Assembly: GCA_937983405.1 (NCBI GenBank)
Contig: CALJZN010000043.1
Coordinates: 62,001-126,000, forward strand
Length of the DNA: 64,000 nt
Direction of reading: 5' to 3'
Origin: an uncultured Paracoccaceae bacterium
Lineage (GTDB): Bacteria > Pseudomonadota > Alphaproteobacteria > Rhodobacterales > Rhodobacteraceae
Position 1 is the stretch's first letter; each line of letters starts with the position of its first letter. A program made the position numbers and the translations under genes. The notes beneath the pieces are model-generated. The model saw only the letters and a program-made list of their open reading frames with translations, had not been told where the DNA came from and made no database searches. This document shows positions 1 to 64,000 of the stretch, in pieces.

Positions 1-921
1 CGGATCGGGGTCGAGCAGGATCTGCTCGGGCCGCACCGCGATCTGCACCGCGCCCGAGGCTGCCCGGCTCAGCGGCAGCCGGCCCAGCGGCGTGACGGCA
101 TCCATCCCCTCGGCCCGGCCGGCAAGGATGTTCGACCGGCCGAGGAAGCTGGCCACGAAGGCGCTGGTGGGGTTGCGATAGATCTCGTCGGGCGTGCCCA
201 CCTGGCGCAGGCGCCCGGCCTCCATCACCGCGATGCGGTCCGACAGCGCCAGCGCCTCTTCCTGGTCGTGGGTGACAAGGATCGCGGCCGATCCCGCGGC
301 CTTGAGCAGCCGCCGCACGTCCTGCCGCGTCTCGACCCGCATCGCCGCATCGAGGTTCGAGAAGGGTTCGTCCATCAGCACCAGCGGCGGGGCGATGGCC
401 AGCGTGCGGGCCAGCGCCACGCGCTGCTGCTGGCCGCCCGACAGCTCGTGCGGGCGCCGCGCGCCGAAATCCGCCAGCCCCACCAGCGCCAGCATCTCGG
501 CCACCCGCGCTTCGGCCCGGGCGCGCGGCATGCCGCGCAGGCCGAAGCGCACGTTCTCGGCCACCGTGAGATGCGGGAACAGCGCATAGTCCTGAAAGAC
601 GAAGCCGATCCCCCGCGCCTCGGGCGGCAGCCCCGTGATGTCGCGCCCCCGCAGCAGGATCCGCCCGGCATCGGGCGCCTCGAACCCGCCGATCAGCCGC
701 AGCGTCGTCGTCTTGCCGCAGCCCGAGGGGCCGAGCAGCGACAGAAGCTCGCCCTCGCCCATGGCGAAGGACACGCGCTCGACCGCCGCGGCCTCGCCCT
801 GCCGGAACTGCTTGGTCAGCCCGTCCACCTCGAGCAGCACCTTCGTCGGCCGCTGGCGGAAGCCGAGCGGCGAGGCCTCGGCCGGCAGGCGGAAGGGGCG
901 GGTGCAGGCGATCTCGTTCAT
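1..921 (-). CDS. ABC transporter ATP-binding protein (FbpC/PotA type), 3' end cut by window edge
   Basis: ATPase subunit that would power an import permease not present in the window. The 307 visible residues contain Walker A GPSGCGKTT (about residues 64-72), the signature LSGGQQQRVALAR, Walker B VLMDEPFSNLD and an H-loop VTHD. The start of a C-terminal TOBE-like region (VRPEQILLDPD) runs off the edge. This order is typical of the iron(III)/polyamine/sugar importer ATPases; the substrate cannot be told. About 30 residues precede the first ABC strand, longer than usual, so an internal GTG at LLEVDGL is a possible alternative start. The gene follows glpR on the same strand with its own promoter candidate. 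That placement could mean glycerol or glycerol-phosphate import, but this is inference only. Confidence 0.85.
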   Translation of the reverse strand, partial: MNEIACTRPFRLPAEASPLGFRQRPTKVLLEVDGLTKQFRQGEAAAVERVSFAMGEGELLSLLGPSGCGKTTTLRLIGGFEAPDAGRILLRGRDITGLPPEARGIGFVFQDYALFPHLTVAENVRFGLRGMPRARAEARVAEMLALVGLADFGARRPHELSGGQQQRVALARTLAIAPPLVLMDEPFSNLDAAMRVETRQDVRRLLKAAGSAAILVTHDQEEALALSDRIAVMEAGRLRQVGTPDEIYRNPTSAFVASFLGRSNILAGRAEGMDAVTPLGRLPLSRAASGAVQIAVRPEQILLDPDP

Positions 922-990
922 CCGGTCGGATCCGTCGGTTCGCGCGAGGGTCGCGGGCGGGGCATCGCCCGGTTCCCGACTATTACACTC

Positions 991-1019
991 GGATTAAGGT
1001 CGGCCGTCCGGATTGTCAA
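991..1019 (-). promoter_or_regulatory. Candidate sigma70 promoter for the ABC ATPase gene
   Basis: TTGACA at 1019-1014 is followed by 17 bp and TAATCC at 996-991. The -35 box overlaps the glpR stop codon. The ATG of the ABC gene lies about 70 bases downstream. Confidence 0.5.
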
Positions 1020-1801
1020 TCGTGCCCCCCCTCGGCCGCGAAGCCGGCCAGCACCACGGCCGTTCCCGCCGCCTCAGCGGCGCGGGCGAGGGCGGCGGGC
1101 AGGGCCGCATCGGTCACCAGCGCGTCGATCTCGGCCAGCCCCGCCACCCGCACCGGCGCCGTGCGGGCGAACTTTGCCGCATCGGCCACCAGCAGGCGCC
1201 GCCGCGCAGCCGCAAGCGCGGCGCGGCTGACGGCGGCCTCGCGCAGGTCGAAGTCGAGCAGGCTGCCCGCGGCATCGACCCCCGAGATGCCGAGGATCGC
1301 GAGGTCGGGGCGAAAGCCGCGCACCGCCTCGGCCGCCATCTCGCCCACAAGCCCGGCATCGGCCGGCCGCAGCACGCCGCCGGTGACGACGACCTCGGCC
1401 CCCCCGCCCTCGGCCAGGATCGTCGCGACGGTCAGGTTGTTCGTCACCACCATCAGCCCGCGCCGCCCGGCCAGCGCGCGCGCCACCGCCTCGCAGGTCG
1501 TGCCGATGCCGAGAAAGAGCGAGGCCGCCTCGGGCACCTCGGCCGCCGCGCGCCGGCCGATCGCCTCTTTCGCGGCGGCGTTCAGGCGCCGGCGCTCGGC
1601 ATAGGCGATGTTGGCCACGCCCGAGGGCGGGATCGCCCCGCCATGCACCCGCATCAGCCGCCCGGCCGCGGCAAGCGCGTTCAGGTCGCGCCGCACGGTC
1701 TGCACCGTCACGCCCAGACGCGCGGCCAGATCCTCGACCAGCGCCCGCCCCTCGGCCTGCGCGATCCGCAGGATCTCGGCCTGCCGGAGGTTTTGCGCCA
1801 T
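1016..1801 (-). CDS. glpR: DeoR-family transcriptional regulator, GlpR-like
   Basis: A 261-residue DeoR-type repressor. The N-terminal winged helix-turn-helix covers residues 1-60 (DLAARLGVTVQTVRRDLNAL), followed by a sugar-phosphate-sensing domain with the family segments FLGIGTTC and VTGGVLRP. I start it at the ATG that gives MAQNLRQAEIL, the usual family start. An upstream TTG would add 23 residues that cross the probable operator. Its divergence from glpD-glpK is the reason for the glpR name. By family it would repress the glycerol genes until glycerol 3-phosphate binds. Confidence 0.88.
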   Translation of the reverse strand: MAQNLRQAEILRIAQAEGRALVEDLAARLGVTVQTVRRDLNALAAAGRLMRVHGGAIPPSGVANIAYAERRRLNAAAKEAIGRRAAAEVPEAASLFLGIGTTCEAVARALAGRRGLMVVTNNLTVATILAEGGGAEVVVTGGVLRPADAGLVGEMAAEAVRGFRPDLAILGISGVDAAGSLLDFDLREAAVSRAALAAARRRLLVADAAKFARTAPVRVAGLAEIDALVTDAALPAALARAAEAAGTAVVLAGFAAEGGHD

Positions 1802-1848
1802 CTGCCACCCCGAGATCAACCGAAAGCCCGTCGCCGCATTCCGCGCCG

Positions 1849-1877
1849 AAGCGAGCGGAAACATTGACAAAGCGAGC
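1849..1877. promoter_or_regulatory. glpR/glpD divergent control region with candidate GlpR half-sites
   Basis: AAGCGAGC occurs at 1849-1856 and again at 1870-1877, exactly 21 bp apart, which is two helical turns. The second copy directly abuts a TTGACA (1864-1869) pointing towards glpD. The spacing fits a repressor gripping one DNA face and covering the -35 box. The binding protein is inferred from position. Confidence 0.4.
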
Positions 1878-1915
1878 AGAGCCGGTCAAGTCAGGGAGGC
1901 CAGCGGAGGGGTGCC

Positions 1916-3404
1916 ATGGACAAGCCGGCGGACCTGTTCATCATCGGGGGCGGGATCAACGGCTGCGGCATCGCCCGCGATGCCGCGGGACGGGGCCTGA
2001 AGGTGACGCTGGCCGAGATGGGCGATCTGGCGCAGGCGACCTCCTCGGCCTCGACCAAGCTGTTCCACGGCGGGCTGCGGTATCTGGAATACTACGAGTT
2101 CCGCCTTGTCCGCGAGGCGCTGCGCGAGCGCGAGACGCTGCTGGTCGCGATGCCGCACATCGCCTGGCCGCTGCGCTTCGTGCTGCCGCACCACCGCGGG
2201 CTGCGCCCGGCGTGGCTGTTGCGGCTGGGCCTGTTCCTCTACGACCATCTCGGAGGGCGCCGAATCCTGCCCGGGACGCGCACGCTCGACCTCCGCCGCG
2301 ACGCTGCCGGGGCGCCGCTGAAACCCGGCTTCGCCCGCGCCTTCGAATATTCCGACTGCTGGGTCGAGGATTCGCGGCTTGTGGTGCTGAACGCCCGCGA
2401 CGCCGCCCTGCGCGGGGCCCGCATCCTGACCCGCGCGCGCGTCACCGGGGCCGAGCGGGCGGCGGACCTCTGGCTTGTCCGCCTTTCCCATGCCGATGGC
2501 CGCGCGGAGACGGTGGCGGCCCGCGCGCTGGTGAACGCCGCCGGGCCCTGGGCGGGCGAGATCGTCACCGGCACGCTGCGCCTGACCTCCTCCGAGCGCA
2601 TCCGGCTGGTCCGCGGCAGCCACATCGTCACCCGGCGGCTGTTCGACCACGACCGCGCCTATATCCTGCAGGGATCGGACGGCCGGGTGGTGTTCGCCAT
2701 TCCGTACGAGACCGACTTCACCCTGATCGGCACCACCGACGCCGAGCATCTCGGCACCCCGGCCGAGGCGCGCTGCACGGAAGGCGAGCGCGACTATCTC
2801 TGCCGCTTCGTCTCGGACTATTTCGCGCGCCCCGTCACCCCGGCCGATGTGGTCTGGAGCTATTCGGGCGTCCGGCCGCTGTACGACGACGGCGCGAAGT
2901 CGGCCACCGCCGCGACGCGGGACTATGTGCTGTCGCTCGACACCCGCGGCGCGCCGCTTCTGAACGTCTACGGCGGCAAGATCACCACCTACCGCAAGCT
3001 CGCCGAGGCGGCGCTGGCGCGGATCGCCACCGTCCTTCCCGTGCCGCAGGGGCCCTGGACGGCGCGCGCGCCGCTGCCGGGCGGCGGCTTTCCCGTGGAC
3101 GGTGTGCCGCGGCTCGTCGCCGCGCTGCGCGCCGCGCATCCCTTCCTGACCGAGCGCTGGGCGCTGCGCCTGGTGCGCGCCTACGGCACCGAGGCGGGCG
3201 AGGTTCTGGGCGGGGCGCGCAGCGCCGCCGACCTGGGCCGCGCCTTCGGCGCCACGCTCACCGAGGCCGAGGTGCGCTGGCTGGTGGCGCGCGAGTTCGC
3301 GCGGACGGCCGAGGACATCGTCTGGCGCCGCTCCAAGCTCGGCCTGCGGATGTCGGCCGCCGAGATCGCCGCGCTCGACCGCTTCCTGACCGAGGAGATG
3401 GCCC

Positions 3405-3427
<23 letters not shown>
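1916..3427 (+). CDS. glpD: Glycerol-3-phosphate dehydrogenase (aerobic, FAD-dependent)
   Basis: Oxidises glycerol 3-phosphate to dihydroxyacetone phosphate and passes electrons to the quinone pool at the inner membrane. The 503 residues match the family length. The N-terminus carries the FAD dinucleotide fold with GGGING at 11-16, followed by the GlpD segments [20 protein letters not shown] and, later, [16 protein letters not shown]. The start is set by the strong GGAGGGG ribosome site seven bases upstream. It overlaps glpK by 23 bases, so the two are transcribed together and probably translationally coupled. It faces glpR, the likely regulator. Confidence 0.97.
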
Positions 3428-4904
<1,477 letters not shown>

Positions 4905-4905
4905 G

Positions 4906-7275
4906 TCAGGCGCCGTAGGGCGCCCAGATCGTCTTGGGCTGGCTTGCGGCCTCGAGAAAGCGGCGGCCCTGCCCTGCCGCGCCCGTCCAGTCGATCCGGC
5001 GGCCGTGGTTCACCCAGGTCGCCTTCAGGTTGCCCGCCGCCTCGCGCTCGACCATCGCCGAGCCGTCGGCCGTGCCGAAATACCACATCGCCGCCACGTC
5101 ATCGTGCCGCGCCAGGGTCTCGGCCAGCTCCTCGCGGTGGCCGGTCACGATGTTCACGACCCCCGCGGGCATGTCCGAGGTGTCGAGCACCTGGTAGAGG
5201 TCGGTCGCCGCCAGCGCCCCGGTCTGCGAGGGAATTGCCACCACGCGGTTGCCCAGCGCGATCGCGGGCAGCACCAGCGACAGGAGGCCCAGCAGCGGCG
5301 CCGCCGCGGGGCAGGCGATGCCCATCACCCCCCAGGGCTCGGGCATCGTGATCGTCACATGGCCCGAGCGGGTGGCATGCACCGCGCCGTCGAACTTGTC
5401 GGCCTGCGCGGCATACCAGAAGCAGCGGCGGATCGCGGCCGCGACCTCGGCCTCGGCGGCGGCCTTGGGTGCACCCAGCGCGGCGAGGCGGGCAGCGAAT
5501 TCGGGCCCGCGGGCGGCGAGGTTCTCGGCAAGGTAGAAGAGCACCTGCGCGCGCTGGTGGCCCGAGGCGCCGGCCCAGCCCTCGGCCTTGTGCGCGGCCT
5601 CGACGGCGTTGCGGATGTCCTTGCGGTTGCCAAGCCCGGCAAGGCCCAGCAGCCGCCCGCCGCGGCCGGTGATGGCATAGGAATGGCCCGAATCTGGGCG
5701 GGCCTGCTTGCCGCCGATGTAGAGCTTGGCGGTGCGGTCCACCCCCTCGCCCGCCCCCTCGAGCCCGGGGCCGGCGGCGGGCGGCGGCAGCGCGGGCTCG
5801 GCGGCCGCGCGGCCGGGGGCGGGTGCCCTGAGGTAGGCCAGCATCCCGGCGCGCCCGCCCTCGCGGCCGAAGCCGCTTTCGCGAAAGCCGCCGAACGGGG
5901 CGCCGGCGTCGAAGACGTTGGTGGCGTTGATCCAGACCACCCCGGCCTTCACCCGCGCGGCCATGTCGAGCGCGACCGAGATGTTTTCCGACCAGATCGA
6001 CGCGGCCAGCCCGTAGCGGGTGGCGTTGGCAAGCTCGACCGCCTCGTCGGGGGTGCGGAAGGGGGTGAGCGTGGCGACGGGGCCGAAGATCTCCTCGGTC
6101 GCCAGCACCGAGGCGGGCGCGACCCCGGTCAGGAAGCCGGGCGCGAACCACGACCCCCGCTCGGGCAGGGGGCAGGACGCCTGGTGCAGTTCGGCCCCCT
6201 GTGCCACGCCCTCGGCGACAAGGCCGCGGATGCGCGCCAGCTGGACGGGATGCACGATGGCGCCCACATCGGTGGACTTGTCGAGCGGATCGCCCAGCCG
6301 CAGCGTCTGCATCCGCCGGGTCAGGCGCGCGGCGAAGGGCCTGGCCACCCCCTCCTGCACGAGGATGCGCGCGCCGGCGCAGCAGACCTGCCCCTGGTTG
6401 AACCAGATCGCATCGACGACGCCCTCCACCGCGGCGTCGAGGTCGGCATCCTCGAACACGACGAAGGGCGACTTGCCGCCAAGCTCGAGCGTCAGGGCCT
6501 TGCCGCTGCCCGCGGTGGCACGGCGGATGGCGCGGCCGACTTCGGTCGAGCCGGTGAAGGCGACCTTGTCGACCGGGGCGGCGACCAGCGCCGCGCCCGT
6601 CGCCCCGTCGCCGGTGACGATGTTCAGAACCCCCGGCGGCAGCCCGGCCTCGCGCGCGATCATGGCGAAGGCGAGCGCGGTGAGGGGGGTGTATTCGGCG
6701 GGCTTCAAGACCACCGTGCAGCCCGCGGCGAGGGCCGGCGCCACCTTCCACGCCAGCATCAGGAGGGGGAAGTTCCACGGGATGATCTGGCCGCAGACGC
6801 CCACGGGGGCCATCCCCGGAAACGCGTCGGCCAAGACCTCGGCCCAGCCGGCGTGGTGATAGAAGTGGCGGGCCACCAGCGGCACGTCGATGTCGCGGCT
6901 CTCGCGGATCGGCTTGCCGTTGTCGAGGCTTTCCAGCACCGCCAGGAACCGCTCGCGCTTCTGCACATGGCGGGCGAGCGCGTAGAGATGCCGCGCGCGG
7001 TCGTGCGGGGCCAGCCCCGACCAGCCCGGCAGCGCCCGCCGCGCGGCGGCCACGGCGGCGGCGACATCCCCGGGCGTGCCCTGCGTCACCCGCGCCAGCA
7101 CCTCGCCGGTGGCCGGCGCATGGGTCTCGAACGTCTCGCCCGGCGCGGTGAAGCGGCCGGCGATGAAATGGCCGAAGCCCGCCGCGTGATCGGCCAGCCA
7201 GGCCCGCACCGCATCGGCGGCCTCGGGCGCGGGGCCATAGTCGAGCGTTGCAAGCGCCTCGCGGACGGATGGCAT
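4906..7275 (-). CDS. Two-domain aldehyde dehydrogenase, ALDH16 type
   Basis: A 789-residue protein made of two ALDH modules. Residues 1 to about 490 form a complete enzyme: IIPWNFP near 165, the general-base motif LELGGKSP (Glu265) and the nucleophile motif GQVCCAGAR (Cys298). Residues from about 500 are a second ALDH-like module with no catalytic cysteine (KATWVNHGRR stands near where one would be expected). This active-plus-dead arrangement and length match the bacterial ALDH16 family, known from a Loktanella (Rhodobacterales) structure. It lies 12 bases after deoC, whose stop codon is part of its ribosome site TGAGGAGG. It probably oxidises the acetaldehyde made by DeoC; the substrate is inferred. 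Confidence 0.9.
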   Translation of the reverse strand: MPSVREALATLDYGPAPEAADAVRAWLADHAAGFGHFIAGRFTAPGETFETHAPATGEVLARVTQGTPGDVAAAVAAARRALPGWSGLAPHDRARHLYALARHVQKRERFLAVLESLDNGKPIRESRDIDVPLVARHFYHHAGWAEVLADAFPGMAPVGVCGQIIPWNFPLLMLAWKVAPALAAGCTVVLKPAEYTPLTALAFAMIAREAGLPPGVLNIVTGDGATGAALVAAPVDKVAFTGSTEVGRAIRRATAGSGKALTLELGGKSPFVVFEDADLDAAVEGVVDAIWFNQGQVCCAGARILVQEGVARPFAARLTRRMQTLRLGDPLDKSTDVGAIVHPVQLARIRGLVAEGVAQGAELHQASCPLPERGSWFAPGFLTGVAPASVLATEEIFGPVATLTPFRTPDEAVELANATRYGLAASIWSENISVALDMAARVKAGVVWINATNVFDAGAPFGGFRESGFGREGGRAGMLAYLRAPAPGRAAAEPALPPPAAGPGLEGAGEGVDRTAKLYIGGKQARPDSGHSYAITGRGGRLLGLAGLGNRKDIRNAVEAAHKAEGWAGASGHQRAQVLFYLAENLAARGPEFAARLAALGAPKAAAEAEVAAAIRRCFWYAAQADKFDGAVHATRSGHVTITMPEPWGVMGIACPAAAPLLGLLSLVLPAIALGNRVVAIPSQTGALAATDLYQVLDTSDMPAGVVNIVTGHREELAETLARHDDVAAMWYFGTADGSAMVEREAAGNLKATWVNHGRRIDWTGAAGQGRRFLEAASQPKTIWAPYGA

Positions 7276-7287
7276 CGGGCGTCCTCC

Positions 7288-8277
7288 TCAGGCGGGGGCG
7301 TGGCGGTGGGCGGCGGCGTAGCGGCCGGTGACGAAATGCTCAAGCTGCCGCTCGATGTCGCCCAGCATGGAACTGGCGCCGAGGCGGAAGAGGTCGGGCG
7401 CGAGCCAGCGGTTGCCAAGCTCTTCCTTCATGAGGATCTGCCAGGCGAGCGCGTCCCTCGCCGTGCGCATCCCGCCCGCGGGCTTGAAGCCGATCTCGAA
7501 GCCCGTGCGTTCGCGATAGTCGCGCAGCGCCCGCACCATGACCAGGCTGACCGGCAGGGTGGCGTTGACCCCCTCCTTGCCCGTCGAGGTCTTGACGAAG
7601 TCGGCCCCCGCCTGCATCGCCACCATCGCGGCCATGTAGACGTTGCGCAGGGTGCGCAGCTCGCCGGTGGCGAGGATGGCCTTCAGCTGCGCCGCCCCCG
7701 AGGCCGCGCGCATCGCCGCCACCTCGTCGTAGAGCGCCGACCAGTCGGCAGAAAGCACATGGGCACGGGTGATGACGATGTCGATCTCGGCCGCCCCTTC
7801 CTCGACCGCATAGCGGATCTCGGCCAGCCGCAACGGCAGCGGCATCAGCCCCGCCGGGAACCCCGTGGCGACCGAGGCAACGGGAATGCCCGCGCCGCGC
7901 AGCGCCCGGACGGCGGGGCGCACCATGGTGGGATAGACGCAGACCGCGGCCACCCGCACCTCCTCGGGCGCCAGGCCCAGGCCCGCGAGGATGTGCGGGG
8001 CCAGCGGGCGCATCGCCTTGGCGCAGAGCCGCGCGATCCGCCCCTCGGTGTCGTCGCCGGCCAGCGTGGTGAGGTCCGTGCAGCGGATCGCGTTCACGAG
8101 CCAGGCGGCCTGATATTCGCGCTTGACGCTGCGCCGGGCGGTGAGCGTCGCGGCGCGGTGCTCCGCCGCCGGGCGGTTCACGGCCGCGGCCGCGAACCAG
8201 TCGCGCGCAAGCGGCACGCCCGGGTTGCGCGGGCGGTTCGAGAGCGGATGTGCGGCGATGGCGGCGGCCTCGTTCAT
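7288..8277 (-). CDS. deoC: Deoxyribose-phosphate aldolase (long, eukaryote-like form)
   Basis: Splits 2-deoxyribose 5-phosphate into acetaldehyde and glyceraldehyde 3-phosphate in nucleoside breakdown. The Schiff-base lysine is in GADFVKTSTGK (Lys229), with the second active-site lysine in FKPAGGMRT (Lys265). At 329 residues it is longer than the E. coli enzyme. It carries the DLTTLAGDDT segment that I recall from the animal DERA enzymes, so it belongs to that branch. It is the first gene of a two-gene unit with the ALDH16 gene. No other deo genes are in view. Confidence 0.94.
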   Translation of the reverse strand: MNEAAAIAAHPLSNRPRNPGVPLARDWFAAAAVNRPAAEHRAATLTARRSVKREYQAAWLVNAIRCTDLTTLAGDDTEGRIARLCAKAMRPLAPHILAGLGLAPEEVRVAAVCVYPTMVRPAVRALRGAGIPVASVATGFPAGLMPLPLRLAEIRYAVEEGAAEIDIVITRAHVLSADWSALYDEVAAMRAASGAAQLKAILATGELRTLRNVYMAAMVAMQAGADFVKTSTGKEGVNATLPVSLVMVRALRDYRERTGFEIGFKPAGGMRTARDALAWQILMKEELGNRWLAPDLFRLGASSMLGDIERQLEHFVTGRYAAAHRHAPA

Positions 8278-8359
8278 CGTTCCCCCCCGGGCGCCCTGTG
8301 CGGACCCATGAGGGGGAAGTTGCGCGGGAAATGCAAGCCGGCCGCCGCGCCCCGCGGCA

Positions 8360-9370
8360 TCAGTCCTCGGCCAGCCGCAGCTCCTCGAACAGGCCCGGCA
8401 GCACCACGAAGTCGCCCAGCGCGTCGCACTCGGGCATCGTCACGGCCAGATCAACCAGCGTCACGGGGGCGGCCCCGCGCATCGCGATCGTCTCGGCCAG
8501 CATCTCGCGCCCGCAGGTCGCGGCCGTCACCGGTGCCTCGACCTGCAGCCGGACCTCGGCCGCCCGGTCCCGCGGCAGGCTGTAGATCTCGGCGAACAGC
8601 GGGCGCTCGACCTCGCCGGTGCCGAGCGACACGACCGTGCCCATCCCCGGCGCCGATCCCGCCCGGACATGGCCGGCGTCGTCCCAGCCCGCCCCGCCCT
8701 CGAAGGCATGCAGTTCGAAGTGGTCGGGGCCCATCCATTGCAGCCCGACGCGCAGCATCCGGGCGGCCTCGGGCACCGCAACCTCGGCCGCCACCCAGTC
8801 GTTGCCGGGCAGCGTCGCCCGCACCCGGGCCTGGACGGCGAGCGCCGGCAGCGACAGCGACAGCGCGCCTTCGGCATCGGTCCGGGCGGTGAAGGCGAGC
8901 CCCTCGTGCCGCACCACCACCCGCGCCAGGGGTGCGCAGGGCGCGGCCAGCGCGAGGGCGATCATCGCACCGGGCTCGGCCGACAGCGACAGCGCGGGCG
9001 TGCAGGCGGGCGCCGCGCGGGCCGGGGCCGGCGGCATCGTATCGGCCGCCGAGGCGGGCAACCGCGCCGTCGGCGCCGCGGCAAGGATCACGTCGGCCAC
9101 GGGCAGGCTGTCCAGCGGCAGATCGAGGCCCGCGCCGTCCCGGGCGGCGACCAGCCGCGGCGCGGGCGCAGCGGCGGGCAGCGCGATCTCGGCCGCCGCG
9201 GCCGGCGGCGGCGCTTCGGCCGCCATGGCCTGCGCAGGACCTGCCATTACCGCCGCCGGCTGCGCCCCGGCGGTTGCCGAGCCGCCGCGGCCCTGCTGCA
9301 TCAGATGCCCGCTGAACGCCGCCAGCGCGACGGTTGCGACCACGATTGCCAGTTTGCCGTTCCGGTCCAT
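8360..9370 (-). CDS. Membrane-anchored conserved hypothetical protein downstream of secA
   Basis: A 336-residue protein I cannot assign to a family. A single hydrophobic segment at residues 7-23 (LAIVVATVALAAFSGHL) after MDRNGK suggests an N-terminal membrane anchor with the rest outside the cytoplasm. Residues 25-110 are an Ala/Pro-rich linker. The remainder looks like compact beta-rich domains with four scattered cysteines (two in CTPALSLSAEPG...APCAPLARV). It lies 80 bases after secA on the same strand. The start is the ATG preceded by GGGAGGC. A link to protein export is suggested only by position. Confidence 0.7.
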   Translation of the reverse strand: MDRNGKLAIVVATVALAAFSGHLMQQGRGGSATAGAQPAAVMAGPAQAMAAEAPPPAAAAEIALPAAAPAPRLVAARDGAGLDLPLDSLPVADVILAAAPTARLPASAADTMPPAPARAAPACTPALSLSAEPGAMIALALAAPCAPLARVVVRHEGLAFTARTDAEGALSLSLPALAVQARVRATLPGNDWVAAEVAVPEAARMLRVGLQWMGPDHFELHAFEGGAGWDDAGHVRAGSAPGMGTVVSLGTGEVERPLFAEIYSLPRDRAAEVRLQVEAPVTAATCGREMLAETIAMRGAAPVTLVDLAVTMPECDALGDFVVLPGLFEELRLAED

Positions 9371-9450
9371 GCCTGCCTCCCGCGCCGATCCCGTCACAGA
9401 TAGGCGCACAGTTGGGCAAAGTGATGGCAGGCCCGCGCCGCCGGGCGGCG

Positions 9451-12177
<2,727 letters not shown>

Positions 12178-12215
12178 GATGTTCCCGCACTCCGTTCCGT
12201 TCGGTCGCGGCCGCC

Positions 12216-12246
12216 TCGGCCCACGCCTCTGTCGGCCCACGCCTCT
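12216..12246. repeat. Two tandem copies of a 16-bp unit upstream of secA
   Basis: TCGGCCCACGCCTCT is present at 12216-12230 and 12232-12246, 16 bp apart, in the secA/parvulin intergenic region. It may be a recent slippage duplication or a pair of protein sites; nothing in the sequence decides. Confidence 0.6.
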
Positions 12247-12270
12247 CTCGGCAACGTGTGACGCGGCGCC

Positions 12271-12299
12271 TTGTTTGGCCGCGCGCGCTTGCCTAGAAG
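12271..12299 (+). promoter_or_regulatory. Candidate sigma70 promoter for the parvulin-argJ-mutT run
   Basis: TTGTTT at 12271-12276, a 17-bp spacer, then TAGAAG at 12294-12299. It predicts a leader of about 100 bases before the parvulin ATG. Confidence 0.4.
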
Positions 12300-12405
12300 G
12301 GCGCCAGCCGCTGCCCGCCCCCTGCCCAGCCTGTCGGCGATGTAAGGGTCGGCCTGCGGAGTGTCAACGTCGCGGGACTGTGCGGCAGGATCGGGAGATC
12401 ACGGG

Positions 12406-13257
12406 ATGAAGACCAAAGCTGTCCGCCGCCTGGCGGCCGCCCTTGGCGCTGCGCTGGCGCTGGGCGCAGCCGCGGCGGCGCAGCCGCTGACCGGGGCCAC
12501 GGTGGTGGCCACGGTGAACGGCACCGCCATCACGCTGGGCCACATGCAGCTTCTGCGCAACCAGCTTCCCGCCCAGTATCAGCAGCTGCCCGACGCGATC
12601 CTGTTCAACGGCATCCTCGACCAGCTGATCCAGCAGACGGCGCTCGCCCAGACCATGGAGGGGCGGATCACCCGGCGCGACGAGCTCGCGCTCGAGAACA
12701 GCCGCCGCGCCTATCTCGCCTCGGCCGCGCTGATCGCGGCCGCCGGGGCAGCGGTGACGGACGAGGCCATCGCCGCGGCCTATGCCGAACGCTTCGCCGG
12801 ACGCGAGCCGGAGCGCGAGTTCAACGCCTCGCACATCCTCGTGGCCAGCCGGGAGGAGGCCGAGGCGCTGCGGGCGCAGATCGAGGCCGGCGCCGACTTT
12901 GCCGAGCTTGCCCGCCAGCATTCGCGGGACGGCGCAGCCCGCAACGGCGGCGAACTGGGCTGGTTCGGGCTGGGCATGATGGTGCAGCCCTTCGAGGCCG
13001 CCGTGGTCGCGCTGTCGGTGGGCGAGGTCTCGGAGCCCGTCGAGACCCAGTTCGGCTGGCATCTCGTGCGGCTGAACGACACCCGCCTCGCCGCCGTGCC
13101 CAGCATCGAGGAGGTCCGCGACGACCTGGCCGCCGAGATCCAGCAGGCGGCGATCGAGGCCCTGATCGCCGAGCTGACCGCCGCCGCCACCGTCTCGCGC
13201 CGGACAGAGGGGATTGACCCCGCCGTGCTTCGCGACCAGACACTCGTGATCGAGTGA
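12406..13257 (+). CDS. Exported parvulin-type peptidyl-prolyl isomerase
   Basis: A 283-residue periplasmic folding factor of the SurA/PrsA kind. Residues 1-25 form a Sec signal peptide (KTKAVRR, then an Ala/Leu core ending AAAAQ). The middle is a SurA_N-like chaperone region (VVATVNGTAITLGHM). A single PpiC rotamase domain lies at about 135-235, marked by ASHILVASREEAEAL, GGELGWFGLG and QFGWHLVRL. The start has GGGAG upstream. It is divergent from secA and followed by argJ 89 bases on. By family it assists outer-membrane protein folding; the clients are unknown. Confidence 0.9.
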   Translation: MKTKAVRRLAAALGAALALGAAAAAQPLTGATVVATVNGTAITLGHMQLLRNQLPAQYQQLPDAILFNGILDQLIQQTALAQTMEGRITRRDELALENSRRAYLASAALIAAAGAAVTDEAIAAAYAERFAGREPEREFNASHILVASREEAEALRAQIEAGADFAELARQHSRDGAARNGGELGWFGLGMMVQPFEAAVVALSVGEVSEPVETQFGWHLVRLNDTRLAAVPSIEEVRDDLAAEIQQAAIEALIAELTAAATVSRRTEGIDPAVLRDQTLVIE

Positions 13258-13346
13258 CGCGGCGCGCGCCCGGTGCGGCGGGCGCGGCGCCGAAACCTCC
13301 GCGGGCGCGTGGCGGCGCCCACGGACCTGCCCGGGGGGGGCGTGCG

Positions 13347-14762
13347 ATGGGCGGCAAGGCGGCCGAGAAGGCGCGGGCGAAGATCAAGGAGCTCAAGGCC
13401 GAGCTGCGCGCACTGCGCAAGGAGGTCTCGGCGCTGAAGAAGGCCCGGAAGGCCCGCGCCGGCGCGACGCTGGCCGAGACCGCGCCGGGCGCGACGGCCA
13501 CGACGCAGACGCCGAAAAAGGGGGGCATCGTCTCGCCGCTCGCCCCGCCCGCCTTTCCCGACCTGCCCGTGATCGCGGGGGTCGAGTTCGCGACCGCCGC
13601 CGCCGGGGTGCGCTATGCCGGCCGAACCGATGTGATGCTGGCCCGCCTTGCCCCCGGCACGGCGGTTGCCGGGGTGTTCACCCGCTCGGCCACCCGCGCC
13701 GCCTCGGTTCTTGACTGCGAGGCCAAGCTCGCGCTGCCGCAGGACGCTGCCGCCGGCGCGGCCATCCTCGTGAACTCGGGCAACGCCAACGCCTTCACCG
13801 GCGCCGAGGGTGCCGCCGCGGTCGCCCGCGTCGCCGGCGCCGTGGCCGCGGCCCTGGGCGTGCCCGAGACGCGCGTCTTCACCTCGTCCACCGGCGTCAT
13901 CGGCGAGCTGCTGCCAGCCGAGCGGATCGTCGCGGCGATCGACGGGCTTGCCGCCGGGCTCGACGCGGGCGCCATCGCCGCGGCCGCCCGCGCCATCATG
14001 ACCACCGACACCTTCCCCAAGGGTGCCGCCGCCGAGGTCGCGGTCGAGGGCGGCACGGTGCGGATCGCCGGCATCGCCAAGGGGTCGGGCATGATCGCCC
14101 CCGACCTTGCCACCATGCTCGTCTACATCTTCACCGATGCCGCCATCGCCCCCAAGGCCCTGCAGCGCATGCTGGCGCGCAACATCCGGGCCACCTTCAA
14201 CGCGATCACGGTGGACGGCGACACCTCGACCTCCGACGCGCTGATCCTGGCGGCCACGGGGCGGGCGCAGGCGGCGCCGATCGCCGACCTGCGCAGCAGC
14301 TCCGCCCGCGCCTTCGAGCGGGCGCTGGCGGGCGTGATGCATGATCTGGCGCTGCAGGTCGTGCGCGACGGCGAGGGGGCGACCAAGCTGGTCGAGGTCG
14401 CCGTCACCGGCGCCGAAAGCGCGGCCGATGCCCGCGCCGTGGCCATGGCCATCGCCAATTCGCCCCTGGTCAAGACCGCCATCGCCGGCGAAGATCCCAA
14501 CTGGGGCCGGATCGTCATGGCAGTGGGCAAGTCGGGCGCGAGGGCCGACCGCGACCGCCTCGCGATCCGGCTGGGCGACATCGTGGTGGCCGAGAACGGC
14601 CGCGTCGCGCCGGGTTACCGAGAGGCCGACGGCGCGGCCTACATGAAGCGCGCCGAGCTGGTCGTGGGCGTGGATCTGGGTCTGGGCGATGGGCGCTTCA
14701 CCGCCTGGACCTGCGACCTCACGCACCGCTACATCGACATCAACGCCGACTACCGGTCGTGA
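13347..14762 (+). CDS. argJ: Bifunctional glutamate N-acetyltransferase / amino-acid acetyltransferase with coiled-coil N-terminal extension
   Basis: Recycles acetyl groups between N-acetylornithine and glutamate in arginine synthesis. The precursor self-cleaves at the Thr in KGSGMIAPDLATMLVY (Thr256), and the C-terminus ANYRS-like ending (INADYRS) is typical. The catalytic core begins near residue 61 (GIVSPLAPPAF). It is preceded by 60 extra residues: a charged Lys/Glu/Ala/Leu segment at 4-37 that reads as a coiled coil, then a Thr/Ala linker. I see no ATG or GTG start between 13347 and the core, so the extension must be translated if this gene is expressed. A GTG at 13254, overlapping the parvulin stop, is an alternative start. 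Confidence 0.93.
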   Translation: MGGKAAEKARAKIKELKAELRALRKEVSALKKARKARAGATLAETAPGATATTQTPKKGGIVSPLAPPAFPDLPVIAGVEFATAAAGVRYAGRTDVMLARLAPGTAVAGVFTRSATRAASVLDCEAKLALPQDAAAGAAILVNSGNANAFTGAEGAAAVARVAGAVAAALGVPETRVFTSSTGVIGELLPAERIVAAIDGLAAGLDAGAIAAAARAIMTTDTFPKGAAAEVAVEGGTVRIAGIAKGSGMIAPDLATMLVYIFTDAAIAPKALQRMLARNIRATFNAITVDGDTSTSDALILAATGRAQAAPIADLRSSSARAFERALAGVMHDLALQVVRDGEGATKLVEVAVTGAESAADARAVAMAIANSPLVKTAIAGEDPNWGRIVMAVGKSGARADRDRLAIRLGDIVVAENGRVAPGYREADGAAYMKRAELVVGVDLGLGDGRFTAWTCDLTHRYIDINADYRS

Positions 14763-14829
14763 TGGCTGCGGTCCCTTCGCGCCCTGCGCCGCGCGGCTGC
14801 GCAGGCTGGCCTGCGGCGGGGCGCCGGGC

Positions 14830-15228
14830 GTGACGCTCGTGCTCGTCTCGGCCGTGGCCCTGGTCGATCCGGACGGCCGCGTGCTGCTGGCGCAGCGGCC
14901 CGAGGGCAAGGCGATGGCCGGGCTGTGGGAGTTTCCGGGCGGCAAGGTCGAGCCCGGGGAAAGCCCCGAGGCCGCGCTGATCCGCGAGCTGCGCGAGGAG
15001 CTCGGCATCGACACCGAAGCCTCGTGCCTCGCCCCGCTCAGCTTTGCCAGCCACGCCTACGACGAGTTTCACCTGCTGATGCCGCTGTTCGTTTGCCGCC
15101 GCTGGGCCGGCCGCGTGACCGCGCGCGAGGGGCAGCGATTTGCCTGGGTGCGCCCGTCCGCCTTGCAGGACTATCCCATGCCGCCCGCGGATCTGCCGCT
15201 GATTCCCCACCTGCGCGATTGGCTCTGA
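14830..15228 (+). CDS. mutT: 8-oxo-dGTP diphosphatase MutT
   Basis: Sanitises oxidised dGTP before it can be built into DNA. The 132-residue length and the Nudix box, from GGKVEPGESPE to RELREELGI (residues 37-61), fit MutT well. The start is GTG; the region before it encodes nothing like the family. It lies 67 bases after argJ on the same strand, a pairing I recall from related genomes, and is probably cotranscribed with it. CoA- or NADH-specific Nudix function is less likely, given the length and closeness to the E. coli pattern. Confidence 0.88.
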   Translation: MTLVLVSAVALVDPDGRVLLAQRPEGKAMAGLWEFPGGKVEPGESPEAALIRELREELGIDTEASCLAPLSFASHAYDEFHLLMPLFVCRRWAGRVTAREGQRFAWVRPSALQDYPMPPADLPLIPHLRDWL

Positions 15229-15257
15229 ACCTTCCATCAGGGTTTCCCACAGATTTC

Positions 15258-15287
15258 TTGCCGGCGACGCAGCCTTGCGGCTAAAAT
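15258..15287 (+). promoter_or_regulatory. Weak candidate promoter before the 46-residue gene
   Basis: TTGCCG at 15258-15263, an 18-bp spacer and TAAAAT at 15282-15287. The region is flanked by a CAGATTT/AAATCTG inverted repeat. Confidence 0.3.
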
Positions 15288-15356
15288 CTGGGTGACTCTC
15301 GGCAGCCGTGCACTAGGCTGAGCACCGCTGGTGGGGGGGCGGGCAGGAGCGGCGCA

Positions 15357-15497
15357 ATGATCCGCACGATCATGATCGGAGAGTACATCTCGGTTCAGGG
15401 GCTTTTCGTCGGCCGGCTGCCCGACGGCCGCATCGCCGTGCGCGTCGGCGACCGGGTGTTCACGGGGCGGCCCGTCTGCGACCGCGCCGCCGCCTGA
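15357..15497 (+). CDS. Small hypothetical protein, 46 residues
   Basis: A short gene beginning MIRTIMIGEYISVQG and ending in a Cys-Asp-Arg-Ala-rich tail. It is supported by a good AGGAG ribosome site seven bases before the ATG, an upstream promoter candidate and a protein pattern with alternating Val/Gly that looks like a small beta barrel (GRIAVRVGDRVFTG). I do not recognise the family and see no signal peptide or membrane segment. It sits alone between mutT and the convergent infB, so its role could concern translation, but that is only position. Confidence 0.6.
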   Translation: MIRTIMIGEYISVQGLFVGRLPDGRIAVRVGDRVFTGRPVCDRAAA

Positions 15498-15532
15498 GGC
15501 GCCCGGGCACAAGCGGCGCGCGCGCCCGAGCT

Positions 15533-15566
15533 CCCGGTGACGACCAGCCCCCGGTGACGACCAGCC
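15533..15566. repeat. Perfect 17-bp tandem duplication
   Basis: CCCGGTGACGACCAGCC is repeated head to tail at 15533-15549 and 15550-15566, in the gap between the small gene and infB. A GCCGGGC/GCCCGGC hairpin without a T-run follows at about 15580-15594 and could end either convergent transcript. Confidence 0.75.
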
Positions 15567-15613
15567 GATGACAGCGCAGGCCGGGCTGCCCGGCGTCAGG
15601 TCGCCGCCCGGCC

Positions 15614-18139
15614 TCAGGTCAGCGAGCGCTCGACCGTCTCGCGCTCGAAGATCTCGATGATGTCGCCCTCCCGGACGTCGTCGTAGTTCTCGAAGGCCAT
15701 GCCGCATTCCTGGCCCGAGGTGACTTCCTTCACCTCATCCTTGAAGCGCTTGAGCGTCTTGAGCGTGCCTTCGTGAATCACGACGTTGTCGCGCAGCAGC
15801 CGGACGCCGGCCGACCGCCGCGCGACGCCCTCGGTCACCAGGCAGCCGGCCACCTTGCCCACGCCCGACACCTTGAAGACCTGAAGGATTCGGGCGTAGC
15901 CGATGAACTTCTCGCGCACCTCGTCCTTCAGCAGGCCCGAGGCCGCCGCCTTCACGTCGTCCACCAGGTCGTAGATCACGCTGTAATAGCGCAGCTCGAC
16001 GCCCTTCTGGTTGGCCGCGGCCCGCGCCGGCGCGTTGGCGCGCACGTTGAACCCGATGACCAACGCCTTCGACGCCTCGGCCAGGCCGATGTCCGTCTCG
16101 GTGATGGCGCCGACCCCGGAATGCAGCACCCGGACGCGCACTTCCTCGTTGCCGATCTTGTCCAGCGCCTGCACGATGGCCTCGGCCGAGCCCTGGACAT
16201 CGGCCTTCACCACCACCGCCAGTTCGGCCACCTTCTGGTCTGCCCGGGCGCGGGCGATGAGCTGTTCGAGCGTCGCGGACGCCCCCGCTGCCGCGCGCTT
16301 CTCGCGCGCGACCTGTTCGCGGTAGCTTGCGATCTCGCGCGCCTGCGCCTCGGTCTCGACCACGTTCAGCACGTCGCCTGCCTCGGGCGTGCCCTGCAGG
16401 CCCAGCACCTCGACCGGCACCGACGGCCCGGCCTCGTCCACCCGCTCCCCCTTGTCGTTGATGAGCGCGCGGACCTTGCCCCACTGCTCGCCCACGACGA
16501 AGACATCGCCCTTGCGCAGCGTGCCGTTCTGCACCAGCACCGTGGCGATCGGCCCGCGGCCGACATCGAGCTTGGCCTCGATCACCGCGCCCACTGCCGC
16601 CCGGGCAGGGTTGGCCTTGAGTTCCAGAACCTCGGCCTGAAGCGCGATGGCCTCGAGCAGCTCGTCGAGCCCCTTGCCGGTGATCGCCGAAACCTCGACG
16701 TCCTGCACGTCGCCCGACAGCTTCTCGACCACCACCTCGTGCTGCAGCAGATCGGTGCGGACCTTCTGCGGGTTGGCGGAGGGCTTGTCGATCTTGTTGA
16801 TCGCCACGATCATCGGCACCCCGGCCGCCTTGGCGTGGTTGATCGCCTCGACCGTCTGCGGCATCACCGCATCGTCGGCAGCCACGACCAGAACGACGAT
16901 GTCGGTCACCTGCGCCCCGCGCGCGCGCATCGAGGTGAAGGCGGCGTGGCCGGGGGTGTCGAGGAAGGTCAGCGTCTGGCCGCCCTCGGTTTTCACCTGG
17001 TAGGCGCCGATGTGCTGGGTGATGCCGCCGGCCTCGCCCGCGACCACGTTGGTCTTGCGGATCGCATCCAGCAGGCTGGTCTTGCCGTGGTCGACATGGC
17101 CCATGATGGTGACGACCGGCGGCCGCGGCCGCAGATCCTCCGGGCGGTCGCGGACGGTGTCGATCACCTGCTCGACGTCGGCATCCGAGACGCGCACGGC
17201 GCGGTGGCCGAACTCTTCGATGACCAGCTCGGCCGTGTCGGCGTCGATGGTCTGGTTCATCGTCGCCATGACGCCCATCTTCATCAGCGCCTTGACGACG
17301 TCGGCCGCGCGCTCGGCCATGCGGTTGGCCAGTTCCTGCACGATGATCGTCTCGGGCAGCTGCACCTCGCGCACCTGTTTCTCGCGCGAGACGTTCATGC
17401 CCATGGCCTTCTGCCGCGCGCGCTCCTGCTTGCGCTTCATCGCGGCCAGGCTGCGCTGGCGGCCGCCCTCGTCCGAGATCGCCTCGGTCAGCGTGAGCTT
17501 ACCGGCGCGGCGGCCGTCCTCGCGGCTGCGCGCGGCGCGCGAATCGCGCTCGGCGTCGCGCTCGCGCTCGCCCTTGCGGGCGGGGGCCGCACCCGGGCGG
17601 GGCGCCGGCCGCTCGGCCACGGGGGCAGCGACCGGCGCCGCAGGGGCTGACCGCGGCGCGCGCGCCAGAGCCTCGGCCTCGCGCTTGGCACGCTCTTCCG
17701 CTTCGGCCTTTGCGGCGGCAGTGGCGATTCGCTCCCGCTCCTCGCGCTCCCTCGCATCCGCCTCCTCGCGCTTGCGCTGGCGCTCGAGGTCGCGCTCGCG
17801 CTCTTCCTCGAGGCGGCGGGCGGCCTCCTGCGCCTCGCGCGCCCGGGCGGCCTGCACGGCGGCGAGGCGCCGCGCCATCTCGCTGTCGGAAACCCCCGCA
17901 GGGCGCTTGCCGGGCATCGCCACCTGCGGCTTGCCCGCCTGCGACGGACCACCGCCGGCGGCGCCCGGTGCAGCGGTGGCGGCGGCCGGGGTCGCGGGCT
18001 TGGCCGCGACAAGCCGCTTGCGCTGCTTGGTCTCGACCACGACGGCCTTCGTCCGGCCGTGGCTGAAGCTTTGCTTCACCTGGCCAGGATGCGACGCACC
18101 GCGCAGCCCGAGGGGCTTCTTTCCGTCAGTGTCGGTCAT
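15614..18139 (-). CDS. infB: Translation initiation factor IF-2
   Basis: GTPase that brings fMet-tRNA to the 30S subunit. It has 841 residues. A basic, Glu/Arg/Ala-rich N-terminal region (roughly residues 60-260) reads as long charged helix. The G domain follows with [20 protein letters not shown] and NKIDKP, then the IF-2 C-terminal domains. The start [11 protein letters not shown] overlaps the stop of the ylxR-like gene as ATGA. It is the last gene of the rimP-nusA-ylxR-infB operon. The rbfA and truB genes that often follow are absent; a convergent small gene is found instead. Confidence 0.97.
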
Positions 18140-18768
18140 CAGACTTTCGCTTCCTTCCCGGCAGCATCGCCGCCGACACGCTCCCGCAGCCCCGAGAGCC
18201 GCGCGGCTTCCTCTACAACACGGGACGTGACTCCGCCAGCCGCAAGCGCCCCATGTATCACACGTTCCCGGCCAAAAGCCAAACCCATTTCCCCGGCGGT
18301 GAGGCACCCCACGAAGGCGCCCTCGCCGTCGGGCGGCCGCAGCCGCGCCCGTTCCCGCGGCGAGCCGTCGGACGCCTGCACAAGCACCGCGACCCGACCC
18401 GCGACGAGCCATTCCTTGACCTTCTCGAACCCCGCCACCGCCGCACCGGACTTGCGAGCGAGCGACACAAGCTCGACCACCCGGCGCGCCAGCTGCGCCT
18501 CGACGAGCGCCACAAGCCCCTCGGGCACCTTCGCCGGGGCTCTCGCGGCGCGGGCGAACAGGCCACGGGCCGCGGCCTTCTCGAGCGCGGCGCGATCGGC
18601 CGCGACCCAGAGGCCGCGGCCGGGAAGGCGGCCGAGGATATCGGGCACCACCTCGCCCTCGGGCCCGATCACGAAGCGGATGAGGCCCGCCTTGGGCTGC
18701 ACCTCGCCGGTGGCGATGCAGCGCCGCTCGGGGCCCTCCGCCGCATCGCGCCGCCCGCCCCGGCCCAT
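18139..18768 (-). CDS. YlxR-like RNA-binding protein (DUF448 plus L7Ae-like domain)
   Basis: A 209-residue protein between nusA and infB. Residues 12-75 are the DUF448/YlxR fold ([10 protein letters not shown], then [12 protein letters not shown]). Residues about 85-185 resemble the L7Ae/L30e RNA-binding fold ([15 protein letters not shown]). This two-domain form is common in alphaproteobacteria at this place. It presumably binds RNA in the transcription-translation machinery; its exact role is unknown to me. It lies 14 bases after nusA and overlaps infB by four bases. Confidence 0.88.
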
Positions 18769-18782
18769 GCCGTCCGCGCCGC

Positions 18783-20408
18783 TCAGCCGCGCGCCTCCGC
18801 CCCGTCGTCGTCCGCGTCGTCGTGGCCTTCGCCGCCGTCCGGCGACAGCGCCGAGGGATCGACCCACCCCAGCAGGACCCGCGCCGTCATCACCAGATGC
18901 TGCGCCTCTTCCAGGCTGAGGTCGAACTTTTCGAGGATGCCCTCGTCCTTCACGCGCTGGCCGTTCACCGTGGTCCAGCCGCCCGCAAGCTCCCAGTCGG
19001 CGCAGGTGGCGAAATCCTCCAGCGTCTTGATGCCCGCCTTCGCCAGCGCCTCGACCATCTGCGGCGTGAGCCCCTCGAACTCGATCAGGCTGTCGTCGGC
19101 GCCCAGCGCACGGGCAGCCTCGATGGCCTTGGCGTTCTGCGCGGCGAGGTAGTCCTGCGCCCGGGCCTGAAGCTCGGCCGCGGTGTCCTCGTCGAAGCCC
19201 GCGATCGAGAGCAGCTCGTCGATGTCGACAAAGGCCACCTCCTCGAGGTTGGTGAAGCCCTCGGCCACCAGAAGCTGCGCCAGCGTCTCGTCCACGTCGA
19301 GCGCCTCGACGAACAGCCGGGTGCGCTCGGCAAACTCGGCCTGCCGGCGCTGGCTCTCGTCCGATTCGGTCATGATGTCGATGTCGAGGCCGGTGAGCTG
19401 GCTGGCCAGCCGCACGTTCTGGCCGCGCCGGCCGATGGCAAGCGACAGCTGGTCGTCGGGCACCACCACCTCGATCCGCCCCGCCTCCTCGTCGATGACG
19501 ACCTTCGACACCTCGGCAGGCTGCAGCGCGTTGACAAGGAAGGTCGCCTGATCCTCGTTCCAGGGGATGATGTCGATCTTCTCGCCCTGAAGCTCGCCCA
19601 CCACCGCCTGCACGCGGCTGCCGCGCATGCCCACGCAGGCCCCCACCGGGTCGATCGAGTTGTCGTAGGAGATGACGGCGATCTTGGCGCGGCTGCCGGG
19701 GTCGCGCGCCACCGCCTTGATCTCGATGATGCCGTCGTAGATTTCCGGCACCTCCATCTTGAACAGCGCCGCCATGAACTCGGGCGCGGTCCGCGACAGG
19801 AAGATCTGCGGGCCGCGGGCCTCGCGCCGGACATCCTTGATCAGGGCGCGGATGCGGTCGTTGGGGCGGTGCGTCTCGCGCGGGATGCGGTCGTTGCGGC
19901 GCAGGATCGCCTCGCCCCGGCCGACATCGACGATGAGGTTGCCGTATTCCTCGCGCTTGACCACGCCGTTGATGATGGTGCCGACGCGGTCCTTGAACTC
20001 CTCGTATTGCCGGTCGCGCTCGGCCTCGCGGACCCGCTGCAGGATCACCTGCTTGGCCGACTGCGCCGCGATCCGCCCCATGTCCACGGGCGGCACCTCC
20101 TCGCGGATCTCGTCGCCGACCTTGGGATCGGGCAGCAGCGCCTTCGCCTCCCTGACCGTCATCTGTGCGTGGTGGTTCTCGACCGCCCCGTCCTCGACCA
20201 CGGTGCGCACGCGGGTGAAGGTGGCCCGGCCGGTCTTGCGGTCGATCTTCACGCGGATGTCGAGCTCGGAGCCGTAGCGCGACTTCGCCGCCCGGGCGAG
20301 GCTGTCCTCCATCGCCTGGACCACGAGTTCGGGGTCGATCATCTTCTCGCGCGCGACCGCCTCGGCGGTCTGGAGAAGCTCGAGCTGGTTGGCGGAAGTG
20401 ATGGCCAT
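18783..20408 (-). CDS. nusA: Transcription termination/antitermination protein NusA
   Basis: RNA polymerase-binding factor controlling pausing, termination and antitermination. The 541 residues show the N-terminal polymerase-binding domain, an S1 domain beginning near residue 135, KH domains ([16 protein letters not shown]) and two C-terminal helix-hairpin-helix repeats ([15 protein letters not shown] and [16 protein letters not shown]). Three bases separate it from rimP. NusA classically feeds back on its own operon, which makes the hairpin in the operon leader noteworthy. Confidence 0.98.
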
Positions 20409-20411
20409 GTC

Positions 20412-21059
20412 CTAGTGCTCCTTGCCGTTGGCCGGCGCGGCCGGGCGGGCCGCATCGCCGTCGTCGTCGTCGTCCTCGTCCCCGTCGTCGTCCGCGGTCT
20501 CGACCGCGTCGAAATCGTCCTCGTCGATCAGCCCGGCATCTTCGCGCCCGCGCAGCGCCTCGGCGATCAGCGCGTCGGTCAGCACCAGCTTGGCGTCGGC
20601 AAGCCACTCGAACTTCAGCCCGACGGTCACCGGCCCGAGCTTGCCCCGGTCGAGCTCGATCAGCACCTCGTCGCCCTCGGTGCCCTGCAGCAGGCCCCGG
20701 AAGCGGCGGCGCCCGTCGATCGGCGCCTCGGTCTCGATCCGCGCCTCGTGGCCGGCCCAGAGGTCGAAATCCTTCAGCCGCGTCAGCGGCCGGTCGATCC
20801 CGGGCGAGGAGACCTCGAGCGTATAGGCCTCGTCGATCGGGTCCTCCACGTCCAGCGCGGCCGAGATGGCGGTGGAGATGCGCGCGCAGTCGTCCACCAC
20901 GATGCCGCCCTCGGGCCGGTCGGCCATGATCTGCAGCGTCTTGCGCTGCCCGCCCATGAGGCGCAGGCGCACCAGCTCGAAACCCAGTCCCTCGATCACG
21001 GGGGCGACGATCGCGGCCAGGCGGCGGTCGATGGGGGTCTTGGCGATGAGATCGGTCAA
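20412..21059 (-). CDS. rimP: Ribosome maturation factor RimP
   Basis: Assembly factor for the 30S subunit and first gene of the nusA-infB operon. It has 215 residues. The N-terminal domain contains [20 protein letters not shown], then [11 protein letters not shown], both family marks. The C-terminus ends in an extreme Asp/Glu run (about residues 175-205), longer than in enteric RimP. The start is TTG ([15 protein letters not shown]), chosen because this is where the homologous N-terminus begins. There is only a weak GAGAG ribosome site, so initiation may be inefficient. Confidence 0.95.
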
Positions 21060-21096
21060 GGTGCTCTCGGAGACGGTGGCGGTAGCGGGAGGGTTG

Positions 21097-21124
21097 AAAA
21101 CGAAAAACGGGCCGAGCGGCCCGT
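21097..21124 (-). terminator. Intrinsic terminator-like hairpin in the rimP-nusA-infB leader, downstream of pip
   Basis: On the minus strand CGGGCCGCTCGGCCCG folds into a GC-rich hairpin (21123-21108) followed at once by TTTTT. It is the only hairpin of this textbook kind with a T-run that I found on a coding strand here. It lies after pip but also after a promoter candidate for rimP, so it could end pip transcripts, attenuate the operon, or do both. Confidence 0.75.
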
Positions 21125-21176
21125 CGATCCTGCCGATGGTCCGCGGGGGTGGAGGCCGCAGCGCCGCTGTTCGCCC

Positions 21177-21205
21177 GATATAGGCGGGCCTGCGCGCCGA
21201 TGCAA
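21177..21205 (-). promoter_or_regulatory. Candidate sigma70 promoter of the rimP-nusA-ylxR-infB operon
   Basis: TTGCAT at 21205-21200, a 17-bp spacer and TATATC at 21182-21177, just past the pip stop. The predicted transcript start, near 21170, gives a leader of about 110 bases that contains the hairpin at 21124-21097. Confidence 0.5.
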
Positions 21206-21213
21206 GCCGGACG

Positions 21214-22203
21214 TCAGAGCCCCATCTGCGCGCCCCGCCCGCGCAGCGCGTCGGTCGTGCGCACCAGTTCGGCGCTGATCCCGGGCTCGCTCAGCGCATG
21301 GCCCGCGCCGGGGATCATCCGCAGATGCCCCTTCGGCCAGCGCGCGGCCAGCTTCCAGGCCGAGATCGGCGGGCAGATCATGTCGTAGCGCCCCTGCACG
21401 ATCACGCCCGGAATCGCGCCGATCTCGGGCATGCGGTTGAGGATCTGCCCGTCTTCCTCGAGAAAGCCGTCATTGACGAAATAGTGGTTCTCCAGCCGAG
21501 CGAAGGCGCGGGCATAGTCGGCCGGGCTCTCGCCCGCGGGCCCCTCGTGGTCGATCGAGGCGAGCGCGTTCTCCCACGATGCCCAGGCGCGGGCAAAGCG
21601 CGTCTCGGTCGCCGCATCGCCCGAGAACAGGCGGCGGTGGTAGGCGGCGATCAGGTCGTCGCGCTCGTCCGCCGGCACCATGCCGGCAAACCGCGCCCAG
21701 AGGTCGGGAAAGAACTGCCCCGCCCCGCCGCCGTAGAACCAGGCCAGCTCGGCCCTCGTCATCAGGAACACGCCGCGCAGGATCAGATGGGCCGCCCGCT
21801 CGGGGTGGGCCTGGGCGTAGATCAGCGCCAGCGTCGCGCCCCAGCTGCCGCCGAACACGACCCAGCGGGCGATGCCCAGCGCCTCGCGGATGCGCTCGAT
21901 GTCGGCGACCAGATGCCAGGTGGTGTTGGCCTCGACGCTGGCATGGGGGCGCGAGCGGCCGCAGCCGCGCTGGTCGAACAGGACGACGCGCCAGGCCCGG
22001 GGATCGAAATAGCGCCGCATCGCCGGGCTGCAGCCGCCGCCGGGGCCGCCGTGCAGCACCACCACCGGCATGCCCTGGGGATGGCCGCACTGCTCGACAT
22101 AGATGCGGTGGCCGGCGCCCACATCCATCATCCGCTGGTCGAACGGCTCGACCGGCGGATAGAGAAACTCGGCTGCGCGCTTTTGGCCGGAGACCTTGTC
22201 CAT
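21214..22203 (-). CDS. pip: Prolyl aminopeptidase (proline iminopeptidase)
   Basis: Alpha/beta-hydrolase that removes N-terminal proline from peptides in the cytoplasm. The 329-residue frame starts [17 protein letters not shown] and shows HGGPGGGC (oxyanion region), DQRGCGRS, the nucleophile elbow [11 protein letters not shown] and the late histidine in GAGHALSE. These are all characteristic of the S33 family. There is no ribosome site before the ATG and the promoter -10 box sits only eight bases upstream, so the mRNA may be leaderless. It is divergent from ubiG. Confidence 0.95.
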
Positions 22204-22211
22204 GTCCGGTC

Positions 22212-22239
22212 TATATACCGCGGGCGGGCGGGACGCCAA
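22212..22239 (-). promoter_or_regulatory. Candidate promoter of pip
   Basis: TTGGCG at 22239-22234, 16 bp, TATATA at 22217-22212. The expected start point falls at or within two bases of the pip ATG. Confidence 0.5.
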
Positions 22240-22271
22240 CGCCCCGACGCGAAAACCGACCGGAGCGCCCG

Positions 22272-23030
22272 ATGAATGCCGACACTGCCGTGACCCCCGA
22301 GACCACCGTCGATCCCGCCGAGATCGCCAAGTTCGAGCGCATGGCGGCCGAATGGTGGGATCCGCAGGGCAAGTTCAAGCCGCTGCACATGCTCAACCCC
22401 TGCCGGCTGGACTACATCTCGGCCCAGATCGCCGCACAGTTCGGCCGCGACCGCGGTCGCCCCGCGCCGTTCTCGGGGCTCAGGCTGCTCGACATCGGCT
22501 GCGGCGGCGGGCTTCTCAGCGAGCCGATGGCGCGGCTGGGGGCCGAGGTCGTGGGCGCGGATGCCGCCGCGCGCAACATCCCCGTGGCGCGGCTGCACGC
22601 CGAGGCGATGGGGCTTGCCATCGACTATCGCCACACCACGGCCGAGGACCTGGCCGCGGCAGGCGAGACCTTCGATGTCGTGCTGAACATGGAGGTGGTC
22701 GAGCATGTGCCCGACCCGCTGGCCTATCTGACCGCCTGCGCCCGCCTGCTGCGGCCGGGGGGGATGATGGTCTGCTCGACCATCAACCGCAACGCGAAGA
22801 GCTTCGTCATGGCGATCGTGGGCGCCGAATGGGTGATGCGCTGGTTGCCCCGGGGCACCCACGACTGGCGGAAGTTCATCACCCCCGACGAGCTGTTCGA
22901 CCTCATCCGTCGCGCCGGCCTCGACCCGGTGGATCGCAAGGGGTTCGTCTTCAACCCCCTGTCCTGGTCCTGGTCGATCTCGGCCCGCGACCTGTCGGTG
23001 AACTACGTCACCACCAGCCTGCGGCGGTAG
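22272..23030 (+). CDS. ubiG: Ubiquinone biosynthesis O-methyltransferase UbiG
   Basis: SAM-dependent enzyme that carries out both O-methylations in ubiquinone synthesis. It has 252 residues. The signature [20 protein letters not shown] near the N-terminus is specific to UbiG. The SAM site follows as [19 protein letters not shown], and [11 protein letters not shown] and [11 protein letters not shown] complete the pattern. It is divergent from pip and converges on argG with six bases between stops. Confidence 0.97.
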
Positions 23031-23036
23031 GGGGCC

Positions 23037-24272
<1,236 letters not shown>

Positions 24273-24308
24273 GGCGGGCTCCGTGGGGCGTGGGGCGGTC
24301 AGCGGCCG

Positions 24309-24337
24309 GGCTTAGCGGCTTCGCGGCGCGGCGGCAA
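24309..24337 (-). promoter_or_regulatory. Candidate promoter of argG
   Basis: TTGCCG at 24337-24332, a 17-bp spacer and TAAGCC at 24314-24309; the leader to the argG ATG would be about 30 bases. Confidence 0.35.
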
Positions 24338-24415
24338 GGCCGGGGGCCGCCAGGGGCCCGGGCCCCGCCTGGCACCCTCTGGCCCTTGCCGCGGCCGCCG
24401 GATAGGCTTGGCGTC

Positions 24416-25675
24416 ATGACAGGGTTTTCCGACGAGGCCCGCGCCGCCACGGCCGCGCTGCGCGCGCTGTTCCCGCCCACGCCGCTGCAGCGGAACGACC
24501 ATCTGTCGGCCCGCTGGGCGGCCGACATCTGGCTCAAGCGCGAGGATCTCGCGCCGGTGCGCTCCTACAAGCTGCGCGGGGCCTTCAATGCGATGCGCAA
24601 GCGGCGGGCGGCCGACCCCGGGCAGGAGCATTTCGTCTGCGCCAGCGCCGGCAACCACGCCCAGGGCATGGCCTATGCCTGCCGGCACTTCGGGGTGCGC
24701 GGCACGGTGTTCATGCCGGTCACGACGCCGCAGCAGAAGATCGCCAAGACGCGCGCCTTCGGCGGCGGCAGGGTCGAGATCGTGCTGACGGGCGACTACT
24801 TCGACCAGGCCCTTGCCGCCGCCCGCGCCTACTGCCGGGCCGAGGGGGCGCATTTCCTCGCCCCCTTCGACGACGCCGACGTGATCGAGGGCCAGGCCAG
24901 CGTCGCGGTCGAGCTGCTCGAGCAGCTCCGCGCGGCCGCCGGCGGCGAGCCGGATCTCGTGATCCTGCCGGTGGGCGGCGGCGGGCTGGCGGCGGGCGTC
25001 ACCGGCTATCTGGCCGAGGCCGCGCCGGCCGTCGCCTTCCGCTTCGTCGAGCCCGCGGGCGGCGCCAGCCTGACCGCGGCGCTGGCCGCCGGCGCCCCGG
25101 TGGTGCTGCCCCGGGTGGACAGCTTCGTGGACGGCGCCGCCGTCGCCTGCGTCGGCGCGCGCCCCTTCGCGCGGCTGGCCGGGACCGACCCCGCCCATGT
25201 GCTGCGCCCCCCCGAGGACCGCATCTGCGTGACCATCCTCGAGATGCTGAACCTCGAGGGGATCGTTCTGGAACCCGCCGGGGCGCTGGCGGTGGACGCG
25301 CTGCAGGACATCGCCGCCGACATCCGCGGGCGGAGGGTGGTGTGCGTCACCTCGGGCGGCAACTTCGACTTCGAGCGGCTGCCCGAGGTGAAGGAACGCG
25401 CGATGCGCTTCTCGGGGGTCAAGAAATACCTCATCCTGCGGCTGCCGCAGCGCCCGGGCGCGCTGCGCGACTTCCTCGCGCTGCTCGGGCCCGACGACGA
25501 CATCGCGCGGTTCGAGTATCTCAAGAAATCCGCCCGCAACTTCGGTTCGGTCCTGATCGGGATCGAGACCAGCCGCGCCGAGAACTTCACCGAGCTCGCG
25601 CGGCGGCTCGATGCCGGCGGCTTCACCTGGCGCGACATCACTGGCGACGAGACGCTGGCCGAACTCCTGATCTGA
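24416..25675 (+). CDS. ilvA: Threonine ammonia-lyase (biosynthetic, IlvA)
   Basis: PLP enzyme that turns threonine into 2-oxobutanoate, the first step of isoleucine synthesis. Of 419 residues, the catalytic part has the PLP lysine in RSYKLRGAFN, the substrate loop ASAGNHAQG and the phosphate-binding loop PVGGGGLAAG. The C-terminal 80 residues, from KKYLILRLPQRPGAL, are one ACT-like regulatory domain. It is therefore the short, single-ACT form rather than the 500-residue E. coli form. Ribosome binding is weak (GGATAGG). It is divergent from argG and converges on the repeat protein. Confidence 0.94.
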   Translation: MTGFSDEARAATAALRALFPPTPLQRNDHLSARWAADIWLKREDLAPVRSYKLRGAFNAMRKRRAADPGQEHFVCASAGNHAQGMAYACRHFGVRGTVFMPVTTPQQKIAKTRAFGGGRVEIVLTGDYFDQALAAARAYCRAEGAHFLAPFDDADVIEGQASVAVELLEQLRAAAGGEPDLVILPVGGGGLAAGVTGYLAEAAPAVAFRFVEPAGGASLTAALAAGAPVVLPRVDSFVDGAAVACVGARPFARLAGTDPAHVLRPPEDRICVTILEMLNLEGIVLEPAGALAVDALQDIAADIRGRRVVCVTSGGNFDFERLPEVKERAMRFSGVKKYLILRLPQRPGALRDFLALLGPDDDIARFEYLKKSARNFGSVLIGIETSRAENFTELARRLDAGGFTWRDITGDETLAELLI

Positions 25676-25695
25676 GCGCGCCCGGCCGGGGCAGC

Positions 25696-27057
25696 TCAGG
25701 GGATGTGGTCCATCGCCGCCCGGAGCCAGGCGATGTGCCGCCCGATCCGGGCGCGCTGCGCGGCGAGGTCCTGGTCGAACTCGGCCGCCAGCGTGCCGTG
25801 AATCTTCCGCTCGGTTTCCAGCCGCTGGAGATCGGGCGCGGCATGCGCCTCGAAGGCCGCGCGCCAGGCGCGCAGGCGGTCGATCTCGAACTGGCGGATC
25901 GCGACGTCGGTCGCAACCGCGACGGGGATGCGGCGCAGCGCGTCCTGGTAGTGCGGCCGATATTCGGCCGGGATGCAGGGGGTGGGCCCGTTCTCGCGGC
26001 AGGTCGGCAAGGCAAGCGCGGCGCGGGCGCCCTCGCCGTTGACCCAGCCCAGAGCGGAGGGCACGGCATAAAGCCCGGACCCCTCCTGCCGCCGCACCTC
26101 GGCGATGCCGGCCTCGCGCTCGGCGATCATCGCGTCGATGCCCTGCCCGTTCAGCCAGCCGCCCGACGGAAAGGCATAGGCATAGACCCCGTCGCCCAGT
26201 TGCCGGCCGATTTCGGCCCGTGCGGCCTCGTTGCCGGCGATCCAGGCTTCCAGCCCCTCGCGGTTGAACCAGCCGTGCCCCTGCCGGGCGATGCCCAGGG
26301 TTCCGCCCGTCAGCGCATCCTCGATGCCCTTCAGCTCGGCTTCTGCGGCGTCGATCATGCCCCGAAGTCCGTTGCGGTTGACCCATCCGATGCCGGGAAT
26401 CGCCACGGCGTAGTCCCCCGCGGCGATGGTGGCGCGGATCTGGGCGATCTCGGCCTCGGCGGCGGCGATGCAGCCCTCGACCCCTTGCCGGTTGATCCAG
26501 CCGAGGCCGGGATAGGCAATGGCGAACAGACCGTCCGCCACCGCGGCGTCCAGGTTTGCCCGCTCTTGCGCCGCCGCGGCGATGGCTGCCTCGAGGCTGT
26601 CGCCCGTCATCCAGCCCTGCCCGGCCACATGGAACCCGTAGTCGCCGGCCGACACCACCCCCTCGGCCTCGGCGATGGCGCGGTTGGTGTCGTCGCGACG
26701 CTGCGCGAAATAGCCGAAGATGCCCCAGCCGATATGCGGCACATGGGCGGCGTCGCCCCCCAGCGGCACGAGGCTGCGCGCCGCCGCCACCGCCTGCTCC
26801 TCGACCGCGCGGGCGCGCCGGTGCTCCTCGGCCAGCCGGGCCGCGCCGCGGGAAAGCTCGGCTGCCAACCCGCGGCGAAAGGCCTGCCAGGCATCCATCT
26901 CGCCGCGCCAGACATCCGCCTGCCGCGCGATCTCGGTCGCGGCGTCGCGGCACAGCGCGATCCGCAGGGTCTGGGGGGCGATGGCGTCGGCGTCGGTGAA
27001 GGCGGCGGCCGGAAGGGCGACCGTGGCGGCAAGGGCGAAGGCGAGAGGGCGGCGCAT
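25696..27057 (-). CDS. Secreted protein with seven 38-residue repeats, family unknown
   Basis: A 453-residue protein I do not recognise. Residues 1-19 are a cleavable signal peptide (MRRPLAFALAATVALPAAAF). From about 103 to 345 it is a tandem array: a Gly-Trp pair recurs with Trp at 111, 149, 187, 225, 263, 301 and 338, a period of 38 (once 37). The common pattern is G-x-Y-x-x-x-x-x-G-x-GW-x-N-R-x-G, then a helical Ala/Glu-rich stretch of about 22 residues. The flanks (20-100 and 365-453) are predicted helical. Cysteines occur at 36, 196, 353 and 361. It is divergent from mutS across an FNR-type box. A periplasmic or surface role is likely; function is unknown. Confidence 0.85.
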   Translation of the reverse strand: MRRPLAFALAATVALPAAAFTDADAIAPQTLRIALCRDAATEIARQADVWRGEMDAWQAFRRGLAAELSRGAARLAEEHRRARAVEEQAVAAARSLVPLGGDAAHVPHIGWGIFGYFAQRRDDTNRAIAEAEGVVSAGDYGFHVAGQGWMTGDSLEAAIAAAAQERANLDAAVADGLFAIAYPGLGWINRQGVEGCIAAAEAEIAQIRATIAAGDYAVAIPGIGWVNRNGLRGMIDAAEAELKGIEDALTGGTLGIARQGHGWFNREGLEAWIAGNEAARAEIGRQLGDGVYAYAFPSGGWLNGQGIDAMIAEREAGIAEVRRQEGSGLYAVPSALGWVNGEGARAALALPTCRENGPTPCIPAEYRPHYQDALRRIPVAVATDVAIRQFEIDRLRAWRAAFEAHAAPDLQRLETERKIHGTLAAEFDQDLAAQRARIGRHIAWLRAAMDHIP

Positions 27058-27119
27058 GGAGACCTCGTTCGCAACGGTAGCGATCCGTGCATGCATGCTC
27101 CCGCCGTCCGGGCCGCGCC

Positions 27120-27133
27120 TTGACGCAGGTCAA
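27120..27133. promoter_or_regulatory. FNR/FnrL-type box between the repeat-protein gene and mutS
   Basis: TTGACGCAGGTCAA is a TTGAC-N4-GTCAA palindrome, close to the FNR consensus TTGAT-N4-ATCAA and of a kind I recall from Rhodobacter FnrL sites. It lies 63 bases before the repeat-protein ATG, a distance that fits a class II site with a leader near 28 bases, and 57 bases before mutS. Confidence 0.5.
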
Positions 27134-27189
27134 CCGTTTCCCTTCGTCGCGTCCTGCCCTAGGGTCGCCCGCCGGAAGGGGAGGGCTGC

Positions 27190-29832
27190 GTGACCGACAC
27201 CGCCACGCCGATGATGGCGCAGTATCTCGAGATCAAGGCGCAGCATCCCGAGGCGCTTCTGTTTTACCGGATGGGCGACTTCTATGAGATGTTCTTCGAC
27301 GACGCCGTGGCAGCGGCGGCGGCGCTGGACATCGCGCTGACCCGGCGCGGGCAGCACGAGGGGCGGGACATCCCGATGTGCGGCGTGCCGGTCCAGGCCG
27401 CCGAGGGCCATCTGCTGACGCTGATCCGCAAGGGCTTCCGCGTCGCCATCGCCGAGCAGATGGAGGACCCGGCCGAGGCCCGCAGGCGCGGCGCCAGGGT
27501 GCCGGTGCAGCGCGCGGTCGTCCGCCTCGTCACCCCCGGCACGCTGACCGAGGAAAGCCTGCTCGAGGCGCGCCGCCACAACTACCTGGCCGCCTGGGCC
27601 GAGGTGCGCGACGAGGCGGCGCTGGCGGTGGCCGACATCTCGACGGGCATGCTGACCGTCCTGCCCTGCCCGCGGCTGCGGCTGGCCCCGGAACTGGCGC
27701 GACTGGCCCCGCGCGAGCTGCTGGTGCCCGAGGCGCTGGCGCCCGTGGCCGAGGGGCCGGCGGCCGAGGCGGGGGCGGTGGTGACGCCGCTCGGGCGCGC
27801 GAGCTTCGACAGCGCGGGGGGCGCGCGGCGGCTCTGCGCGCTCTACCGGGTCGAGACGCTGGACGCCTTCGGCAGCTTCGGCCGGGCGGAGCTTGCGGCG
27901 CTGGGCGCCATCGCCGATTATCTCGACCTCACGCAGAAGGGCCGCCTGCCCCTGCTGCAGCCGCCGCGCCGGGAAAGCCCCGCGACGCGGGTTCAGATCG
28001 ACGCCGCGACGCGGCGCAACCTCGAACTCCTGACGGCGCAGGGCGGCGGGCGCGAGGGCACGCTGATCGCGGCGGTGGACCGCACGCTGACGGCGGCCGG
28101 CGGGCGGCTGCTGGAGCGGCGGCTGTCGGACCCCTCGCGCGACCTCGCCGAGGTGCGGGCGCGGCTGGACGCCGTGGCGGCGCTGCTGGCCGATGCCCCG
28201 CTGCGCGCGGCCCTGCGGACCCGGCTTCGCGCGGTGCCCGACATCGACCGCGCGCTGTCGCGCCTCGCGCTCGACCGCGGCGGGCCGCGCGACCTTGCCG
28301 CCGTGCGCGACGGGCTGCGCGGCGCGGCGGCGGTCGCGGCGCTGCTCGGCGGCGCCGGCGGCCGGCTGGCCGAGGCCGCCGCGCGGCTGGCCGGGCACGA
28401 GGCGCTGGCCGACCGCATCGCGGCCGCGCTGGTCGAGGCGCCGCCCGTCCTGCTGCGCGACGGCGGCTTCATCGCCCCGGGGCACGACCCCGAGCTCGAC
28501 GCCGCGCGGCGGCTGCGCGACGAGGGGCGCGGCGTGATCGCCGCGATGCAGGCCGACTATGCCGCCCGCGCCGGCATCGCCTCGCTCAAGATCCGCCACA
28601 ACGCCGTGCTGGGCTATTTCGTCGAGACCACGGCGACCCATGCCGAGCGGATGCTGGCCCCGCCGCTGTCGGACCTCTTCCGCCACCGCCAGACCACGGC
28701 GAACGCGCTGCGCTTCACCACCCACGAGCTGGCCGAACTCGAAAGCCGCATCCTCAACGCCGGCGCCCATGCGCTCGAAATCGAGAGGCGGCTTTTCGAG
28801 GATCTGCGCGCGGCGGTCATGGCCGCCGCCGGCCCGGTGGCCGAGGCCGCGCGGGCCCTGGCCGAGATCGACCTGACTGCCGCCTTCGCCGAACTGGCCG
28901 CCGAAGGCGACTGGTGCCGGCCCGAGGTGGACGACAGCCGCGCCTTCTGCGTCGAGGGCGGGCGGCACCCGGTGGTCGAGCAGGCGCTGCGCCGCACGGG
29001 CGCGCGCTTCGTGCCCAACGACTGCGCCCTGGCCGAGGGCGGACCGGGTGCCGCGATCTGGCTGGTCACGGGGCCGAACATGGGCGGGAAATCGACCTTC
29101 CTGCGCCAGAACGCGCTGATCGCGCTGCTGGCCCAGGCGGGCAGCTTCGTGCCCGCCACCCGCGCGCGGCTGGGCCTTGTCAGCCAGATCTTCAGCCGGG
29201 TGGGCGCCTCGGACGACCTTGCCCGCGGCCGCTCGACCTTTCTGGTCGAGATGGTCGAGACCGCTGCGATCCTCAACCAGGCCGACGACCGCGCGCTGGT
29301 CATCCTTGACGAGATCGGCCGCGGCACCGCCACCTACGATGGCCTGTCGATCGCCTGGGCGACGCTCGAGCATCTGCACGAGGTCAACCGCTGCCGCGCC
29401 CTGTTCGCCACCCACTACCACGAGATGACGGCGCTTGCCGGCCGGCTGCCGGGCCTGCGCAACGCCACGCTGGCGGTGCGCGAGCACAAGGGCGACCTGA
29501 TCTTCCTGCACGAGGTTCGGCCGGGGGCGGCCGACCGCTCCTACGGCGTGCAGGTGGCGCGGCTTGCGGGCATGCCCGAGGCGGTGATCGCAAGGGCGAG
29601 GGTGGTGCTCGAGGCGCTGGAGCGCGGCGAGCGCGAGGGCGGCGGCAGGCGCGCGGCGGTGATCGACGACCTGCCGCTGTTCGCGGCCGCCGCTCGCGGC
29701 GCCACGCCGCCGCCCGCGCCGCCCGGTCCCTCGCCCGTCGAGGTGCGGCTGGCGGCGCTTCACCCCGACGAGATGACCCCGCGCGACGCGCTGGCCGCGC
29801 TCTACGAGCTCAAGGCGCTGCTCGGGGGCTGA
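27190..29832 (+). CDS. mutS: DNA mismatch repair protein MutS
   Basis: Recognises mismatches and starts repair. The 880 residues carry the mismatch-binding motif FYRMGDFYEMFFDDA near residue 30. Late in the protein come Walker A GPNMGGKSTFLRQ, STFLVEM and Walker B VILDEIGRGTATYDG. The start is GTG with a strong GGGGAGGG ribosome site; in-frame ATG codons seven residues on are less well placed. Its last 31 bases overlap the convergent marR-like gene. mutL is not nearby. Confidence 0.97.
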   Translation: MTDTATPMMAQYLEIKAQHPEALLFYRMGDFYEMFFDDAVAAAAALDIALTRRGQHEGRDIPMCGVPVQAAEGHLLTLIRKGFRVAIAEQMEDPAEARRRGARVPVQRAVVRLVTPGTLTEESLLEARRHNYLAAWAEVRDEAALAVADISTGMLTVLPCPRLRLAPELARLAPRELLVPEALAPVAEGPAAEAGAVVTPLGRASFDSAGGARRLCALYRVETLDAFGSFGRAELAALGAIADYLDLTQKGRLPLLQPPRRESPATRVQIDAATRRNLELLTAQGGGREGTLIAAVDRTLTAAGGRLLERRLSDPSRDLAEVRARLDAVAALLADAPLRAALRTRLRAVPDIDRALSRLALDRGGPRDLAAVRDGLRGAAAVAALLGGAGGRLAEAAARLAGHEALADRIAAALVEAPPVLLRDGGFIAPGHDPELDAARRLRDEGRGVIAAMQADYAARAGIASLKIRHNAVLGYFVETTATHAERMLAPPLSDLFRHRQTTANALRFTTHELAELESRILNAGAHALEIERRLFEDLRAAVMAAAGPVAEAARALAEIDLTAAFAELAAEGDWCRPEVDDSRAFCVEGGRHPVVEQALRRTGARFVPNDCALAEGGPGAAIWLVTGPNMGGKSTFLRQNALIALLAQAGSFVPATRARLGLVSQIFSRVGASDDLARGRSTFLVEMVETAAILNQADDRALVILDEIGRGTATYDGLSIAWATLEHLHEVNRCRALFATHYHEMTALAGRLPGLRNATLAVREHKGDLIFLHEVRPGAADRSYGVQVARLAGMPEAVIARARVVLEALERGEREGGGRRAAVIDDLPLFAAAARGATPPPAPPGPSPVEVRLAALHPDEMTPRDALAALYELKALLGG

Positions 29833-30299
29833 CCGCCGGCCCGCCGGGGGATGCCGTCGCGCGGGCCCTCAAGCCGGATGCGCAGGTCGCGCAGCACCGG
29901 CAGCATCAGGCGCACCCGTGCGGGGCCCAGCGCCTGCACCGCCTCGGCCAGAACCGGGGTGATGGCCGCCAGCGCCGCGTCGCGCGCCGCCCGCCCCGCC
30001 GGGCTGATCGAGACGAACTTGCGCCGCGCATCGTCCCAGTCGGGCCGGATGTGGACATGGCCCGCCCAGTCCAGCCGAGCAAGCGTGTTGGTCATCGCCC
30101 CGCGGGTGACGTGGAAGGCGCGGGCCAGCTGCGCCGGCGTGCGCTCGTCGGTCAGATGCGCGAGGTGGTTCAGCACCGCGAAATGCGACAGCTCCATCCC
30201 CTTGGGCAGCACCTTGGACAGACGGTTGCGCGCCAGCTGGTCGGCCGCGAACAGCTCGGAGAACAACGCCGCGGCAAGGGCTTCGGTGGCCTCGGGCAT
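29802..30299 (-). CDS. MarR-family transcriptional regulator
   Basis: A 165-residue winged-helix regulator. The DNA-binding part lies at residues about 38-105 (ELSHFAVLNHLAHL, then LARAFHVTRGAMTNTLARL, wing HIRPDWDDARRK). Helices on both sides would form the dimer interface. It is the last gene of a minus-strand group grxC-nit-marR joined by four-base overlaps. It runs 31 bases into the end of the opposite-strand mutS. The effector may be linked to thiol or glutathione state, going by its neighbours; that is inference. Confidence 0.85.
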   Translation of the reverse strand: MPEATEALAAALFSELFAADQLARNRLSKVLPKGMELSHFAVLNHLAHLTDERTPAQLARAFHVTRGAMTNTLARLDWAGHVHIRPDWDDARRKFVSISPAGRAARDAALAAITPVLAEAVQALGPARVRLMLPVLRDLRIRLEGPRDGIPRRAGGQPPSSALSS

Positions 30300-31129
30300 C
30301 AGGGCCCGTCGAAAGGGCGGTCGTGGGCAAGCGAGGGCACGCGGGCGCGGGCGCGGGCGACCTCGGCCAGGTCGATCTCGGCAAAGGCGACCCCCGGGGC
30401 CGCGCCCGCATCGGCCAGCACCTCGCCCCAGGGCGAGACCGCCAGCGAATGGCCGTGCGCGCGCATTGGCCGGCCGGCGCGCACTGCGGGCGTGCCACAT
30501 TGCGCCGGGGCCAGCACGAAGGCGCCGCATTCGATGGCGCGGGCGCGCAGCAGGCTTTCCCAATGCGCCGCGCCGGTGAGGTGGTTGAAATTGGCCGGAA
30601 CCGTCAGGATCTCGGCCCCCGCCCGGGCGAGGCGGCGGTAGAGATGGGGGAAGCGGACATCGTAGCACACCGTCAGCCCGATCCGGCCCAGCGGCGTCTC
30701 GGCCAGCACGGCGCGGCTGCCGGGGCGGAAGCCGGCCGATTCGCGATAGACCTCGGTTTCGGACACGGTCACGTCGAACATGTGGATCTTGTCGTAGCGC
30801 GCGACGATGGCGCCGTCGGGGCCGATCAGGACCGAGCGGTTGGCAAAGCGGCCGTCGGCATCGCCGGTCTTGAGCGCGAGCGAGCCGATCAGCAGCCAGA
30901 TGCCGAGGGCCGCGGCATCCTCGCGCAGCACGGCAAGGGTGATGTCGTCCGCCTCCGGGGCCAGCACCCGCTCCTGATGCGCCCGATCCGGCGAGCGGCA
31001 GTTCGTCACTTCGGGGGTCAGGACAAGCTGCGCGCCGCCCTCGGCCGCCGCGCGCACCAGGGCGCGCGTCTCGGGCAGGTTCGCCACCGGGTCGTCCGAG
31101 GCCGACAGCTGGACAAGGCCCGCGCGCAT
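30299..31129 (-). CDS. Carbon-nitrogen hydrolase, Nit1-like (probable deaminated-glutathione amidase)
   Basis: A 276-residue nitrilase-superfamily enzyme with the full triad: Glu40 in LTPEVTN, Lys114 in YDKIHMFDV and Cys155 in LTVCYDVRFP. The pattern KIHMFDV plus CYDVRFP matches the Nit1/Nit2 branch. In this branch Nit1 hydrolyses deaminated glutathione formed by transaminase side reactions. Its direct neighbour is a glutaredoxin gene (four-base overlap), which favours the glutathione substrate over omega-amidase activity. The marR-like gene follows with another ATGA overlap. Confidence 0.85.
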   Translation of the reverse strand: MRAGLVQLSASDDPVANLPETRALVRAAAEGGAQLVLTPEVTNCRSPDRAHQERVLAPEADDITLAVLREDAAALGIWLLIGSLALKTGDADGRFANRSVLIGPDGAIVARYDKIHMFDVTVSETEVYRESAGFRPGSRAVLAETPLGRIGLTVCYDVRFPHLYRRLARAGAEILTVPANFNHLTGAAHWESLLRARAIECGAFVLAPAQCGTPAVRAGRPMRAHGHSLAVSPWGEVLADAGAAPGVAFAEIDLAEVARARARVPSLAHDRPFDGP

Positions 31130-31392
31130 CAGCCCGCTCCGGCGAGCAGCGCATCGAGCCGCCCGGCACGGTCGAGCGCATGCAGGTCGTCGCAGCCGCC
31201 CACATGGGTGTCGCCGATGAAGATCTGCGGCACGGTGTGGCGCCCGCCGGCGCGGGCCATCATCTCGGGCCGCCGCCCGGGCTCGCGCGCAAGGTCGATC
31301 TCGGTGAAGGCCGCACCCTTCTCGCGCAGCAGGCGTTTGGCGGCGTGGCAGTAGCCGCAGAAGGGCGTGGTGTAGATCTCGACGGGCGGCAT
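31129..31392 (-). CDS. grxC: Glutaredoxin 3
   Basis: An 87-residue glutathione-dependent thiol-disulfide reductase of the cytoplasm. It has a dithiol active site C12-G-Y-C15 in TTPFCGYCHAAKRLL, the cis-proline glutathione site HTVPQIFIG and the GGCDDL motif. CGYC replaces the commoner CPYC, which usually lowers reductase activity. It lies 36 bases after comF and overlaps the nit gene, so these form one transcription unit. Confidence 0.95.
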   Translation of the reverse strand: MPPVEIYTTPFCGYCHAAKRLLREKGAAFTEIDLAREPGRRPEMMARAGGRHTVPQIFIGDTHVGGCDDLHALDRAGRLDALLAGAG

Positions 31393-31429
31393 CGGCCGGA
31401 CTCGCGTTGCTGAGGCGGACCCCGGCTAT

Positions 31430-32161
31430 CTAGTCGCGATGCGTCACCCGCGCCAGTGCCGCGACCGAGACCTCGGCCGCCCCGGCCGAGCGCGCCGCCT
31501 CGGCTGCCGCGGCGAGCGTGGCGCCCGAGGTCATCACGTCGTCCACCAGCAGCACATGGCGGCCCCGCGCGCGGGCGCCCCGGCGCGGGTGCGGGCGGAT
31601 CGCCCCCTCGAGCGCCGCGAAGCGCGCAGCGCGGCTGCGGCCCTCCTGCGTGCCGGTGGGCCGCGTGCGCACCAGAAGGTCGGGGCAGTGTTCGAGCCCC
31701 GCCGTCCGGGCCAGCCAGGCCGCGAGCAGCGCCGACTGGTTGTGCCGCCGCGCGAGCAGCCGCAGCCAGTGCAGCGGCACCGGCGCCACCAGCATCCCGG
31801 GCACGAGGATCGGCGCCGCGGCGCGGGCCAGCCAGGCGCCGGCGGGGCGGGCAATGTCGAGCCGGTCGCCGTGCTTGAGCGCGAGCACGAGCTTGCGCGC
31901 CGTGCCGTCGTAGAGCATCGCCGCCCGGCCGCGCGCCCAGGGCCGCGCGAGGGCGAGGCAGTCGTCGCAGAGCACCCGCCGCCCCTCGGGCTCTTCCCCC
32001 GGCAGGGGCGTGCCGCAGCCGTCGCAGACGAGGCCCGCGATGAAGGGCGTGTCGCGCCAGCAGTCGGGGCAGAGCGCCCAGTCCTCGGTCACCGGGGCGC
32101 GGCAGGCCAGGCACTGGGGCGGCAGGACCGCGCGCAGGATGCTTTGCAGGACGGCCGCCAT
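31430..32161 (-). CDS. ComF-family protein (double zinc finger plus phosphoribosyltransferase fold)
   Basis: A 243-residue ComF/GntX-like protein. The N-terminus holds paired cysteines (CLAC, CPDC, CDGC, CDDC) that would bind zinc. The C-terminal half is a PRTase-type fold with RRHNQSALLA and the PRPP-site motif HVLLVDDVMTSGATL. In competent bacteria ComF helps DNA uptake; in non-competent relatives the role is unclear. It has a GGAGAGG ribosome site. Its start is only 17 bases from the divergent methyltransferase start, so its promoter must lie in that gene. Confidence 0.9.
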   Translation of the reverse strand: MAAVLQSILRAVLPPQCLACRAPVTEDWALCPDCWRDTPFIAGLVCDGCGTPLPGEEPEGRRVLCDDCLALARPWARGRAAMLYDGTARKLVLALKHGDRLDIARPAGAWLARAAAPILVPGMLVAPVPLHWLRLLARRHNQSALLAAWLARTAGLEHCPDLLVRTRPTGTQEGRSRAARFAALEGAIRPHPRRGARARGRHVLLVDDVMTSGATLAAAAEAARSAGAAEVSVAALARVTHRD

Positions 32162-32178
32162 CGCCTACCTCTCCCCCC

Positions 32179-33003
32179 ATGACCCGGCCGCCCGACCTGA
32201 CCGACCGCACCGCCCTTGCCCGCAACCGCGCCCGCGCCGCGCGCGCCCCGGCACGCTTCTTGCACGACGAGGCCATCGCCGAGGTGCAGGAGAGGCTGGG
32301 CGAGGTTAACAGACGGTTTACCGCGCCGGCCGTCGTGACCGGCTGGCCCGCGCTCTGGGGGCCGGCCTTTCCCGGCGCCCGGGTGGTGGCCGACGACCCG
32401 GTGCTGGCGCTGGAGCCTGCGGCGCATGACCTCGTGATCCACGGCCTCGCCCTGCACTGGGCCTGCGACCCGCTGGGCCAGATCATCCAGTGCGCCCGCG
32501 CGCTCTGCCCCGACGGGCTGTTCCTGGCGGTGCTCTTCGGCGGCCAGACGCTTGCGGGCCTGCGCGCCTGCCTTGCCGCGGCCGAGGCCGAGGCGACCGG
32601 CGGGCTTTCCCCGCGCGTCCTGCCGATGGCCGAGATCCGCGACCTCGGCAGCCTGTTGCAGCGCGCCGGCCTGGCGCTGCCGGTGGCCGATGCAAGCCCG
32701 CGCGATGTCAGCTATCCCTCGCCGCGCGCCCTGCTGCGCGACCTGCGCGCGATGGGCGAGGCCAATGCCCTGGCCGGGCGGGCGCGCCGGCCCACGCGGC
32801 GCGGCGTGATCGAGGGGGCGGAACGGCTCTATGCGAGCCATTTCGGCCGCGCCGACGGCCGCGTGACGGCACGCTTCGAGATGATCTTCCTCACCGGCTG
32901 GGCCCCGGCACCGGGCCAGCCCCGTCCGCTGCGCCCGGGCTCGGCGCAGGCGCGGCTGGCCGACGCGCTGGGCACCGTCGAGCGGCGGCCGGATACCCCC
33001 TGA
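32179..33003 (+). CDS. NDUFAF5-like methyltransferase-fold protein
   Basis: A 274-residue protein of the C20orf7/NDUFAF5 kind, which in mitochondria modifies an arginine of a complex I subunit. Visible are the family blocks HDEAIAEVQERLGEVNR, HDLVIHGLALHWACD and GLFLAVLFGGQTLAGLR. The glycine-rich SAM loop expected before the second strand is degraded (VVTGWPALWGPAFPG), so methyl transfer by the standard mechanism is doubtful. There is no ribosome site before the ATG. It is divergent from comF and convergent with otsA. A complex I assembly role is inference from the family. Confidence 0.8.
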   Translation: MTRPPDLTDRTALARNRARAARAPARFLHDEAIAEVQERLGEVNRRFTAPAVVTGWPALWGPAFPGARVVADDPVLALEPAAHDLVIHGLALHWACDPLGQIIQCARALCPDGLFLAVLFGGQTLAGLRACLAAAEAEATGGLSPRVLPMAEIRDLGSLLQRAGLALPVADASPRDVSYPSPRALLRDLRAMGEANALAGRARRPTRRGVIEGAERLYASHFGRADGRVTARFEMIFLTGWAPAPGQPRPLRPGSAQARLADALGTVERRPDTP

Positions 33004-33023
33004 CCCCCCCGGGGGGGGCGGCG

Positions 33024-34388
33024 CTACTGCGGCCGCGGCCCGCCGAGGGCCTGCAGGAAGGCCGCGCTCCACCCGTGGACATCCTGCGCCAGAAGCCCGG
33101 CCATGAGGCGCTCGTAGCGGCGGTGACGTTCGCGCGGGGGCATCGTCAGGGCGGTGCGGATGGCCCGGGCGACCTGCTCGACGTCGTGGGGGTTGACGAT
33201 CAGCGCATCCTCCATCTGCTCGGCCGCGCCGGCGAACTGCGACAGAATCAGCACACCCGGATCGGCGGGGTCCTGCGCGGCGACGTATTCCTTGGCCACC
33301 AGGTTCATCCCGTCCATCAGCGGTGTCACCAGCCCGACCCGCGCCGCGCGGTAAAGCCCGGCCAGCGTTGCGCGCGGGATCTGGCGGTGGATGTAGCGCA
33401 GCGGCGCCCAGGTGATGTCGGCGTACGCCCCGTTGATGCGGCCCGCCAGCACCTCGGTCTCCTCGCGGATCGCGTCGTAGGCCGCCACCCCCTCGCGCGT
33501 CGGCGGCGAGATCTGCAGCAGCGAGACATGGCGGTGCCAGTCCTCGTTGCGGGCGAGAAACTCGGCGAAGGCGCGGAAGCGCTGCGGCAGGCCCTTGCTG
33601 TAGTCCAGCCGGTCCACCCCGATGATCAGCGCCCGCTCGGACTTGACGACGCCGGGGGGAAGGCGGCCGAACTCGGCCTCGGCCAGCGCGGCGAAGCCGG
33701 CGGTGTCGATGGCGATGGGCAGGGCGGCGGCTCGGGTCGTCTGCCGGCCGAGGCGGACGAGGCCGCCGTCGTCCGAGGTGTCGGCCCCGGCGACGGCGGC
33801 AAGCGCGGCGCGGAACTTGCGCAGGTCGGCCGCGGTCTGAAGGCCGACCAGATCGTAGCGCATGAGCCAGTCGCAGGTCTCGGCCGCGTTAGGCAGCGCG
33901 GCAAGGTCGAAGGGCGCGGGGAAGGGGGTGTGCAGGAAGAGGCCGATGCGGTTCTCGACCCCCAGCGCGCGCAACTCCCATGCCAGGGGCAGCAGGTGAA
34001 AGTCGTGGACCCAGAGCAGGTCATCGGGCTCGACCAGGGCGGCGAGCATGCGGGCAAGGCGGCCGTTGACGGCCTTGTAGGCCATCAGATGCCCGCTGGC
34101 GATCTGCATCAGGTCGGTGCGGCCATGCAGGACCGGCCAGAGCACCGAATTGGCATGGCCGAGGTAATAGCCCTCGACCTCGGCCGCCGTCAGGTCGAAG
34201 GCCAGGCGACGGAACGGCCCCTCGCCCAGGTCGGCCAGCCGGTCGGCGGGCGCCTCGGCGATGTCGCCGCCCCAGCCCACCCAAAGCCCGCCGCTGCCCG
34301 CAAGCACGTCCGACAGCGCCACGACAAGGCCGCCCGTGGGGTTCGGGCCGGTGGGCAGGCGGTTCGAGACGGCAATCAGACGCCCCAT
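33024..34388 (-). CDS. otsA: Trehalose-6-phosphate synthase
   Basis: Glycosyltransferase family 20 enzyme joining UDP-glucose and glucose 6-phosphate to trehalose 6-phosphate. The 454 residues begin RLIAVSNRLP and contain the family blocks LLWVHDFHLLPLAWELR, GVDRLDYSKGLPQRF and VTPLMDGMNLVAKEYVAAQ. It follows otsB with one base between, so the pair is coupled. The product is usually an osmotic or desiccation protectant, which fits a salt-exposed lifestyle. Confidence 0.97.
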   Translation of the reverse strand: MGRLIAVSNRLPTGPNPTGGLVVALSDVLAGSGGLWVGWGGDIAEAPADRLADLGEGPFRRLAFDLTAAEVEGYYLGHANSVLWPVLHGRTDLMQIASGHLMAYKAVNGRLARMLAALVEPDDLLWVHDFHLLPLAWELRALGVENRIGLFLHTPFPAPFDLAALPNAAETCDWLMRYDLVGLQTAADLRKFRAALAAVAGADTSDDGGLVRLGRQTTRAAALPIAIDTAGFAALAEAEFGRLPPGVVKSERALIIGVDRLDYSKGLPQRFRAFAEFLARNEDWHRHVSLLQISPPTREGVAAYDAIREETEVLAGRINGAYADITWAPLRYIHRQIPRATLAGLYRAARVGLVTPLMDGMNLVAKEYVAAQDPADPGVLILSQFAGAAEQMEDALIVNPHDVEQVARAIRTALTMPPRERHRRYERLMAGLLAQDVHGWSAAFLQALGGPRPQ

Positions 34389-34389
34389 C

Positions 34390-35109
34390 TCAGGCCTCGC
34401 TTCGCAGCCAGTCCAGCACGGCGTCGGGACCGGGCAGGCGATAGCGCGCGCAGGAGGCGCCGCCGCCCACCCTGACCGCGATGCCGCCTCGGGCACCGAC
34501 CCAGGCCAGCGCGGGCTCGTCGGTGGCATCGTCGCCGGCAAAGGCCGGGCGGCGGCCGGCGAAGGGCGGGGCCGCGCACAGCCGGGCGAGGGCGGCGTCC
34601 TTGGTGGCGCCGCGCGGCTTCAGTTCCCACGCCATCCGCGCGGGTTGAAGCGCAAAGGCCGGGAAAGCCGCGGCCAGGCTCCGGGCTGCGGCCTCGGCGG
34701 CTGCGGCGCGCGCGGGGCTCTCGCGAAAGTGCAGGGCGGCGCCCATCGTCTTTCGCTCGAACAGAAGCCCCTCCTGCCGCGCCGCGGCTTCGGCCGCCGC
34801 ATGCAGCGCCGCCAGCCCCTCGGGCAAGGCCGCCGCGGCGCCGCCCTTCATCTCGGCCCCGTGGCTTGCCGCCACGGCGCCGGGAAACCCCGGCAGCCAG
34901 CGGCTCAGATCGGCCAGGCTGCGCCCCGTGACGATGGCCACCGCCCCGCCCAGCCTGTCGTGCAGCCGAACCAGAAGCGCCGAGACCGCCGCAGGCACCA
35001 CGATCGCATCGGGCCGCGGCGCAAGATCGACCAGGGTTCCGTCGAAGTCGAGAAACAGCGCATCGCCTTCCGGTTGCAGAACCGGCGGCATTTCGCATTC
35101 GCTGGACAT
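34390..35109 (-). CDS. otsB: Trehalose-6-phosphate phosphatase
   Basis: HAD-superfamily phosphatase giving trehalose. Its 239 residues start with the nucleophile motif LFLDFDGTLVDLAP (Asp21) and end with the metal site FAGDDATDEPAL. I use the ATG at MSSECEMPP; a second ATG six codons on is possible. Neither has a clear ribosome site. A TATAAC -10-like box (35122-35117) lies eight bases before the first ATG, which suggests a leaderless transcript. It is the first gene of otsB-otsA and divergent from hemH. Confidence 0.93.
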   Translation of the reverse strand: MSSECEMPPVLQPEGDALFLDFDGTLVDLAPRPDAIVVPAAVSALLVRLHDRLGGAVAIVTGRSLADLSRWLPGFPGAVAASHGAEMKGGAAAALPEGLAALHAAAEAAARQEGLLFERKTMGAALHFRESPARAAAAEAAARSLAAAFPAFALQPARMAWELKPRGATKDAALARLCAAPPFAGRRPAFAGDDATDEPALAWVGARGGIAVRVGGGASCARYRLPGPDAVLDWLRSEA

Positions 35110-35229
35110 GCGTCGAGTTATAGCGCAGCGGCCCGCGCGAGTCGACCCGGTGCCGGCGATTGACCGACCATGCCCGCGCCCTAAGTGGGTTGCGGACGGC
35201 GACGCGCCGCAGCAATACGGATACACAGG

Positions 35230-36357
35230 ATGCTGGACGCCAGATCGAACGGCAGGGCCGTGGCCGGAACGACGCTACCCACGGCGGGCATTGCCCGCGC
35301 GCAGGCAGGAACGGACAGGGCCCGGCCGGCCAGCGCGCCGGCCGACCACCCCGCCTTGCCGACCGAGAAGATCGGGATCCTGCTGGCCAACCTCGGGACC
35401 CCCGACCACTATTCCTACTGGCCGATGCGGCGCTATCTGAGCGAGTTCCTGTCGGACCGGCGGGTGATCGATTACTCGCCGTGGTTCTGGCAGCCGCTGC
35501 TGCAGCTGGTCATCCTGTCCAAGCGTCCCTTCACCTCGGGCGCGAATTATCGCGAGATCTGGGACCACGCGCGCAACGAAAGCCCGTTGATGACCATCAC
35601 GCGGGAGCAGACCGCCCGGCTGGCCGAGCGGATGGCGGTGCGCTTCGGCGGCCGCGTGGTGGTGGACTTCGCGATGCGCTACGGCAACCCCTCGACCCGC
35701 TCCAAGGTGCGGTCGCTGATCGAGGCGGGGTGCCGGCGGATCCTGTTCTTCCCGCTCTATCCGCAATATGCCGGCGCCACGACCGCGACGGCCAACGATG
35801 CCTTCTTCCGCGCCCTGACGACCGAGAAATGGCAGCCTGCGGTGCGCACGGTGCCGCCCTATTTTGCCCATCCCGCCTATATCGATGCGCTGGCGCAGTC
35901 GGTCGTGCGCGCCTATGCGGGGCTCGAGGTACGGCCCGACGTTCTGGTGGCCACCTATCATGGCCTGCCGAAGCGCTATCTGACCGAGGGCGACCCCTAC
36001 CACTGCCAGTGCCTCAAGACAACGCGGCTGCTGCGCGAGCGGCTGGGCTGGGACAGGGACGCGGTGATGACCGCCTTCCAGTCGCGCTTCGGGCCCGAGG
36101 AATGGCTGCGGCCCTACACGGTCGAGGCGGTGGCCGAGCTTGCCCGGGCCGGAAAAAAGCGCATCGCCGTCGTCGCGCCCGCCTTCTCGGCCGACTGCAT
36201 CGAGACGCTGGAAGAGATCAACGGCGAGATCCGCGAGGCGTTCATGGAGGCGGGGGGCGAGGCGTTCACCTACATCCCCTGCCTGAACGACGACGAGGCG
36301 CATGTCGCCGCGCTGGCGACGGTGGTCGAAGAGAACCTTGCCGGCTGGGTTGCCTGA
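35230..36357 (+). CDS. hemH: Ferrochelatase
   Basis: Inserts ferrous iron into protoporphyrin IX, the last step of heme synthesis. The 375-residue frame contains ILLANLGTPDHYSYWPMRRYL, YGNPSTRSKVRSL, the active-site segment VATYHGLPKRYL and APAFSADCIETLEEI with the conserved Glu. About 50 residues precede the usual start of homology, and no closer ATG exists. The N-terminus may therefore be shorter through a TTG or GTG. A TTGACC at 35160-35165 with TAAGTG 16 bp on is a possible promoter. It converges on an L,D-transpeptidase gene. Confidence 0.95.
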   Translation: MLDARSNGRAVAGTTLPTAGIARAQAGTDRARPASAPADHPALPTEKIGILLANLGTPDHYSYWPMRRYLSEFLSDRRVIDYSPWFWQPLLQLVILSKRPFTSGANYREIWDHARNESPLMTITREQTARLAERMAVRFGGRVVVDFAMRYGNPSTRSKVRSLIEAGCRRILFFPLYPQYAGATTATANDAFFRALTTEKWQPAVRTVPPYFAHPAYIDALAQSVVRAYAGLEVRPDVLVATYHGLPKRYLTEGDPYHCQCLKTTRLLRERLGWDRDAVMTAFQSRFGPEEWLRPYTVEAVAELARAGKKRIAVVAPAFSADCIETLEEINGEIREAFMEAGGEAFTYIPCLNDDEAHVAALATVVEENLAGWVA

Positions 36358-36392
36358 CGGCGCCGCCGGCCCGCGCCCCCCGACCCGGAGGC

Positions 36393-36989
36393 CTAGAGCA
36401 GGAGAACCTGTGTGCCGACCCGCGCCAGGTCGTAAAGCTCCTCGATATGCTCGTTGTAGAGCCCGATGCAGCCGTTCGACGACCGCCGCCCGATCTTGCG
36501 CGTGTCATGGGTGCCGTGGATGCGGTAGTAGGTCCAGCTCAGATGCAGCGCCCGGGTGCCCAGCGGGTTGTCGGGCCCCGGCCCGATGAAGTCGGGCCAT
36601 TCGGGGTTGCGCTGCTTCATCGCCGGCGTGGGGCGCCAGCTTGGCCGGGGATCCTTCAGCACCACCTCGGTGCGTCCGCGGCGCGTGAGATCCTCGGACA
36701 TCGGCACCGACGACGGGTACAGACGGTAGGTCGCGCCGTCCTCGCCCCAGAAATGGACGGCCCGCGAATCGATGTCCACAAGGATCGCGCCGTTGCGCAG
36801 GTTGGGGAAATGCGGCTCCCAGCGCAGGGCGCGGAAGCTCGAGACGTTGCGCCGCACCGTCTCGCCGGCGCGCGGTTCGAACTCGGTCGTGCCGTCCTGC
36901 GCACGGGCGGGCAGGGCCAGGGCGACGGCCGCCGCTGCGGTGGTGCCAAGGAAGGCCCGGCGGCCGAGCCGCGTGGACAGATCGCGCAT
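36393..36989 (-). CDS. L,D-transpeptidase (YkuD), Tat-exported
   Basis: A 198-residue periplasmic cell-wall enzyme. Residues 8-31 form a twin-arginine signal (LGRRAFLGTTAAA, ending ARAQ). The YkuD domain (about 66-198) has His158 in YRIHGTHD and the nucleophile Cys174 in RSSNGCIGLYN. It would make 3-3 peptidoglycan cross-links or attach proteins to the wall. Gly follows the usual SNGCI-R position, a small deviation seen in several homologues. It is divergent from the CAP-domain lipoprotein. A second YkuD gene lies 0.7 kb away. Confidence 0.92.
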   Translation of the reverse strand: MRDLSTRLGRRAFLGTTAAAAVALALPARAQDGTTEFEPRAGETVRRNVSSFRALRWEPHFPNLRNGAILVDIDSRAVHFWGEDGATYRLYPSSVPMSEDLTRRGRTEVVLKDPRPSWRPTPAMKQRNPEWPDFIGPGPDNPLGTRALHLSWTYYRIHGTHDTRKIGRRSSNGCIGLYNEHIEELYDLARVGTQVLLL

Positions 36990-37084
36990 GCCTCGTCTCC
37001 GTGTCGGTCTGTTCCTGTGCCTACCAAGGCGCGGGGGAGCGGTGCAACACACGGCTGCGTCACGCGCCCGTGTGGCCGGTCGGT

Positions 37085-37113
37085 TTGAACTGGCGCGCGC
37101 AAGCCGCTAGGAA
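37085..37113 (+). promoter_or_regulatory. Candidate promoter of the CAP-domain lipoprotein
   Basis: TTGAAC at 37085-37090, a 17-bp spacer and TAGGAA at 37108-37113, about 25 bases before the ATG. Confidence 0.45.
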
Positions 37114-37138
37114 GGCGCAACGCAACATCGGCACGCCC

Positions 37139-37651
37139 ATGACCCGAGTTCCGCTTCTCGCCCTCGCGGCCGCCGCAGCGCTGGCGGCGTGCGAGGCACC
37201 GCCGCCGGTTCCCCTGGGAACCGACGGCCGGCCGCTGCCGCGGCTTTACGTCATCAGGGCCGGGGACGCGGCGACGATCCAGTTCCGCATGCTCGATGCG
37301 GTCAACTCGCTGCGCCGCGCGCGGGGGCTCGCGCCGCTGGCCCTCAGCGCCGAGCTGAACGCCGCCGCCTTCACCCATTCCCGCGACATGGCGGTGCAGA
37401 ACCGGCCGTGGCATTTCGGATCCGACGGCTCGTCGCCCATCGACCGGACGCGGCGCGCGGGCTATGCGGGCGCCTTCCAGGGCGAGCTGATCTCGGAGAC
37501 CTACGAGACCGAGCTTCAGACCCTCGCCGCCTGGGCCGAGGCCCCGACGACGCGGGAAATCCTCCTCAACCCCGAGGCGCGGGACCTCGGCTTCGGCTGG
37601 TTCCAGGAAGCCAACGGCAAGATCTGGTGGACCCTCGTCACCGGCGGCTAG
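37139..37651 (+). CDS. CAP/SCP-domain lipoprotein
   Basis: A 170-residue lipoprotein: the lipobox LAAC puts the lipidated cysteine at residue 18. The CAP fold fills residues 50-170, with the conserved His in FTHSRDMA and Glu in GELISETYETE, then WWTLVTGG at the end. CAP proteins of bacteria are extracytoplasmic and often wall-linked; their activity is mostly unknown. It lies between two L,D-transpeptidase genes pointing the other way, so a peptidoglycan-related role is plausible. There is no good ribosome site. Confidence 0.88.
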   Translation: MTRVPLLALAAAAALAACEAPPPVPLGTDGRPLPRLYVIRAGDAATIQFRMLDAVNSLRRARGLAPLALSAELNAAAFTHSRDMAVQNRPWHFGSDGSSPIDRTRRAGYAGAFQGELISETYETELQTLAAWAEAPTTREILLNPEARDLGFGWFQEANGKIWWTLVTGG

Positions 37652-37666
37652 GCGCCGGGCGCAGCC

Positions 37667-38164
37667 TCAGGGCAGGATGGTGATCGGCGTGCCGTCGCGC
37701 ACCATGGCATAGATCGCCTCCATCTCCTCGTCCGAGACCGCGATGCAGCCCTCGGTCCAGTCGGTGCCGCGGCGGCCGCGGCCGTTCTGGCCGTGGATGA
37801 AGATGTCGCCCCCCGGCGACTTGCCCTGTGCGCGGGCGAAGGCCCGGTCCCGCGCGTTGGGATAGGAGATCCCGAGCGACAGATGGAAGCGGCTGTTGGG
37901 GTTGCGGCGGTCGATGACATAGGTACCTTCGGGCGTCCGGCCGTCGCCCTCGAACTGCTTGTGGCCCTCGGGGGCAAAGCCGAGGTCCACCGCGAAGGAC
38001 TTCACCACGCGGCCGTGGCTGACAAGATGCAGCGTCCGCTCGGACTTGACGACGAGGATGCCGGTCACCTCGGGCCCGTCGTAATCGAGAAACTTCGAGG
38101 GCCGGCCGCAGCCGGCCAGAACGGCCAGCAGGCCGGAGACGAAGATGCGCCGCGCGATGGTCAT
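37667..38164 (-). CDS. L,D-transpeptidase (YkuD) lipoprotein
   Basis: A 165-residue enzyme with a lipobox LAGC (Cys19), so probably anchored in a membrane facing the periplasm. The YkuD domain follows directly: GDGRTPEGTYVID, His124 in IFIHGQNGRG and Cys140 in TDWTEGCIAVSDEEME. It belongs to the YafK-like small type, distinct from the Tat-exported paralogue at 36393. I chose the ATG with GAGG nine bases upstream over one 15 bases earlier. It follows the sodium channel gene after 71 bases on the same strand. Confidence 0.92.
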   Translation of the reverse strand: MTIARRIFVSGLLAVLAGCGRPSKFLDYDGPEVTGILVVKSERTLHLVSHGRVVKSFAVDLGFAPEGHKQFEGDGRTPEGTYVIDRRNPNSRFHLSLGISYPNARDRAFARAQGKSPGGDIFIHGQNGRGRRGTDWTEGCIAVSDEEMEAIYAMVRDGTPITILP

Positions 38165-38235
38165 GCCGTCTTGCCTCATGCCCGGTCCCGGCCCGGTTGA
38201 TCCGGGCTCGGCCGCACGAAGAGCGCAGGAATGCG

Positions 38236-39090
38236 TCAAACTGTGGGCGATTTTGCCCTGGCCTCCGGCATCACCTTTTCGTGATGCACGTCGGCGTGGG
38301 GCGGGTGCGCAGGCGGGGCCGCCGACCGCTCGAGCCGCTCCTCGATGGCCGCCAGCCGCCGCAGCACCTCGTCGCGCCAGGCCTCGGTCGCGCGGTCGCT
38401 CTCGTCCGAATGCGCGGCCTGCATCGAGTTCACGACCAGACCGATCAGCAGGTTCATCACCGCGAAGGTCGTCATCAGGATGAACGGCACGAAGAAGGCC
38501 CAGGCGAAGCCGTAGACCTGCATCACCGGGCGGACGATGCCCATCGACCAGGACTCGAGCGTCATGATCTGGAACAGCGAATAGGCCGACAGCCCGATGG
38601 TGCCGAACCAGTCGGGAAAGCTCTGCCCGAACAGCTTGGTCGCCATCACCGCGCCGATGTAGAAGATCAGCCCCAGCAGCAGGAACACCGACCCCATCCC
38701 GGGCAGGGCCGAGACGAACCCCTCGACCACGCGCCGCAGCCGCGGCGCAGCCGAGATCACGCGGAGCACGCGCAGGATGCGCAGCGCGCGCAGCACGCTG
38801 AAGCCCTGGGTCGCGGGCATCAGCGCCATGGCGACGATGGCGAAGTCGAACAGGTTCCAGCCCGAGCGGAAGAAGGCCGGGCCGCGGGCGAAGATCTTCA
38901 GCGCGATCTCGACGACGAAGATCGCCAGGCACAGCCGGTCGAGCATGAGCACGGCCGGCCCGATCGCGGCCATCACGCTGGGCGAGGTCTCGAGCCCGAG
39001 CAGCAGCGCGTTCACGAGGATCACCGCGATGATCGCCGCGCGCACCCGCGGGCTTTCGACCCAGTCGCCGATTCGCGCGCGCACCGTCAT
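38236..39090 (-). CDS. Bacterial voltage-gated sodium channel (NaChBac/NavAb family)
   Basis: A 284-residue single-domain channel. Segments S1-S4 lie at about 19-120; S4 has arginines every third residue (R101, R104, R107, R110). The pore helix and selectivity filter TLESWSM at 177-183 match the filter I recall for NavAb, the hallmark of sodium selectivity, as opposed to GYG of potassium channels. S6 (about 197-222) ends in a cytoplasmic tail with a coiled-coil-like helix at 235-256 for tetramer assembly. Family roles include sodium entry linked to motility, chemotaxis or pH in saline habitats. Its start overlaps an RNA methyltransferase stop (ATGA). Confidence 0.95.
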   Translation of the reverse strand: MTVRARIGDWVESPRVRAAIIAVILVNALLLGLETSPSVMAAIGPAVLMLDRLCLAIFVVEIALKIFARGPAFFRSGWNLFDFAIVAMALMPATQGFSVLRALRILRVLRVISAAPRLRRVVEGFVSALPGMGSVFLLLGLIFYIGAVMATKLFGQSFPDWFGTIGLSAYSLFQIMTLESWSMGIVRPVMQVYGFAWAFFVPFILMTTFAVMNLLIGLVVNSMQAAHSDESDRATEAWRDEVLRRLAAIEERLERSAAPPAHPPHADVHHEKVMPEARAKSPTV

Positions 39091-40346
39091 CCCCGTTCCC
39101 CCTCGTTGCGGCGGGCCGGGATATGGCCCCGGACGAAGGCTGCCGCAAGCTCGACATGGGGCGACCAGCGGAACTGATCGACCAGCTGCACGGCGGCAAG
39201 GCGGAACCCCGCCGCCGCGAGCGTGCGGGCATCGCGCGCGAAGGTGACGGGGTTGCACGACACCATGGCGACAACGGGCACGCTCGAGGCCGCCAGCGCC
39301 GCCGTCTGCGCCTCGGCTCCGGCGCGGGGCGGGTCGATCACCACCGCGTCGAAGCGCGCAAGCTCGTCGGGGCGCAACGGACGGCGGAAGAGGTCGCGCG
39401 CCTCGGTCGTCACCCGGCGCAGGCCCGGTGCGGTGCGGGCGCCGGCGGCGAGGGCGTCCAGCATCGCGGCCTCGGCCTCGACGGCATGCACCTCGGCCCG
39501 GGCGGCCAGCGGCAGGGCGAAGGTGCCGCAGCCCGAGAAGAGGTCGGCGACGCGGCGCGCGGGGCCGATGGTTGCGGTCACGGCGGCGACCAGCGCCGCC
39601 TCGCCCTCGGCCGTGGCCTGCAGGAAGGCGCCCGGCGGCGGCAGCACCCGGGCTGCCCCGAAGCGCTGCAGGGGCGGCGCGCGCATGGCCACCGGCTCGC
39701 CCGACCAGGCCAGGCGCGCCAGGCCGAAGCGCGCGGCCAGATCGGCCAGTTCGGCGCGCAGCGGGGCGTCGAGCGGCCTGCCGCCGCCGACGGCAAGGTC
39801 GGCCCCGGCGTCGGACCGGGTGAGCGTCAGCGCCAGCTCGCCCCGGCGCGAGGCGCCCAGCGCCGTCACCGCCTCGAGCGCGGGCAGCGCCGCCACCAGC
39901 GCGGGATGCAGCACAAGGCAGCCCGGAACCGCCACGATGCTGTCCGAGGCGCGGCCGTGGAACCCCACGACAGCCCCCCGTTTCGTGCGCCGCCCCGCCA
40001 GAACCGCCCGGCGCCGGCTGCGGGCGGGCGAGACATGGGGCGGCAGGAAGGGCGCCGCCAGCCCCTGCGCGGCCAGCGCGGTGCGCAGGACCTCTTCCTT
40101 CCAGGCGGTCACGAAGGGCTCGGCCGCGTGCTGCAGCCGGCACCCGCCGCAACCCCCGGCGTGCGGGCAGGGCGGCGGCACGCGCTGAGGCGAGGGCGCC
40201 AGGATGCGCGGCGCGGCCATGCGGCCGGCCGCCACCTCGCCCTCCACCGCCTCGCCCGGCAGCGCGCCCTCGATCCGCACCGGCCCGTCCGGGCCCTCGG
40301 CGATGCCGTCGCCCAGATGGCCCAGCCGGCCGACCGTCAGCCTCAC
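39087..40346 (-). CDS. RlmD/RumA-type RNA uracil-C5 methyltransferase with iron-sulfur site
   Basis: A 419-residue TrmA/RumA-family enzyme, probably acting on 23S rRNA. Cys60, Cys66 and Cys69 in CPHAGGCGGC and Cys143 in VPGCLVL would hold the [4Fe-4S] cluster. The SAM site is VADLFSGCGTFALPL. The catalytic cysteine is in VSCNPVTFARD, and DPPRAG stands before it. The TRAM domain at the N-terminus looks short. The start is GTG and overlaps the upstream ABC gene stop. The exact uridine (747, 1939 or a tRNA site) cannot be read from the sequence. Confidence 0.92.
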   Translation of the reverse strand: MRLTVGRLGHLGDGIAEGPDGPVRIEGALPGEAVEGEVAAGRMAAPRILAPSPQRVPPPCPHAGGCGGCRLQHAAEPFVTAWKEEVLRTALAAQGLAAPFLPPHVSPARSRRRAVLAGRRTKRGAVVGFHGRASDSIVAVPGCLVLHPALVAALPALEAVTALGASRRGELALTLTRSDAGADLAVGGGRPLDAPLRAELADLAARFGLARLAWSGEPVAMRAPPLQRFGAARVLPPPGAFLQATAEGEAALVAAVTATIGPARRVADLFSGCGTFALPLAARAEVHAVEAEAAMLDALAAGARTAPGLRRVTTEARDLFRRPLRPDELARFDAVVIDPPRAGAEAQTAALAASSVPVVAMVSCNPVTFARDARTLAAAGFRLAAVQLVDQFRWSPHVELAAAFVRGHIPARRNEGERG

Positions 40347-42163
40347 TCGGCCGCCGCGGGCAGGGCCGCAAAGGCGCCCGACTGCCGCTCCCAGTAGCGG
40401 GCATAAAGACCGCCCCGCGCCAGCAGCTCGGCGTGGCTGCCCTGCTCGACGATCCGCCCCTGATCCAGCACCACGATGCGGTCCATCTCGGACAGGGTCG
40501 AAAGGCGGTGTGCGATGGCCAGCACCGTCTTGCCGCGCATGATCCGCCGCAGGGCCGACTGGATCGACGCCTCAACCTCGCTGTCGAGCGCGCTCGTCGC
40601 CTCGTCCAGCACCAGGATCGGGGCATCCTTGAGGAAGGCGCGGGCAAGGGCGATGCGCTGGCGCTGCCCGCCCGAAAGCTTCACCCCCCGCTCGCCGAGA
40701 TGGGCGTCATAGCCGGTGCGGCCGCGATGGTCGGCGAGGCTCAGGATGAAGCCGTGCGCCTCGGCCGCCCGGGCTGCCGCGATCACCTCGTCGTCGCCGG
40801 CGTCGGGGCGGCCGTAGCGGATGTTGTCGCGGGCCGAGCGGTTGAACATCGCCGTCTCCTGCGTGACCATGCCGATCTGGCGCCGCAGGCTCTCCTGCGT
40901 CACCTCGCGGATGTCGGTGCCGTCGATCAGGATGCGGCCCTGCTCGGCATCATAGAGCCGCAGGAGAAGGGCGACGAGCGTCGACTTGCCCGCCCCCGAG
41001 GCGCCGACGATCCCCACCTTCTCGCCCGGCGCGACGGTCAGCGAGATGCCGGCGACGCCCCCGGTCCGGCGGCCGTAGGCGAAGGCCACGTCCTCGAAGG
41101 CGACCGCGCCGCGCACCCGGCCCAGAGCCCGCGCGCCGGGATGATCGGTCAGCCTGTGGGGCGGCGCGAGCGTGGCCATGCCGTCCTCGACCTCGCCCAC
41201 ATTGGCGTAGATGGTCATCAGGCTCATGCTGACCCAGCCGGTCATCTGCGCGATGCGGATCGAGATCGCGCCCGCCGCGGCGATGTCGCCGGGCGTGGCG
41301 AGGCCGCGGGTCCACAAGAGCACGGTGCCGCCGATCAGGATCACCGGCAGAAGGCCCGCAAGCCCCATCAGCGCCAGCCGGAACCAGGCCGAGACCACGC
41401 CGAAGGCCCAGGTCCGCTCGCGGTAGGCCGACAGGCTGCGCAGCGCCGCGCGATCCTCGTGGTCGGCATGGGCGAACAGCTTGACCGTCCTGATGTTGGT
41501 GATCGTGTCCACCACCACCCCCGTCACCGTGGCCCGCGCCGCCGCCCGCGCGACCGAGGTTTCGCGCACCCGCGGCAGGAACACCCGGATCAGCAGCAGA
41601 TAGGCGCCGAGCCAGAGCAGCAGCGCCAAGGCCACCCGCGCGTCGATGGCGACGAGGAACAGGACCGAGGCCACGATCGAGGCGAGCGAGAAGGCCACCA
41701 CGTTGATCGTCTCGGTCGCGACGTCCGTCACCGCGCGTGCCGCCTGCATCTGCTTGGTCGCGATCCGCCCCGCGAAGTCGTTGTCGAAGAAGCTCACCGC
41801 CTGCCCCATCGTCCAGCGGTGCAGCCGCGAGAGCACCTGCGGCAGGATGCTGGGCGCGATCCACAGGTTGGTCGAGGCCGCGTTGAGCCCGAAGACGAGC
41901 GGCCGGACGACCAGGTAGAAGGCGACGAACCCGGCGATGAGCCGCCAGTTGTCGGCAAAGAACGTGGCCGGCTCGGAGGCGAAGGCCGCGTCGATCACCG
42001 CGCCGAGCAGCAGCGCCGAGATCACCTCGAGCGTGCCGGCGACCGCCGAGATCAGGCCCGCTGCGGCAAGAAGCGGCCAGGCCCCGCGCAGGCACCACAG
42101 AAAGAAGCGCCCCAGCCGGCGGGGCGGCGGCGTCTCGACGGGGCGGAAGGGATCGTAGGTCAT
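40343..42163 (-). CDS. ABC exporter half-transporter A (MsbA-like)
   Basis: A 606-residue fused membrane/ATPase protein. Six membrane segments occupy residues about 40-330. The ATPase domain has Walker A GIVGASGAGKST, Q-loop VTQETAMF, signature KLSGGQRQRIALAR and Walker B PILVLDEATSALD. It overlaps the next ABC half-transporter gene by four bases, so the two probably work as a heterodimer exporting lipid, peptide or drug. Both catalytic Glu residues (DEATS) are intact, so neither site looks degenerate. Confidence 0.93.
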   Translation of the reverse strand: MTYDPFRPVETPPPRRLGRFFLWCLRGAWPLLAAAGLISAVAGTLEVISALLLGAVIDAAFASEPATFFADNWRLIAGFVAFYLVVRPLVFGLNAASTNLWIAPSILPQVLSRLHRWTMGQAVSFFDNDFAGRIATKQMQAARAVTDVATETINVVAFSLASIVASVLFLVAIDARVALALLLWLGAYLLLIRVFLPRVRETSVARAAARATVTGVVVDTITNIRTVKLFAHADHEDRAALRSLSAYRERTWAFGVVSAWFRLALMGLAGLLPVILIGGTVLLWTRGLATPGDIAAAGAISIRIAQMTGWVSMSLMTIYANVGEVEDGMATLAPPHRLTDHPGARALGRVRGAVAFEDVAFAYGRRTGGVAGISLTVAPGEKVGIVGASGAGKSTLVALLLRLYDAEQGRILIDGTDIREVTQESLRRQIGMVTQETAMFNRSARDNIRYGRPDAGDDEVIAAARAAEAHGFILSLADHRGRTGYDAHLGERGVKLSGGQRQRIALARAFLKDAPILVLDEATSALDSEVEASIQSALRRIMRGKTVLAIAHRLSTLSEMDRIVVLDQGRIVEQGSHAELLARGGLYARYWERQSGAFAALPAAAE

Positions 42164-44010
42164 GCCACGCTCTCCCCGGCGTCGGTTCCGATGAACCCGC
42201 CCGACTGCCGCGCCCAAAAGCGCGCGTACAGCCCGCCCTTCGCCAGCAGCGCCTCATGGCTGCCCTGCTCGACGATGCGGCCCGCGTCCAGCACCACGAT
42301 CCGGTCCATCCGCGCGATGGTCGAGAGCCGGTGCGCGATGGCGATCACGGTCTTGCCCGCCATCACCCCGTAGAGGGTGGACTGGATCGCCGCCTCCACC
42401 TCGCTGTCCAGCGCGCTCGTCGCCTCGTCGAGGATGAGGATGGGGGCGTCCTTCAGGATCGTGCGCGCGATGGCGATGCGCTGGCGCTGGCCCCCCGACA
42501 GCTTGACCCCGCGCTCGCCCACCCGCGCGTCGTAGCCGCGGCGCCCCTCGGGGTCGGCCAGCGTCAGGATGAAGTCGTGCGCCTCGGCCCGGCGGGCGGC
42601 CTCGATCATCTCGGCCTCGCTCGCCTCGGGCCGGCCGTAGAGGATGTTCTCGCGCACCGAGCGGTGCAGCAGACTCGTCTCCTGCTGCACCATGCCGATG
42701 TGGCGGCGCAGCGAATCCTGCGTGACATGGGCGATGTCCTGCCCATCGATCAGGATGCGCCCCGCATCGGGGTCGTAGAAGCGCAGGATCAGCTTCACGA
42801 GGGTCGATTTCCCTGCCCCCGACCGGCCGACGAGGCCCAGCTTTTCCCCCGGCCGGATGGTCAGGTCCACCCGGTCGAGCCCGCCCGAGCCGCGGCCGTA
42901 GTGGTGGCTGACGCCGCGAAGCTCGATCCGCCCCTCGGTCAGCCGCAGCGCCGGCGCGGCGGGGCGGTCGGTCAGGCCCAGGGGCTGGGCGATGGTCTCC
43001 ATCCCCTCGGCGACGACGCCGAGATTCTGCACCAGATTGGTGGTCGCCCACATGATCCAGTAGGTCATGTTGCCCAGCCGCAGCACCAGCGCGGCGGCGG
43101 CGGCCACCACGCCCGGGCTTGCCTCGCCCTGCATCCAGAGCCAGACCGCAAGCCCCGTCACCGAGACGATGAGCAGCCCGTTGAGCGCGGTCAGCGTCAC
43201 GTCCATCGTGGTGATGATCCGCATCTCGCGCTGGAAGGCGCGGCGCGCCGCCTCGATCGCCTCGCGGGCATACATCACCTCGCGGTCGTGGTGGGCGAAC
43301 ATCTTGACCGCGTGGATGTTGGCATAGCTGTCCACCACCCGCCCGGTGATCGCCGAGCGCGCGTCCGAGGATGCCTTCGACGCGGGCCCCGCGCGCCGGA
43401 TCGTCCAGCGCAGAAGCGCGATGTAAAGCACCGCCCACAGCATCAGCGGCAGCACCAGCCTCGGGTCGGCCCCCGACAGCAGCGCCGTCGCCCCGACGAG
43501 CGTCGAGACCGCGAAGGCCACCGCGTCGAGCATCTGGAACGCCGCCTCGCCCGCCGCCGGCGGGGTCTGCATGATCCGGTTGGCGATGCGGCCGGCGAAA
43601 TCGTTCTCGAACCAGCCCACCGGCTGGCGCAGCACATGGCGGTGCGCCCGCCAGCGGATCAGCGTGCCGAAATTGGGCAGGATCGCATTGTGCAGAAGCG
43701 CGGTGTCGATCCCCGAGATCAGCGGCCGCAGCAGCAGCACGAACAGCGCCGCCGCAATCAGCTCGGCGCCGTGGATCGCCCAGACCTCGGCCGGGCTGCC
43801 CGAGGCGACAAGGTCCACCAGCCGGCCGAGATACCAGATCAGCCCCACCTCGATCAGCGCCACGAGCATCTTCAGCACCGCCGTCACGGCAAAGACCGCC
43901 CGGAACGGCCGGACATACGCGCGCAGGAACGGCCAGAGCCGCTGCGGCGGGCGATCGACCTCGCGGTAGGGCGCGTAGGGGTCGACGAGGGTTTCGAAGA
44001 AGCGGAACAC
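42160..44010 (-). CDS. ABC exporter half-transporter B (MsbA-like)
   Basis: A 616-residue partner of the preceding exporter half. Membrane domain to about residue 340; ATPase domain with GLVGRSGAGKST, signature KLSGGQRQRIAIAR and PILILDEATSALD. I start it at GTG to read MFRFFETLVDPYAPY, the N-terminus typical of these proteins, seven bases after a GAGGTG site. The frame stays open upstream through a fragment of a LysE exporter (44083-44280). A longer product with two extra membrane helices is therefore possible but unlikely. Confidence 0.9.
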   Translation of the reverse strand: MFRFFETLVDPYAPYREVDRPPQRLWPFLRAYVRPFRAVFAVTAVLKMLVALIEVGLIWYLGRLVDLVASGSPAEVWAIHGAELIAAALFVLLLRPLISGIDTALLHNAILPNFGTLIRWRAHRHVLRQPVGWFENDFAGRIANRIMQTPPAAGEAAFQMLDAVAFAVSTLVGATALLSGADPRLVLPLMLWAVLYIALLRWTIRRAGPASKASSDARSAITGRVVDSYANIHAVKMFAHHDREVMYAREAIEAARRAFQREMRIITTMDVTLTALNGLLIVSVTGLAVWLWMQGEASPGVVAAAAALVLRLGNMTYWIMWATTNLVQNLGVVAEGMETIAQPLGLTDRPAAPALRLTEGRIELRGVSHHYGRGSGGLDRVDLTIRPGEKLGLVGRSGAGKSTLVKLILRFYDPDAGRILIDGQDIAHVTQDSLRRHIGMVQQETSLLHRSVRENILYGRPEASEAEMIEAARRAEAHDFILTLADPEGRRGYDARVGERGVKLSGGQRQRIAIARTILKDAPILILDEATSALDSEVEAAIQSTLYGVMAGKTVIAIAHRLSTIARMDRIVVLDAGRIVEQGSHEALLAKGGLYARFWARQSGGFIGTDAGESVA

Positions 44011-44082
44011 GCGGGGCACCTCGCGCTGCCCCGCGCGATATAGCCCGGAGACCGGCGAAAGGAAACCGCGCGCCGGCCGCTT

Positions 44083-44280
44083 TCCGCGCAGGAGCGGCCC
44101 GACGCTTGCGACGATCGGGGCGGCCATGGCGGGGTTGAAGGCGCGCAGGCGCACGGGGCTGGTAAGCGCGCGGCGCAGCGCATGGCCCGCCGCCGCCCAG
44201 CCGAAGGCCGGGGTGAGGCCCGCGACCGCGAACACCGCCGCGACCGTCAGCGCGGCCGCCAGCGGACGGTCGGGGGCGAC
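44083..44280 (-). pseudogene. C-terminal remnant of a LysE/RhtB-family exporter
   Basis: About 66 codons read APDRPLAAALTVAAVF, then LRRALTSPVRLRAFNPAMA and VASVGPLL. This is the last two membrane helices of the LysE/RhtB amino-acid exporters in the normal order. The first two-thirds of the gene are missing: immediately upstream stands the natural end of cca. There is no stop codon before the ABC gene, with which it is in frame. Most likely it is the leftover of a gene deleted between cca and the ABC pair. Confidence 0.65.
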
Positions 44281-44302
44281 GTGGCGCGCCGTCCGGGTGG
44301 CG

Positions 44303-45445
44303 TCAAGCCAGGAGCGCCTCGCGCGTCAGCCGGAAGCCCGAGGCGATCCAGCGTGCCTCGAGCGTCTTCAGCCGCGCGCCCAGCGCCGGCCCGGAAAGGC
44401 CCGGCATCAGGTCGGCGGCACGCACCGGGAACTCGGCCGCCGCGCCGGCGGCCACCTCGGCCTCCCACCCCGGGGGTGGCGCGGTGCCCGCCAGCGCGGC
44501 GCGCAGCAGCACCACGTCCTCGGCCGCCCGGGGGCCGTGGCGCCAGGCGATCTCGCCCGGCCCCTGCGCCCCCTCGATGCCGCCGCGCAGCAGGGCAAGA
44601 TGCGCCTCGTCGGCCCGGCTCAGCCGAAGCGCCGCCGCCGGGTCGGCCCCGCCCAGCGCGGCCAGCCGCCGGCGCCAGTCGGGGGGGCGGCGCCCCTCCA
44701 GCCGGACGAGCGCCGGCAGCGCCCGGGGGTCGGCGCCGGGCAGCACCCGGTCCAGCACGCCGGCCGAGGCCATCGCCGACACCGCCGGCGCCGGGTCTTC
44801 CGCCGCCAGCAGGCGCTGCATCTCGCCCGTCACGCGCTCGCGCGAAAGCCGCGCGAGGCCGTCGGCCCCCGCCGCGCAGGCGGCCAGGCCCTCGGCATCC
44901 AACCCCGCCCCGGGGTCGGCATACCAGGCATTGAAGCGGAAAAAGCGCAGGATGCGCAGCGCGTCCTCGGCGATCCGGCGCGCGGGATCGCCCACGAAGC
45001 GCACCCGCCGCGCCAGCAGGTCGGGCAGGCCCCCCAGCGGATCGACCAGCGCGCCCTCGGGCGTGGCATAGAGCGCGTTCATCGTGAAGTCGCGCCGCGC
45101 CGCATCCTCGGCCACATCCGCGGTGAAGGCCACCACCGCGCGGCGCCCGTCGGTCGAGACGTCGCGGCGGAAGGTCGTCACCTCATGCGGGAGGCCGCCG
45201 GAAACCACGGTGATCGTTCCGTGCGCAACCCCCGTGGGCACCGGATGCAGCCCTGCGGCGCGGGCGAGGTCGGTCACCCGCGCGGGTTCGGCGTCGGTGG
45301 CGATGTCGACATCCGCGACATCGACCCCCAGCAGCGCGTTGCGCACGCAGCCGCCGACGAACAGCGCACGGTGGCCGCCCCCCTCGAGCATCGCGCAGAC
45401 CGCCTGCGTCTCGGGGCGCGCAAGCCACCCGCCCGCCAGCCTCAT
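44303..45445 (-). CDS. cca: CCA tRNA nucleotidyltransferase (class II)
   Basis: Builds or repairs the CCA end of tRNAs, or is one of the poly(A)-type relatives. Of 380 residues the N-terminal head has FVGGCVRNALLG, the metal-binding DVDIATDAEP, and RRDFTMNALYA. The neck motif EDALRILRFFRFNAWY follows, then a helical body. It overlaps the upstream Nudix gene by four bases, a common alphaproteobacterial arrangement. The natural C-terminus (RLTREALLA) is complete, so the disruption beyond it did not harm this gene. Confidence 0.94.
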   Translation of the reverse strand: MRLAGGWLARPETQAVCAMLEGGGHRALFVGGCVRNALLGVDVADVDIATDAEPARVTDLARAAGLHPVPTGVAHGTITVVSGGLPHEVTTFRRDVSTDGRRAVVAFTADVAEDAARRDFTMNALYATPEGALVDPLGGLPDLLARRVRFVGDPARRIAEDALRILRFFRFNAWYADPGAGLDAEGLAACAAGADGLARLSRERVTGEMQRLLAAEDPAPAVSAMASAGVLDRVLPGADPRALPALVRLEGRRPPDWRRRLAALGGADPAAALRLSRADEAHLALLRGGIEGAQGPGEIAWRHGPRAAEDVVLLRAALAGTAPPPGWEAEVAAGAAAEFPVRAADLMPGLSGPALGARLKTLEARWIASGFRLTREALLA

Positions 45446-46041
45446 GCCGAAAGCCGCTCGGCCAGGCCGCGCAGGATGCGCGCGGTGGCGCCCCAGATGT
45501 AGTAGGGACCCCAGGGCAAGACGTAATAGCGCCGGTGCTGGCCGTGCAGACGCCGCACCTCGATGCGGTAGCGCGCCGGATCGCCCACATGCGACAACGG
45601 CACGCGGAACACCTCGGCCACCTCGCCGGGCTGCGGGCGCGGCTCGAACGGCCCATGGATCAGGCCCAGGACCGGCGTCACCGAAAAGCCCGTCACCGTC
45701 TCGTGCGGGGCGAGGCGCCCGAGAACCTCGACCGCGCGCGCCGGCAGGCCGATCTCCTCCTCGGCCTCGCGCAGCGCGGCCGCCTCGGCCGAGGGGTCGG
45801 CGGCGTCGATCTTGCCGCCCGGAAAGGCCACCTGCCCGGCATGGTGGCGCAGCCGCGCCGCCCGGCGCGTGAGCACCACCTCGGCGTCGCTGGCCCCGTG
45901 CAGGATGCCCACCAGCACCGCCGCGGGCCGCAGCACGCGACCCTCGGGCATGCGGAAGCCCGGGTTGAGGTCGAAGTCCGAGGTCGCCGGCGGATCGACG
46001 GCGACGGCCCGGCGAATGAGGGCGTGCGGGTCGTGCAGCAT
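45442..46041 (-). CDS. Nudix hydrolase, coenzyme A pyrophosphatase type
   Basis: A 199-residue Nudix enzyme. The segment VVLTRRAARLRHHAGQVAFP just before the Nudix box is the CoA-pyrophosphatase (UPF0035) signature, and the box itself runs FPGGKIDAADPSAE to REAEEEIGLP. It would cleave CoA or oxidised CoA to phosphopantetheine and 3',5'-ADP. It sits between hslO and cca, overlapping each by one to four bases. Confidence 0.9.
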   Translation of the reverse strand: MLHDPHALIRRAVAVDPPATSDFDLNPGFRMPEGRVLRPAAVLVGILHGASDAEVVLTRRAARLRHHAGQVAFPGGKIDAADPSAEAAALREAEEEIGLPARAVEVLGRLAPHETVTGFSVTPVLGLIHGPFEPRPQPGEVAEVFRVPLSHVGDPARYRIEVRRLHGQHRRYYVLPWGPYYIWGATARILRGLAERLSA

Positions 46042-47030
46042 CACCCGGCGCCGCCCGGCGCGGCCGGCGCCTCGAAGCCGAGGGTTGCCGGATCGAACTC
46101 GTAATGTGCGCCGCAGAACTGGCAGTCGGCGGTGACGATGCCCCGGGGCGTCGTCATCGTGGCGATGTCCTTGCGCGAGTAGATCGAGAGGCTGGTGCGC
46201 ACCCGCTCGGCCGAGCAGGTGCAGCCGAAGGCGACGGGCTGGGCATCGAACACCCGCGGCCCTTCCTCGTGGAACAGCCGCACCAGAAGGTCGGTGGGCT
46301 GCACGGCGGGGCCCACCAGCTCCTCGAGCTCGACGGTGTCGAGCAGAAGGTTGGCGCGCGTCCAGTCCTCGCCCTCGTCCCCCGACAGGATGTCGCCCGC
46401 CGCCAGCAGCCCGCCCTCGCCCGAACCGCCGCCGGCGGCCGCGGCGTGGGGCGAGGCCTTGGGCATGTGCTGCAACATCACCCCGCCCGCGCGCCAGCCC
46501 CCGGGGCCAAGGCCGAAGCCCAGCGAAAAGCGGGTCGGCAGCTGCTCGGACTGCGCGAAGTAGGTCTCGGCGCAGGCCGCCAGCGACCCCCCCGCCAGCG
46601 GCGTGATCCCCTGGTAGGGCGCCTTGCCGCGCCCCTGGTCGATCAGGATCGCGAAATAGCCCTGTCCGATCTCGTCGAAGGGCCGGCCCGCGGCGCCGAG
46701 GCGCGCGGCGTCGAAGCTTGCATAGCCGCGCAGCCGCGCCGGCGCCCCCGCGCGCTCGGGGGCGAAATAGTCGGTGGCGATCAGCCGCGCCGGACCCTGC
46801 CCGCGCACCTGCAGCGAGAGCTTCCAGCGCTGCTTCACCGTCTGGCCGATCAGCGCCGTCAGCAGCAGCGCCTCGGACACCAGCGCCTCGATCCGGCGCG
46901 GATAGGCATGCTGCGCCAGCACGCGGCCCAGCGACCCGTCGAGCCGCGCGACGCGGCCGCGGATGTCCGACCGGTCGAGCTGGAACGGCAGCACCGTGTC
47001 GTCCCAGGCGATGCGCGAGCCGAGGGTCAT
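46041..47030 (-). CDS. hslO: Redox-regulated chaperone Hsp33
   Basis: Holdase activated by oxidation and heat. Its 329 residues end with the redox zinc switch: CTC in AFGCTCSAERV and CQFC in TADCQFCGAHY, the four metal cysteines. The N-terminal half (RIEALVSEALLLTALIGQTVK) is the folding core. An insertion rich in Gly/Ala near residues 195-215 is longer than in E. coli. It is the first gene of the long minus-strand run to the sodium channel. The ribosome site is AAGGA; a promoter candidate overlaps that of the divergent Nudix gene. Confidence 0.95.
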   Translation of the reverse strand: MTLGSRIAWDDTVLPFQLDRSDIRGRVARLDGSLGRVLAQHAYPRRIEALVSEALLLTALIGQTVKQRWKLSLQVRGQGPARLIATDYFAPERAGAPARLRGYASFDAARLGAAGRPFDEIGQGYFAILIDQGRGKAPYQGITPLAGGSLAACAETYFAQSEQLPTRFSLGFGLGPGGWRAGGVMLQHMPKASPHAAAAGGGSGEGGLLAAGDILSGDEGEDWTRANLLLDTVELEELVGPAVQPTDLLVRLFHEEGPRVFDAQPVAFGCTCSAERVRTSLSIYSRKDIATMTTPRGIVTADCQFCGAHYEFDPATLGFEAPAAPGGAG

Positions 47031-47045
47031 GGGCTGTCCTTGCGC

Positions 47046-47095
47046 TTGGCGCCACTGTCCGGGCGGATATATAGGCATCCGCGGGGCAGGGCAAA
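47046..47095. promoter_or_regulatory. Overlapping divergent promoters of hslO and a Nudix gene
   Basis: One TATATA (47068-47073) can serve as -10 box both ways. Rightward it has TTGGCG at 47046-47051 with 16 bp spacing; leftward it has TTTGCC at 47095-47090 with 16 bp spacing. The two genes would compete for polymerase. Confidence 0.45.
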
Positions 47096-47105
47096 GGGCG
47101 GCGGC

Positions 47106-47546
47106 ATGATCCGGCGGTTCGGCGCGGCGCGGGCGGCGGGGCAGCGCTATCGCCGCCGCGCCGGGGTCTATGCGGTGCTGTGGCTGGCGGGCGACGTGCT
47201 TCTCACCCACCAGGCCGAACCGCTGCCCGAGTTTCAGCTGCCCGGCGGCGGCATCGACCCGGGAGAAAGCCCGATCCGGGCGCTGCACCGCGAGGTGGCC
47301 GAGGAAACGGGCTGGAGCATCGCCGTCGTCCGCCGTCTCGGCGCCTTTCGCCGCTTCACCTACATGCCCGAATACGACCTCTGGGCCGAGAAGCTGTGCA
47401 CCGTGTTCCTTGCCCGCCCCGTCCGCCGCCTCGGCCCGCCCTCCGAACCGGGGCACGATGCGGTCTGGATGCCCGCGGCCGTGGCCGCCGGCCGGCTGGG
47501 GAATGCGGGCGACCGGCATTTCCTGCAGACGCTGCTGCGCGGCTGA
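47106..47546 (+). CDS. Nudix hydrolase of unknown substrate
   Basis: A 146-residue Nudix protein. The box runs PGGGIDPGESPIRALHREVAEETGW (GG near 44 to Trp near 65). The N-terminal stretch MIRRFGAARAAGQRYRRR is strongly basic. The strand YMPEYDLWAEKLCTVFLAR and the tail GNAGDRHFLQTLL are what I can see of the rest; they do not identify the substrate. It is a single gene divergent from hslO and followed by the 14-bp repeat array. It is not MutT-like in the flanking residues. Confidence 0.85.
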   Translation: MIRRFGAARAAGQRYRRRAGVYAVLWLAGDVLLTHQAEPLPEFQLPGGGIDPGESPIRALHREVAEETGWSIAVVRRLGAFRRFTYMPEYDLWAEKLCTVFLARPVRRLGPPSEPGHDAVWMPAAVAAGRLGNAGDRHFLQTLLRG

Positions 47547-47615
47547 GCCTCGGGGCCGGTCGCCCACCGCGGCATGGACAGAGCGCGCCCTGGCGCTGCG
47601 GCCGATGTCGTCGAT

Positions 47616-47671
47616 CCCGTCGGACGGGGCCCGTCGGACGGGGCCCGTCGGACGGCGCCCGTCGGACGGAG
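47616..47671. repeat. Four tandem 14-bp palindromic repeats between the Nudix gene and htpX
   Basis: CCCGTCGGACGGGG occurs head to tail at 47616, 47630, 47644 and 47658; the last two copies differ only in their final bases. Each copy contains CCGTC-G-GACGG, a perfect inverted repeat. Nothing in the 266-base gap reads as a gene. Confidence 0.9.
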
Positions 47672-47758
47672 CAGCGAGGCGCGTGGGGCGGCGAGGCGGG
47701 CAGGGGCAGGAGACGCGGTCAGCGGGGCCCGACGGCCTGCTGCGGGGCGCGGCGGCGG

Positions 47759-47787
47759 GTTGAGCACCCGGCGGCTTGCCCCCATAT
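47759..47787 (+). promoter_or_regulatory. Sigma32-like heat-shock promoter of htpX
   Basis: GTTGAG at 47759-47764, 15 bp, then CCCCATAT at 47780-47787. The -10 block matches the sigma32 pattern CCCCATNT exactly, and the ATG lies 25 bases on. A sigma70 reading (TTGAGC-N17-CATATC) overlaps it. Confidence 0.6.
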
Positions 47788-47812
47788 CGACGGCTGAAAC
47801 AGGGGGTTTGCA

Positions 47813-48685
47813 ATGGCTTTGGTGAAGACAGGACTTCTGATGGCAGGGCTGACCGCGCTGTTCGCGACGCTGGGCCTGCTTCTGGGCGGCGAGGCCGGGG
47901 CGATCCTGGCGCTGGCGGTCGCGGCGGCGATGAACCTCTGGACGTGGTGGAACTCGGACCGGATGGTGCTGTCGATGCACGGCGCGCGCGAGGTCGACCG
48001 CCGGACGGCGCCCGAGCTGGTGGACATGGTGCGCGACCTTGCCGGCCGGGCGGGGATGCCCATGCCCAGGGTCTACATCCTCGACACCGACCAGCCCAAT
48101 GCCTTTGCCACCGGGCGCGATCCGGCGAATGCCGCCGTGGCGGTCACCCAGGGCCTGCTGCGCGCCCTGCCGCGCGAGGAGGTGGCGGGCGTCATCGCGC
48201 ACGAGCTGGCCCATATCCGCAACCGCGACACGCTGATCATGACCGTGACCGCGACCTTCGCCGGCGCGATCTCGCTTCTGGCCAACTTCGCGCTGTTCTT
48301 CCGCGGCGACGACCGCAACAACCCGCTGGGCATCCTCGGCACGCTGGCGCTGATGATCCTGGCGCCACTGGCCGCCGTGCTGGTGCAGATGGCGATCAGC
48401 CGGACGCGGGAATACGAGGCCGACCGGCTGGGGGCCGAGATCTGCGGCCAGCCGCTGTGGCTGGCGGCGGCGCTGCAGCGGATCGAGGCCCTGGCGCAGC
48501 GAATCGACAACCACGCGGCCGAGCGGAACCCGGCGACCGCGCATATGTTCATCGTCAATCCGCTGCACATGCACGCCCATGACCGGCTGTTCGCCACCCA
48601 TCCCTCGACGGCGAACCGGGTGGCCGCGCTGCGCCGGATGGCCGGCGCGCGGCCGCCGCAGCCGCCGCGCGGGCCCTGGCGCTAG
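47813..48685 (+). CDS. htpX: Membrane zinc metalloprotease HtpX
   Basis: Inner-membrane protease for misfolded membrane proteins. It has 290 residues. Two N-terminal membrane segments (about 7-45) are followed by the zinc site [10 protein letters not shown] near 128-137. Two more hydrophobic segments come next (about 142-195), then the third zinc ligand in [18 protein letters not shown] precedes the ATG. The upstream sigma32-like promoter fits its known heat-shock control. It stands alone and converges on the DUF3137-like gene. Confidence 0.96.
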
Positions 48686-48703
48686 CCGCCGCAGGCCTTG
48701 CCG

Positions 48704-48723
48704 CCCGCCGCGGTGGCGGCGGG
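48704..48723. terminator. GC-rich hairpin between convergent htpX and the DUF3137-like gene
   Basis: CCCGCCGC-GGTG-GCGGCGGG makes an eight-pair stem with a four-base loop. It has no T-run. Confidence 0.4.
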
Positions 48724-48748
48724 GTCGGCCGGACGCCCCGGACAGGGC

Positions 48749-49693
48749 CTACCGGCGCGGCAAGGGGCGGCCGACCGCGGCCGCGGCAACCGCCGCCTCG
48801 GCCTCGAGCACGGCATCGACGGCGCGCAGCGGCAGGGCGAGGTCGTCGAAGGCCCGGCGGACTTCGTCCATGAGGCCGTCGTCCGAGGCGAACAGCCCGC
48901 CGATGCGGAACAGATCGCCGGCGTGGCGCAGGGCAATCTGGGTCTCGCGCCCGTCGCTGACGGCCGAAAAGAACGCGGCCCGCCCCGCGGCATGTCCGTC
49001 CAGCCGCGCCAGCGCCTCCAGCACCGCCGCAAATCCGGGGGCGGCGGCGACACCGGCCGACCGGCTCCAGACCCCGATGCCGTCGTCCCCCGAACCCCGG
49101 GCCCGGGTGATGTAGACAAGGTCGTTCACCTGCAGGAGCGGCCGTCCGAACCCCCGCGACCGGGTCGCCGCCTCGGCGGCCAGAAAGACCGGCGGCAGCG
49201 CAACGAGGTTGGGCAGCACCGCAACGAAGCCCCTGAACAGCAGGCGCGAGTTCTTGCCGCCGGTGGCAATGCTGACCTCGCCGAAGCGGACCTGGCGGCC
49301 CGCGACCCTTCCGGTCAGAAGATCCTCGCAGCTCCGCCGCGCGCCCTCGGGCAGAAGCCGGCCGTTCAGCGTCGGCAGGAACTCGGCGGCGTCCTGCCGG
49401 TAGTCGAGGCCAAGCGCCCCGGCCAGCGCCGGCATCACCGCCGCCTCATGGGCCCGGCGCGTCGTCTGGGCCGCCACGACGACAAGGACGGCGGCAGCGA
49501 CCGTGGCGACGAGCGCGATGCTGAAGCCGTCCACGGGAAAGCCCCGCACCGCCACGACCACGACCAGCCCCCACAGGGCAACGACGGCGGCGACCAGGCG
49601 CCAGCCGCGCCGCCGGGCCGCGTGCAGCCGCGGCATGAGGCGGGCGAGGGCATCGCCGATGTCCGGGCTTGCGGGCTGCGCGGGGTCGGGCAT
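48749..49693 (-). CDS. DUF3137-like membrane protein of unknown function
   Basis: A 314-residue protein. After a charged N-terminus two hydrophobic segments (about residues 32-50 and 57-74) form a membrane hairpin. The remaining 240 residues are probably cytoplasmic, with ALGLDYRQDAAEFL and a late LFRIGGLFASDDGLMDEV. The layout recalls the DUF3137 family, which has no known function; the assignment is from general pattern only. A strong AAGGAGG ribosome site supports the ATG. It is a single gene, downstream-convergent with htpX. Confidence 0.7.
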   Translation of the reverse strand: MPDPAQPASPDIGDALARLMPRLHAARRRGWRLVAAVVALWGLVVVVAVRGFPVDGFSIALVATVAAAVLVVVAAQTTRRAHEAAVMPALAGALGLDYRQDAAEFLPTLNGRLLPEGARRSCEDLLTGRVAGRQVRFGEVSIATGGKNSRLLFRGFVAVLPNLVALPPVFLAAEAATRSRGFGRPLLQVNDLVYITRARGSGDDGIGVWSRSAGVAAAPGFAAVLEALARLDGHAAGRAAFFSAVSDGRETQIALRHAGDLFRIGGLFASDDGLMDEVRRAFDDLALPLRAVDAVLEAEAAVAAAAVGRPLPRR

Positions 49694-49776
49694 CGGTTGC
49701 CTCCTTCGGGCCTGGCCGCGGCAGTCTGGCAGACCGGCGGGCCGGTGGCGACCCCCCCGGGCGCCGGGCCGCGGCG

Positions 49777-50514
49777 TCAGTCGCGCCCGGGCCGCAGCCG
49801 CAGCGCGGCCAGCCGCTCGTAGCAGGGAAGCGCCGCCTCGGCCAGGCGCGCGTAATCCCCCTCGAGCGCGGGCAGCGCGCCCTCGGCCGGCTCGAAACCG
49901 GTAGAGCGGTGCACCGCCCCGTACCAATGCGGGGCCCAGGCGCCATCGAAGGGCTTGGGCCCCGCGGGCCAGGACAGCATGCGCCCGGTCCAGGGAATCC
50001 CCAGCACCCCGCACAGCCGCGCCAGCATTCCCGCCGGATCGGCCAGGATGTCGGCCGAATCGATTACCGGCGGGGCGGCGCCCAGCCAATCCGCCACCTC
50101 GTCGAACAGGTCCCCCTGCCGGGCGAAGCCGAGGTCGTCGAGCGTGGGCGCTTCGCGCTTGCGGACATAGCTTGCCACCACCCGGGCAGGATGGCGGATC
50201 AGGAAGACATTCGCGCAGGCCCGCATGAAGCCGCGGGGAAACTGCGGCAGCAGATGCATCGTCATCTGCTTCTGGTAGAACAGGGGTCGGCCCTCGGGCC
50301 CGTCGCCGGCGCAGGCGGCGGCCACGCGGGCCGGATCGCCCTCGTGTGCCGCCGCGATCTCGGCGCGCATCGGGTGGTCAAGCCCCGTGGCGGCGAGATA
50401 GGCGGCGTAGAAGGGCTCGTCCCACACGTCGCAATCGCCGCGGGCGGCGAAGGCATACATCAGCGCGGTCGAAAGGTTGCGCGGCCCCGACCACATGGCG
50501 ATGCGCAGCGTCAT
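49777..50514 (-). CDS. Sulfotransferase-like P-loop protein
   Basis: A 245-residue protein starting MTLRIAMWSGPRNLSTALMYA, where SGPRNLST is a PAPS/phosphate-binding loop of the sulfotransferase type. NVFLIRHPARVVASYV is the second PAPS-site motif (RHP...S). It overlaps the aminotransferase gene by four bases and follows it, so the two act together or are at least made together. The acceptor is unknown. It could also be a kinase-like relative without sulfotransferase activity. Confidence 0.78.
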   Translation of the reverse strand: MTLRIAMWSGPRNLSTALMYAFAARGDCDVWDEPFYAAYLAATGLDHPMRAEIAAAHEGDPARVAAACAGDGPEGRPLFYQKQMTMHLLPQFPRGFMRACANVFLIRHPARVVASYVRKREAPTLDDLGFARQGDLFDEVADWLGAAPPVIDSADILADPAGMLARLCGVLGIPWTGRMLSWPAGPKPFDGAWAPHWYGAVHRSTGFEPAEGALPALEGDYARLAEAALPCYERLAALRLRPGRD

Positions 50515-51416
50515 GCGCCGACCAGCTGCTTGTAGAGATCGCGGATGCGCGCCGTCACCGGCCCCATCGCCCCGCTGCCGATGGTGCGGCCGTCGATCAC
50601 GCCCACCGGCGTCTGGGCGCCGAAGGTGCCGGTCAGGAAGGCCTCGTCGGCGGAATACACATCCACCAGCGAGAAATTGCGCTCATGGGCCGGGATGCCG
50701 TTCTGGCGGCAGAGCATCAGCACCTTGCCGCGCGTGATCCCATTCAGGCAGTAGTCGCCCGTCGAGGTCCAGACCTCGCCGCGGCGGACGATGAAGAAGT
50801 TGCAGGCGTTCGTGGTGTTCACGAAGCCGTGCACGTCGAGCATCAGCGCTTCGTCCGCCCCCGCCTTCTCGGCCGCGATGCAGGCAAGGATGCAGTTCAG
50901 CTTGGAGTGCGAGTTGAGCTTGGGATCCTGCGTCATCGGCAGGCCGCGGATGTGCGGCACCGTGGCCAGCCGCACGGGGCGCGGCAGCTTCGGCCGCGAA
51001 TGCTCCATGATGATCGCCACGGTCGGCCCCTGGCGCGAGAAGCCCGGGTGCTGGAAGGGCCGGGTCTTGACCCCGCGGGTCACCATCACGCGGGCATGGG
51101 CGTCGGTCTGCATGCCGTTGGCGGCGCGGACCGCCTCGATCGCGTCGACCATGGCGGCCTGCGTCATGCCGATGTCGAGGTCGATCGCGCGCGCGGCCTC
51201 CCAAAGCCGATCGAGATGCTCGTCCAGGAAGGCCCAGCGGCCGTTGTACAGACGGATCCCCTCCCACACCCCGTCGCCGAGCATGAAACCCGAATCGTAG
51301 ATGCTCACCACCGCCTCGGCCTTGGGCAGGACGCGGCCGTTGACGTAAAGCATCAGGCGGTCGTTGCGCGCATCCTCTTCGGCAGCGTGGGTCGAGACAT
51401 GGGTGATGTCGGTCAT
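50511..51416 (-). CDS. Class IV (fold type IV) PLP aminotransferase, branched-chain/D-amino-acid type
   Basis: A 301-residue enzyme of the IlvE/Dat/PabC fold. Visible are SIYDSGFMLGDGVWEGIRLYNG near the N-terminus, TRGVKTRPFQHPG, the stretch QDPKLNSHSKLNCILA with the candidate PLP lysine, and DEALMLDVHGFVNTTNACNFF. In most IlvE proteins the lysine is followed by GNY; here it is not, so substrate choice among branched-chain and D-amino acids is open. It is the first gene of a pair with the sulfotransferase-like gene. Confidence 0.85.
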   Translation of the reverse strand: MTDITHVSTHAAEEDARNDRLMLYVNGRVLPKAEAVVSIYDSGFMLGDGVWEGIRLYNGRWAFLDEHLDRLWEAARAIDLDIGMTQAAMVDAIEAVRAANGMQTDAHARVMVTRGVKTRPFQHPGFSRQGPTVAIIMEHSRPKLPRPVRLATVPHIRGLPMTQDPKLNSHSKLNCILACIAAEKAGADEALMLDVHGFVNTTNACNFFIVRRGEVWTSTGDYCLNGITRGKVLMLCRQNGIPAHERNFSLVDVYSADEAFLTGTFGAQTPVGVIDGRTIGSGAMGPVTARIRDLYKQLVGA

Positions 51417-51491
51417 GCCGGGCCTCCTCGCCGGGCCAAGCCTACCCGTATCCCGCCGCAGTCGGAAGTGGGTGCGCGCCAGCCGGCCGCC

Positions 51492-51833
51492 TCAGGCCGC
51501 TGTGCGGCCAAGCAGCGGACCGGCGCCTTCGAGGAATGCCTGGCGCGAGCGGTCGTAGCAGGCCAGCAGCGCCTCGAGGTCCACCGCATCGGCCGCGCCC
51601 TCGGCCGCCTGCCGCTCGCCTTCGCGGCACAGCTCGCTGAACTCGGCGAAGCCGAGGTTCAGCGCGCTGCCCTTGAGGAAATGCAGATCGTTCTCGAGCC
51701 GCGCGCGGTCGGGCGCGCGGCGCAGTCGGGAAACGATCTCCCCGACCTCCTCGAGAAACAGCGCCACGACTTCCCGGAAGTCCTCCGATCCCACGTCGTT
51801 GCGCAAGCCGTTCACACGATCCCAGTCGATCAT
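51492..51833 (-). CDS. Histidine phosphotransfer (Hpt) domain protein
   Basis: A 113-residue stand-alone Hpt protein. The four-helix bundle carries the phosphoryl-accepting His in DLHFLKGSALNLGF (residue about 51), with Lys and Gly at the usual following places. The ribosome site is GAGGGGAG. It is divergent from a response regulator with a PP2C output. The pair therefore looks like a phosphorelay module in which Hpt passes phosphate to or from that regulator. No histidine kinase is in the window. Confidence 0.9.
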   Translation of the reverse strand: MIDWDRVNGLRNDVGSEDFREVVALFLEEVGEIVSRLRRAPDRARLENDLHFLKGSALNLGFAEFSELCREGERQAAEGAADAVDLEALLACYDRSRQAFLEGAGPLLGRTAA

Positions 51834-51911
51834 CGCACTCCCCTCGACATTGCAGCCGCCGCGCTCCCATCGCCACATTTTCTGCCGCACCATCCTTAAA
51901 TGTTCGTGGGA

Positions 51912-51936
51912 GTTGCCGGACCGGGCAACAATTTTT
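51912..51936 (+). terminator. Terminator-like hairpin in the Hpt/response-regulator intergenic region
   Basis: GTTGCC-GGACCG-GGCAAC followed by AATTTTT. It lies 60 bases before the response-regulator start, with no gene ending there on this strand. It could be a leader attenuator or a protein-binding palindrome. Confidence 0.4.
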
Positions 51937-51994
51937 CCGGTTCACGCAGATTTAACTGCGCGGTGGCAGCGAGTGGGGTGCAACGCGGAAGAAG

Positions 51995-53293
51995 GTGGCG
52001 CCGGTGCATCTGGCGACGGACCACAAGACGGCCGAGGATGGCGCGGGGGGCAAGCTGCCGGCGGTCCGGCGCGTGCTTGTGGTCGATGACAGCCGGATGC
52101 AGCGCCGAATCGTTTCGGCCTCGCTTAAGCGGCTGGGCTATGCGGTGATCGAGGCGGCCTCGGGCGAGGAGGCGCTGGCCATCGCCGAGCGCGAGCCGAT
52201 CGACCTGATCGTCAGCGACTGGATGATGGAGGGGATGACCGGCCTCGCCTTCTGCCGTGCCTTCCGCGAGCTTCCGCGCGAGAGTTACGGCTACTTCATC
52301 CTGCTGACCTCGAAGAGCGAGAAGAACGAGATTGCGCTTGGCCTCGATGCCGGGGCCGACGATTTCCTCGCCAAGCCGGTGAACGCCGACGAGCTGCGGG
52401 CGCGCCTTGTCGCCGGCGAGCGCATCCTGCGCATGGAACGGGCACTGACCGAGAAGAACCGCCTCGTCAGCGCCACGCTTGCCGAGTTGCGGTCGCTCTA
52501 CGAATCGCTCGAGCGCGATCTGCGCGAGGCGCAACGGCTCCAGCAATCGCTCGTCCGCGAACGGTATCGTCGGTTCGACGGCGCCGAGGTGGCCCTGACG
52601 CTGCGGCCGAGCGGGCATGTCGGCGGCGATCTTGTGGGCTATTTCCCGATCGGCACCGACCGGCTGGCCATCTTCTCGATCGACGTATCGGGCCATGGCG
52701 TCACCTCGGCCCTCATGACGGCCCGGCTCGCCGGGCTGTTCTCGGGCGATTCGCCGGACCGCAACATCGCCCTGGTCCGCACCGGCACGGGGGCATTCGA
52801 CGGCAGGGCGCCCGATGCCCTGGCCGCGCAACTCAACCGTCTGCTGCTGCAGGAGATGGAGACCGAGCAGTATTTCACATTTGTCTACGCCGACCTCGAC
52901 CTTGCCACCGGGGCCGTGCGGTTCGTGCAGGCCGGGCACCCGAACCCGGTGGTTCAGCGCGCCGACGGCCGGATCGAGTTTGTCGGACGCGGGGGCTTTC
53001 CGATCGGTCTGATCGCCGACGCCCCGTTCGAGACGCTCACGCTCACGCTTGCCCCCGGGGACAGGCTGATCCTGTTCTCCGACGGCGTGACGGAATGCGC
53101 CGACCGGAACGGCACCGAGCTGGGCGAGACCGGTCTGGCCAGCCTGCTCGACCGGTCGCGGCGCCTGCGTGGCACCGCGTTCTTCGAGGCGCTGCTCTGG
53201 GACCTCGAGGCGCACGCCGGAGCCGCGGACTTTGCCGACGATGTTTCGGGCGTTCTCGTGCAATTCTGCGGGCGCGGCGCGGCCGGAAATTAG
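51995..53293 (+). CDS. Response regulator with PP2C-type serine phosphatase output (RsbU-like)
   Basis: A 432-residue two-domain regulator. Residues 25-142 are a receiver: VVDDS, phosphoacceptor Asp in LIVSDWMMEGMTG, LTSKS and the KPV lysine. A helical coiled linker (145-185, NRLVSATLAELRSLYESLE) joins it to a PP2C/SpoIIE domain with metal aspartates in HVGGDLVGY, IDVSGHGVTSALM, FSDGVTECAD and FADDVSGVL, all intact. Such proteins dephosphorylate an anti-sigma antagonist in partner switching. The start is GTG at 51995 or three codons later. It is divergent from the Hpt gene. Confidence 0.92.
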   Translation: MAPVHLATDHKTAEDGAGGKLPAVRRVLVVDDSRMQRRIVSASLKRLGYAVIEAASGEEALAIAEREPIDLIVSDWMMEGMTGLAFCRAFRELPRESYGYFILLTSKSEKNEIALGLDAGADDFLAKPVNADELRARLVAGERILRMERALTEKNRLVSATLAELRSLYESLERDLREAQRLQQSLVRERYRRFDGAEVALTLRPSGHVGGDLVGYFPIGTDRLAIFSIDVSGHGVTSALMTARLAGLFSGDSPDRNIALVRTGTGAFDGRAPDALAAQLNRLLLQEMETEQYFTFVYADLDLATGAVRFVQAGHPNPVVQRADGRIEFVGRGGFPIGLIADAPFETLTLTLAPGDRLILFSDGVTECADRNGTELGETGLASLLDRSRRLRGTAFFEALLWDLEAHAGAADFADDVSGVLVQFCGRGAAGN

Positions 53294-53308
53294 GCTGCCG
53301 CAGCCCGT

Positions 53309-53887
53309 TCAGCGGGCGGCCGCGGCCAGGGCGGACGAGACCCCCACCTGCGCAGGCCGCAGCAGGCGGTCGTGCAGCATGAACCCTTCGGTCATGACCT
53401 GGATGATGCCGCCCGCGGGAACATGGGGCACGGGCGCCTCGAACATTGCCTGATGCCGCTGCGGATCGAAGGCCTCGCCGATCTCGGGCGCGATGCGCTG
53501 GATGCCGTGCTGGGCGAAGGTATGCAGAAGGTCACGCAAGGTGAGTTCCACACCTTCGATCAGCGCCTCGGCCGCCGCCCGCTGCTCGGGCCCGGCCGCG
53601 TCCAGCGCCCGGCGGAGGTTGTCGTAGACCGACAGCATGTCGCGGGCGAACCGGCTGTTTGCGAAGGCCTCGGCCTCGCGCCGGTCGCGCTCGCTCCGCT
53701 TGCGCACGTTCTCGGCCTCGGCGAGCGCGCGCATGAAGCGGTCCCTGAGTTCGGCGTTCTCGCTGCGCAGGGCCTCGAGCTCGGCAGCGACCTCGTCCAC
53801 ATAGTCCGCGCCGCCTTCCGCCGGTCCGCGGAGATCCGCCTGGTTCGCCGGTTCCGTGGACGCTGCGTTCGCCTTCGTGTCGTTCAT
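53309..53887 (-). CDS. grpE: Nucleotide exchange factor GrpE
   Basis: Exchange factor for DnaK. It has 192 residues. The long coiled-coil helix runs from about 30 to 95 (VDEVAAELEALRSENAELRD). The beta domain ends with the GrpE signature around VPAGGIIQVMTEGFMLHDRLLRPAQV. It follows hrcA after three bases in a two-gene heat-shock operon and converges on the PP2C regulator with 15 bases between. Confidence 0.97.
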   Translation of the reverse strand: MNDTKANAASTEPANQADLRGPAEGGADYVDEVAAELEALRSENAELRDRFMRALAEAENVRKRSERDRREAEAFANSRFARDMLSVYDNLRRALDAAGPEQRAAAEALIEGVELTLRDLLHTFAQHGIQRIAPEIGEAFDPQRHQAMFEAPVPHVPAGGIIQVMTEGFMLHDRLLRPAQVGVSSALAAAAR

Positions 53888-53890
53888 CCC

Positions 53891-54961
53891 CTACCCCTTG
53901 CCCCGGTCGGACAGCAGGCGGCCGACCAGCTGTGCCGTGTAGTCAACGATCGGAACGATCCGGCCGTAGTTCAGACGCGTCGGTCCGATCACGCCCACAG
54001 CGCCGATCACCTTCCGGTCCGCGTTCATATAAGGAGAAACCACCAGAGAGGAACCCGAAAGTGAGAAGAGTTTGTTCTCCGACCCGATGAAGATCCGCAC
54101 CCCGGCGCCCTGCTCGGTGAGTTCGAGGAACTCGGCGATGTCGCGCTTGCGCTCGAGGTCATCGAACAGGCTGCGGACGCGCGCGAGGTCTTCGGCCTGG
54201 GCGGACCCCGGAAGCAGGTTGGACCGGCCGCGCACGATCAGCCGCTCATGCCGTTCGCCGACGGCCTCCCACACCGCCAGCCCGCTTTCCACGAGGTCCC
54301 GGGCCAGCGAATCGATCTCCTGGCGCCGTCGCTCGATCTCTTTCGCGATCCGCGTGCGCAACTCCGCAAGCGTCAGCCCCGCCGCGAGGCCGTTGAGGAA
54401 ATTGGCCGCCTCGCGCATCGCCGAGGCGGTCAGGCCCGGCGGCGGCGTGAAGATGCGGTTCTCCACATGGCCGTCGGCAAACACGAGCACCACCAGCGCG
54501 CGGTCCGGCGCGAGGCCCACGAACTCGATCTGGCGGATCGGCGCCTCGTGCTTCGGCGCCAGCACCAGGCTGGCGCCCTGGGTGAGGCCGGAAAGCGCGG
54601 CGCCGACGCGGTCCAGCAGGCTTCCCACGTCGCCGTCCGCGGCCTCCAGCGTGGCGTCGAGCGTGCCGCGGTCCTGCGCGCTGAGCGGCGCGACCTCGAG
54701 CAGGCTGTCGACGAACAGCCGCAGGCCCAGCTGCGTCGGCACCCGCCCGGCCGACACATGCGGGCTTCCCAGAAGGCCGAGATACTCGAGATCCTGCATG
54801 ACATTGCGGATCGTTGCGGCCGAGACCTTCTCGCTCATCGTCCGGGACAGCGCGCGCGACCCCACGGGATCGCCCGAATCGAGGTAACCCTCCACGACCC
54901 GCCGGAACACCTCGCGGCTCCGGTCGTTCAGTTCGGCAAGAAGTCTGGCACCTTCACTCAT
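53891..54961 (-). CDS. hrcA: Heat-inducible transcription repressor HrcA
   Basis: Repressor that binds CIRCE elements of chaperone genes with help from GroEL. The 356 residues start with the winged helix ([47 protein letters not shown]). They continue with the GAF-like and insertion domains and end [19 protein letters not shown] see no CIRCE inverted repeat upstream of it, so its targets (groESL) lie elsewhere. A sigma32-like promoter precedes it. It is divergent from rph. Confidence 0.96.
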
Positions 54962-54994
54962 GGCTTGCGGCGGCCCCTTCCCGGGCTCCACAAG

Positions 54995-55022
54995 ATATGG
55001 AGAGGCGCAGCGCCGCGTCAAT
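54995..55022 (-). promoter_or_regulatory. Sigma32-like promoter of hrcA-grpE
   Basis: ATTGAC at 55022-55017, 14 bp, CTCCATAT at 55002-54995, close to the sigma32 pattern CTTGAA/CCCCATNT. TTGACG-N17-ATATCT is an overlapping sigma70 reading. Confidence 0.5.
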
Positions 55023-55092
55023 CGGCTCGGGCGGGGCTTGCGCGGGAATGCCGGCCGCCGCTATCTGACGCCATCTCGGGAAAGGACTTTTC

Positions 55093-55806
55093 ATGCGACC
55101 TTCGGGCCGGAAGCCGGACCAACTTCGGCCGGTCACCATCGAAACCGGCGTGGCGCGCCACGCCGAGGGCTCTTGCCTCATCCGTATGGGCGACACCCAT
55201 GTCCTCTGCACCGCCACGATCGAGGACCGGCCGCCGCCCTTCCTGAAGAACACCGGGCTCGGCTGGGTGACCGCCGAATACGGAATGCTGCCGCGCGCCA
55301 CCGCAACGCGCAACCGGCGCGAGGCCACGGTCGGCAAGCAGGCTGGCAGAACGGTAGAGATTCAGAGACTTATCGGCAGGGCGCTGCGCGCGGGCGTCGA
55401 CCGCGCCGCGCTGGGCGAACGCCAGATCACCATCGACTGCGACGTGCTTCAGGCCGACGGGGGAACGCGCTGCGCGGCGATCACCGGCGGCTGGGTCGCG
55501 CTTCGGCTGGCGGCCGATCGGCTTCTGAAGGCCCGGCTGATCGCGTCCGACCCGGTTCTCGACCATGTCGCCGCCGTCAGTTGCGGGATTTACGCCGGGC
55601 AGCCCCTGCTCGACCTCGACTACGCCGAGGACAGCGAGGCCGGAACCGACGGCAACTTTGTCCTGACCGGGCGCGGAGAATTGATCGAGGTGCAGATGTC
55701 GGCCGAGGGCGCCACCTTCTCGCGCGGCCAGATGGCCGCGCTGCTGGATCTGGCCGAAGCCGGAGCGGCCGCCCTTATCGCCGCGCAGAAGGCGGCGCTG
55801 GCATGA
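55093..55806 (+). CDS. rph: Ribonuclease PH
   Basis: Phosphorolytic 3'-exonuclease that trims tRNA precursors. The 237 residues show [14 protein letters not shown] at the start, then [36 protein letters not shown] and the catalytic [12 protein letters not shown]. The C-terminal beta-alpha fold ends in [15 protein letters not shown]. It is complete, unlike the frameshifted copy of E. coli K-12. The stop overlaps the rdgB start (ATGA). Confidence 0.97.
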
Positions 55807-56411
55807 GGCGGTTTGCCGGCGGGCGGCTGGTGGTGGCCACGCACAATGCCGGAAAGCTCGAGGAGATCGCGGCGTTGCTGGCCCCGTATCGGGCCGAACC
55901 GGTATCGGCCGCGGCGCTGGGGTTGCCCGAACCGGCCGAGACCGAATCGAGCTTCGCCGGCAACGCCCGTATCAAGGCCCATGCCGCTGCCCGCGCCTCG
56001 GGGTTGCCTGCCCTGGCGGACGACAGCGGTCTCGAGGTCGAGGCGCTCGGCGGCGCGCCCGGGGTCCACACGGCGGACTGGGCGGAAACGCCGGCGGGCC
56101 GCGACTTCCACCTGGCGATGCACCGGACGTGGCGGATGCTGGAAGAGGCTGGCGCGCCCGAGCCGCGTCGCGCCCGCTTCCGCTGCACCCTGGTGCTGGC
56201 CTGGCCGGACGGGCACGACGAGCTCTTCGAGGGGGCGGTCGGCGGGCGCATCGTTTGGCCGATGCGCGGCGATCGCGGCCATGGCTTCGACCCGATCTTT
56301 CAGCCCGATGGCCATGGCCTGACCTTCGGCGAGATGGACCGGTGGGAGAAGAACGCCATCAGCCACCGAGCCGATGCGTTCCGCAAGCTGATCGCGGGGT
56401 GTTTCACGTGA
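55803..56411 (+). CDS. rdgB: Non-canonical purine NTP pyrophosphatase (dITP/XTP)
   Basis: House-cleaning enzyme removing ITP, dITP and XTP. It has 202 residues. Seen are [45 protein letters not shown] and the late [20 protein letters not shown] and [11 protein letters not shown]. Its last codons and stop are inside the parS site at 56400-56415. It is translationally coupled to rph before it and hemW after it. Confidence 0.96.
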
Positions 56412-56415
56412 AACA
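56400..56415. promoter_or_regulatory. parS site 1 (perfect 16-bp palindrome)
   Basis: TGTTTCACGTGAAACA, identical to the consensus parS bound by ParB in bacteria. It covers the rdgB stop and the hemW start codon, about 1.2 kb from parB. Confidence 0.93.
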
Positions 56416-57583
56416 GCCCCTCTCGGTGGCCGACTGGCAGGCCGCGGGATTCGGCGTGTATCTGCACTGGCCCTTCTGCCAGGCGAAGTGCCCCTACTGC
56501 GACTTCAATTCCCATGTCGCGCCGGCGATCGACCAGGCGCGCTGGGCTGCCGCCTATGCCGCGGAGATCGGCCGCGTCGCCGCGCTTGTCGGGCCGCGCA
56601 GCGTGAACACCGTGTTCTTCGGCGGCGGGACCCCGAGCCTGATGGCGCCCGAGGTCGTGGCCGACGTTCTGGCCGCGCTCCGCGCCGCCTGGCCCGTCGC
56701 CAACGACATCGAGGTCACGCTCGAGGCAAACCCCACCTCGGCCGAAGCCGGGCGCTTCCGCGCCTATCGCGAGGCCGGGGTGACGCGCCTGTCGCTCGGC
56801 GTCCAGTCGCTGAACGACGATGACCTGCGCCGTCTCGGTCGCCGCCATACCGCGGCCGACGCGCGCGCCGCCTTCGACCTTGCGCGCCGCATCTTCGACC
56901 GGGTGAGCTTCGACCTGATCTATGCCCGGCAGGACCAGACCCTCGACGCCTGGCGGGCAGAGCTGGGCGAGGCCCTGGCCTTGGCCGCCGATCACGTCTC
57001 GCTCTATCAGCTCACGATCGAGGACGGCACGGCCTTCGCGGCGCGGCATGCCGCCGGTGGCCTGCGCGGCCTGCCGACGGAAAGCCTTGCGGCCGATCTC
57101 TATGACCTGACCCAGGAGCTGTGCGCCGCCGCGGGCCTGCCGGCCTACGAGGTTTCGAACCACGCCGCGCCCGGGGGCGAGTCGCGCCACAACCTCATCT
57201 ACTGGCGGGCGGGCGACTACGCGGGCATCGGCCCGGGCGCGCACGGTCGTCTGACGGTCGGCGGCCTGCGGCTGGCCACCGAAACCCGGCGCGACCCCAT
57301 CGCCTGGCTGACAGCCGTCGAACGGGACGGAAGCGGCGAGCTTCCGGCCCTGCCGCTGAGCCCGCGCGAGCATGGCGACGAATATGTGATGATGGGCCTT
57401 CGGCTTGACGAGGGAATCGCGCTGTCCCGCCATGCCCGCATCGCCGGGCGCGCGCTGGACCCGCAGCGGCTGGAGGGCCTTGCCGAGCTCGGCCTGATCG
57501 AGCGCAGCGCAGACCGCCTTCGCGTCACCCGGCCCGGGCGGCTCCTCCTCGATCGCGTCATCCGCGAGCTTCTGGCCGGCTGA
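56408..57583 (+). CDS. hemW: Heme chaperone HemW (radical SAM, HemN-like)
   Basis: Radical SAM protein that inserts heme into client proteins. It was long annotated as coproporphyrinogen oxidase. The 391 residues show the cluster motif [17 protein letters not shown] near residue 20, [10 protein letters not shown] and [17 protein letters not shown]; the C-terminal HemN_C domain includes [20 protein letters not shown]. The start is GTG overlapping the rdgB stop as GTGA, which lies within parS. It converges on parB with no gap between the stops. Confidence 0.94.
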
Positions 57584-58486
57584 TTACTCGACCAGGCCGG
57601 ACCCGCTGCTCAGCATCCGGCAGAGCGAGTCGAGCGCCTCCAGCGAGGAATAGCGGATCGTCACGGTCCCGCCGCCGTCCTCGGCGCGGTGGTCGATGCT
57701 GACCGGCATCCCGAGGTTCGCCGACAGATCCGCCTCCAGGGCCCGGGTGTCCGCATCCTTCGCCGGACGCTTCGCCGGCGACCGGGAGGCCTTTTGCGGG
57801 CGGCGCGCCAGCTCTTCGGTCTGACGCACCGATAGCCCGCGCGCGATGACCGCCTTCGCCGCCTCGGCCGCATTGGCCAGCGGCACGAGCGCCCGCGCAT
57901 GGCCCGCAGTCAACCGCCCCTCGCGAAGATGCTCCAGCACCTCCTCGGGCAGCGACAGCAGGCGCAGCGAGTTCGCGATATGGCTGCGGCTTTTCCCCAG
58001 CGCCTCGGCAAGACGCTCCTGCGTATGCCCGAACCGGTCCATGAGCTGCCGGAACGCCGCGGCCTCTTCCACCGGGTTCAGGTCGGCCCGCTGGATGTTC
58101 TCGATGATGGCGACCTCGATCGCCTCGGCATCGGTGAAGCTGCGCACCAGCACCGGCAGGTCGTGCACCTGCGCCATCTGCGCCGCCCGCCACCGCCGTT
58201 CGCCGGCCACGATCTCGTAGGTGCCGGAACCCTCCGGCAACTCGCGCACGATCAGCGGCTGCAACACGCCGCGTTCCCGGATCGAGTTGGCGAGATCCGC
58301 CATCGCGTCGGCCGGAAAGGCGCGGCGCGGCTGGTCGGGATTGGGCCGGATCGCCTCGACCGGAACGCGCAGGACATCGCGCCGCACGGGCGAATCGGGC
58401 GCCGTCTCGGGCGGAACCGCCACATCGGCCATGAGCGCCGAAAGGCCGCGTCCGAGGCGCGGGCGTTCGGGCCTGCGGTCGGTCAT
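57584..58486 (-). CDS. parB: Chromosome partitioning protein ParB
   Basis: Centromere-binding CTPase clamp that loads at parS and spreads. It has 300 residues. The N-terminal motifs are LGRGLSALMADV, PNPDQPRRAF and the CTP site GERRWRAAQMAQV. The helix-turn-helix region follows (EALGKSRSHIANSLRLLSLP), and the C-terminus is a dimerisation domain. It overlaps parA by four bases and lies between the two parS sites of this window. Confidence 0.97.
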   Translation of the reverse strand: MTDRRPERPRLGRGLSALMADVAVPPETAPDSPVRRDVLRVPVEAIRPNPDQPRRAFPADAMADLANSIRERGVLQPLIVRELPEGSGTYEIVAGERRWRAAQMAQVHDLPVLVRSFTDAEAIEVAIIENIQRADLNPVEEAAAFRQLMDRFGHTQERLAEALGKSRSHIANSLRLLSLPEEVLEHLREGRLTAGHARALVPLANAAEAAKAVIARGLSVRQTEELARRPQKASRSPAKRPAKDADTRALEADLSANLGMPVSIDHRAEDGGGTVTIRYSSLEALDSLCRMLSSGSGLVE

Positions 58487-59298
58487 GCGGGGCTCCCTTC
58501 CACCGCGGCCCCGTGCTGCGCCAGAAGCTCCCGCGCCAGCGCCCGGTATGCGACGCTGCCCTTCGAGGCGGAATCGTACTGCAGGACCGGCAAGGCGAAG
58601 GACGGCGCCTCGCTGATGCGGACATTCCGCGGCACCACGGTCCGATACACCAGCTCGCCCAGGGTCGCCCGCGCGTCCGTTTCCACCTGTTGGGCGAGGT
58701 TGTTGCGGGCATCGTGCATCGTCAGCACGACACCCTCGATCCGCAGGCCGGGGTTGGCCGCCTCACGCACCTGCCGGACGGTCAGCATCAGTTGCGACAA
58801 CCCTTCGAGCGCGAAGAACTCGCTCTGCAGCGGCACCAGCACCGCGTCGGCGGCGACCATGGCGTTGACCGTCAGCAGGCTGAGCGACGGCGGACAGTCG
58901 ATCAGCACATAGTCGTAACGGGAAAGACCGCTGCCCGGCGCCCGGAGCGCCTGGCGCAGCAGGACCGAACGACGTTCGTTCCCGACAAGCTCCACATCGG
59001 CCGATGAGAGGTCGGTCGTTGCCGGGCAGAGCGAGATGCCCGGAAATGCCGTCGCCATGGTCACCTCGGCCAGCGCGGCACCCTCGATGAGCAGGTCATA
59101 TGTGGTGTAGCGGCGCTGCGCCGGCTCGACTCCCAGCCCGGTCGAGGCGTTCCCCTGCGGATCGATATCCACCAGCAGAATCTGCCGCCCCAGCTCGGCC
59201 AGCGCCGCCGCCAGGTTGATCGCCGTGGTCGTCTTTCCCACACCGCCCTTCTGGTTGGCGATGGCGATAATCCGGGTCCGGGGCGTCGCATCAGGCAC
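58483..59298 (-). CDS. parA: Chromosome partitioning ATPase ParA
   Basis: Walker-type ATPase moving ParB-bound origins. It has 271 residues. Deviant Walker A NQKGGVGKTTTAINL, Walker A' VDIDPQGNASTGL and Walker B YVLIDCPPSLSLLT are all present. I start it at the GTG giving [15 protein letters not shown], with AGGA upstream. It sits inside the end of rsmG (eight-base overlap), and longer starts would run deep into rsmG. parB follows with an ATGA overlap. Confidence 0.95.
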   Translation of the reverse strand: MPDATPRTRIIAIANQKGGVGKTTTAINLAAALAELGRQILLVDIDPQGNASTGLGVEPAQRRYTTYDLLIEGAALAEVTMATAFPGISLCPATTDLSSADVELVGNERRSVLLRQALRAPGSGLSRYDYVLIDCPPSLSLLTVNAMVAADAVLVPLQSEFFALEGLSQLMLTVRQVREAANPGLRIEGVVLTMHDARNNLAQQVETDARATLGELVYRTVVPRNVRISEAPSFALPVLQYDSASKGSVAYRALARELLAQHGAAVEGSPA

Positions 59299-59917
59299 GG
59301 GCGAGTCCTTTGACTTCCAGGATGGTGGCAGCGCGGTCGGTGGCACTGGCATGTTTCTGGACCGCGCAGCGCCACGACGCAAGGGCCTCGGCAAGTTCGG
59401 CCTCGACCCCCGCGCCCTTGGGAAGAAGCGCGCTGCCCCCGGCGCCGAGGTGCCGCTGGACCAGCGGCAGCAGATCCTTCAGCGGCGCAAGCGCGCGGGC
59501 CGAAACAACATCGGCGCCGAGCGGCGGCAGGGTTTCGGCCCGCGACACCTCCACCCGGGCCCGCACGCCGGTTTCCCGCACCGCCGCCGCAAGAAAGGCC
59601 GCCTTCCGATGGTCGCTTTCGACCAGAACGGTCTGCATCTGCGGCCGGCCCTCGGCCGCGAGCATGGCGACGATCAGCCCGGGAAAGCCGGCGCCGCTGC
59701 CAAGGTCCGCCCACAGCCGCGCGGACGGCGGCGCGAACCCGAGCAGCTGCGCCGAATCGGCGATGTGCCGCCGCCAGACCTCTGCCATCGACGCGCGGCC
59801 GACAAGGTTGATCCGGGCGTTCCATTTCGTCAGCAGCGCAACGAAGCGATCCAGCCGCGCCGCGGTGTCGGGCGACACCGCCGCTGCCGCGAGGAACGCC
59901 TCGCGCCCTGCCGTCAT
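59291..59917 (-). CDS. rsmG: 16S rRNA (guanine527-N7)-methyltransferase
   Basis: Methylates G527 of 16S rRNA, and its loss gives low-level streptomycin resistance. The 208 residues contain the N-terminal helices [17 protein letters not shown], the SAM loop [18 protein letters not shown] and [18 protein letters not shown]. It overlaps mnmG by four bases and parA by eight, so five genes of this operon are tightly packed. Confidence 0.96.
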
Positions 59918-61785
59918 CCTGCCCGCGCCCGGCTTTCCCGGCGCAGGCTGGCAAGGATCAGAGTCAGCGCCGCCGGGGTCATCCCTTCGAGGCGCGACGC
60001 CTGGGCGAGTGTGGCCGGCCGCGCCCGCTCCAGCTTTCCGCGCAGCTCGTTCGACAGGCCCGACAGCGCCGCGTAATCGAAGGAGTCCGGGATCCGCATC
60101 GCCTCGTCCCGGCGCAGCGCTTCGGCATCCGCGCTCTGCCGCGCGATGTAGCCCGCATAGAGCGCATCGTTGGCAAGCTGACGCCGGATCGGCACCGGAA
60201 TCGCACCGATCGCGGGATCGAGCCGCGCGAGCGTCTCGAACCCGACGTCCGGCAAGGCCAGCAGCGCCGTCGCCGTCCGGCGCTGCCCGTCGGGATTGAG
60301 ACGGATGCCAACCGCGGCAGCCTCCTGCGGGCTGACGCGGACCGACTCGAGCACTCTGCGCCCGGCATCAAGCGCCTCTGCCTTGGCGCGGAACGCCGCG
60401 GCGCGGCGCTCGCCCACGCAGCCGATCCGGATGCCCAGCGGCGTCAGCCGCTGATCGGCGTTGTCGGCCCGCAGCGACAGGCGGAATTCGGCCCGGGAGG
60501 TGAACATCCGATAGGGTTCCGCGACGCCGCGCGTCACCAGATCGTCGATCATGACACCGATATAGCTGTCGGCCCGGCTGAACTCCACCGGAGCGAGCCC
60601 ACGCGCGAGGCATGCCGCGTTCAGACCCGCCACAAGCCCCTGGGCAGCGGCCTCCTCATATCCCGTCGTGCCGTTGATCTGACCCGCAAGGAACAGCCCC
60701 GCCAGCTCGCGCAGCGCCAGCGTCGGACGCAGCGCCCGAGGATCGACATAGTCGTATTCGATCGCATAGCCGGGTTGCAGGATCCGCGCGCGCCCGAGGC
60801 CGCGGATGGTGCGAACGTAGTCTTCCTGCACCTCGGCCGGAAGCGAGGTGGAGATCCCGTTGGGATAGACCGTGTCGTCGTCCAGACCCTCGGGTTCCAG
60901 AAACACCTGATGCCCGGCCTTGTCGGCAAAGCGCACGACCTTGTCCTCGATCGAGGGGCAATAGCGCGGGCCGACGCCGGAGATGTGCCCCCCGTACATC
61001 GCCGACCGGCGCAGATTGGCCCGGATGATCGCATGCGTCCTGTCGTTCGTTTCCGTGATGCCGCAGGCGATCTGCCGGACGAAGGGTCGCTCATGGAGGA
61101 ACGAGAACATCGCCGGCTCGTCATCGCCGGGCTGCATCTCCAGCGCATCCCAGTCGATGGTCCGGCCGTCGAGCCGTGGGGGCGTGCCGGTCTTCAGCCG
61201 GCCGAGCGGCAGACCCAGCGCCTCGAGCCGCCGCGCCAGTTGCACCGCCGGCGCCTCGCCCACGCGCCCGCCGGCGACCTGCCGGTCGCCGACATGGATC
61301 ACCCCGCGCAGGAAGGTTCCCGTCGTCAGCACCACCGCCCGAGTGCGAATCTCCGACCCGTCGCCCAGAACGACCCCGGCGACCCCGCCGCCATCGAGCA
61401 GCAGATCGGCAACCTCCGCCTCGACGATCCCGAGGCCCGGCAGGACGGCGAGCTCCTCCTGGATCGCCTGCCGGTAGAGCCTGCGATCCGCCTGGGCGCG
61501 CGGCCCCTGCACCGCCGGGCCCTTGCGTCGGTTCAAAAGCCGGAACTGGATGCCCGCCCTGTCGGCCGCACGTCCCATCACGCCGTCCATGGCGTCGATC
61601 TCGCGCACCAGATGCCCCTTGCCCAGCCCGCCGATGGCCGGATTGCACGACATCACGCCGATCGCCGCCCGCCGAAGCGTCACCAGGACCACCCGCGCGG
61701 CCATCCGCGCCGCGGCATGCGCCGCCTCGACGCCGGCATGGCCGCCCCCGACGACCACGACATCCGCGTGTTTCACGTGAAACAT
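59914..61785 (-). CDS. mnmG: tRNA uridine-34 carboxymethylaminomethyl modification enzyme MnmG
   Basis: FAD protein that, with MnmE, modifies the wobble uridine of several tRNAs. It has 623 residues. FAD site [20 protein letters not shown], then [20 protein letters not shown] and [12 protein letters not shown]; the C-terminal GidA helices follow. Its first codons (MFHVKH) are spelled by a parS palindrome at 61784-61769, so the ATG lies within or beside a ParB site. The partner mnmE lies three bases upstream. Confidence 0.98.
61769..61784. promoter_or_regulatory. parS site 2 (perfect 16-bp palindrome)
   Basis: TGTTTCACGTGAAACA, same as site 1 and 5.4 kb from it. It occupies codons 1-6 of mnmG. 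The parAB genes lie between the two sites. Confidence 0.93.
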
Positions 61786-61788
61786 CCC

Positions 61789-63075
61789 CTACTTGCCGAT
61801 GCAGAATCGCGCGAAGATCTCGTCCAACAGATGTTCCACATCCACCCGCCCGACAAGGGCTTCCAGCGCCCGGACCGCCGCAAGGACGTCCTCGGCAAGC
61901 GTCTCGGCCGGCACCTCGGCCTTCGCCAGCGCCGCCCGCGCCGCTGCCAGCCGCTCCACCGCCACCCCCACCGCCCTGCGGTGCCGCGCATGGGTGATCG
62001 TCGCCGCGCGCGCCGCGCGCTGCGACAGCACCCCGGCGATGCGCTGCGTCAGCCGGTCAAGCCCCTGGCCGGTCACCGCCGAGATCCCCTCCGGCGCGCC
62101 CGTCTCGTCGGCCCTCGCCGCCACGACGATATCGTCGCATCCCGGCACCTCACCGGGCGGCAGCCCGCGCCCATCCGTCAGATAGATGCGCAGGTCCGCC
62201 GCCGCCGCGCGCCGCCGCGCCAGCGCCACGCCCATCCCCTCCACCGGGTCGTCCGTTTCGCGCAGGCCGGCGGTATCGAGCAACGTCACCGGAAGCCCGC
62301 CGAGATCCATCCGCACCTCGATCACGTCCCGCGTCGTGCCGGCGATTGCAGAGGTCAACGCCGCCTCCCGTCCTGCAAGGGCATTCAGCAGCGTCGACTT
62401 GCCGACGTTGGGCAGACCGACGATCGCCACCTCGAAGCCGTCGCGGATCCGCTCCGCCATGCCCACGCCCGCCAACTCGCGGACGAGCTCGGCCTGCACC
62501 TCGCCCAGAAGCTGGTCGGCCTCGGCCATCACATCCGTCGGCACATCCTCGTCCGCGAAGTCGATGGTGGCCTCGATCAGCGCGGCCGCGCGGATCAGCC
62601 GGGCCCGCCAGGACTCGGCCCTGCGCCCGACCGCACCGGAGAGCACCGCCAGCGCCTGCCGGCGCTGCGCCTCGGTCTCCGCCTCGATCAGATCGGCGAG
62701 CCCTTCGACCTGCGCCAGATCGAGGCGCCCGTTCTCCAGGGCCCGGCGCGCAAACTCCCCGGGATCGGCCAGCCGAAGCCCAGGCATCGCCCCCAGCGCG
62801 CCAAGCACCGCGGCCACCGTGGCCGGACTGCCGTGAAGGTGAAGCTCCGCCGCCACCTCGCCGGTGAAGCTGGCGCCATGCTCGAACCAGACCACCAGCG
62901 CATCATCAAGGACATCCCCCGCCGGATCGCGCAGGCGACGACGGGCAAGCACGCGAGGGGGTGGCAGAGAGCCGGCCAGGGCCGCCACCGCCTCGGCGGC
63001 GCGCGGGCCGGACAGCCGCACCACGGCAAGACCCGCCTTGCCCCGCGCGGTCGCCGGGGCAAAGATCGTGTCCAT
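61789..63075 (-). CDS. mnmE: tRNA modification GTPase MnmE
   Basis: GTPase partner of MnmG. The 428 residues comprise a folate-binding N-terminal domain ([20 protein letters not shown]) and a helical domain with an inserted G domain. The G domain has [14 protein letters not shown] and [13 protein letters not shown]. The C-terminal catalytic cysteine is in the ending RFCIGK. It lies 12 bases after rho and three before mnmG, in the operon rho-mnmE-mnmG-rsmG-parA-parB. Confidence 0.97.
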
Positions 63076-63087
63076 CGCCGGCGCCCG

Positions 63088-64000
63088 TCAGCTGTTCATC
63101 GACTCGAAGAACTCGGCGTTGGTCTTGGTCTGCCGCAGTTTCGAGATCAGGAACTCGATGGCGTCGGTGGTGCCCATCGGGTTGAGGATCCGGCGCAGCA
63201 CGAAGGTCTTCTGCAGGTCCGCACGCTCGACCAGCAGCTCCTCTTTCCGGGTTCCCGACTTCAGGATATCGATCGCCGGGAACACGCGCTTGTCCGCCAC
63301 CTTGCGGTCCAGCACGATCTCGCAGTTGCCGGTCCCCTTGAACTCCTCGAAGATCACCTCGTCCATCCGGCTGCCGGTATCGATCAGCGCCGTCGCGATG
63401 ATGGACAGCGAGCCGCCCTCCTCGATGTTGCGCGCCGCGCCGAAGAAGCGCTTCGGCCGCTGCAGGGCATTCGCATCCACGCCCCCGGTCAGCACCTTGC
63501 CCGACGAGGGCACCACCGTGTTGAACGCCCGACCGAGGCGGGTGATCGAATCGAGCAGGATCACCACATCGCGCCTGTGCTCGACCAGCCGCTTGGCCTT
63601 CTCGATGACCATCTCGGCCACCGCCACATGCCGCGCCGCCGGCTCGTCGAAGGTCGAGGAAATGACCTCGCCCTTCACGCTGCGCTGCATGTCCGTGACC
63701 TCCTCGGGCCGCTCGTCGATCAGCAGCACGATCAGATAGCATTCGGGGTGGTTGTGCGCGATCGAATGGGCGATGTTCTGCAACAGAACGGTCTTGCCCG
63801 TGCGCGGCGGCGCCACGATCAGCGCGCGCTGCCCCTTCCCCAGCGGCGCCACGATGTCGATGATCCGCCCCGATCGGTCCTTCAGCGTCGGATCCTCGAT
63901 CTCCATCTTCAGCCGCTGGTTGGGGTAGAGCGGCGTGAGGTTGTCGAAGTGAACCTTGTGACGCGCCCGCTCGGGATCGTCAAAGTTGATGCGGTTCACC
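63088..64000 (-). CDS. rho: Transcription termination factor Rho, 5' end beyond the window
   Basis: Hexameric RNA helicase ending transcripts. About 303 C-terminal residues are present, so roughly 115-120 N-terminal residues are missing. The visible part includes the end of the RNA-binding domain ([14 protein letters not shown]) and the Walker A region [20 protein letters not shown]. Further on come [16 protein letters not shown]-like Walker B residues, the R-loop region and the Q-loop [20 protein letters not shown]. It heads the operon that ends with parB. Confidence 0.97.

Follow-up and report, generated by a model that had tools for sequence, protein, structure and literature searches.

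A rare, uncatalogued and probably exported family of helix-hairpin repeat proteins

We report a rare, uncatalogued and genuine family of repeat proteins, probably exported, in which a 38-residue unit, predicted to form a β-hairpin followed by a helix, recurs with strict geometry. Members were found in about 1% of the sampled genomes of the bacterial family (5 of 394, that of the present sequence included), and the four relatives share the same layout. The member described here lies in the window, by which we mean the whole stretch of 64,000 nucleotides analysed from an uncultured Paracoccaceae bacterium. Its gene is on the minus strand (the initial annotation gave no strand) and is read from 27057 down to 25696 to yield a product of 453 amino acids. 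An in-frame ATG is also present at 27096; however, we prefer the start of the 453-residue frame because a possible ribosome-binding site, GAGG, lies 5 nt upstream of it. We consider a periplasmic rod or a scaffold the likeliest interpretation of the protein. Its features, from the start of the gene to its end, are:

25696..27057, minus strand: coding sequence of the 453-residue repeat protein (translation, homologues, omega 0.32 against the sister gene)
27063..27066, minus strand: GAGG, possible ribosome-binding site read from the sequence, 5 nt upstream of the ATG
27001..27057, minus strand: likely signal peptide, residues 1-19, with a putative cleavage site (hydrophobicity maximum at residues 5-23)
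26773..26994, minus strand: predicted long N-terminal helix, residues 22-95, with Cys36 (AlphaFold2/DSSP)
26722..26745, minus strand: HVPHIGWG motif, residues 105-112, with W111 and no predicted hairpin (pLDDT below 50 at 98-107 and 109-111)
26539..26652, minus strand: repeat unit 1, residues 136-173, W149 (unit HMM; predicted hairpin 141-151 and helix 152-174, AlphaFold2)
26425..26538, minus strand: repeat unit 2, residues 174-211, W187 and Cys196 (unit HMM, AlphaFold2)
26311..26424, minus strand: repeat unit 3, residues 212-249, W225 (unit HMM, AlphaFold2)
26197..26310, minus strand: repeat unit 4, residues 250-287, W263, with R258 invariant in all five proteins (unit HMM, AlphaFold2, alignment)
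26083..26196, minus strand: repeat unit 5, residues 288-325, W301 (unit HMM, AlphaFold2)
26008..26082, minus strand: degenerate last unit, residues 326-350, W338, predicted hairpin 331-340 (unit HMM, AlphaFold2)
25975..26001, minus strand: Cys353...Cys361 loop, possible local disulphide (both cysteines in three of the five proteins, neither in two)
25711..25959, minus strand: predicted long C-terminal helix, residues 367-449 (AlphaFold2/DSSP)

The period of the repeat is sharply defined. Over residues 86-350 the BLOSUM62 self-similarity at a lag of 38 residues amounts to 305, whereas shuffled sequences average -186 (sd 33; z 14.8); none of 2000 shuffles reached this score, the best being -64, and the self-similarity is negative at every lag from 30 to 37 and from 39 to 45. 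The tryptophans at 111, 149, 187, 225, 263, 301 and 338 are exactly where the initial annotation had placed them. Its further claim of seven repeats, each with the segment G-x-GW-x-N-x-x-G, holds in part: an HMM of the unit, built from the five full units themselves, delimits those five (136-325) and a partial copy at 329-349 (13 bits), whereas W111 scores below zero. When each of the five was left out in turn, the other four recovered it at 23-55 bits. Only W187, W225 and W263 lie in the segment exactly as written; W301 and W338 have GW-x-N-x-x-G, with the first G absent, and the contexts of W149 and W111 are respectively GWMTGDS and GWGIFGY. The copies are old, as direct repeats in the DNA do not exceed 29 nt in either the window or the genome of the closest relative. 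With the pairs between the window protein and that relative left out, mean identity between units is 0.285 within one protein (50 pairs), about the same as the 0.277 between positionally equivalent units of different proteins (45 pairs), and 0.232 for the remaining 180 pairs; on these grounds a recent duplication of units was rejected.

A scan of genome contigs recovered two loci: one in the Rhodobacteraceae MAG PRO13 (70%; gene L002) and the other in an Antarcticimicrobium MAG (26%; gene L003). The identities of the four relatives to the window protein are 69% (L002), 22% (L003), 37% (L008) and 23% (L009). Sampling at successive taxonomic depths gives a patchy picture, with counts that come from overlapping family, order, class and phylum samples and are hence not summed: three real members among 101 close genomes (own included), three carriers among 292 genomes of the order, one real member among 385 of the class and one among 398 of the phylum, the last two being the source genome itself. 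The close genomes had initially returned four matches, of which that in G026 (E 1.4e-4) was dropped, on our reading of it, as it lies in-frame inside an ORF that shows no repeats; the other match in the class, in G064, was dropped as a phage adaptor gene, Ad1. At the genus level, two of three genomes of the source genus and one of three of the genus of G045 carry the gene, and a sister genome that is 97% complete (G001) is without a match to the family. Searches of plasmids gave no match for four of the five proteins, and neither the window protein nor the family alignment matched anything in phages or viral contigs.

The initial annotation had recognised no family, and this stands: the window protein stays below the cut-off of every Pfam and NCBIfam model (19.2 bits at best in Pfam, for a cut-off of 32, and 15.2 in NCBIfam, for a cut-off of 200), and the four relatives fall below every Pfam cut-off (best 20.6 against 37.5). 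The PHROG, PADLOC and PDB-sequence hits obtained with individual members, or with the complete profile, were read as coiled-coil cross-matches. A literature search of limited scope yielded no publication that we recognised as dealing with this helix-hairpin repeat family.

The full-length AlphaFold2 model, computed from the window protein and two relatives (three sequences), has a pLDDT of 77.9 and a pTM of 0.46. It predicts, in order, a helix at 22-95, a helix at 107-136, hairpins alternating with helices of 23-24 residues, the hairpin 331-340 and a helix at 367-449. Six hairpins are predicted (141-151, 180-188, 218-226, 256-264, 294-302 and 331-340) and none at W111; in all six the tryptophan sits on the second strand, in keeping with the strand-turn and following helix proposed earlier, and the model thus does contain a repeated structural element. 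The stretch between successive helices is 14-15 residues. Folded alone, the repeat region shows the same order with five hairpins, at a pLDDT of 56. The five-row alignment contains five indels within residues 107-349. Hairpins account for four of them; the fifth is at residue 111, in the low-confidence beginning of the first helix (107-136). Foldseek searches of the PDB and of viral models returned nothing with an E of 1e-3 or less, and no family with the helix-hairpin layout appeared among the structure-aligned rows.

Tentatively, and as the reading that we hold the most plausible though somewhat short of an even prospect, we propose that the protein is a soluble, exported and mainly helical rod in the periplasm, stapled by disulphides and with protruding hairpins, that acts as a spacer or scaffold rather than as an enzyme. 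In this model one helical strand would be interrupted every 23-24 residues by six β-hairpins of about 14 residues, each with a G-aromatic pair at its second strand. The uninterrupted N-terminal helix (22-95) would pack antiparallel on repeat helices one to three, and the C-terminal helix (367-449) likewise on the last three. A disulphide between Cys36 and Cys196 would staple the first lobe, and another between Cys353 and Cys361 the loop before the C-terminal helix. The evenly spaced hairpins would serve as docking sites for a partner in the envelope, hence the proposed role as spacer or scaffold; no Pfam or NCBIfam enzyme family scores above its cut-off, consistent with a non-enzymatic function.

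The protein is probably exported, since its N-terminus is the most hydrophobic 19-residue segment in all five members (means of 1.40-1.85 against 0.68-1.29 elsewhere), a result that supports the signal peptide proposed earlier; the margin is narrow in L009 (1.40 against 1.11), where the signal peptide is weak. The values elsewhere in the chain are too low for an obvious transmembrane helix, as would be expected of a soluble protein. The predicted layout of helices and hairpins and the concentration of indels in the hairpins also agree with a rod. The packing is suggested by helix lengths: 111 Å for the N-terminal helix against 115.5 Å for the first three repeat helices, and 124.5 Å for the C-terminal helix against 108 Å for the last three. 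Assuming that hairpins add no rise, Cys36 and Cys196 both come to lie at a height of 88.5 Å, a coincidence with roughly a one-in-ten prior chance; both cysteines are present in four of the five proteins and both absent in one. That protein, L009 (also L013/L076; genome G152), is one of the two most divergent (23%) and lacks the two loop cysteines as well.

Structural alignment with VIA-align points in the same direction, with a division near 213/214. Out of 50 rows, 20 lie in the N-terminal part, with ends at 142-248 (ten exactly at 213), and 17 in the C-terminal part, with starts at 188-292. As examples, 2ch7_A aligns to model residues 19-211 (Z 9.6, 4.8 Å, 169 residues) and 6rw9_A to 227-453 (Z 8.7, 4.9 Å, 186 residues), Z values below about 13 being common for long helices. 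The packing is read from aligned ranges, and the division is absent from the other 13 rows: 12 of them run across both parts, 11 at an rmsd of 27-66 Å and 9y6s_8A (27-334) at 6.0 Å, and the remaining one stops at 278. Further points weigh against the rod: the low pTM and the three-sequence input, along with the poor confidence of the repeat region when folded alone; a heptad-type hydrophobic periodicity in the N- and C-terminal helices of the five proteins that does not rise above shuffles (all ten tests matched by at least 99 of 500 shuffles); and the lack of a conserved gene neighbour pointing to a partner. The phage-adaptor likeness discussed below would, if true, imply a different and compact packing. 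Among known proteins, the periplasmic antiparallel coiled coil of EmrA (4tko) aligns from residues 77-243 to model residues 19-213 (Z 8.2, 5.8 Å, 165 residues), a generic helical similarity. EmrA is not known to have the repeats, and it has a membrane anchor and β domains. Should the rod hold, it would be a periplasmic spacer made of a coiled coil with hairpins at fixed steps, and we know of no other periplasmic spacer built as a hairpin-bearing coiled coil.

An alternative that we consider rather unlikely, but which survives better than the rest, is that each unit is a helix-hairpin-helix module of the gpW/Ad1 head-tail adaptor type, with helices shared between neighbours; the protein would be a tandem, exported derivative or look-alike of such modules, and its hairpins a shared binding surface. 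Slightly less probable again is the specific history in which bacteria captured a phage neck adaptor module that was multiplied in tandem with helices in common, acquired a signal peptide and came to serve in the periplasm as a structural or docking protein, flanked by two long helices. Lambda gpW, according to a cryo-EM description (PMC10721106), comprises a helix (4-22), a hairpin (23-36) and a second helix (37-54); it is a 68-residue single module of the phage neck, forming a 12-fold ring in which neighbouring hairpins make a barrel. The predicted order in the repeat protein, namely helix, hairpin of about 14 residues and helix, is that of gpW (PMC10721106).

The lead arose from the weak family-profile match in G064 (E 6e-4), which is an Ad1 gene (phrog_2545, 1.8e-15). 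Its product (P0003) scores 18.6 bits with the unit HMM, against 7.7 for the best of its 2000 shuffles. From 16 Ad1 matches in 12 of 115 genomes and 38 viral loci, an HHalign set of 37 was assembled: 13 of the 16 genome matches (P0003, one partial match and one cut at the wrong offset being left out), 23 of the 38 viral loci (after removal of short or nearly identical entries) and lambda gpW. The unit profile aligns to 14 Ad1/gpW sequences, without P0003 and the viral loci, at 76.2% (score 26.3, over 48 columns spanning helix-hairpin-helix) and to all 37 at 77.6% (score 26.4), these probabilities of 76-78% applying to a family that was selected following a large search; with P0003 by itself the unit alignment reaches 86%. 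Controls scored lower throughout: 200 column shuffles gave at most 13.3 (all 37) and 13.0 (14), and reversed profiles 15.2 and 14.7; 61 unrelated 68-column windows from MraY and MurF (28 of 29 MurF kept) peaked at 11.4 with the units and at 14.0 with Ad1, under 1%; and the repeat family's own N- and C-terminal helices gave at most 17.9 (6%) against Ad1. In addition, one of the 15 Foldseek rows obtained with the repeat model is Neck 1 of phage Chi (8vhx_A; E 7.8; Z 3.4, 3.2 Å, 49 residues), a protein that a lambda gpW phmmer search lists at E 0.49.

Against this, the Neck 1 row, in which one unit is aligned, comes from the low-confidence repeat model (pLDDT 56), and the full-length model suggests an extended packing other than the compact two-helix bundle. 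None of the five proteins matches phrog_2545 at E up to 0.01, and none of the four scanned does so at E up to 10, with weak matches being removed by the HMMER filters. With the unit HMM, lambda gpW on its own obtains 3.3 bits, a value reached by 47 of its 2000 shuffles (best 8.4), and a search of the PDB with the unit profile at E up to 10 gives 39 rows topped by designed coiled coils, with no gpW. A search-size penalty also applies, gpW/Ad1 having been picked after scanning 385 genomes. Moreover, the repeat gene lies outside any phage gene cluster, being flanked by argG, ilvA and mutS, and has a likely signal peptide. Thus, relative to the Ad1/lambda gpW family (phrog_2545; PDB 1hyw), there is a likeness in predicted element order and an apparent one in profile-profile comparison (76%); unlike the single module of gpW, the present protein carries six predicted hairpins in one chromosomally encoded and probably exported chain, with no single-sequence match. 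We therefore treat the likeness of the unit profile as a real but unproven lead, and not as membership. If the link holds, a phage connector fold would have been put to new use outside the cytoplasm in the form of a tandem array. As a separate observation, the Ad1 gene at L014:1474-1683 (minus), with a PTVG turn, fits the hairpin profile far better (18.6 bits) than does lambda gpW (3.3).

The initial annotation envisaged tryptophan-lined binding sites, for instance for carbohydrate, stacked as a solenoid. The regular period speaks for such an array, as does the presence of tryptophan at all seven places in both the window protein and its 69% sister; nevertheless, we think it improbable. The residues in the five proteins are WW-WW at 111, WWWWW at 149 and 187, WWEYR at 225, WWWHW at 263, WWWHF at 301 and WWKQF at 338. 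The other three relatives hence have E, Y or R at 225, H at 263, H or F at 301 and K, Q or F at 338, and one has a gap at 111. Since tryptophan is invariant at only two of the seven positions (W149 and W187), the alignment indicates that a conserved row of tryptophan ligands is not a feature of the family. The preceding glycine is more constant, being found in all five proteins at 111, 149, 187, 225 and 301, and R258 of unit 4 is likewise invariant. Nor did the stacked solenoid find support: the repeat region folded alone reaches a pLDDT of only 56, and the aligned ranges of the full model look more like antiparallel coiled coils with hairpins.

The genomic setting bears on a further proposal, that the protein is an accessory factor, subject to gain and loss, for envelope defence or inter-microbial interactions. 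In the window the gene lies in the order argG(-), ilvA(+), repeat gene(-), mutS(+):

23037..24272, minus strand: argG (NCBIfam NF001770)
24416..25675, plus strand: threonine ammonia-lyase gene ilvA, convergent with the repeat gene (NCBIfam NF006390)
27190..29832, plus strand: mutS, divergent from the repeat gene (NCBIfam NF003810)

In PRO13 the repeat gene is likewise between mutS and argG. Next to it (L010:7366-7530, minus) is a remnant of ilvA encoding 55 C-terminal residues at 60% identity, the window ilvA being intact. In the sister genome G001 argG directly adjoins mutS, and tblastn of this stretch finds no ilvA and no credible repeat gene (one match, E 0.40, inside mutS). Elsewhere the repeat gene is beside a glutamate dehydrogenase-like gene (which scores below the cut-offs of its models) and near dnaG, near yebC, or between mraY and murD (G152). 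As the settings differ, with four among five genomes, and as G001 is without it, the repeat gene behaves as a stand-alone accessory chromosomal gene. A survey of the mraY-murD interval searched 120 genomes, 119 of them with mraY, and returned 30 loci (L077-L106): by tblastn, murD starts within 1.5 kb of mraY in 18 (gaps of up to 267 nt in 11 and of 657-1498 nt in seven), the other 12 having no murD start within that distance. Among the 30, only G152's own locus matched the family profile, making this neighbour a weak clue. The gap itself varies greatly and may be a spot for accessory genes within the cell-wall cluster.

The patchy presence, the sister genome without the gene and the changing settings speak for such a factor. 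On the other hand, PADLOC at E up to 0.01 matches LmuB in two of the five members, PD-Lambda-1 in one and nothing in the window protein, matches again read as coiled-coil cross-matches, and no defence gene was found among nine chosen neighbours scanned with NCBIfam. We accordingly rate this proposal as doubtful, a shade below the tryptophan array. Far less credible is a relationship to the gas vesicle protein GvpC: haloarchaeal GvpC has repeats of 32-38 residues described as long and α-helical (PMC10903477), a likeness in unit length and helicity; however, it acts on gas vesicles, while the repeat protein is predicted to form hairpins and probably carries a signal peptide, and the window protein has no GvpC-named match in Pfam or NCBIfam at E up to 1.

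The weakest alternative, which we regard as negligible, is a spurious frame in GC-rich DNA, suggested by a GC content of 70-74% across the gene and by long frames on both strands, including one of 593 amino acids antisense to it, and opposed by the retention of period and layout in distant relatives and by the substitution pattern. A scan for promoters and terminators found nothing. Chance or a translation artefact was likewise rejected on the lag-38 self-similarity and the same substitution pattern: comparison with the PRO13 gene over 453 codons gives a dN of 0.24, a dS of 0.74 and an omega of 0.32, with 199 of 371 differences at third positions, and the gene is under purifying selection.
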